A stretch of DNA of 32,812 bases from a bacterium (lineage in GTDB: Bacteria > Hydrothermota > 32-111): positions 1 to 32,812 of the forward strand of contig JAQVDU010000008.1 in NCBI GenBank assembly GCA_028698175.1, read 5' to 3'. Both the position numbers and the translations under genes were made by a program. A model generated the notes under the pieces. It had not been told where the DNA came from and made no database searches. It saw only the letters and a list, made by a program, of their open reading frames with translations. This document shows positions 1 to 32,812 of this stretch, piece after piece; positions within the stretch are counted from its first letter, which is position 1, and each line of letters begins with the position of its first letter.

Positions 1-162
1 AACAACATTGCGAACGGTCTTTAAGACCCATGACACGAATGTTCTGTTCCACTTCCCTCCGCCGCTTATTACTCTAAGCCTTCTCTTTTTACTTTGCAAT
101 ACCATGAAATCTACTATACGATGACAGGCGATTGGTACGCTGGTGACTGGTACGAACAGGAA

Positions 163-218
163 GGTACTAGGTATCAAGTACTAGATGCGAGGTACTAGGC
201 ACGAGGTACTGGGTATGA
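163..218. repeat. Degenerate short tandem repeat, about 4 units of 13-15 bp (GGTACTAGGYAYSA-like)
   Basis: Units GGTACTAGGTATCAA / GTACTAGATGCGA / GGTACTAGGCACGA / GGTACTGGGTATGA read directly; a related single copy lies near 5891. Confidence 0.75.
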
Positions 219-302
219 GTTAAAATACAAAAACAAAGACCGAAGAGAGGTAAAGAGATTGCAGAATATTGTTCAATAGAAATAAATATAAAGTTACAGG
301 GG

Positions 303-331
303 TTGACAAATCTCTTTAGACGGTGTATCAT
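303..331 (+). promoter_or_regulatory. Sigma70-type promoter for the AbiE pair (TTGACA-N17-TATCAT)
   Basis: TTGACA 303-308, 17-nt spacer, TATCAT 326-331; the AbiEi ATG at 366 lies about 30 nt downstream of the expected TSS. Confidence 0.65.
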
Positions 332-365
332 TTCAGTTAATAGAAATAATATAGGATTAAATGAA

Positions 366-956
366 ATGAAGTACGATGAGCTTTTAAAATTTGCAGTTGA
401 CAGCAAAGTGCAGATCTTCTCCATAGAAGACCTGATGAAGATCTTTCCCGACGAAAAGGAAGAGAGCATGGCGAGGTCGGTTTACAACTGGATAGTGACC
501 AAGAAAATCATCAGACTGAAGCGGGGAATTTATCAAATCTCATATCCTGAAAAAAAAATCATACCGGATATGTATGTTGCCAACAGGCTTTACTCTCCAT
601 CATACGTTTCAATGGAGACAATTCTGTCAATGCACGGCATAATTCCTGAAATAGCAATGTCTGTCACTTCAGTAACGACAAAGGCAACGCGGCGTTTCAA
701 AAACATTTACGGCTCCTTCTCCTACAGAACAGTTAAAAAGGAGTATTTTACCGGATATTATCTTTTAAAGGAGAGAGGATTTGAAATCCTTGCGGCTGAA
801 CCGGAAAAGGCGGTTATTGACTTTCTCTATCTGAACAATCTTTCCAGGATTGACAGGGCAGATAAAGGCAGTATGAGAAGACTCTCGAAGAGATCACTCA
901 GAAAGTACGCCGATTTGATGGAAGTGAATATAGGAGGGCTCTATGCTGACTTATGA
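366..956 (+). CDS. AbiEi-family type IV antitoxin / transcriptional regulator
   Basis: MKYDELLKFAVDSKVQIFSIEDL... N-terminal wHTH-like region and AbiEi-like C-terminal region (PSYVSMETILSMHGIIPE...AEPEKAVIDFLYL). Start moved from 303 to 366 because 303 lies in the -35 box. Overlaps the AbiEii gene. Confidence 0.85.
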   Translation: MKYDELLKFAVDSKVQIFSIEDLMKIFPDEKEESMARSVYNWIVTKKIIRLKRGIYQISYPEKKIIPDMYVANRLYSPSYVSMETILSMHGIIPEIAMSVTSVTTKATRRFKNIYGSFSYRTVKKEYFTGYYLLKERGFEILAAEPEKAVIDFLYLNNLSRIDRADKGSMRRLSKRSLRKYADLMEVNIGGLYADL

Positions 957-1737
957 GAATCTTATCCTCTATGCAAAAGAGAGGGGTATGCCTCCCGAAA
1001 AGACAAGAGGCATCATTAGAGAGTATCTGCAGGTTTTGATTCTCAAACTTCTCTATTCTGAAAAAAAGAGCGGAATATTCAGCTTTACCGGAGGCACTTA
1101 TCTGCGCCTTGCCAATTTGACGAAGAGGTTTTCCGAAGACCTTGATTTCTATTCCAAAAGAATGAATTCGGATGTTTTTCAAGAGTCAGTCAGTCAAATT
1201 GCAGACAAACTCGGAAAATACAATATTAAAACAAAACTGAGCTTTGAGAAGAGAGAAAATCTGTTTACTGCCGGGATTCATTTTATAGATATTGAAGGAG
1301 AATACAGCATATCGGGAAACAGAAGAGGCGCTATAGTGATAAAATTTGAAACTGCAGTCCCTGAATGGCAGATAAAGAACTCTCAGAGGGCGATAAACGG
1401 ATATGGAGAGACATTTATTGCAAATTGCCTTGACGAAAGCATTTTAATGGCGGATAAAATCGACGCAATTCATAAGAAGCCGAGGGGAAGGCATATTTAT
1501 GACGTTATTTATCTGCTCTCAAAGAAGATTGAACCGGATAAGAAAGTGCTCAGGGGATACGGATATGCGGATTCATGGAATGAGGTGCTCAACAAGAGAT
1601 TCAAAGAGTTTTCAGATTCCGAACTAAAAAAATTTGCAGAACAACTGGGGCCGTTTCTATTTGACGAAGATGAAAAGAGGAAAATTGCAGATGCGAAAAA
1701 AATCATCAATGAGCTGGTGAGAGTTTTTCCCTCTTGA
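943..1737 (+). CDS. AbiEii-family nucleotidyltransferase toxin
   Basis: GGTYLRLANLTKRFSEDLDFYSKR nucleotidyltransferase motif and KIDAIHKKPRGRHIYDVIYLL motif; 14-bp overlap with AbiEi. Confidence 0.9.
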   Translation: MLTYENLILYAKERGMPPEKTRGIIREYLQVLILKLLYSEKKSGIFSFTGGTYLRLANLTKRFSEDLDFYSKRMNSDVFQESVSQIADKLGKYNIKTKLSFEKRENLFTAGIHFIDIEGEYSISGNRRGAIVIKFETAVPEWQIKNSQRAINGYGETFIANCLDESILMADKIDAIHKKPRGRHIYDVIYLLSKKIEPDKKVLRGYGYADSWNEVLNKRFKEFSDSELKKFAEQLGPFLFDEDEKRKIADAKKIINELVRVFPS

Positions 1738-1761
1738 CATTAAAGTTATATATATTATGAT
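1734..1761 (+). promoter_or_regulatory. Sigma70-type promoter for the kor/fum operon (TTGACA-N16-TATGAT)
   Basis: TTGACA 1734-1739 overlaps the AbiEii stop codon; TATGAT 1756-1761; ATG at 1790 with GGAG upstream. Confidence 0.6.
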
Positions 1762-1789
1762 TCTTGAACAGTTAAAAAATGGAGTTTTG

Positions 1790-2014
1790 ATGAAAAAGAG
1801 CTATACTCATAAGATTTTTAAGAACCTTTGCAAGAGCTGTTCTTTGTGCGTCCACTACTGCCCGAAGAAAGTTCTCGAAATAGGAGAGGACAGAAAGGTG
1901 GTAGCCGCAAGGCCTCAGGACTGCATCGGCTGTCACATGTGCGAATTAAGGTGCCCCGACTTTGCCATTCAGGTCTTTGAATGCAAAGGTGAAGAGGCAA
2001 AAACCGAAAAATAG
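1790..2014 (+). CDS. korD: 2[4Fe-4S] ferredoxin-type subunit (KorD-like delta subunit)
   Basis: CKSCSLCVHYCPKKV and CIGCHMCELRCPDFAI, two 4Fe-4S motifs; start after RBS GGAG; first gene of the korABC locus. Confidence 0.8.
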   Translation: MKKSYTHKIFKNLCKSCSLCVHYCPKKVLEIGEDRKVVAARPQDCIGCHMCELRCPDFAIQVFECKGEEAKTEK

Positions 2015-2017
2015 CAA

Positions 2018-2833
2018 TTGGCATCACTAAAAGCAGCCTTTCTCGCCAAACTCATCTCTGATGAGTATTTCAGGATGAATCTGCTTACAAGCAGAACAAT
2101 TCTTGATTCGATTTACTCCTCAAAACCCAAGACCCCCCTTCAAAGAGAAGTTAAAAAACTTATAGAAGAGAATCAGCTTCTCGCATTAAAGAACTCTACT
2201 CCGGTCTGTCAGGATACAGGGGTTCTAACCCTGTTTGTTGAATTCGGAAAATCGTTTTCAATTGAGGGAGACCTTAGAAGCGAACTTCACAGGGAGCTTG
2301 TAAAGACAACGAAAAAGAGGGGGCTTAGGTTTTCAACAGTAGATTGCATGGGCAGATATTCGAATGAGCCATCCATCCATTTTATTCAGTCCTCCGTAAA
2401 AAAACCGAGAATTGTAATGATGGCAAAGGGCGGAGGAAGCGAGAATCTGACAAAGATGAAGATGTTCCCACCCTCATCATCAGCAGGCGAGATAATCGAT
2501 TTTGCAGTCAAGTCAGTTGATGAGGCGCAGGAGAGAGGGTGCCCGCCCTACATAATCTCAGTTGCCAGCGGTCTTTGTTCAGACGAATCCGCAGTCAATG
2601 CAAAGATGGCTCTTACTGGCCTCTTCTCCCACAACAAAAGCGAAGAAGAGAAAAGCATTGCGAATAAAGTTAAATCACTTTCCAATAAACTCGGCATAGG
2701 AATACAGGGGCTCTCATTCGGAGAGACAGTGGCTGACTGCAGGGTGATGCTTAGGTCAAGGCACATAGCCTGTCTCCCCATAACTGTAATGTTCAACTGC
2801 TTTCAGGAGCGGGTGAGGGAGATTCTGCTGTGA
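2018..2833 (+). CDS. Class I fumarate hydratase, alpha subunit (N-terminal domain type)
   Basis: NSTPVCQDTGVLTLFVEFG, AKGGGSENLTKMKMFPPSSS; TTG start; overlaps the next gene. Confidence 0.88.
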   Translation: MASLKAAFLAKLISDEYFRMNLLTSRTILDSIYSSKPKTPLQREVKKLIEENQLLALKNSTPVCQDTGVLTLFVEFGKSFSIEGDLRSELHRELVKTTKKRGLRFSTVDCMGRYSNEPSIHFIQSSVKKPRIVMMAKGGGSENLTKMKMFPPSSSAGEIIDFAVKSVDEAQERGCPPYIISVASGLCSDESAVNAKMALTGLFSHNKSEEEKSIANKVKSLSNKLGIGIQGLSFGETVADCRVMLRSRHIACLPITVMFNCFQERVREILL

Positions 2834-3339
2834 AGAGAATTGACGCGAACTGCCCAAAAGAGATGAAAAAACTCAGAGCGGGAGATATCGCCCTTCTTTG
2901 CGGAACAATATTTACAGCTAGGGACTCTGCCCTGAAAAAAATATCCGAAGAGAAAAATTTTCCTAAGATTCTTGAAAATTCGATAATATTTCACGCAGGA
3001 CCCACCGAGAAGAATAAAAAGAAGATGTTCTCCTGCGGTCCGACAACGTCAAAGAGGATGGATTCCTTCCTTCCGATGCTCTTCAGACACAATCTCTTTG
3101 CAACTATAGGAAAGGGCGAGAGGGATATTGCCATACATAAAAAATCTGGTAAGATGTATTTTACGGCTCTCGGAGGATTGGGCTCACTCTACGGAAGCAG
3201 GATAATTTCAATGGAGCCGGTTCTCTTCAAAGAGCTGAAATCCGAGGCAGTTTACAGGCTGGAGGTCAGAGACTTTCCGGTCATTGTCGCGATAGACGGT
3301 AAAGGCAAATCAATATTTAACAGGAGCTATAATGGCTAA
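2830..3339 (+). CDS. Class I fumarate hydratase, beta subunit (C-terminal domain type)
   Basis: LRAGDIALLCGTIFTARDSA..., CGPTTSKRMDSFLPML, GGLGSLYGSRI; GTG start overlapping the alpha subunit stop. Confidence 0.88.
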   Translation: MKRIDANCPKEMKKLRAGDIALLCGTIFTARDSALKKISEEKNFPKILENSIIFHAGPTEKNKKKMFSCGPTTSKRMDSFLPMLFRHNLFATIGKGERDIAIHKKSGKMYFTALGGLGSLYGSRIISMEPVLFKELKSEAVYRLEVRDFPVIVAIDGKGKSIFNRSYNG

Positions 3340-4471
3340 GATAGAATTGATGTCAGGAAATGACGTGGCCGTAAAGGCGGCTATCATTGCCGGTTGCACT
3401 TTCTACGGCGGGTATCCGATTACTCCGTCGTCTGAAATAGCAGAGGGAATGGCAAAAGCACTTCCGCCGGTGAAGGGAAAATTCATTCAGATGGAAGACG
3501 AAATAGCCGGAATAGGAGCGGCTATAGGAGCATCTCTCACAGGAGCAAAATCAATGACTGCGACAAGCGGTCCAGGATTCTCCCTGAAGCAGGAGCATAT
3601 CGGATACGCAGTTATGGGCGAGATTCCCATAGTCATAGTCAATGTGATGCGCGGAGGACCTTCGACCGGAATGCCCACGTATCCGGCACAGGCAGACGTT
3701 ATGCAGGCAAGGTGGGGCACCCATGGAGACCATGAGATTATAGCTCTGATGCCATGCTCGGTGCAGGAGACCTTCAAGCTGACGATTGAGGCATTCAACC
3801 TTGCAGAGCAGTACAGGGTGCCTGTGATTCTTCTGACTGACGAAATAATTGCCCACATGAGGGAGAAGGTTGAGATAAAGGAGAAGAACGAGTATAAGAT
3901 TATCAACAGGTTGAAACCGACCGTTGACCCTGAAAATTACAATCCCTTCGACACAAAGCACGGAATGGTGCCGCCTCTCGCTCCATACGGAGAGGGATAC
4001 AGGTTCCACATAACCGGCCTCACGCATGACCACACCGGCTTTCCCACTTCAAAACCCGATCTTGTTGAGAAGCTTCAGGAGCGTCTGCGCGACAAGATAC
4101 TCAAAAACAGAAAGGAATTTGACTGGTACGAGGAGAGGATGGTTGAAGATGCTGACATAGTTGTCTTCGCATACGGAGCAACAGCGAGGAGTGCTATGAG
4201 GGCTATAAAGGACGCAAGAAGGGAGAACATAAAGGCGGGTCTTTACAGGCCTATAACAATGTGGCCTTTCGCGTATGATAATATCAGGAAAATCGCAAAG
4301 ACGGCAAAACAGATTCTTGTGGTTGAGATGAACCTAGGACAAGGACTTGGAGAGGTTGAAAGGGGCGTCGCAGGCACAAAGTGCAAGGTGAAGTTTTTGG
4401 GGAAGGCAAACGGAGAGCTTATCACGCCCACTGAAATCCTCAGCAAGATACGGGAGGTCTCCAATGTATAA
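3332..4471 (+). CDS. korA: 2-oxoglutarate (2-oxoacid):ferredoxin oxidoreductase alpha subunit
   Basis: GCTFYGGYPITPSSEIAE, MEDEIAGIGAAIGASLTGAKSMTATSGPGFSLKQE, GGPSTGMPT. Confidence 0.92.
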   Translation: MAKIELMSGNDVAVKAAIIAGCTFYGGYPITPSSEIAEGMAKALPPVKGKFIQMEDEIAGIGAAIGASLTGAKSMTATSGPGFSLKQEHIGYAVMGEIPIVIVNVMRGGPSTGMPTYPAQADVMQARWGTHGDHEIIALMPCSVQETFKLTIEAFNLAEQYRVPVILLTDEIIAHMREKVEIKEKNEYKIINRLKPTVDPENYNPFDTKHGMVPPLAPYGEGYRFHITGLTHDHTGFPTSKPDLVEKLQERLRDKILKNRKEFDWYEERMVEDADIVVFAYGATARSAMRAIKDARRENIKAGLYRPITMWPFAYDNIRKIAKTAKQILVVEMNLGQGLGEVERGVAGTKCKVKFLGKANGELITPTEILSKIREVSNV

Positions 4472-5291
4472 CGAAAATGTATTCAATTATCTCAGGACAA
4501 ACAAACTGCCTCACATCTGGTGTCCCGGATGCGCCCATGGAATAATTACAGCCGCACTTCTTCGAGGGATTGACAAGCTGAAACTCGATAAAAATAAAAT
4601 AAGCGTCATTTCCGGTATAGGATGCTCAGGCAGAACTCCCGGATACCTTGACATGAACACTTTACACACGACGCACGGCCGCTCTCTGACCTTTGCCACA
4701 GGGATAAAGTTCGCAAATCCCTCTCTTACAGTGATTGACATCATGGGTGACGGAGACGCTCTGGCAATAGGAGGCAACCACTTTATCCACGCGTGCAGAA
4801 GAAACATTGACATTACAGCAATTATTTTCAACAACAACATATACGGAATGACAGGCGGACAGTATTCGCCGACAACCCCTGTGAATGCATACGCTTCAAC
4901 AGCACCCTACGGAAACGTTGAGCCGCCCTTTGATATCGTAAAGCTGGCAATGGGCGCCGGCGCCACTTTCGTGGCGAGGGGAGACGCATTCCACATAGCA
5001 TTGATGGATAAGATAATTGAGCAGGCGATAAGCCACAAGGGATTCTCCGTAGTTGAAATCATGGCAACATGCCCGACCCAGTTCGGTCGTCGCAACAAAA
5101 TGAAGGAGCCGCATCAGATGCTTGACTATGTGGCTGAGAAGGCGGTTTCAATAAAGAAATGGAATGAAATGTCTGAAGAGGAGAGAGCGGGAAAGTTCCC
5201 GGTCGGAATCTTCATCGACGAATCGAGACGCGAATACTGCGAAGCTTATGAAGATAATGTCATAAAGAAAAGCGAAAGGGGTGAAAAATGA
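4464..5291 (+). CDS. korB: 2-oxoglutarate:ferredoxin oxidoreductase beta subunit (TPP-binding)
   Basis: WCPGCAHGI, GIGCSGRTPGYLDMNTLHTTHGR, GDGDALAIGGNHFIHACRRN TPP motif. Confidence 0.92.
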   Translation: MYNENVFNYLRTNKLPHIWCPGCAHGIITAALLRGIDKLKLDKNKISVISGIGCSGRTPGYLDMNTLHTTHGRSLTFATGIKFANPSLTVIDIMGDGDALAIGGNHFIHACRRNIDITAIIFNNNIYGMTGGQYSPTTPVNAYASTAPYGNVEPPFDIVKLAMGAGATFVARGDAFHIALMDKIIEQAISHKGFSVVEIMATCPTQFGRRNKMKEPHQMLDYVAEKAVSIKKWNEMSEEERAGKFPVGIFIDESRREYCEAYEDNVIKKSERGEK

Positions 5292-5842
5292 TGAGAGCTG
5301 AAATTCGTCTTGGAGGAAACGGCGGACAGGGAATAATTCTTGCCGCAAAGGTTTTGGCGGAGGCGGCCGGAATTTACGCCGGTTTAAACGTAGTTCAGTC
5401 GCAGATATACGGAGCGGCGGCAAGGGGCGAGCTGTCAAAGGCGGACGTTATAATCGATGACGGTGACATTTACACTCTTGAAATTTCGTCTGCGGATTTG
5501 CTGCTCTGTCTCTCTCAGGAGGCATACGACCATTTTAAAAACGAGCTTAAACCGGAAGGAAAGCTTGTTCTTGATGAATTTTACGTTAAGGACTATGACC
5601 AGCTTGACAAGAGGTTCCTCGCATTCCCGATATCGCAGATGTCAAAGGACCTTGCGGGAAGCGAAATGTTCTCAAACATGATATCTGTGGGCATCCTGAC
5701 GGTCGTGGGCGGTTACTTCTCTGAGGAGCATGCTCTCAAAGCGGTTGAAAAGAATGTTCCGAAGAACTTTTTAGATATGAATTTAAAAGCAGTTCAGATG
5801 GGATTTGAAGAGGCAAAGAAAAAACTGAAAAAGAACTGCTGA
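5288..5842 (+). CDS. korC: 2-oxoglutarate:ferredoxin oxidoreductase gamma subunit
   Basis: IRLGGNGGQGIILAAKVLAEAAGIYAGLNVVQSQIYGAAARGELSKADVIID. Confidence 0.9.
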   Translation: MMRAEIRLGGNGGQGIILAAKVLAEAAGIYAGLNVVQSQIYGAAARGELSKADVIIDDGDIYTLEISSADLLLCLSQEAYDHFKNELKPEGKLVLDEFYVKDYDQLDKRFLAFPISQMSKDLAGSEMFSNMISVGILTVVGGYFSEEHALKAVEKNVPKNFLDMNLKAVQMGFEEAKKKLKKNC

Positions 5843-5856
5843 AAATAAGGCATGAA

Positions 5857-5888
5857 TAAAAAAGGGAGGGTTTAGCCCTCTCTTTTTA
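5857..5888 (+). terminator. Intrinsic terminator of the kor operon
   Basis: AAAGGGAGGG-TTTA-GCCCTCTCTTTTTAT: G/C-rich stem plus T-tract just after the korC stop. Confidence 0.75.
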
Positions 5889-5920
5889 TAGGTACTAGGT
5901 TAAATACAAATGAAGACTAT

Positions 5921-5945
5921 GGGGACAGCACTTGTACTGTTCCCA
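5921..5945. repeat. Degenerate GGGGACAG...CTGTYCCC palindrome (REP-like), copy 1
   Basis: GGGGACAGCACTTGTACTGTTCCCA; related to four copies at 27926-28350. Confidence 0.65.
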
Positions 5946-5953
5946 ATCCCCCC

Positions 5954-5993
5954 GGGTTGCACCAGAAGTTTTAGAAGATTATTGTAAAGACAA
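5954..5993 (+). repeat. Conserved non-coding repeat GGGTTG(c)ACCAgAAGTTTTAGAAGATTATTGTAAAGACAA, copy 1
   Basis: Nearly identical to 28108-28146; both follow a GGGGACAG palindrome. Confidence 0.8.
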
Positions 5994-6024
5994 AATCTTA
6001 CTCAGATCATAGAGTAAGAAAGGT

Positions 6025-6063
6025 GTAAAAGGAAAAAAGCATTATGCTTTTTAACTCTTTTAC
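6025..6063. repeat. Imperfect inverted repeat / hairpin GTAAAAGgaAAAAAGCAT...ATGCTTTTTaactCTTTTAC
   Basis: Complementary arms read directly; sits between convergent korC and the 6130 lipoprotein gene. Confidence 0.6.
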
Positions 6064-6132
6064 TTTATAACTATTTAACTATTTTACTTTTGTACTTTTG
6101 TACTTTTTTACTTTTTTACTTTTTTACTTTTA
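6061..6132. repeat. Low-complexity (TACTTTTT)n-like tract
   Basis: Repeated TACTTTT/TACTTTTTT units in the convergent intergenic region. Confidence 0.8.
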
Positions 6133-6591
6133 AAACACAGAATCGTCTGTAAATTCGTAAATAATGGAAATTTCTTTTTTGTAAAGCGTGGGACCTGTTA
6201 TGGACAAGACCCTGAATTTTGCGAATCCGTCCCTGCACTTCATAACGTAAAGGTGGCCTGCGATTATTGGGTTTGAGATTGAATCGAACTGCAGGTCAGG
6301 CTCTATTCTGTCTATGTAATTGAATGATTCCTCATTGTAATCCTTGATGTTCTGCCTGAGAGAGAGCGTGTCGAGAAGAAGGTATATGTTCGGCTCCCTC
6401 AGGGGATTTTCTACTGACGGGTTATAGTCGACAATAGCGATTATGTCATTTTTGCTGAAATTGGAATTGAGGTTTCCGATAGAAAAATCAAAGCCATAGT
6501 AGTAAATCACTCCCTCATTTGAACTTCCCATGAAATAGCATGATGAAAAGGCGAGAACCAACATTATCATTGAAATAAATATTTTATTCAT
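6130..6591 (-). CDS. Hypothetical lipoprotein
   Basis: MNKIFISMIMLVLAFSSC signal with lipobox-like Cys; divergent from mfd; no recognised domain. Confidence 0.6.
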   Translation of the reverse strand: MNKIFISMIMLVLAFSSCYFMGSSNEGVIYYYGFDFSIGNLNSNFSKNDIIAIVDYNPSVENPLREPNIYLLLDTLSLRQNIKDYNEESFNYIDRIEPDLQFDSISNPIIAGHLYVMKCRDGFAKFRVLSITGPTLYKKEISIIYEFTDDSVF

Positions 6592-6619
6592 TATAATACT
6601 TTAACTTAAAGCAGAATGT

Positions 6620-9589
6620 ATGTCAAGATTTAATGAACTTCTCAAAATAATTCCAGAGACACCCCCCGAAAAATCCGCATGGGGCATGATTCCATTTATA
6701 CTTAAAAAGAGATCTTTGAAAGGAGAGAGGCAGATTATCATTGAGTCCGATTTTGACAAGGCATCTCTTTTAACAGAAAATCTTGAACTCTTCGGCGGCG
6801 ATTCATACCTTTTGGTGGACTCTTCGAATGAGAATTCCGTTTATCAGGCGCTCTGGGGAATTAAGAATAAAATGTCCATTGTTTCTGACTGTGACTTTCT
6901 CAAGCTTAAATTTCCCCATCCGGATATTTTCAAAGAGAGGGGAATTCTCATAAAACGAGGAATGAAGCTTGATATGCCAAGAATGGAGAGCATATTCGAA
7001 TCCTTCTCTGTTGAAAAACAAGACAATGTGTATGAGAGGGGTGAATACGCAGTTAGAGGATTCATACTCGACGTGTACGGAATAGCCGGTCCGCCGGTGA
7101 GAATTGAGCTGTATGATGATACTGTGGAAGATATAAGAGAGATTTCAACGCAGACGCAGGAATCCGTAAATAAGCTTGAAGAATTTTTCATTCCGGAAAA
7201 GTTTTCATCGGATGAGGCGGTGGTTCCGGCATCCGAATTCTTTGAGTCATACAAAACGTACGATATGGAGACTCTCTCTATTGAAAACAATCCCGATTAC
7301 TCAAAGAGCGGGGAACTGAAGCCCCTCTCCCTCGTCTCCGGATCGCTGAGCTCATATTTGGAGGAGAACTACAAAGGCTACAAAGTCTTCATATTCTGCG
7401 CCAATGACTATGAGGAAGAGAGAATAAAAAAGATAACGTCGGTTAATGCTGAGTATTTCAGAGGCAACATTGTATCCGGATTTTCTCTCAATGAAGAAGA
7501 GTGCCTCTTCATAAATGATTTTGAAATATTCTCCAGAAAAAGGTTTTCAAGGTTTTACGAAGTTCCCCTCTCCCCTATAGCTCTTGAGGAGCTTGATTCC
7601 CTTGAAACCGGCGACTTGATAGTCCATCAGACATACGGAGTGGGCAGGTACGCAGGGATAGAGAGGGTCGCCTACGGAGAGAGGTATACGGACTGCATCA
7701 GGATCTTCTATGAGAACAATGACAAGCTCTACGTGCCCATAGACCAGATACGGCTGATAGACAAATACATCGGAGGAAAGGAGAGGGAGCCGAAACTCTC
7801 ATCTCTCTCGAAAAACTCATTTGAAAGACAGAAAGAAAAAGTAAAAGAGTCAGTGAAAAAAATCGCGGGAGAGCTCCTTCGGCTCTATGCGGAAAGGGAG
7901 GTGGTGAAGGGCTTTTCATTTCCCGCAGATGACGAGAAGCAGATAGAGATGGAGGAGATGTTCGAGCATGAAGAGACAAATGACCAGCTGAAGGCCATTG
8001 AAGAGGTCAAGAGAGACATGATGAAGGAAAAGCCGATGGACAGGCTTATATCCGGAGAGGTGGGGTACGGAAAGACCGAGGTGGCGGCGAGAGCCGCTTT
8101 CAAGGCCTATCTCAGCGGCAAACAGACGGCATTCTTAGTGCCCACGACAATTCTCGCCCAGCAGCACTATGAGACCCTTAGGGACCGTCTCCAGAATTTT
8201 CCCGTAAAAATACAAACCCTCTCGCGCTTTCGAAGCGAGAAGGAGAAGAAAGAGATAAAGAAACAGATAAAGGAGGGTGACGTTGACATTGTTATAGGCA
8301 CGCACGCCCTTCTTTCTAGCGACATAGAGTTCTTCGATCTCGGGCTTTACATTGTGGATGAAGAGCACAGGTTCGGAGTCAAGCAGAAAGAAAAGATTAA
8401 AGAGATAAAAAAGAACATTGACGTCCTCGCAATGTCTGCAACACCGATTCCGAGAACTCTTGAGATGGCTCTGACCGGAATAAAGGATATTTCAAACATA
8501 ATGACCCCGCCGGCCGGAAGAAAGGCGATAAAGACATACGTGGTGAAATGGTCTGAAGACACGGTCAAGAGCGCGATTCTCAAAGAGCTCTCGCGGCAGG
8601 GACAGGTTTATTTTCTGCACAACAGGATAGAGACACTTAAAAGCGTAGAAGAGAAGCTTAAAGAACTGCTTTCGGAAGTGAGCATTGTCTCTGTCCATGC
8701 GCAGATGCACTCCTCCGAGATTGAAAAGAAGATGCGCTCCTTCAGGGAGAGAGAGTTCGACCTTCTCCTTTCCACGGCGATAATAGAATCCGGAATAGAC
8801 AATCCCAATGTCAATACGATGGTTATAAACAGGGCTGACATGTTCGGTCTGGCGGAATTGCACCAGCTGAGGGGAAGAATAGGACGGTCCCACAGGGAGG
8901 CATACTGCTATCTTATAGTGCCGGAGAAGGAGAGGATAACGGAAAATGCCAAAAAGCGCCTCTCCGCCTTCAAGTCATACTCCTCTTTGGGGGCAGGAAT
9001 AAACCTCGCCATAAAGGACGTGGAAATGAGGGGCGCCGGAAAGATACTCGGAACAGAGCAGCACGGATTCATAGGAAGCGTGGGATACTCTCTCTATTTT
9101 AAAATCCTGAATGAAGCGATTGACGAGGTTAAGGGAATTAAAAAAGCATCACTTATTGAACCGACGATAAACATCCCGGGGCGCACGTTTGTTCCGGATG
9201 CGTTTAATCTCACCAAGAGCGGCAAGATGAAGCTGTACAGAGATATCTCCATGATAGCAAAGCTTGAAAACGTCGAAAAGGAGAGAGCAAGATTCATTGA
9301 CAGATACGGAAAGATGGTTGAGGAGATAAAAAACATCTTTCTTATGCAGGAGATGAAGATTATCTGCAAGGAGAAGCTTATAGGCAAAGTAGAGATGCTT
9401 GGTCATAACCTTTACATAGAGTTCATGGTCGGATACGAACCCGACTTAAATCTTCTAAGGCCGCTTCTCTCTAAGATTGAAAATCCCATAGAACTCCGCC
9501 ATCAGCCGTCCTTTACGATTGTCGTCAAAGAGGTTGATGCCACTGGGATTTTCGAGTTTTCCAATAAGCTCTTGAAAAGTTTGTTATAA
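6620..9589 (+). CDS. mfd: Transcription-repair coupling factor Mfd
   Basis: RNAP-interaction (CarD-like) region GDLIVHQTYGVGRYAGIE; helicase motifs GEVGYGKTEVAARAAFKA, DEEHRFGV, AMSATPIPRTLEMALTGIKD, QLRGRIGRSHREAYCYL; TRCF C-terminal region. Confidence 0.95.
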   Translation: MSRFNELLKIIPETPPEKSAWGMIPFILKKRSLKGERQIIIESDFDKASLLTENLELFGGDSYLLVDSSNENSVYQALWGIKNKMSIVSDCDFLKLKFPHPDIFKERGILIKRGMKLDMPRMESIFESFSVEKQDNVYERGEYAVRGFILDVYGIAGPPVRIELYDDTVEDIREISTQTQESVNKLEEFFIPEKFSSDEAVVPASEFFESYKTYDMETLSIENNPDYSKSGELKPLSLVSGSLSSYLEENYKGYKVFIFCANDYEEERIKKITSVNAEYFRGNIVSGFSLNEEECLFINDFEIFSRKRFSRFYEVPLSPIALEELDSLETGDLIVHQTYGVGRYAGIERVAYGERYTDCIRIFYENNDKLYVPIDQIRLIDKYIGGKEREPKLSSLSKNSFERQKEKVKESVKKIAGELLRLYAEREVVKGFSFPADDEKQIEMEEMFEHEETNDQLKAIEEVKRDMMKEKPMDRLISGEVGYGKTEVAARAAFKAYLSGKQTAFLVPTTILAQQHYETLRDRLQNFPVKIQTLSRFRSEKEKKEIKKQIKEGDVDIVIGTHALLSSDIEFFDLGLYIVDEEHRFGVKQKEKIKEIKKNIDVLAMSATPIPRTLEMALTGIKDISNIMTPPAGRKAIKTYVVKWSEDTVKSAILKELSRQGQVYFLHNRIETLKSVEEKLKELLSEVSIVSVHAQMHSSEIEKKMRSFREREFDLLLSTAIIESGIDNPNVNTMVINRADMFGLAELHQLRGRIGRSHREAYCYLIVPEKERITENAKKRLSAFKSYSSLGAGINLAIKDVEMRGAGKILGTEQHGFIGSVGYSLYFKILNEAIDEVKGIKKASLIEPTINIPGRTFVPDAFNLTKSGKMKLYRDISMIAKLENVEKERARFIDRYGKMVEEIKNIFLMQEMKIICKEKLIGKVEMLGHNLYIEFMVGYEPDLNLLRPLLSKIENPIELRHQPSFTIVVKEVDATGIFEFSNKLLKSLL

Positions 9590-9621
9590 TCTGATAAAAT
9601 AAAAGATTAAAAGGAGGTTCA

Positions 9622-11295
9622 ATGGTCAGACGCTATATAGTAGCAGCAATGCTTCTAACGGTGATTCTTTCATTCGCAGGATGCGCGCAGAAGGATTATC
9701 CACTTGCCGAAGCAGGGGGAAAGGTCTTTTATGCCAGCTATTTCAAAAAATTATTTGTGCCGATGCCTAATGCAACGTTTGAAGAGAACAAGGCAAAGGC
9801 TGACCAGGTATTTGAAAACACGCTGAAACAGATAACAGCATACGCATACCTTGAAAAGAACAATATGGTGCCGGAAAACGTTCTTCAGATGAAGGTGCAG
9901 CAGGAGAACAACAAGCTTATAGAGTACGTCTACAAGCAGGAGGTTCTTGACAGGGTTAAAGTGAGTGAAAAAGAGATATTTGAAACATACAAGCGCCAGA
10001 AGACAACAATATGGTCGCAGCACATCCTTACAAAGGAAAAAGAGCTTGCCGACAGCATTTACGGCATCCTGAAAAGGTCCCCGGAAAGGTTCGGCGAGAT
10101 GGCCGCCCTCTTCTCTGAGGATACAAACAACAAAAACAATGAAGGCAATCTCAGGGAGTTTTCAGGCGGCACGTTTGTCAAAGAGTTTGAGGATGCATGC
10201 ATGAAGATGCCTGTCGGAGTGATTTCCAAGCCGGTCAAGACGCCCTTCGGATATCACATTATCAGGGTGAACAAGCGCGAACTCAAGGACATGTCTAATT
10301 ATGCCAATGAGAAAAAGGCGATAGAGGGAAGTTTGAAAAAGAAGCTGACCAATGATGAGGTTGTGAAGAGCGAAAAGAGGCTGCGCGACCTTGCGAAGAT
10401 GAACATAAGCGTTGAGAACATAGGAAAAGTTTTAAGCGCTCTAAAGAGGGACTCTCTTGGAAACGTGGTGCTTGATTCAATGGGTACAGAGAAGGATTTG
10501 GTAGTCGTGAGCTCAGCTCTCGGCAAATGGAACATAAAGACGGTAGACAGCATAACTGCCGCTGAGGGTTTCGGAAAGGTTCCCTACAACAGCCCTGACG
10601 CGCTCAAGAACCACATTGACAGGCTCGTCTTCTTCAAAACAATATACGAGAAGGGCCGCAGGATGGGAGCAAACATGACCGGAGATTTCAAAAAGGACAT
10701 TGAGCTCAAGATGGCAATAGTGACAGAGCAGCAGATAGTAAAAGACATCCGCTCGAGCATTGAAACAAACAATGATATTCTCACCGAATATTACAAAGCA
10801 AACCTTGCAAAATTCACTGAAAAGGGAAGGGTGGGAATCTATATAATGGTCAATGACGACTCCATGAAAGTGCAGATGGTCAAGGATTCTCTGCAGAGAA
10901 AGAATGATTTCAGACACTTCTCAAAACTTTATTCCAAGGTGAAGCCGAAGGAATTTTCAAAACCGGATTATTATATCTATACGGAAGATGACACAACCGG
11001 ATATTATAAGGCGGCTGTCGCGCTCGGAAAAACAAACAAAGTGTCAGGAATATTCAAGAATGAAAGCGGCTACAACATGATAAAAGTCATGGATTTAACC
11101 CCGCCAAAACCGGCAGAGCTCACAGAAACATTCATAAACGGCACTCTTAAAAATGAATATCTGAAGACAGTCACAGATTCAATAACAAACGCAGAATATG
11201 AAAAAGCCAAAACAGAGATGAAATTCGTCGTATATAAAGAAAAATACGAAAAATTGCTTGAAGAAATATTATCAAATACCAAGGAGACAAAATGA
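9622..11295 (+). CDS. Parvulin-type peptidyl-prolyl isomerase (PrsA/SurA-like lipoprotein)
   Basis: Lipobox LSFAGC; IWSQHILTKEKELADSIYGILKRSPERFGEMAALFSED...FGYHIIRV rotamase pattern; strong RBS AAGGAGG. Confidence 0.85.
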   Translation: MVRRYIVAAMLLTVILSFAGCAQKDYPLAEAGGKVFYASYFKKLFVPMPNATFEENKAKADQVFENTLKQITAYAYLEKNNMVPENVLQMKVQQENNKLIEYVYKQEVLDRVKVSEKEIFETYKRQKTTIWSQHILTKEKELADSIYGILKRSPERFGEMAALFSEDTNNKNNEGNLREFSGGTFVKEFEDACMKMPVGVISKPVKTPFGYHIIRVNKRELKDMSNYANEKKAIEGSLKKKLTNDEVVKSEKRLRDLAKMNISVENIGKVLSALKRDSLGNVVLDSMGTEKDLVVVSSALGKWNIKTVDSITAAEGFGKVPYNSPDALKNHIDRLVFFKTIYEKGRRMGANMTGDFKKDIELKMAIVTEQQIVKDIRSSIETNNDILTEYYKANLAKFTEKGRVGIYIMVNDDSMKVQMVKDSLQRKNDFRHFSKLYSKVKPKEFSKPDYYIYTEDDTTGYYKAAVALGKTNKVSGIFKNESGYNMIKVMDLTPPKPAELTETFINGTLKNEYLKTVTDSITNAEYEKAKTEMKFVVYKEKYEKLLEEILSNTKETK

Positions 11296-12161
11296 AGAAG
11301 AACAACACGGTCGTAATTTTACTGGCGGTTGCAATAATTCTTGTTCTTGCAATAGCATATCTTGTCACAAACAGCAATGCCAAGTCCTCATTTGTGGCAA
11401 CCGGCAAACAGCTCGCCAAGGTAAACGGAGAGCCGATAACAGAGGAGCTGGTAAACCTTGTCATGCAGGGCGGCCAGCTGACCGAGGAAAACAAGAAAGT
11501 TGTGATAGACGAACTTGTGGACAATTTCATAGTTTATAACGAAGCGGTGAAGGCTGGAATGGACAAGGACCCTGCAATCGTGAATCAGCTTGAAATGCAG
11601 AAGCGCCTTCTGATTGCGAACAAATTCATGGAAAAAAAGATAACTGAGCTTGAACCCATTAAGGAAGAGGACATAACCGCATACTATGAGAACAACAAAG
11701 AGAAGTTGTCAAAAAAACTGAAGCTCGGCATCATAGTCCTTGCCCCGAATCCGTCCTATGCGGATTCAATATACAAATTGATCAAATCAGGCAAGAAATC
11801 CTTTGAAACCGTCGCGAAAGAGGTCTCTCTTGACCAGGCAACTGCCAAAAACGGAGGCATTCTGCCTGATTACGTGGTTTACAAACAGTGGGCTTCAAAC
11901 GGATTTGCAATTCTCGATTCAATGGCATTTTCTCTTCAGAAGAAGGGCGACGTCTCAGCGCCTTTCATGGAGCTCAACGGAGCCATGATGCTGGTTAAAC
12001 TTGTTGACTATCTCCCCTCAAACATTGACGCAGCTTCAGGCAAGGGATATCTTCTCAATCTTCTCTATGCAGAGAGAAACAGAACATATATAGCATCATT
12101 TGTCAGCACCTTGAAGGACAAATCAAAGGTGGAATACATTGAGTCCCAGCCGCAGCAGTAA
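11292..12161 (+). CDS. Parvulin-type peptidyl-prolyl isomerase, membrane-anchored
   Basis: N-terminal TM helix, VNGEPITEELVNLVMQGGQ SurA-N-like region, degenerate rotamase domain (KLKLGIIVLAPNPSYADSIYKLIKSGKKSFETVAKEVSLDQ); 4-bp overlap with upstream gene. Confidence 0.75.
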   Translation: MKKNNTVVILLAVAIILVLAIAYLVTNSNAKSSFVATGKQLAKVNGEPITEELVNLVMQGGQLTEENKKVVIDELVDNFIVYNEAVKAGMDKDPAIVNQLEMQKRLLIANKFMEKKITELEPIKEEDITAYYENNKEKLSKKLKLGIIVLAPNPSYADSIYKLIKSGKKSFETVAKEVSLDQATAKNGGILPDYVVYKQWASNGFAILDSMAFSLQKKGDVSAPFMELNGAMMLVKLVDYLPSNIDAASGKGYLLNLLYAERNRTYIASFVSTLKDKSKVEYIESQPQQ

Positions 12162-13422
12162 GATTTTACTGATTCTTTCGCTTATTTCGTCATTCATGAT
12201 TTTGTCCGCATCCGAAAACGGTGCGGACAAAATCTTTGCATTTGTGAATGACTCGATAATTCTGAAATCAGAGTATGACCAGAGGATGGCGATACTTGAA
12301 AATACCACTCTCTTTTCGAAAGAGGATGCGGATTCCCTCAAAAGAGAGATGCTTGACATCATGGTAAATGACAAAATACTCCAGATTATAGCTGACAAGG
12401 ACTCAATATCGATAGACACAAACCTCCTCACTGAGGACGTCGAAAGAAGAATCTTTGAGGCGAAAAAGAACTTTAAAAGCGACGAAGAGTTTTTATCTTA
12501 TCTTAAACAGAACAATCTGACAGAGGAAGCTCTTAAGAAAAACTATCTTGACCAGGCGATGAAGATGGCTTTAAAACAGCAGATAATAGTGAAAAATCAG
12601 CTGAGCATCACAGTCAATGAAAATGAGATGAAGAGTTTCTATGAAGAGAACAAAGATTCCTTCTTCACTCCGCTCTCCGCAGACCTTTACCACATAACGG
12701 TTGTAGTGCAGCCGGATTCTGCGGCGATGTTCGCGGCTCTTCAGAAAATTGAATCTGTTTTCATGTACGTAAAATCGGGGAATGACCTCGGTGAAGCGGC
12801 AAAAGATTACTCTGAAGACAAATCCGCCAAGAACCGCGGAATAATCGGCTACGTAAAATATACGGACCTTCCGTCAGAACTGGCCGCCTTTCTTTACATG
12901 AACATGAATGAGGATACTCTTCTCGTAACACAGTCGCGAGAGGGCTTCCATTTGATAAAGATTCTCGGAGCCAAGGCCGATTCAGTGAAATTTCAGCAGG
13001 TGCTTGTAAGAATGCCTGCAACAAAGAGCGACTCTCTTGATGCCAAAAAGAGAGCCGAGTATGTGGTGAATGAGATAAAATCAAACAAGCTTTCATTTGA
13101 AGATGCGGCAAAAAAGTACTCTGACGACCCTTCAACGAAGAGCGCCGGCGGATTTCTCGGAAGAGTCGCCATTGAAATGCTGTCAGATGATATAAAGGAA
13201 TCCCTAAAGAATCTTGAACCCGATTCCGTCTCAAACGTCATACTCGGAGATTTCGGTTATGAAATATTCATGATGAGAAACAAAGAGGGCGGGTACGTAA
13301 GCGAATACAAGGATATAAAGAACATGATTGCCTCTATTATTGAAAACACAAAGGTTGAGAAGGAGATAAACAGGCTTATCGATAAGGAGAGGAAGAGAGT
13401 CTTGGTGAAAGTCCTTGAATGA
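12139..13422 (+). CDS. SurA-like periplasmic chaperone/peptidyl-prolyl isomerase with two parvulin domains
   Basis: Signal peptide, FAFVNDSIILKSEYDQRM, two rotamase segments (LYHITVVVQPDSA...; FQQVLVRMPATKSDSLDAKK...YSDDPSTKSAGGFLG); TTG start overlapping the upstream stop. Confidence 0.85.
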   Translation: MSPSRSSKILLILSLISSFMILSASENGADKIFAFVNDSIILKSEYDQRMAILENTTLFSKEDADSLKREMLDIMVNDKILQIIADKDSISIDTNLLTEDVERRIFEAKKNFKSDEEFLSYLKQNNLTEEALKKNYLDQAMKMALKQQIIVKNQLSITVNENEMKSFYEENKDSFFTPLSADLYHITVVVQPDSAAMFAALQKIESVFMYVKSGNDLGEAAKDYSEDKSAKNRGIIGYVKYTDLPSELAAFLYMNMNEDTLLVTQSREGFHLIKILGAKADSVKFQQVLVRMPATKSDSLDAKKRAEYVVNEIKSNKLSFEDAAKKYSDDPSTKSAGGFLGRVAIEMLSDDIKESLKNLEPDSVSNVILGDFGYEIFMMRNKEGGYVSEYKDIKNMIASIIENTKVEKEINRLIDKERKRVLVKVLE

Positions 13423-14345
13423 AGAAGATTCTCGTTTCAATGGGAGAGGGCGGAGGAGCCGGGATAATTCTTCTCTGCGATGCGGCAAGAAAAAACAAAG
13501 ATATACTCTTTGAACTTGTCTCAGATGAAAAAGCGCTTAAGGATTATTGCCGAAAGACGAAGATATCTCTTCCTGAAAACATCTCTCTGATACAGACAAA
13601 AGCAAAAAATTTCCGATTGATTCCGGGAAAGCCGACAGGAGAGAGCGGCAGACTTGCCTTTGAATCATTGAAAGAATCCGTTGACATAATTTCAGCGACT
13701 GAAAATGAATATCTCGGACTTTTGACGCTTCCAGTCATAAAGAGCAGCATGAATGTTTTTTGCAGGGGGTTTTCCGGACACACCGAGTATCTCGCAAAAA
13801 GAGAGAAAAGAAGAGCGGCGATGCTCCTTTATTCAAAAAAAATTTCAGTTGTTCCCCTGACTACCCATGTGAATCTTTCAAGGGTTTCAAAGCTTATAAA
13901 TTTTGAAACAGTGAATGCGCAGATGAAGGCGGTAAAGGACTTCTACTCGGAGAGACTGAAAAAAGAAGGAAAGTTCGCGATCCTGTGCGTGAACCCTCAC
14001 TGCTCTGACAATAATCTTCTAGGTTATGAGGATGAGAATCTGAGAAAGATTGTTTGTCGTTTAAAGAAACATTTCAATCTTGACGGACCTCTTTGCGCGG
14101 ATTCGGCATTCACTTCTGAGAATTTGAAAAGATACGACGTCTTCTTCGGTATGTACCATGACCAGGTTCTGATTCCCTTTAAAATGGTTTCATTCAACAG
14201 CGGAGTGAATGTGACCTGCGGACTGACTTACCTGAGAGTCTCTCCCGACCATGGGCCTGCATGCGACAGGGTCTTTTCGAATGAACTTGATTCAGGCTCT
14301 ATTCTGGAATCCGTCAAACTGCTTTTAAAAGTCAAGAAGAGTTGA
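13419..14345 (+). CDS. pdxA: PdxA-family (4-hydroxythreonine-4-phosphate dehydrogenase-like) protein, divergent
   Basis: GHTEYLA, LTTHVNLSRV, VNPHC, MYHDQVLIPFK, GVNVTCGLTYLRVSPDHG; degenerate N-terminal motif (MGEGGGAGI instead of MGDPAGIG). Confidence 0.8.
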   Translation: MKKILVSMGEGGGAGIILLCDAARKNKDILFELVSDEKALKDYCRKTKISLPENISLIQTKAKNFRLIPGKPTGESGRLAFESLKESVDIISATENEYLGLLTLPVIKSSMNVFCRGFSGHTEYLAKREKRRAAMLLYSKKISVVPLTTHVNLSRVSKLINFETVNAQMKAVKDFYSERLKKEGKFAILCVNPHCSDNNLLGYEDENLRKIVCRLKKHFNLDGPLCADSAFTSENLKRYDVFFGMYHDQVLIPFKMVSFNSGVNVTCGLTYLRVSPDHGPACDRVFSNELDSGSILESVKLLLKVKKS

Positions 14346-14348
14346 TAA

Positions 14349-15587
14349 TCACCTTTCAAGAAAAACGACAGTCTCAAAATGCATCGTGTTGGGAAACATG
14401 TCGAATAAGGCTATTTCTTTGATTTGAAATCCGCTCCCTGACGCCAAAGTTATGTCCCTTGACATTGTCGCGGCATCGCAGGAGATGTATATTATCTGTT
14501 TGGCTGTGGAGTCAAAGATTCTTTTCATTGCAATCGGGTGCACTCCCTCTCTTGGCGGGTCTATTATGCAGACGTCAAAATAATTATCTTCAATCTCAAG
14601 CTTGTCGTCAATGAATTTGCGCACGGAGTTTACGTTTTTTATTTTGTTTTCGGAAATGTTCTTTCTCATGTGGTAAACTGATGCTTTGTTGGATTCTACG
14701 GCAACAATCTCTTTAAAAAAATCGGAAAAGAGTATTGAATATATCCCCACTCCCGAGTAGAGGTCGAGCAGTCTATTCTCTTTTTTTATGCGGGAGCGGA
14801 GAAAGTCGCATATTTTTGCCCCTATATTTGGGTTGACCTGCATGAATGTCGAATACGAGTAGGAAAAAACTCTTCCGTCAATCGTGTCTGTGAGGGATGC
14901 CTTGGACTTGAGATAGAGAGGGGTCTTGTTTTTAAGAACGGCAACTATATTATCGGCGCAGACTGTTCTCATGAACGGCGGCAGCTGGTCTTCTCTGTCG
15001 CAGTCAGTATAGAATGCCACGAGCGTTCTGTTGAAGTTAGACGACTTTATGACTATCCTGTCTGTGCGCGAATCAAAAACAATCTTCTCTCTGATATCCT
15101 TTAAAACGTCATTTATGCTCTGTGAGCATAGCAGACACTCTTCAATACCAATCAGAGAGTCGGACTTTTCCCTCAGAAGTCCCACCAGCCCATCCCTTAC
15201 GGAGAGGGTTACCTTGTTTCTGTAACTGAAAGGGGAGAGAGCTTCGCACAATATTTCATCTTTATAATCTATCTTTGCGTTTTTATAGAGAAGCTCTCTT
15301 AAAACAATCCGCTTTATCTCCTTATGGTGTTTGAAGTCAATATGCTGGAGAGAGCATCCTCCGCATTCTCCATAGTACCTGCATTTGGGCTCTGCGCGCA
15401 TCGGCGACGAAGTCAAAACGGATACAATCTCAGCTTCCGCATGATTCTTCTTTCTCTTTGTCTCCAAAACCTTCAGAACGTCAAGCGGTACGCCGCCCTT
15501 GACAAAGTATGCCATTGTACCGGCTCTTCCGATCCCTCTTCCGTCAGAGAGAAGCTTCTCGATTGTGATTATTAATTCCTGAGTCAT
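14349..15587 (-). CDS. RumA/RlmD-family 23S rRNA (uracil-5)-methyltransferase
   Basis: CRYYGECGGCSLQH Fe-S cluster motif, LLDLYSGVGIYSILFSD SAM motif, IDPPREGVHP, YISCDAATMSRDI catalytic Cys. Confidence 0.9.
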   Translation of the reverse strand: MTQELIITIEKLLSDGRGIGRAGTMAYFVKGGVPLDVLKVLETKRKKNHAEAEIVSVLTSSPMRAEPKCRYYGECGGCSLQHIDFKHHKEIKRIVLRELLYKNAKIDYKDEILCEALSPFSYRNKVTLSVRDGLVGLLREKSDSLIGIEECLLCSQSINDVLKDIREKIVFDSRTDRIVIKSSNFNRTLVAFYTDCDREDQLPPFMRTVCADNIVAVLKNKTPLYLKSKASLTDTIDGRVFSYSYSTFMQVNPNIGAKICDFLRSRIKKENRLLDLYSGVGIYSILFSDFFKEIVAVESNKASVYHMRKNISENKIKNVNSVRKFIDDKLEIEDNYFDVCIIDPPREGVHPIAMKRIFDSTAKQIIYISCDAATMSRDITLASGSGFQIKEIALFDMFPNTMHFETVVFLER

Positions 15588-16429
15588 TTTAAAATAAGAT
15601 AATCCGCCCTCGATGGGTCAAAATCCGACGAATCGAATGGAACGGATATGCTTGCTATTTTAAGATTCGGATTTATCGCAGAAAGCTGTTGGTATACACC
15701 CTGATAATAATCTGAATGGAACTCTCCGCATACCATAAATACAAGAGAACCGAGATTGTCTGAGAGCGCCTTGTTTATGGAAAAAGCCATGGTGGCGTCC
15801 TTGAAGAGCTGGGAAGAGAAAAGATTATCCTTTGCCATGCCTGCCATCTCCATTCCCGGCATAAGAGAGGAAAAAAAGTCGAAGAACCTCTCTTTGTAAT
15901 CATCCGGGGTCATAAACGGCCTGACGAAAAAATCCTTCACATCCGATATGGAATTCAGGGAATCACCTCCGTGTTTTGAAACAATTGAAGCGAGGCTGCG
16001 CGGCATGTTTGATGCCACAACCGGCATTTTGTTTTCCTTTGCGAACTCCAAAAGATTTCTGTAATCAGAGGCATAGTTGTTCCACGGCCTTGCCGCCGCC
16101 AGAAAACTATCCTCAGTTATCTCTCCCGCAAGGTATGAATCAAGGATATTCTGCACGTCGCGCTCAAACATTTCAAGTGAGAGAACAATGCTCCTCTTCT
16201 TTGAAATTCTTTTTAGCAGGTCATACTCAAGGTAATGGTCAAAGGGTGAATCGTGTTTCTCTCCGAGAAGTATGACGTCGCATGAGGAGAGCTCGTCGAC
16301 CAGTAGGGTCAGCGGAATCTCTCTGTACTCTTTTGAACTGAAGACCTTATACTCTGCAAGATCAGGCAAACTCTTCGCGCATGAAGAGAGGAGAAAAATA
16401 AAGACCGCCAAAACAAAAATTTTTTTCAT
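15584..16429 (-). CDS. ChaN-family (haem-binding-like) lipoprotein
   Basis: Start at MKKIFVLAVFIFLLSSCAKS (lipobox); VILLGEKHDSPFDHYLEYDLL, LSLEMFERDVQNILDSYLAGEITEDSFL, ASNMPRSLASIVSKHG; overlaps the methyltransferase start. Confidence 0.85.
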   Translation of the reverse strand: MKKIFVLAVFIFLLSSCAKSLPDLAEYKVFSSKEYREIPLTLLVDELSSCDVILLGEKHDSPFDHYLEYDLLKRISKKRSIVLSLEMFERDVQNILDSYLAGEITEDSFLAAARPWNNYASDYRNLLEFAKENKMPVVASNMPRSLASIVSKHGGDSLNSISDVKDFFVRPFMTPDDYKERFFDFFSSLMPGMEMAGMAKDNLFSSQLFKDATMAFSINKALSDNLGSLVFMVCGEFHSDYYQGVYQQLSAINPNLKIASISVPFDSSDFDPSRADYLILK

Positions 16430-16533
16430 TTGCACCTCTTGAATAGATATTACATTGATACGTCTTTGAGTCAATAGCCTGATTAGCCATCTTTTTCCTT
16501 GACTTAAAACTCATTTGATATAAAATAATCCGC

Positions 16534-17379
16534 ATGAATAAAGAATACATCCAGGCAGAGTTTGACATAACAGGCATAAAGATAGACGAAGAGAAGCTTG
16601 AGATACTTTCATACAGAAACAAAATCTATTTTTCAATGCTTGAAAACAGGGAGACAGGGAAGAGCACCCTGTATGTTTACGGAAGAACTGTTGACGAGAT
16701 TTTCTCTGCGGCAAAAATCATGCGCGAAAACTTCTTTCTCGACAAATACAGGAAGAAGAAGATCTTCGAGAACAAATACCTTCTGAAATACCTTAAAACC
16801 TACAAGCCGTTCAATGTCGGCAGATACAGAATCATTCCTTACTTTCACAAAGACGAAACAATGACCAAAAAAACCGAAATAATACTCAATCCGGGTTTTT
16901 CTTTCGGCACAGGGGAGCATCCCACAACAAAGCTTGTTCTTTTGTTTATGTCTGACACAGACCTGACAGGACTTGATGTTTTGGACTGCGGAGTCGGGTC
17001 GGGAATACTCTCAATAGCCGCATCAAAGAGCGGCGCAAAAAGAATTGTCGGCTTCGACACTGACGATTCCACGGTTGTCTCTACGGCTGATAATTCCAAG
17101 CTCAACAAAACAAAGAATGCAGAATTTCTGCTGGGAACTCTCGATAAAATAAAGGAGAGAGAAAAATTCGACATATTTCTCGTGAATATGCTTTCGCGCG
17201 AATTTAAAACTTTCTTACCTGATTTGAGGCGGCATTCAAAAGAGAATAGCTTATGCTTTGTCTCAGGCATACTCCTCTCTGAGGAGAAAGAGATAGAGAG
17301 GTACTTCAGATCGATTCAAATGAAAATATCAAAAAAAAAGGTTCTTAGAGAATGGTTAGGATACTCCTTGTTATTCTGA
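16534..17379 (+). CDS. prmA: Ribosomal protein L11 methyltransferase
   Basis: FSFGTGEHPTTKLVL, VLDCGVGSGILSIAASKSGAKRIVGFDTDD, IFLVNMLSREF. Confidence 0.9.
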   Translation: MNKEYIQAEFDITGIKIDEEKLEILSYRNKIYFSMLENRETGKSTLYVYGRTVDEIFSAAKIMRENFFLDKYRKKKIFENKYLLKYLKTYKPFNVGRYRIIPYFHKDETMTKKTEIILNPGFSFGTGEHPTTKLVLLFMSDTDLTGLDVLDCGVGSGILSIAASKSGAKRIVGFDTDDSTVVSTADNSKLNKTKNAEFLLGTLDKIKEREKFDIFLVNMLSREFKTFLPDLRRHSKENSLCFVSGILLSEEKEIERYFRSIQMKISKKKVLREWLGYSLLF

Positions 17380-19106
17380 TAACAGCATCCGTGACTTTGC
17401 ATTCTGAAGAAGCAAAATTTCCCCTTGACGAATCCATAGTTACAGGTTCGTTCGGAGAATTCAGGTGGAACCATCTTCACGCAGGGATTGACCTGTCAAC
17501 CGGCGGTGTTGAAGGAAAGCCGGTCTATGCTCCGATTGACGGCTGGGTTTCATATATAAAGAGGGATTTCACAGGCTATGGAAATACTCTGTTTCTTGAG
17601 AATGAAAATAATATCTATGTATTTGCCCACCTTCAGAAGTTTTCCGAAAAATCAAGCATCCTGCTCTCGGAAAATAAATTCAGACAAACAATTTATCCTT
17701 CCTCCGGAAAGGTGAAGTTCAAAAAAGGCGAGCTTATTGCATACTCCGGTTCTTCAGGGACATCAAATCCTCATCTTCACTTTGAAGTGCGCTCTAAAAT
17801 CAACAATCCCATAAATCCCCTGACTCTCTTCAAAATAGAGGACAAGGAACACCCGTTTATCTACGGGGTCTTGTTTGAATGCGCTTCCGATACCACGCTT
17901 ATAAACGGCAAACATGATAATGTATACATTCAGGCGACAAAAGTAAATGATTCGATATTCAAGATAAAGCCGGTAAATGTCTCCGGTCCTTTCTATGTCT
18001 CAGTGAAGGTTATAGACAAAGCCAATTCCCTTACGGCAAAGCTCTTTGTCTATGAGGCATCGCTACAGTCAAACGAAAAGACTCTTCTGACCTTCACCCT
18101 TGATTCAATAAGCTTTGAACTGAGCAGGAAGTCGCCTCTCTTCTTCAGGGGGGACGTGGCAGTGAAGAATGCCAATTACCTCTTTGCATTCAAAAAACCA
18201 TTTGAAAACTTTCTTTACCACTCCGCATCAGGATTATTGTCGCCTGATACTGATACATTGATAACAACCTTTTTTAAAGATTTCAATGGAAACAGTTCCC
18301 GGTGCGATATACCCATAGTGATGTCAAAAGAGAATAAAAAGAATTATGATTCTTTTGTAAAAATGAAAAAGGCAAACAATAAAATTGTTCTGCTTATGTC
18401 CGGTTCATACGCGAAATACTCTGTATCGGATAAGGTGAAAAAATATTTCACAGAGTATAATGTCGCAGAGAGGTATAAATATTTTGTTTACGAAAGATGG
18501 GGGGTCACTGACAACGGATTCTCTGTGGACGGATTGACAGTGGAAGACAATATTGCACACATAGACAATACAATACCAATAAAACTGTCAGATTCCATCA
18601 CAATCATATCCGGAAATGAATTATCATTTCTTTTCAACAGGGAGAAGAAGACAAAGAACGGAATGGACTACTCAACAGACTTGTTCAGGTTCAAGCTGTG
18701 CGACCAATACCTTGTGAGTCCTGTCAAATTGATTCTTACAGGATATAAAGGATTATCCCTCTATACGTATGCCAATGGTGTACAAACATTCCATAAAAGC
18801 TTGGATGACATAGATACTGTCAGAATGGATTATCTGAAATCGTTTATAATAGGCAAGGATATAAAGAAGCCCAAGCATTCAAGGATCAGAAAAAAAACCT
18901 TTAACGGATATACATTCGTCACATACTCTCTTTACGACGCAGAGTCGGGAATCGACTGGAATTTTGTCGCAGACTCAAATGAATTGTATAATGAACCCAA
19001 CATATCCACAGGAAAGGTCAAAATAAGAATAGAAAAGAATAAGAGCGCCTGTTTCGTCATTAAAGACAAAGAGGGAAACAGGGATACGCTTTTCTTGAAT
19101 CAATAA
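17352..19106 (+). CDS. M23-family metallopeptidase (LytM-type), secreted
   Basis: Signal peptide; GSFGEFRWNHLHAGIDLS, GKPVYAPIDGWVSYIKRDFTGYGNTLFLEN, SGSSGTSNPHLHFEVR. Confidence 0.9.
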   Translation: MVRILLVILITASVTLHSEEAKFPLDESIVTGSFGEFRWNHLHAGIDLSTGGVEGKPVYAPIDGWVSYIKRDFTGYGNTLFLENENNIYVFAHLQKFSEKSSILLSENKFRQTIYPSSGKVKFKKGELIAYSGSSGTSNPHLHFEVRSKINNPINPLTLFKIEDKEHPFIYGVLFECASDTTLINGKHDNVYIQATKVNDSIFKIKPVNVSGPFYVSVKVIDKANSLTAKLFVYEASLQSNEKTLLTFTLDSISFELSRKSPLFFRGDVAVKNANYLFAFKKPFENFLYHSASGLLSPDTDTLITTFFKDFNGNSSRCDIPIVMSKENKKNYDSFVKMKKANNKIVLLMSGSYAKYSVSDKVKKYFTEYNVAERYKYFVYERWGVTDNGFSVDGLTVEDNIAHIDNTIPIKLSDSITIISGNELSFLFNREKKTKNGMDYSTDLFRFKLCDQYLVSPVKLILTGYKGLSLYTYANGVQTFHKSLDDIDTVRMDYLKSFIIGKDIKKPKHSRIRKKTFNGYTFVTYSLYDAESGIDWNFVADSNELYNEPNISTGKVKIRIEKNKSACFVIKDKEGNRDTLFLNQ

Positions 19107-19239
19107 GATATTTCACACCAGCCCCCATAAGCATAATGTTTCAGTTTACACAGATTTATATTTTTTGACTCATTTCTCAGGTATTCTTATATGGAAATAA
19201 ATATATTAAATAAAAATATGAGATATATTAAAATACCTA

Positions 19240-19267
19240 TTGATAAAATTGATTTTTTGGTTATAAT
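19240..19267 (+). promoter_or_regulatory. Promoter of the DUF2089 operon (TTGATA-N16-TATAAT)
   Basis: TTGATA 19240-19245, TATAAT 19262-19267, AAGGAG RBS at 19275, ATG 19287. Confidence 0.6.
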
Positions 19268-19286
19268 GTTTAAAAAGGAGATAAAA

Positions 19287-19658
19287 ATGGCTGAAAACAA
19301 AATTGTAAAAAACTGTCCTGTCTGCGGAGGAGAGATGGTTGTAAAACAACTCCATTGTCCTTCGTGCAAGACTGACATCACTGGAACTTTTTCGACAACC
19401 CTCTCAAACCCTTTTGATGAGGATGAGTGGAAGTTCGTAACAGAGTTCTTGGTGTGTGAAGGAAATCTTAAGTGTCTGTCGGAGAGAATCAATCTTTCCT
19501 ACCCCACCCTTAAAAACAAGCTTCTTAAAATAAAGCAGAAGCTTCCCGGAGGAGACCTTATAATCCGCGAGGAGGTTGATGAGGTTCTTGAACTCATTGA
19601 CAAGGGCGACCCGGAGGCAAAGGAGATGCTTGAAAAACTAAAAAGGAGGATAAAATGA
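19287..19658 (+). CDS. DUF2089-family zinc-ribbon/HTH protein
   Basis: CPVCGGEMVVKQLHCPSCKTDITGTF...FVTEFLVCEGNLKCLSERINLSYPTLKNKL; start after AAGGAG. Confidence 0.85.
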   Translation: MAENKIVKNCPVCGGEMVVKQLHCPSCKTDITGTFSTTLSNPFDEDEWKFVTEFLVCEGNLKCLSERINLSYPTLKNKLLKIKQKLPGGDLIIREEVDEVLELIDKGDPEAKEMLEKLKRRIK

Positions 19659-19960
19659 GAATTTCAAAGTTCGGTCTTCTGCTTGTGATTATAGGAGTCT
19701 TTCTGCTCCTATCAACCTACAACATATCAGTATTCGAGTTCTCAAGGGATTGGCCCTGGATACTCGTCATCATTGGACTCTTTGTGCTTTTAAAGAGAGA
19801 AAACAGGTGCCACAATCCATTTATAAGCATAAATACGGAAAAGAAAGACAAAGAGAAGGAGAAGAGAGAATCGGAAGAGAGAAAGAATATACTCGAGAAA
19901 CTTCAAAAAAATGAGATAACTCTTGAAGAGGCTATGAAAAGAATGAACGGGGAGGAATAA
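19655..19960 (+). CDS. LiaI/LiaF-like TM protein (DUF5668-like) with C-terminal SHOCT-like helix pair
   Basis: Two TM segments (FGLLLVIIGVFLLLS, WPWILVIIGLFVLLKRE) and ILEKLQKNEITLEEAMKRMNG. Confidence 0.75.
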   Translation: MRISKFGLLLVIIGVFLLLSTYNISVFEFSRDWPWILVIIGLFVLLKRENRCHNPFISINTEKKDKEKEKRESEERKNILEKLQKNEITLEEAMKRMNGEE

Positions 19961-20394
19961 TGGACACAAAAATAGAGAAAATCCTCCGCTTGGTGCAGGA
20001 GGGTAAGATGTCGGCAGAAGAGGCAGATTCTCTCCTCGGCCTGCTTAAAATGAAGGACAAAAACTCTAGGCAGGGATGCAACCTCAGAGTGAGGATAATT
20101 AAGGATGACGGAGACGGCGAAAAGAACGTCAATCTTAACCTTCCCATGAGCTTTGTCAAAATGATGGTAAAGGCAACCGGAAAGTTCTCCATCGATTCCA
20201 TGGGAAAGAATAACAGCGTCAAGGAGTCCCTTTCAAACGTCGGACTTAAGTTTGACGAAAACGGAAAGATAGAGGACGTGGAGTCATTTTTAAAGGGTCT
20301 TGACGCCCTGTGCGAGCATTCTCCGATAGACATTGCAAACGTGCAGGTGAGCGACGGAGACGGGGATGTTGACATTAGAATATCAATTGATTGA
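19960..20394 (+). CDS. SHOCT-like-domain protein
   Basis: N-terminal IEKILRLVQEGKMSAEEADSLLGLLKM; ATG overlaps the preceding TAA. Confidence 0.7.
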   Translation: MDTKIEKILRLVQEGKMSAEEADSLLGLLKMKDKNSRQGCNLRVRIIKDDGDGEKNVNLNLPMSFVKMMVKATGKFSIDSMGKNNSVKESLSNVGLKFDENGKIEDVESFLKGLDALCEHSPIDIANVQVSDGDGDVDIRISID

Positions 20395-20414
20395 AGAAGA
20401 GATTGAAGATTCAG

Positions 20415-20448
20415 GCGGAGAGAAGGAAAGACCTCTCTCCGCTCTTTC
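20415..20448 (+). terminator. Intrinsic terminator of the DUF2089 operon
   Basis: GCGGAGAGA ... TCTCTCCGC perfect 9-bp stem followed by TCTTTC. Confidence 0.7.
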
Positions 20449-20460
20449 AAAAGATAAATA

Positions 20461-20488
20461 TTGATTTTTATTTTTCAAGATATATAAT
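20461..20488 (+). promoter_or_regulatory. Promoter of the 16-aa-repeat protein operon (TTGATT-N16-TATAAT)
   Basis: TTGATT 20461-20466; TATAAT 20483-20488. Confidence 0.55.
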
Positions 20489-20556
20489 ATTTATATGAGA
20501 ATATTGAGGATTTTAAAGCAATTGATAACTCCCGAAACCTAAAAACAGAAGGCGAA

Positions 20557-20910
20557 TTGATAACAAGAATCTCTGACGCATCATACAATACTGTAGGGTA
20601 CATCCATGAAAAGGTTATAGAAGATGCTTCATCCTCACCCATCGGCTACATAGAGGGAGGGGCAATCCTCGACGAGCATAAAAATACACTGGGATACCTT
20701 GTATTCGGCAGAATAGAGGATATGCACCATGACCCTCTTGCCTATATGGAGGGAGATACTCTCTCCGATGCGACGCGCACCCCGATAGCATACATTTACA
20801 GCGAGAGGATTGAAGATTCGCTTCACAATACCGTGGGTTACATACACAACAGATGCGATAAGTCATTCATTGCCGTTTTGATTGTCTTCGGCTTTATTTC
20901 ACTTATATAA
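20557..20910 (+). CDS. Small tail-anchored protein of six 16-residue repeats (possible beta-flower/toroid-like fold)
   Basis: Repeats TRISDASYNTVGYIHE / KVIEDASSSPIGYIEG / GAILDEHKNTLGYLVF / GRIEDMHHDPLAYMEG / DTLSDATRTPIAYIYS / ERIEDSLHNTVGYIHN, then C-terminal TM FIAVLIVFGFISLI; TTG start with an upstream purine-rich RBS. Confidence 0.75.
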   Translation: MITRISDASYNTVGYIHEKVIEDASSSPIGYIEGGAILDEHKNTLGYLVFGRIEDMHHDPLAYMEGDTLSDATRTPIAYIYSERIEDSLHNTVGYIHNRCDKSFIAVLIVFGFISLI

Positions 20911-20922
20911 AAGGGAGATTCG

Positions 20923-22920
20923 ATGAAAAAAATCCTTTTGTCTGTTATTGTTTCTCTCGCCGCGCTTTTCCTCTTTTCCCAGAACTTTGATAATTATAAA
21001 ATCTACCTTTGGGACAATGACTACGGTGCCGTATTCGTGAATCCGGACGATGGTCAGACTAACATCGGTTATGAATACAATGTGAAAAAAGCATTGAATA
21101 AGATCGGTTTTGCAGACAATGTGAGGCTCTTTGAGGGTGATACAATGGCCCGCCAGTACACAAAACTCTCCCAGTACGGAGCTGTCTTCATAGTCACAGG
21201 CCACTATCCTGTTGACTACAGGTCTGCCATGTTCACAACTGCCGAAATAGACACTCTCGCAAAGTATCTCAACTGGGGAGGGTGCGTTTATTTTGAAGGC
21301 AACAATGTGATGGAATTTCTAAAACTTAATTTCCCGGTCTTTTATTCGAGGTATTTCAATGACTCTATTGAGGTTGTCGCGCAGAGGTATGCGATAGATT
21401 CTCTGATGACTGACCCGACGAGTTCATTCTGCAGATATTACAGGTTCAACTATCCGGAGTCATCCGTCTCCGATTCCGGAGTCGATTTTCTCGTGACAAG
21501 GGACGGAACACTGCGGGAACCCAACTATTTCAAAGTGCTTTATTTTGACAATCAGTCGAAGCTCTACAAATCAACTGCAACTGCGTACACTCCTCCGGCG
21601 ACAAAGGATGGAAAGTATTTCTATTTTCCAGGTAAGACCTTTGTTCAGTCGGTCGACGTGGGCGCATTCTCATACCAGACATACGGAAGAACCGAACGTC
21701 CACTCCCCGATTCAATAAAGAGTCAGTATATAAGAATGGCTTACCTTAAAGACGTTCTGAGATTCTTCGGAATGGCGCGCACCCTTATAGTTGTGGATGA
21801 CGGCACGACAGCCATAAATGCATCCATTGACAATGCAATGACCCGTCTTGCAAATTATGACAGCATAGTTGTCGCCACACAGGGAGCTCCAATTCACGCC
21901 AACCTTATGCCGTACACTTCTGTCTTCTGGTACACTGACACAATGAATACGACCCTGACTCTGACAGATACTTTAAATCTCGGCGTCTATCTTGATTACG
22001 GAGGAAACCTCTTCCTGGCATCTGATAATTTCGCAGAGCAGTACGGGGCAAACTTTCCATTTCTGACAAAGTATCTCGGAAGCAATTTCGTGGATGACTC
22101 CTTTCCGAATGACACAATCTATGCCTCACTGCAGTCATTCTGGTATTACAATGACGTATCGGACACCTTCAGGATTACAAAGCCGACGAGAGGGTATGAG
22201 CCTGACGTTATCAGAACAGACAATTCGGACGCTGATACTGCATTCTATGTTCTCGGCTCAAGCAGAAACAAGCTTTGCTGCGGGACAAGGTACTCTTCGA
22301 TAACGCATAATTCCATTTTTCTGTCATTTCCATTCCTTAGGGCGCCCTACCAGACAAAGGCAGGATATCCGGTTGATTCCATACTGAAAATCGCTTTAAA
22401 GGTTTACTTTGACTATGACCTTGATTTTGAGACGCATGATTATACATTCTCATCCGAGTGCGACATAGCATTCTCTGTAAGTGAAAAGAGTATTTTCTTC
22501 TATGTGACTCTGAAGAACCCTTCAAATGGAGAGATATCGGTCTTCAGGGATGGCAAGAGAATTGCATATAAACAGACCTCTTCGGATATATCATACTACA
22601 AAATAGATGCCGAAAGATTGAGCGGAGAGTATGAAGTCAAGGTGACGGATTCTTTTGGCTCTGAGATTTCGTCAATAAAAACTATCGTGCCGCCGGTTTC
22701 GTCAAACTCTTTCTCTGCAGGGATAAACAACAAAACTCTTTATTTGAAAGGAACGCCAAACAAGAATTTTTCCGTAGTCAATCTTGCCGGCAGGGAGGTT
22801 CTTAAAGTGACAACGAATGAGTTTGGAGAGTGCAGAGCAGACGTCTCAAAGCTTCCCTCTTCAATCTATTTTGTGAAAGAGGAGAATTCCATTCTGTTTG
22901 TCAAGACAGCCAAACTATGA
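20923..22920 (+). CDS. Large secreted protein with two tandem GATase1-like/Rossmann-like halves and a type IX-like C-terminal sorting domain
   Basis: Signal peptide MKKILLSVIVSLAALFLFS; repeated pattern ...LAKYLNWGGCVYFEGNN... / ...LGVYLDYGGNLFLASDN...; C-terminus SVVNLAGREVLKVTTNEFGECRADVSKLPSSIYFVK. Confidence 0.7.
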   Translation: MKKILLSVIVSLAALFLFSQNFDNYKIYLWDNDYGAVFVNPDDGQTNIGYEYNVKKALNKIGFADNVRLFEGDTMARQYTKLSQYGAVFIVTGHYPVDYRSAMFTTAEIDTLAKYLNWGGCVYFEGNNVMEFLKLNFPVFYSRYFNDSIEVVAQRYAIDSLMTDPTSSFCRYYRFNYPESSVSDSGVDFLVTRDGTLREPNYFKVLYFDNQSKLYKSTATAYTPPATKDGKYFYFPGKTFVQSVDVGAFSYQTYGRTERPLPDSIKSQYIRMAYLKDVLRFFGMARTLIVVDDGTTAINASIDNAMTRLANYDSIVVATQGAPIHANLMPYTSVFWYTDTMNTTLTLTDTLNLGVYLDYGGNLFLASDNFAEQYGANFPFLTKYLGSNFVDDSFPNDTIYASLQSFWYYNDVSDTFRITKPTRGYEPDVIRTDNSDADTAFYVLGSSRNKLCCGTRYSSITHNSIFLSFPFLRAPYQTKAGYPVDSILKIALKVYFDYDLDFETHDYTFSSECDIAFSVSEKSIFFYVTLKNPSNGEISVFRDGKRIAYKQTSSDISYYKIDAERLSGEYEVKVTDSFGSEISSIKTIVPPVSSNSFSAGINNKTLYLKGTPNKNFSVVNLAGREVLKVTTNEFGECRADVSKLPSSIYFVKEENSILFVKTAKL

Positions 22921-23453
22921 TAATAGAAAAGAGAGCAGAAATAATAAAAAAAAAGGCGGAGCTTAACAAAGAAGAGAATGAACTCTTTCTTGAAATGATT
23001 GAGAAAGATTCTTTTGACCTGGCGTTTATTGACGAGAGTGTAAAAAATATATACGGGGAACTAAAGAAAATCATTAAATGCGAGGAGTGCGGAGAGTGCT
23101 GCAGGGAGATAATAGTGGTTTTCGAAGATGAGGATTTGAACAAGCTTGCCGAAGCAGTCAAAGAGGATAGAAAAACCCTCGAAAAGCGTTTGTTTCAGAA
23201 ATATGAAAAATTCAACTGCTTCGTTATGAATCAGTCCCCCTGTCCGTTTCAAAAAGAGAATCTCTGCACCGTCTATGATTACAGGGGAACGGAATGCAGG
23301 GATTTCCCATATCTTGAAAACAGACTGTTTTCAGAGATATACAGGTATGTCTTTCAGGGATACCCTATGTGCCCTTACCATTTCAGTGTGATAGAATCGC
23401 TGAAAGAGGCGCTTCAATTTGAAAACTTAAAGGAAGGAAATTTTGGATCTTAA
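22917..23453 (+). CDS. YkgJ-family cysteine-cluster (Fe/Zn-chelating) protein
   Basis: CEECGECCREI...CPFQKENLCTVYDYRGTECRDFPY; ATGA overlap with upstream gene. Confidence 0.85.
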   Translation: MIIEKRAEIIKKKAELNKEENELFLEMIEKDSFDLAFIDESVKNIYGELKKIIKCEECGECCREIIVVFEDEDLNKLAEAVKEDRKTLEKRLFQKYEKFNCFVMNQSPCPFQKENLCTVYDYRGTECRDFPYLENRLFSEIYRYVFQGYPMCPYHFSVIESLKEALQFENLKEGNFGS

Positions 23454-25428
23454 AAAAGAGAGTCTTTACGCCATACTTGACCTTATAAGCGAACCTGCAA
23501 TCCTTGTGGATGAGCTCGGAAAAATCATCTTTGAAAACAAATCAGCCAAGACCTTTTGCTCAAATAATGATGAAGGCAGAGAATCCTGTTTTGACGTGGC
23601 AGAAAAGATACTTCAGGTTGGAATGAATGAAGGGCAACTGAAAGTAAAACTGCATGACAGAGTTGTTGAAATCCACTTTAAAATAGTCAAGCTTCACGGA
23701 TTCGCCTTTCTTGTCTTCTCTGACATTGAAAAGAGAATAAAGGAACTGAGCGACAAGCTGATAAAGTCGACAAATGAACTTGAATCAATCAATGAGGAAC
23801 TGACATCCGCGGAAGAGGAGGCGAAACGCAGAGAGGATGAAATAAGAAGAAAAAACATTGATTTTGTCAGAAGCGAAGAAAAGTACAAAGCCCTAGCAGA
23901 GACATCCTCTGATATTATAGTGATAGTGGATGAAAAATACCTGGTCAAATACGTGAACTCTTCAGCATTGAGTTACTTTAAAGGTTCAAGGGAGAATGTA
24001 ATCGGAAAGAGCATAAAACAGCTCTTTCCTTATGATGACGAAAAACAGAAGACAGCTCTTATAGATATGGTATTTAAAGAGAAAAAGCAGATGAAATTCG
24101 ATTCTGTGACAGTATTTCCGGACGGAGAGGTGTGGCTGGGGACAAGGCTTGTGCCGCTTTTCGACAGCGAAAAGAAAGTCGAGTCAGTGATGATGATATC
24201 CAGGGATATAACAGAGAGAAAGAGGATAGAGCTTGACAACCTTACTGTCAATGAAAGGTTCGGAAAGGTCTTCAAACATAATCCTTTGGGCATTCTGATA
24301 AGCAGAGCAGAGGACGGACACATAATCGATGCCAATGATTCATGCGAGGCAATCTTCGGATACCCTCCTGAAGAGCTTCTCGGCAGACCTGCGGGAATTC
24401 TTTACGAGAAGCCAGAAGAGAGGGCTTTTTTCGTGGACAGACTTCTAAGAGAGGGTCCGCAGAAAAACTATGAACTGAAGATACGGCGCAAGAACAATGA
24501 GATACGTACTGTTTTTCTTTCTGCAGATTACCTTGAGATAAACGAGGAGAGGTGCATACTGTCGATAATTCAGGACGTAACGGAAGAAGTGATAGCGAAC
24601 AATACGCGGGAAGTCCTCTTTGACATAGCTGACTCGGCATTCAGAGTGAAAGACCTCAGCTCCCTCTATCCTGAGATTCACAAATCCCTGAAAAAGGTGC
24701 TCAATGCCAACAATTTCTATGTGGCTGTCTACGAAAAATCGTCAGACACGATCAATTTTCCGTACTATCATGACGAAAAGGACGATTATGCGCCTTCGAA
24801 AAAATTCGGCAACGGCCTTACGGAGTATGCGCTGAAGAATAAGAAGCCGGTTCTTCTCTCCGGCGAAGAGATAAAAAAAATGGCTGAGAATGGAATCGTG
24901 GAGATAATAGGAACCCTTCCTGTGCAGTGGCTGGGCGTGCCGCTTCTCGGCGAGTCATTCACAGGAGTCCTTGCGGTTCAGCATTATGACGTTAATTACT
25001 CGTATACGCAGAACGACAAAAATATTCTTTACTTTGTTTCCAAGCAGATATCGAGGGGGATAGAAAACAAGGTCAAGGAAGAGCTTCTCATTCAGTCGGA
25101 GCTGAAGCACAGAATGCTTCTCGATTCTATAAAATCTCCGATTCTATCTCTCAGGGAGGATATGGAGATATTCTACTGCAACCAGTCATACGCGGATTTC
25201 GTGGGAAAGAAACTGTCAGACCTTGAAGGAAAGAATCTTTTGGAGATTTTCCCTGATTTTGAAAAGACAAAATCATTTGAGGCATTCAAAAAATGCATGA
25301 AAACTGGAGAGACACAGCAGGTGGAGGGAGAGGTTAAGGGAAAAAATGTCATCATCAATGCGAGAATTTACCGCACAAAGTGGGGAATCCTCTCTGTGGC
25401 TGAATCGATGGCTAAGAAGAGCTCCTGA
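23443..25428 (+). CDS. Multi-PAS/GAF sensor protein without an obvious output domain
   Basis: PAS segments near the N-terminus, around YKALAETSSDIIVIVDEKYLVKYVNSS, FGKVFKHNPLGILISRAEDGHIIDANDSCEAIFGYPPEELLGR (followed by a PAC region) and KHRMLLDSIKSPILSLREDMEIFYCNQSYADFVGK; a GAF segment between them; no H-box, HATPase, GGDEF or HTH seen. Confidence 0.8.
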   Translation: MDLKKESLYAILDLISEPAILVDELGKIIFENKSAKTFCSNNDEGRESCFDVAEKILQVGMNEGQLKVKLHDRVVEIHFKIVKLHGFAFLVFSDIEKRIKELSDKLIKSTNELESINEELTSAEEEAKRREDEIRRKNIDFVRSEEKYKALAETSSDIIVIVDEKYLVKYVNSSALSYFKGSRENVIGKSIKQLFPYDDEKQKTALIDMVFKEKKQMKFDSVTVFPDGEVWLGTRLVPLFDSEKKVESVMMISRDITERKRIELDNLTVNERFGKVFKHNPLGILISRAEDGHIIDANDSCEAIFGYPPEELLGRPAGILYEKPEERAFFVDRLLREGPQKNYELKIRRKNNEIRTVFLSADYLEINEERCILSIIQDVTEEVIANNTREVLFDIADSAFRVKDLSSLYPEIHKSLKKVLNANNFYVAVYEKSSDTINFPYYHDEKDDYAPSKKFGNGLTEYALKNKKPVLLSGEEIKKMAENGIVEIIGTLPVQWLGVPLLGESFTGVLAVQHYDVNYSYTQNDKNILYFVSKQISRGIENKVKEELLIQSELKHRMLLDSIKSPILSLREDMEIFYCNQSYADFVGKKLSDLEGKNLLEIFPDFEKTKSFEAFKKCMKTGETQQVEGEVKGKNVIINARIYRTKWGILSVAESMAKKSS

Positions 25429-25431
25429 CAG

Positions 25432-26670
25432 ATGAATGTCTTTCCGCTTGTATTGGTTTTTATTGTTCTTCTGGCGACAGCGGCAAGAACGTACCTTCCC
25501 TTCAAAATTGAAATATGGGCCATAATGCTCTTTGCTGCCATCCTTGCAGTTCTTTCGCGCTCCATAGGAATCATGGATGCGGCAAAATCCATATCTTTGG
25601 ATGTGATGCTCTTTCTTTTTTTCATGTTCATTCTGGGAGAGGTTCTTGAGGAGAGCGGATTTCTTTACGTTCTTGAATACAAAATCTTCAGCGGCGCGAA
25701 GAGCAGAGAGAGGATTCTTTTATATGCCATATTCTCAATGGCTCTTCTCTCATACTTTTTTATGAATGACACAATAGCTGTCATAGGAACCCCTCTGATG
25801 CTCTTTCTTGCAAAGAGACACTCTATGAATCATAAAATGCTTCTTCTCACCCTTGCGTTTTCCATAACGATAGGGAGCGTAGCAAGTCCGATAGGCAATC
25901 CGCAAAATCTCCTCATAGCAGTCAGGTCCGGAATAAATGAACCGTTTTCGGAATTTGCAAAATACCTGCTGATACCTTCGGCAATAAACCTTTTCGCTCT
26001 CTTCATCGTCATAAAAATTTTCTACAGAGAGGAATTTGAAAAAACGGATGCGCTCAACCATGAAAAAAGAGAGGTTGGGGACTATGCTATGTACGGATAT
26101 GCAAAGGTTTCAGTGCTTATTCTTGTCATCGTTCTTATCGCATGGATTCTTTCGAGGTTTCTCTTCCGCGGAACGGATATACCCCTCTATGCTATACCAA
26201 TACTTCCTGCATTGTACGGTCTCGCGTCGTCAAAGAGAAAGAAAAAGATTATCGGGCGTATAGATTACAAAACCCTGCTCTTTTTTGCGGGTATGTTTGT
26301 TTTAATGAAGGCTCTGTACATAAACGGAGAGCCGAAGATCCTCTTTGATGCGGCGCAGAAAGCTGTGAATGTTCCGACGACTCTTGCTCTGAGCATATTT
26401 ATAAGCCAGATAATATCCAATGTTCCGTTTGTAGCGCTCTTCCTTGACGCAATAAAATCAACGGGCGGTAATGAGATTCTCATGGCTCTTGCCGCAGGGA
26501 GCACCATTGCAGGAAATCTATTCATACTCGGAGCGGCAAGCAATGTGATAATAATACAGAGAGCGGAAAGAGAGGGCAAGACCCTCTCTTTCCTTGAATT
26601 TTCAAAATGCGGAATTCTTCTTACGGTTGTTAATTTTCTGGTCTATTGGGCATATTTTTCTTTGATATGA
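25432..26670 (+). CDS. SLC13/ArsB/NhaD-superfamily anion permease
   Basis: Multi-TM; MNDTIAVIGTPLML, IGSVASPIGNPQNLLIAV, SNVPFVALFLDAI, AGSTIAGNLFILGAASNVI. Confidence 0.85.
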   Translation: MNVFPLVLVFIVLLATAARTYLPFKIEIWAIMLFAAILAVLSRSIGIMDAAKSISLDVMLFLFFMFILGEVLEESGFLYVLEYKIFSGAKSRERILLYAIFSMALLSYFFMNDTIAVIGTPLMLFLAKRHSMNHKMLLLTLAFSITIGSVASPIGNPQNLLIAVRSGINEPFSEFAKYLLIPSAINLFALFIVIKIFYREEFEKTDALNHEKREVGDYAMYGYAKVSVLILVIVLIAWILSRFLFRGTDIPLYAIPILPALYGLASSKRKKKIIGRIDYKTLLFFAGMFVLMKALYINGEPKILFDAAQKAVNVPTTLALSIFISQIISNVPFVALFLDAIKSTGGNEILMALAAGSTIAGNLFILGAASNVIIIQRAEREGKTLSFLEFSKCGILLTVVNFLVYWAYFSLI

Positions 26671-26671
26671 C

Positions 26672-27325
26672 CTACTCTCCTGTTCCTCCGAATAAAACTC
26701 CGAGCGAACAGTTCACTCTCAAAGGTCTGTCTTCCGGCTGATTGTAAACCGTTGCTCCGTCATCCAGCTGCCACTGCCATCCGAACCCGTATACGACTCC
26801 GCCCTTCAAAGAGAGGGCGATGAAATCCTTAAGCTTGTAAAGGAGCATAAGAGATGCCCCGACCTCCATGCCTCCTCTCGTTATCGTGGAGACCCTTCCG
26901 GGATTTAAAAGAAGAGAATCAAATGATATATCCGACAGATTGGGCCTCAGCTTCATGTCCTCTCCTCCTCCTCCGAGCCCAAGTATTATTCCTAAATTCA
27001 AAACCTTCAAATCAAACATAGGGCCGAATTCAAACATTCCTGAGCCGTATGAATAATCTATCTTGAGGTCCTGCGTCGCATAAGTTCTTGAAGCTCCGAA
27101 TCCGCTGCCACCCATCGCAAAATTCTTTGTTATAAAGATTCCTCCTCCCCCGGCTCCGTAGAGAATACCGTCAAGCTCTATTCCAACCTGAGAGAGAGAT
27201 GAATTGATATTGTCATTCTTCTGATAGGTTCCTCCTATAAGCAATCCTCCGTAACCGCCTGATTCAGGGAAGGCAATGATAAAAGCAAACAAAATGAAAA
27301 CAATCGAGATGAATGATTTTTTCAT
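26672..27325 (-). CDS. Secreted Gly-rich hypothetical protein
   Basis: Signal peptide MKKSFISIVFILFAFIIAFPESGGYGG; LYGAGGGGIFITKNFAMGGSGFGA; GLGGGGEDMKLRP. Confidence 0.6.
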   Translation of the reverse strand: MKKSFISIVFILFAFIIAFPESGGYGGLLIGGTYQKNDNINSSLSQVGIELDGILYGAGGGGIFITKNFAMGGSGFGASRTYATQDLKIDYSYGSGMFEFGPMFDLKVLNLGIILGLGGGGEDMKLRPNLSDISFDSLLLNPGRVSTITRGGMEVGASLMLLYKLKDFIALSLKGGVVYGFGWQWQLDDGATVYNQPEDRPLRVNCSLGVLFGGTGE

Positions 27326-27693
27326 ATTCTCTCCTTGTCGTTTGTGTTAATATTGCCACCCTTGCTGAAGCGTATCTCAAGAAGACCGCTTATGATTGTA
27401 AATGAACCTACCGCGATAAAGAATATGGGCATAAACTGAAACGGGGCGTCAACCATTTTCATTATTCCGAAGAGAGTGAATAAAGTGCCGAAAAAGTAGC
27501 CGGAGGTTGATTTTACGCCTCCGAAATTTTTTATTAAATTTGCCGCGATGAGAATCGCTCCGGTTGCAATGAGCCAAGACCCGTTAGGAACAAAACTTCC
27601 GGGAAGAAGCCAGAGCACTCCCGTCATAATGAAGAAGGCCGCCCATGCAAGCGAATCTATGAGATTTCCGAAAGATTTCTTTTGATTGTTCAT
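27322..27693 (-). CDS. LiaF-TM/DUF5668-like small membrane protein
   Basis: Four hydrophobic segments (AWAAFFIMTGVLWLLPG, WLIATGAILIAANLI, FFGTLFTLFGIMKM, FMPIFFIAVGSFTIISGLLEIR); coupled to 26672 by a 4-bp overlap; start after the AAAAAAGGAGCG RBS. Confidence 0.65.
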   Translation of the reverse strand: MNNQKKSFGNLIDSLAWAAFFIMTGVLWLLPGSFVPNGSWLIATGAILIAANLIKNFGGVKSTSGYFFGTLFTLFGIMKMVDAPFQFMPIFFIAVGSFTIISGLLEIRFSKGGNINTNDKERI

Positions 27694-27711
27694 ATACGCT
27701 CCTTTTTTACG

Positions 27712-27739
27712 ATTATATTTCATAATACGTAATAATCAA
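27712..27739 (-). promoter_or_regulatory. Promoter of the 27693/27325 minus-strand operon (TTGATT-N16-TATAAT)
   Basis: Reverse complement reads TTGATTattacgtattatgaaaTATAAT. Confidence 0.5.
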
Positions 27740-27813
27740 TAGAATAATTACAAAAAAACGTTTGATTGCTTACTCATCTGCAGTCCTTCATCTTTGCCCT
27801 TCAGAATAAAAAT

Positions 27814-27846
27814 AAACACAAATCAAACACAAATCAAACACAAATA
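27814..27846. repeat. 3x 11-bp tandem repeat AAACACAAATC
   Basis: AAACACAAATC AAACACAAATC AAACACAAATA read directly. Confidence 0.9.
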
Positions 27847-27925
27847 CAACTGGCTGTTGGCGGGTTTAGCGCCGTCTCACACAGCATGCATCCGCGTCTT
27901 TGACTGCGGTGTCCTTGATTCAGCG

Positions 27926-27952
27926 TTGGGACAGTACTTCGTGCTGTCCCCA
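27926..27952 (+). repeat. REP-like palindrome, copy 2 (forward)
   Basis: TTGGGACAGTACTTCGTGCTGTCCCCA. Confidence 0.85.
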
Positions 27953-28031
27953 TACACCTCCGTCGGGACGCTTCGCCTGCCGTCCTCGCCGGCTTATAGC
28001 TTTCACTTTCAATAAGTATTGAATTCTGTTG

Positions 28032-28058
28032 TGGGGACAGTACTTCGTGCTGTCCCCA
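28032..28058 (+). repeat. REP-like palindrome, copy 3 (forward)
   Basis: TGGGGACAGTACTTCGTGCTGTCCCCA; 12-bp stem with one T.G pair and TTC loop. Confidence 0.9.
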
Positions 28059-28107
28059 ACCTTTGGTTTATGACAAATGGAGCCGGGGACTCCATAATAG
28101 AGGGAGC

Positions 28108-28146
28108 GGGTTGACCAAAAGTTTTAGAAGATTGTTGTAAAGACAA
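28108..28146 (+). repeat. Conserved non-coding repeat, copy 2 (GGGTTGACCAAAAGTTTTAGAAGATTGTTGTAAAGACAA)
   Basis: Matches 5954-5993 with only a few differences. Confidence 0.8.
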
Positions 28147-28197
28147 GTCACTTAATCATATGTGATACCAGGATGTGATTAATAACTTCTCTTTACA
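28136..28197. repeat. Nested inverted repeat / stem-loop
   Basis: Outer TGTAAAGA/TCTTTACA, inner TTAATCATAT/ATGTGATTAA (one mismatch). Confidence 0.7.
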
Positions 28198-28255
28198 GAT
28201 ACTCATGAGAAACCTGGCATTAGCGCTATGCAGTACCGATGTTTCATATGATTAT

Positions 28256-28282
28256 TGGGGACAGCACGAAGTACTGTCCCCA
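28256..28282 (-). repeat. REP-like palindrome, copy 4 (reverse)
   Basis: TGGGGACAGCACGAAGTACTGTCCCCA is the exact reverse complement of copy 3. Confidence 0.9.
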
Positions 28283-28323
28283 CAGAAGTATTGATGCACG
28301 TAAGCTCTAAGTGCATATAATAT

Positions 28324-28350
28324 TGGGGACAGCACAAAGTACTGTCCCCA
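28324..28350 (-). repeat. REP-like palindrome, copy 5 (reverse)
   Basis: TGGGGACAGCACAAAGTACTGTCCCCA; one loop difference from copy 4. Confidence 0.9.
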
Positions 28351-28380
28351 CCAAGTACATCATGTGGGCCGGCTGTAGTT

Positions 28381-28408
28381 GTTGGAATGCTGTTTTCAGC
28401 ACTCCAAC
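28381..28408. repeat. Hairpin GTTGGAATGCTG-TTTT-CAGCACTCCAAC
   Basis: 12-bp arms with one mismatch; flanked by imperfect CATGTGGG / CCCATCATG arms at 28361 and 28414. Confidence 0.8.
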
Positions 28409-28544
28409 TCTAACCCATCATGATATGCTGCCGATGATGATGTCCGAATGAACGCTACGCTTCCTGCCGCCACATACATTTGTATTTGGTTTGATCCTGC
28501 AGGGCGGAGACAGAGGTAATCAGCACACCGTAAGACCGGGGGGG

Positions 28545-28572
28545 TTGACTATGTTTTATAAATCATTATAAA
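28545..28572 (+). promoter_or_regulatory. Promoter TTGACT-N16-TATAAA immediately before the EamA gene
   Basis: TTGACT 28545-28550, TATAAA 28567-28572, ATG at 28580 with no visible RBS. Confidence 0.5.
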
Positions 28573-28579
28573 TGTATTC

Positions 28580-29467
28580 ATGAAAAATAAAAGGAACCTG
28601 CTCTACATATACGGCTTGATTCCGGCAGTAATATGGGGAGTTTCATTCATCGCCACAAAGCAGGCAGTCTCTGAGGTTCCACCATCCACTCTCGGCTTCA
28701 TAAGGTTCATAATCGCCTATGCTGTACTTGAAATCGTTACGCTTATTAAGAGAGAATCCTTTCAAACAAAGATTCCTTCAAGGGAGAGGTGGGTGCTCTT
28801 TCTTATGGGCTTCTTCGGAGTGACCCTCTACTTTGTGGGAGAGAATTACGGACTTCAGCACACATCCTCATCAAACGGTTCTCTTATCGTCTCTACAATA
28901 CCGATATTCACCCTTATAGCAGAGAGGATTGTCTACAGAAGAAGGCCATCCCTTATCACAACCATCGGACTTATCATGAGTTTTGTGGGGATTTATTTCT
29001 TAATCTTCGGATTCTCCTTTATCAAAGATGTAAACGTGCGAGGGGACCTTGTAATGTTTGTGCCGGTCTTTTCATGGGTTGTATTTACTTACATATCAAA
29101 AAAGAAGCAGACATCTCTTTCGACTCTGATTGTGACAAAGGAGATGACATTCTACGGCGCAGTCTCATTCTTTCCATTCATGTTCTTTGAGCTGAAGTCC
29201 GGACTATGCTTCTTCCGCCTCTCGGTTCTCACGTGGATTTCCATAATCTACCTTGCTGTGATTTGCTCATCCTTTGCATATGTGCTATGGAACAAGGGTC
29301 TTAAGGAGTATGACGAAAAGAAGGTCAACTCTTTCATATATACAATACCTGTCTTTACAATCATTGCGGAGCTGATAATATCCCGCTCCCTTCCAAAGCT
29401 TTCAATGGTTCTCTCTTCGATTCTCATAATAGCCGGCCTATTCATAACTCACAGAGAAGCCAAGTGA
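28580..29467 (+). CDS. EamA/DMT-family transporter
   Basis: About 10 TM segments; IPAVIWGVSFIATKQAVSEVPPSTLGFIRF; second EamA half SWVVFTYISKKKQ...AYVLWNKGLKEYDEKKVNSFIYTIPVFTIIAE. Confidence 0.9.
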   Translation: MKNKRNLLYIYGLIPAVIWGVSFIATKQAVSEVPPSTLGFIRFIIAYAVLEIVTLIKRESFQTKIPSRERWVLFLMGFFGVTLYFVGENYGLQHTSSSNGSLIVSTIPIFTLIAERIVYRRRPSLITTIGLIMSFVGIYFLIFGFSFIKDVNVRGDLVMFVPVFSWVVFTYISKKKQTSLSTLIVTKEMTFYGAVSFFPFMFFELKSGLCFFRLSVLTWISIIYLAVICSSFAYVLWNKGLKEYDEKKVNSFIYTIPVFTIIAELIISRSLPKLSMVLSSILIIAGLFITHREAK

Positions 29468-29550
29468 CAAAAACGTAGGTTTTTTACATTTTTGTAATGA
29501 TTCTTGCTCTCTTTTATTTTGTAAGTTGCGCAATTAAGGGAATTTCTTGT

Positions 29551-29569
29551 TTGGCATGCGCGTTGCTTT
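29551..29569 (+). promoter_or_regulatory. Sigma-54 (-24/-12) promoter
   Basis: TTGGCATGCGCGTTGCTTT: GG at 29553-29554, 10-nt spacing, GC at 29565-29566; TGGCAY-N5-TTGCT; RBS AAGGAGG and ATG 29599 downstream. Confidence 0.7.
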
Positions 29570-29598
29570 GGTAATGGTCAACCAAACAAGGAGGCACG

Positions 29599-29973
29599 AT
29601 GAAAAAAATATTGACGGTTCTTTTAACAGCGGCTCTTATACTTTCTAGCGTCTTTGTGCTGGCTGAAGAGAATAAAGAGCTGAACAAAGAGAATTCAGAA
29701 GAGCTCAATCAGGAAAAAGAAGAGAATAAAGGAACAACTGAAAACAAGGAACAGAACAAAAACCTTGAGCAGAACAGAATCAAAAATCAGGAGAAAAACT
29801 TTGTCGACGAAGACGGAGACGGAATATGCGACAATGCCAAGGACGGCGACGGAGAGAAGAACATGTATCAGCACAGAAACCAGAACCAGACGAGGAATCA
29901 GAATAACAATGACAACAGCACAAACGGCAAGACCCAGAGAAAGGGCGATGACAACAAGCCAGGCAAAAAATAG
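29599..29973 (+). CDS. Small secreted E/K/N/Q-rich protein with one DxDxDG Ca-binding-like motif
   Basis: Signal peptide MKKILTVLLTAALILSSVFVLA; FVDEDGDGICDNAKDGDG; strong AAGGAGG RBS. Confidence 0.75.
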   Translation: MKKILTVLLTAALILSSVFVLAEENKELNKENSEELNQEKEENKGTTENKEQNKNLEQNRIKNQEKNFVDEDGDGICDNAKDGDGEKNMYQHRNQNQTRNQNNNDNSTNGKTQRKGDDNKPGKK

Positions 29974-30610
29974 TCCTCACACTCCCTTTTTTAATATAAC
30001 TCAAGCCTTGAGGGGACAATGGTCCCCTCTCGGTCTTTTTCTGACCATTGTTTTTTCAGTTTCGCTCTCTGCGAACTCTTCACCGTCGGACGCCACATCT
30101 TTTATCGGTTACAGGGATGAAAACAGAGACGGGGTCAATGATATTTACTGCGACAAAAACGGAGACGGAATCAATGATGTTGACGGAAAAGAGATATTTC
30201 TGAAGGTGAAATACGAAGACAATGACAATGACAACAGAAATGACCTCTTTATAGACGAGGACGGAGACGGAGTCAATGACGTTTATTTGATGTCAAACAG
30301 TATGCCTGTAATAGACAATGACAATGACAAAATTAACGATATAACCGGAATAAAATACAAGAAGGGATTCTACAGCGGGTCGCTCTTCGGTCTTGCCATT
30401 GAAGAGAAGGGGCTCTGGCTTGAAGATTTTAGGGATGATGACAGCGATTTCTGCGACGATGAAGTCAAAGCCGAAATTATTAAAGACAAAAACGACGTCT
30501 TTAAGGATGAGGACGGAGACGGAATAAGCGATGACAGGGAGAGCGTAATGAATAAGAGACGTTACCGCTCCATATTCAAAAGAGTGATCAAAAAGGGGAA
30601 GAACAAGTGA
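29948..30610 (+). CDS. Secreted thrombospondin type 3-like / DxDxDG repeat protein
   Basis: Hydrophobic signal LGLFLTIVFSVSLSA followed by DENRDGVNDIYCDKNGDGINDVDG, DNDNDNRNDLFIDEDGDGVND, DNDNDKINDI, KDEDGDGISDDRE. Start uncertain (ATG 29948 or a later in-frame TTG near 30008); the first 61 codons of the supplied ORF overlap 29599 out of frame and are unlikely to be used. Confidence 0.7.
   Translation: MTTSQAKNSPHTPFFNITQALRGQWSPLGLFLTIVFSVSLSANSSPSDATSFIGYRDENRDGVNDIYCDKNGDGINDVDGKEIFLKVKYEDNDNDNRNDLFIDEDGDGVNDVYLMSNSMPVIDNDNDKINDITGIKYKKGFYSGSLFGLAIEEKGLWLEDFRDDDSDFCDDEVKAEIIKDKNDVFKDEDGDGISDDRESVMNKRRYRSIFKRVIKKGKNK
30010..30056 (+). promoter_or_regulatory. Two overlapping, mutually exclusive hairpins; the second resembles an intrinsic terminator
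   Basis: Hairpin A GAGGGGAC-AATG-GTCCCCTC (30010-30029); hairpin B CAATGGTC...GACCATTG (30017-30050) followed by TTTTTT. Confidence 0.55.
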
Positions 30611-31611
30611 GAAAAACAGAGATTGCATTTTTCATAATGGTTTTGTTTTTATGCGCGCAAAGCTCAAATCTTGACTTTTCGCTGACCGACAATATCTACA
30701 ACACTGCGACAAAGGAGTATGACATTGAGTTCAACGGAGAATACAGCGCAAAGGTTAACAGAGAAAAATTTGACGCATTCTTAAACATAGGACTTTACAC
30801 TCCGCTTATCAACAATTACATGCTCAGTCTCCCTTCGGACTTTACGCTCCAGTTTGTTCCGGCAGACAATGACAGGCGGACCATTATGACGGGCGTCTAT
30901 TCGTTTGAAAGGTTCTTTGTTTTTCAGGAATTCCGGGAAAACAATATGATAGCTCCAGGATTATTCATAGATCACAAAGAGTATGCGAATGAGTTTCTGA
31001 CAGTGAAGAATTCATTGGAAGGCAGGGGCGAGAGATTTATTATTCTCGACAGACTCTCCAGCTTTAAAACTGAGGGTTCAACAAAGTGGATGGTCGGTCT
31101 TCCGGTCGGGGTCTCTCTGCACATGTTTCTCTCCGCAGGATGCAAAATAAATCAGGATAATTCAAAAAATATCAGGTGGAGTTTTTCGCCCCTTGCTGCA
31201 GTGAATCTCTTCTCCTCAATCGGATTGTCCGCATCATACGCGTACTCGAAAACATACGGCGACACCCTTGAATACTACATTGATGATTCATTTGTCGATG
31301 AATATTATTTTTCTGAATCAAAAGTCATCTTAAAGGCGACTGTTCTTCTGGGAGAGAATGCCAGAACCGTAATTGAATCCTCCTATTCGATGCTTGATTA
31401 TCTTCCTCTCTATCACACTTCCGAAGCCGACTCTTTGCTGACCGGAACGGTGGAGACGAGAGATGACGGAATTCTTGCTATTAAAGCAGATTTGAAGCTT
31501 AAGAATGGAGATCGGAATTATTATTTCCGCTTCCAACACACAAAAAGGAATTCAACAAATGCGCTATACTCTTACAGCGGCAATTCTTTTACTTTCGGCA
31601 TTGAATTTTAA
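30607..31611 (+). CDS. Outer-membrane beta-barrel-like protein
   Basis: Signal peptide, alternating amphipathic strands, C-terminal aromatic (NSFTFGIEF); GTG start overlapping the upstream TGA. Confidence 0.6.
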   Translation: MRKTEIAFFIMVLFLCAQSSNLDFSLTDNIYNTATKEYDIEFNGEYSAKVNREKFDAFLNIGLYTPLINNYMLSLPSDFTLQFVPADNDRRTIMTGVYSFERFFVFQEFRENNMIAPGLFIDHKEYANEFLTVKNSLEGRGERFIILDRLSSFKTEGSTKWMVGLPVGVSLHMFLSAGCKINQDNSKNIRWSFSPLAAVNLFSSIGLSASYAYSKTYGDTLEYYIDDSFVDEYYFSESKVILKATVLLGENARTVIESSYSMLDYLPLYHTSEADSLLTGTVETRDDGILAIKADLKLKNGDRNYYFRFQHTKRNSTNALYSYSGNSFTFGIEF

Positions 31612-32023
31612 CTGTTTTCTTAACGGCGGAAAATACGAGTATGTGCGTTTTACTGCGCACAATGAAGAATTTTACCTTGAAAACGAAACAAAAAACTATT
31701 CGGATGATTCTGGATATTATGTAATGCATGCTGAGGATTCTGCGGGAATGTGGAGCGCGGACATTATTCTTCCTCAGGATGATTATTTCGGAGTGATATA
31801 CATTCCCTATGACAATTTCACGGAGATAAGGATAACCGATAAGTCGTCAGAAAAGATTTTTGCGGCCGATGCGGCTAGGGGAAAGGGGGAGTTTACTGTT
31901 GAATCGCGTCCGGATTCAGCTTTTCACGAACTTTCAGGTTCGTTTTCCGGAGAACTGGTCAACATTCTTGATGATTCAGACACCCTTTACGTTTCCGGCG
32001 GATACTTCATATTTGTCTTTTGA
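31559..32023 (+). CDS. Hypothetical lipoprotein
   Basis: MRYTLTAAILLLSALNFNC lipobox-like signal; AAAAAGGAA RBS upstream; overlaps the end of the 30607 gene by 53 bp. Confidence 0.65.
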   Translation: MRYTLTAAILLLSALNFNCFLNGGKYEYVRFTAHNEEFYLENETKNYSDDSGYYVMHAEDSAGMWSADIILPQDDYFGVIYIPYDNFTEIRITDKSSEKIFAADAARGKGEFTVESRPDSAFHELSGSFSGELVNILDDSDTLYVSGGYFIFVF

Positions 32024-32025
32024 TT

Positions 32026-32812
32026 TCACTGTACGGGAAACTTAATCGTGAAAATGCTTCCCTTGTTGAGGATGGAAGAGACCTCTATTTTTCCGTTGTA
32101 TTTCTGCACAAGCTTCAAAACAGAGAAGAGCCCTATGCCTGTACCTACAGGCCTGTCGTCCTTTGAAGTGGGCGTAGTTGTTTTTGTGGTGAAGTACATC
32201 TCGAAGAGGCGCTCTTTGACTCTCTCTGACATTCCGCAGCCAGTATCCTCTACGGACAATACGATGTTTCTGTTAAAATACTGGGTTCTGATGATGAGGC
32301 GCTTCACTGAAGAATCGATCATTGAGTCTACTGCATTGTCTATCAAATTGAGAAGCATCATTTTGAAATCATTATAATTTCCCGAAACATAAGGCAGGTT
32401 TTTTTCAAGGTCTGTCTCAAGGTCGATTTTGTTTTTTGAAATAAGCTGTCTTAAAAAATCAATTTCATTTATTACAAGAGAATTCAGACTTATCTCGGAG
32501 TTTTCAGAGTCCTCGGATGCACGGTTCTTCACAAGTATTGACTTAAGCTGCTCTATGACAAAATTGAGATTCTTCATCACTATGTCAAGCTTGAACTCGG
32601 TCATCAGTTCCGGCTTTTTCGAAAGCATAATTTGAAGATATCCTTTGACGTTTGTCAGGGGATTGTTTATGTTGTGCACTATTGATTCGCTGAGCCGCTC
32701 CATTGTGAGCATTCTGTTAAACCTTAAAAGTTCTATCTCCTTCTTCTTTCTCTCTTCAAGCATAACAAGATTCGCCACCGCGTTTATATAGAATATAAAG
32801 AATATGGCGATT
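32026..32812 (-). CDS. Sensor histidine kinase, C-terminal portion (truncated by the window end)
   Basis: ESIVHNINNPLTNVKGYL H-box, NLIDNAVDSM N-box, DTGCGM, GTGIGL; the reading frame continues open to 32812 with a hydrophobic segment IAIFFIFYI, so the ORF-track start at 32778 is probably internal. Confidence 0.88.
   Translation of the reverse strand, partial: IAIFFIFYINAVANLVMLEERKKKEIELLRFNRMLTMERLSESIVHNINNPLTNVKGYLQIMLSKKPELMTEFKLDIVMKNLNFVIEQLKSILVKNRASEDSENSEISLNSLVINEIDFLRQLISKNKIDLETDLEKNLPYVSGNYNDFKMMLLNLIDNAVDSMIDSSVKRLIIRTQYFNRNIVLSVEDTGCGMSERVKERLFEMYFTTKTTTPTSKDDRPVGTGIGLFSVLKLVQKYNGKIEVSSILNKGSIFTIKFPVQ

Follow-up and report, generated by a model that had tools for sequence, protein, structure and literature searches.

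Organization of the locus

The gene described here lies in a stretch of 32,812 nucleotides, called the window below. Its features and those of its neighbors are listed in Table 1. The TTG start codon is preceded by a Shine-Dalgarno-like AGAAGG in the window and by AAGGAG in the ortholog of a same-genus relative (L025), where the promoter-like block upstream of the gene is also conserved. The terminator-like hairpin located farther upstream was absent from the list produced by a simple terminator scan. Since this hairpin and the conserved promoter-like block stand in between, the LiaF/SHOCT operon is probably a transcription unit separate from the beta-flower gene, which in turn is probably co-transcribed with the cluster that follows it, as far as can be read from the sequence.

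Table 1. Features at and around the beta-flower gene in the window
Feature	Positions	Strand	Details and basis
Gene for the predicted six-fold beta-flower protein	20557..20910	+	117 aa, TTG start; ORF, Pfam, orthologs, dN/dS
Six 16-residue units (residues 3-98), predicted as one beta-hairpin each, twelve strands in total	20563..20850	+	Repeat test, AF2
Linker and hydrophobic C-terminal tail (residues 99-117), predicted helix 102-111	20851..20907	+	AF2 model, divergent members
DUF2089, LiaF-TM and SHOCT-like genes, upstream	19191..20394	+	Pfam; probably a separate operon
Terminator-like hairpin with weak T tail, between the SHOCT and beta-flower genes	20414..20443	+	MFE -20.2 kcal/mol, z -3.67 vs shuffles
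Promoter-like TTGATT-N16-TATAAT upstream of the beta-flower gene	20461..20488	+	10/12 consensus matches; consensus match only
Genes for a 665-aa secreted protein, a YkgJ-like CxxCxxCC protein, a PAS/GAF protein and a CitMHS/ArsB permease	20923..26670	+	Pfam; 12-bp gap

The secreted 665-aa protein (20923-22917) has a weak Por_Secre_tail-like C terminus that scored below the cut-off, and two to four places matching this protein family are found per genome of the same taxonomic family. A 25-bp imperfect palindrome, GGGGACAGCAC(G/A)AAGTACTGTCCCC, occurs four times, twice in each orientation, in a gene-free part of the window (27927-28349). Elsewhere in the genome, contig 94 has two exact copies and contig 109 has one, and the palindrome looks like a REP-type element. 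DxDGDG-type calcium-binding motifs abound in two adjoining, overlapping ORFs at 29599-30610, the first of which has a signal peptide and is very rich in N, Q and E.

Six in-register repeats of 16 residues

Residues 3-98 of the protein consist of six 16-residue units that follow one another without any indel (TRISDASYNTVGYIHE, KVIEDASSSPIGYIEG, GAILDEHKNTLGYLVF, GRIEDMHHDPLAYMEG, DTLSDATRTPIAYIYS and ERIEDSLHNTVGYIHN), and the sequence then ends in RCDKSFIAVLIVFGFISLI. Such an in-register repeat had been proposed in the first-pass annotation, and the repeat test bore it out, with a BLOSUM62 sum-of-pairs score of 402 for the six units compared with a mean of -224 (sd 33) for shuffled sequences and -66 for the best of 5000 shuffles. 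The six-unit structure is far beyond chance. When the protein was compared with itself, the score exceeded zero at lags 16 and 32 only. Identity between units of the window protein ranges from 12 to 62% at the amino acid level and from 33 to 54% at the DNA level, which argues that the repeat is old and has been maintained at the protein level. Comparison with the same-genus ortholog gave a dN/dS of ~0.06, with dS near saturation. The proposed unit consensus also agreed with the counts at its Asp, Tyr and Gly/Ala positions: among 54 units pooled from nine members, position 5 is Asp in 49 and Asn in 5, position 12 is Gly or Ala in 53, and position 13 is Tyr in 45.

Relatives in the phylum

The Pfam family PF21785 was found in 9 of the 148 genomes of the phylum, over the cut-off in 8. 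Four orthologs of the window protein (L025-L028), sharing 57-77% identity with it, came from a profile search of genome contigs that succeeded when the four-ortholog alignment was the query, while a single-protein query gave no match. Ten members were read in all, the paralog from the same genome included. Across the five close orthologs, similarity is 48-68 with the units in register and 22-33 for rotations, indicating that the order of the units is old as well.

The paralog (G000 contig 110, 2866-3216; L016) adjoins radical-SAM and AddAB-like genes and is made of six nearly identical units (DDHNSRIGYIDG), with a mean between-unit identity of 66% for amino acids and 70% for DNA. A basic flower of six units, net +7 and with full DxNG hairpin-tip motifs, is encoded in G087 (contig 1, 107633-107968; L036 5634-5969), and its units are 63% identical in DNA. 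These values suggest recent re-amplification or homogenization of the units in both proteins, the count still being six. The G087 flower scores below the PF21785 cut-off and possibly bridges the Pfam beta-flower families.

Assignment to the beta-flower family

The name of the beta-flower fold dates from 2023 and from Durairaj et al. (PMC10584680), who described four-, five- and six-fold flowers, many of them with a C-terminal hydrophobic helix. No function is given in that paper, and further literature searches likewise found none. Three Pfam families were built for 4-, 5- and 6-fold flowers. The window protein scored 82.6 bits with PF21785 (Bflower_2), ~45 bits over the cut-off of 38, and this cut-off was passed by every beta-flower relative in one Pfam scan of relatives. 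The match to the 4-fold family PF21784 (Bflower) was weak, although over the cut-off (29.7 bits, cut-off 25), and the window protein differs from that family in having six units instead of four and in scoring far below its PF21785 value. Membership of PF21786 (Bflower_3), which belongs to the same clan, CL0395, was rejected, no profile match being present in the window protein or among 31 of the phylum's genomes. The window protein had no Pfam match to the Tubby or LOR families up to E = 10 and no match in a PDB sequence search, and NCBIfam and PHROGs returned sub-threshold noise only. Searches for viral and plasmid relatives found none, and a viral fold library held no convincing match to the model.

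With these two Pfam scores and a confident 12-strand AF2 model, the beta-flower assignment that had been put forward as a candidate was upheld, and the window protein is very likely, in family as in fold, a six-fold beta-flower of PF21785 (Tubby-like clan CL0395). It adds a member to a fold that had been described before. The six-fold form was already known (PMC10584680), so that the symmetry is less notable than the first-pass annotation had supposed. That annotation had also considered that the protein might fall in an already characterized repeat family of known function; the first half of this applies, as the family is described, and the second does not, as no function is known for it.

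Like PF21785 flowers (PMC10584680), the window protein scores above the curated cut-off, is built of hairpin repeats, carries a C-terminal hydrophobic helix and has no known function. It departs from the "5-fold" label of that family, since it consists of six 16-residue units, as do all ten members inspected. Its turns are of 4 and 2 residues, compared with loops of 9 and 4 residues in the type example, and it is acidic, whereas some loops of the type example are rich in Arg and Lys (PMC10584680). The hairpin-tip motif [DNEQ]xxG, semiconserved in beta-flowers, is represented by Asp or Asn at position 5 in 54 of 54 units, with Gly three residues on in 7 of 54. Positions 3, 19 or 35 of the PF21785 profile pair with residue 4 of different members, and residues 4-106 of the paralog align to profile positions 3-105; the profile appears to be 16-periodic and to span six units. 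It is therefore the "5-fold" name, and not the membership, that looks inexact for these members.

Predicted structure and probable closure of the ring

AF2 was run with an alignment of five sequences, the window protein and its four orthologs. The full-length model (pLDDT 93.3, pTM 0.83) has twelve strands and a 10-residue helix at residues 102-111, each unit being laid out as a 4-residue strand, a 4-residue turn, a strand of 5-6 residues and a 2-residue turn. Residues 1-98 modeled alone gave a pLDDT of 94.2 and a pTM of 0.74, so that here too the repeats were predicted with confidence and not as disordered, in line with the first-pass proposal.

A search for related folds had been suggested there as well. 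The top Foldseek match in the PDB was 1zxu (Arabidopsis At5g01750), far ahead of the others by probability (probability 0.98, E 0.046, TM 0.53 of the query, rmsd 7.9 Å), although with this E value and rmsd the match taken alone is suggestive only. The same Tubby/LURP-one structure was set beside a beta-flower for comparison in PMC10584680. With the tail-less model (residues 1-98), 1zxu was absent among the best 50 Foldseek matches listed, indicating that the match depends on the helix. The window protein resembles the Tubby C-terminal domain, LURP-one and phospholipid scramblase (1zxu, 2FIM, PLSCR1) in its predicted twelve short strands and hydrophobic helix, which is buried in those proteins and presumably in this one. 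It differs from them in lacking their profile match and in being far smaller, and the entry of the helix is different in beta-flowers (PMC10584680).

The number of units is exactly six, with no indels, in all ten members inspected. Because the count stays at six even where units have been re-amplified or homogenized, a closed ring is favored over an open solenoid, and on the model the hairpins very probably close into one shallow symmetric ring, a "tiny flower-shaped barrel." Short tandem units taken alone would also permit a chain without a closed fold, either an open beta-solenoid or a disordered low-complexity repeat, but this is hard to reconcile with pLDDT values of 93-94 across the repeats, with the PF21785 match and with the fixed number of units, and this already largely refuted reading deserves almost no credence.

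The C-terminal tail

PLSCR1 was long drawn with a C-terminal transmembrane helix. It is now modeled as a 12-stranded barrel in which the C-terminal hydrophobic helix is buried (PMC10371867). A hydrophobic C-terminal segment is present in all ten beta-flower members inspected, and in the window protein it had been taken for a single transmembrane anchor. The six hairpins would then be cytoplasmic and the last 16-19 residues would span the inner membrane. Residues 103-117 of the window protein are indeed without charge and hydrophobicity peaks at the extreme C terminus (Kyte-Doolittle 19-residue mean 1.73), while the last 15 residues are wholly uncharged in the five closest orthologs, which would also suit a short membrane insertion. 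However, the modeled helix is just 10 residues long, and four divergent members have a nonpolar run of 8-9 residues (ILVGIILF, IITVALLIF, IITAALLIF and IVIAVCILF) with K or E immediately after it, so that a helix able to span the bilayer was not found. The pTM is also higher with the tail included (0.83 compared with 0.74 without), and the equivalent helix is buried in published flowers and in PLSCR1 (PMC10584680, PMC10371867). The hydrophobic tail thus stands but the anchor is not supported: given the helix length, the K or E of the divergent members and the pTM, it was rejected as the main explanation, and a tail-anchored protein is unlikely. Given the shortness of the helix, the small nonpolar core followed by K or E and the gain in pTM, the tail is most likely, by the model and by analogy, a helix that plugs the barrel.

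Proposed mechanism and possible functions

Overall, a six-fold beta-flower ring plugged by its own helix is, with good probability, the best explanation. The six hairpins would close into a single shallow ring with the conserved Tyr and Ile side chains facing inward, and the C-terminal helix, like that of Tubby and PLSCR1, would plug this ring by threading into it and would not cross the membrane. The protein would be cytoplasmic, as a signal peptide is absent, although this step is less certain. It might act as a small rigid binding module whose hairpin loops are offered to a partner, be it a protein, a lipid or a ligand, and it could possibly be seated on the inner-membrane surface through an exposed hydrophobic C-terminal tip, GFISLI; a role in binding at the membrane surface is a tentative suggestion that may well prove wrong. 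Since the ring would be self-plugged, a pore or an enzyme is unlikely. The barrel is acidic (net -10 in the window protein, -8 to -12 across nine acidic members). A basic lipid-binding surface like that of the Tubby, LURP-one and scramblase proteins is consequently not expected, and Tubby-style binding of anionic lipid headgroups is disfavored.

The charge could be given a different meaning if the near-invariant Asp at position 5 lined one rim with six acidic side chains, forming a ring that binds Ca2+ or other divalent cations and regulates attachment. The pooled counts at that position (49 Asp and 5 Asn in 54) and the negative charge of all nine acidic members are in its favor. An Asp at a tight hairpin can, however, be purely structural and cap the turn, and the G087 flower has Asp in all six units and yet a positive net charge, so that a metal ring with such a role is improbable. 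The ring of Asp residues as such may serve to cap the turns or may be a cation site.

The gene neighborhood was compared across relatives. L025, from the same genus, keeps the five-gene order that runs from the beta-flower gene to the permease gene. In the sister genus (L026, L027 and L028), the beta-flower gene lies between genes for a small signal-peptide protein with hydrophobic segments and for a secreted metallophosphoesterase, the ortholog of the 665-aa protein is encoded elsewhere, and no YkgJ, PAS or permease neighbors are present in the two genomes checked. In a third family, the gene follows birA in three genomes. The operon with secreted, YkgJ, PAS/GAF and permease genes noted in the first pass thus extends to L025 but is not conserved in the sister genus. 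Since neighbors differ between genera, the tally of neighborhoods gave no consistent functional partner. DUF2089/LiaF/SHOCT genes were not found beside the beta-flower gene in the relatives inspected (in L025, the upstream sequence is 385 bp), and with a hairpin and a promoter-like block in between, the membrane-stress context that had been drawn from them carries little weight for function. Neither the operon nor the LiaF/SHOCT neighbor was accepted as a guide to function, given that neighbors vary and that the genes upstream probably form an operon of their own. The protein could still act in a membrane-stress response as an operon-specific partner, either of the 665-aa protein or of the products of the PAS/permease genes, as the gap of 12 bp before the 665-aa gene and the order conserved within the genus would allow, but the metallophosphoesterase neighbor and relocated 665-aa gene of the sister genus, the birA neighbor of the third family and the probable separateness of the stress operon make this highly improbable.

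The sister-genus arrangement forms a three-gene cassette (small secreted/membrane protein, beta-flower, secreted calcineurin-like phosphoesterase) located at L028 7535-9657, L026 7554-9657 and L027 7538-9610. A homolog of its first gene in G001 adjoins yajC, without a beta-flower. In L027, an in-frame TAA falls within the homologous part of this first gene (7538-7981) and may reflect either a pseudogene or an assembly error.

Implications for beta-flower evolution

The beta-flower of the window is very simple: each hairpin takes up 16 residues, the six-fold repetition is exact and the whole protein measures 117 aa. Hydrophobic tails of beta-flowers are easily annotated as transmembrane anchors, a natural misreading that is corrected here. 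Together with its internally repetitive paralog, the window protein is a good target for a first crystal structure and for the question of the helix as plug. We also propose, speculatively, that closure is a hard constraint: at least two lineages have re-amplified or homogenized their units (63-70% DNA identity) and yet end at six, so that these proteins would record how a closed ring was rebuilt repeatedly from a single hairpin, the six-Asp ring being a possible cation site. If this were true, the clade would lend itself naturally to studies of the evolution of symmetric repeat barrels and of what beta-flowers bind.
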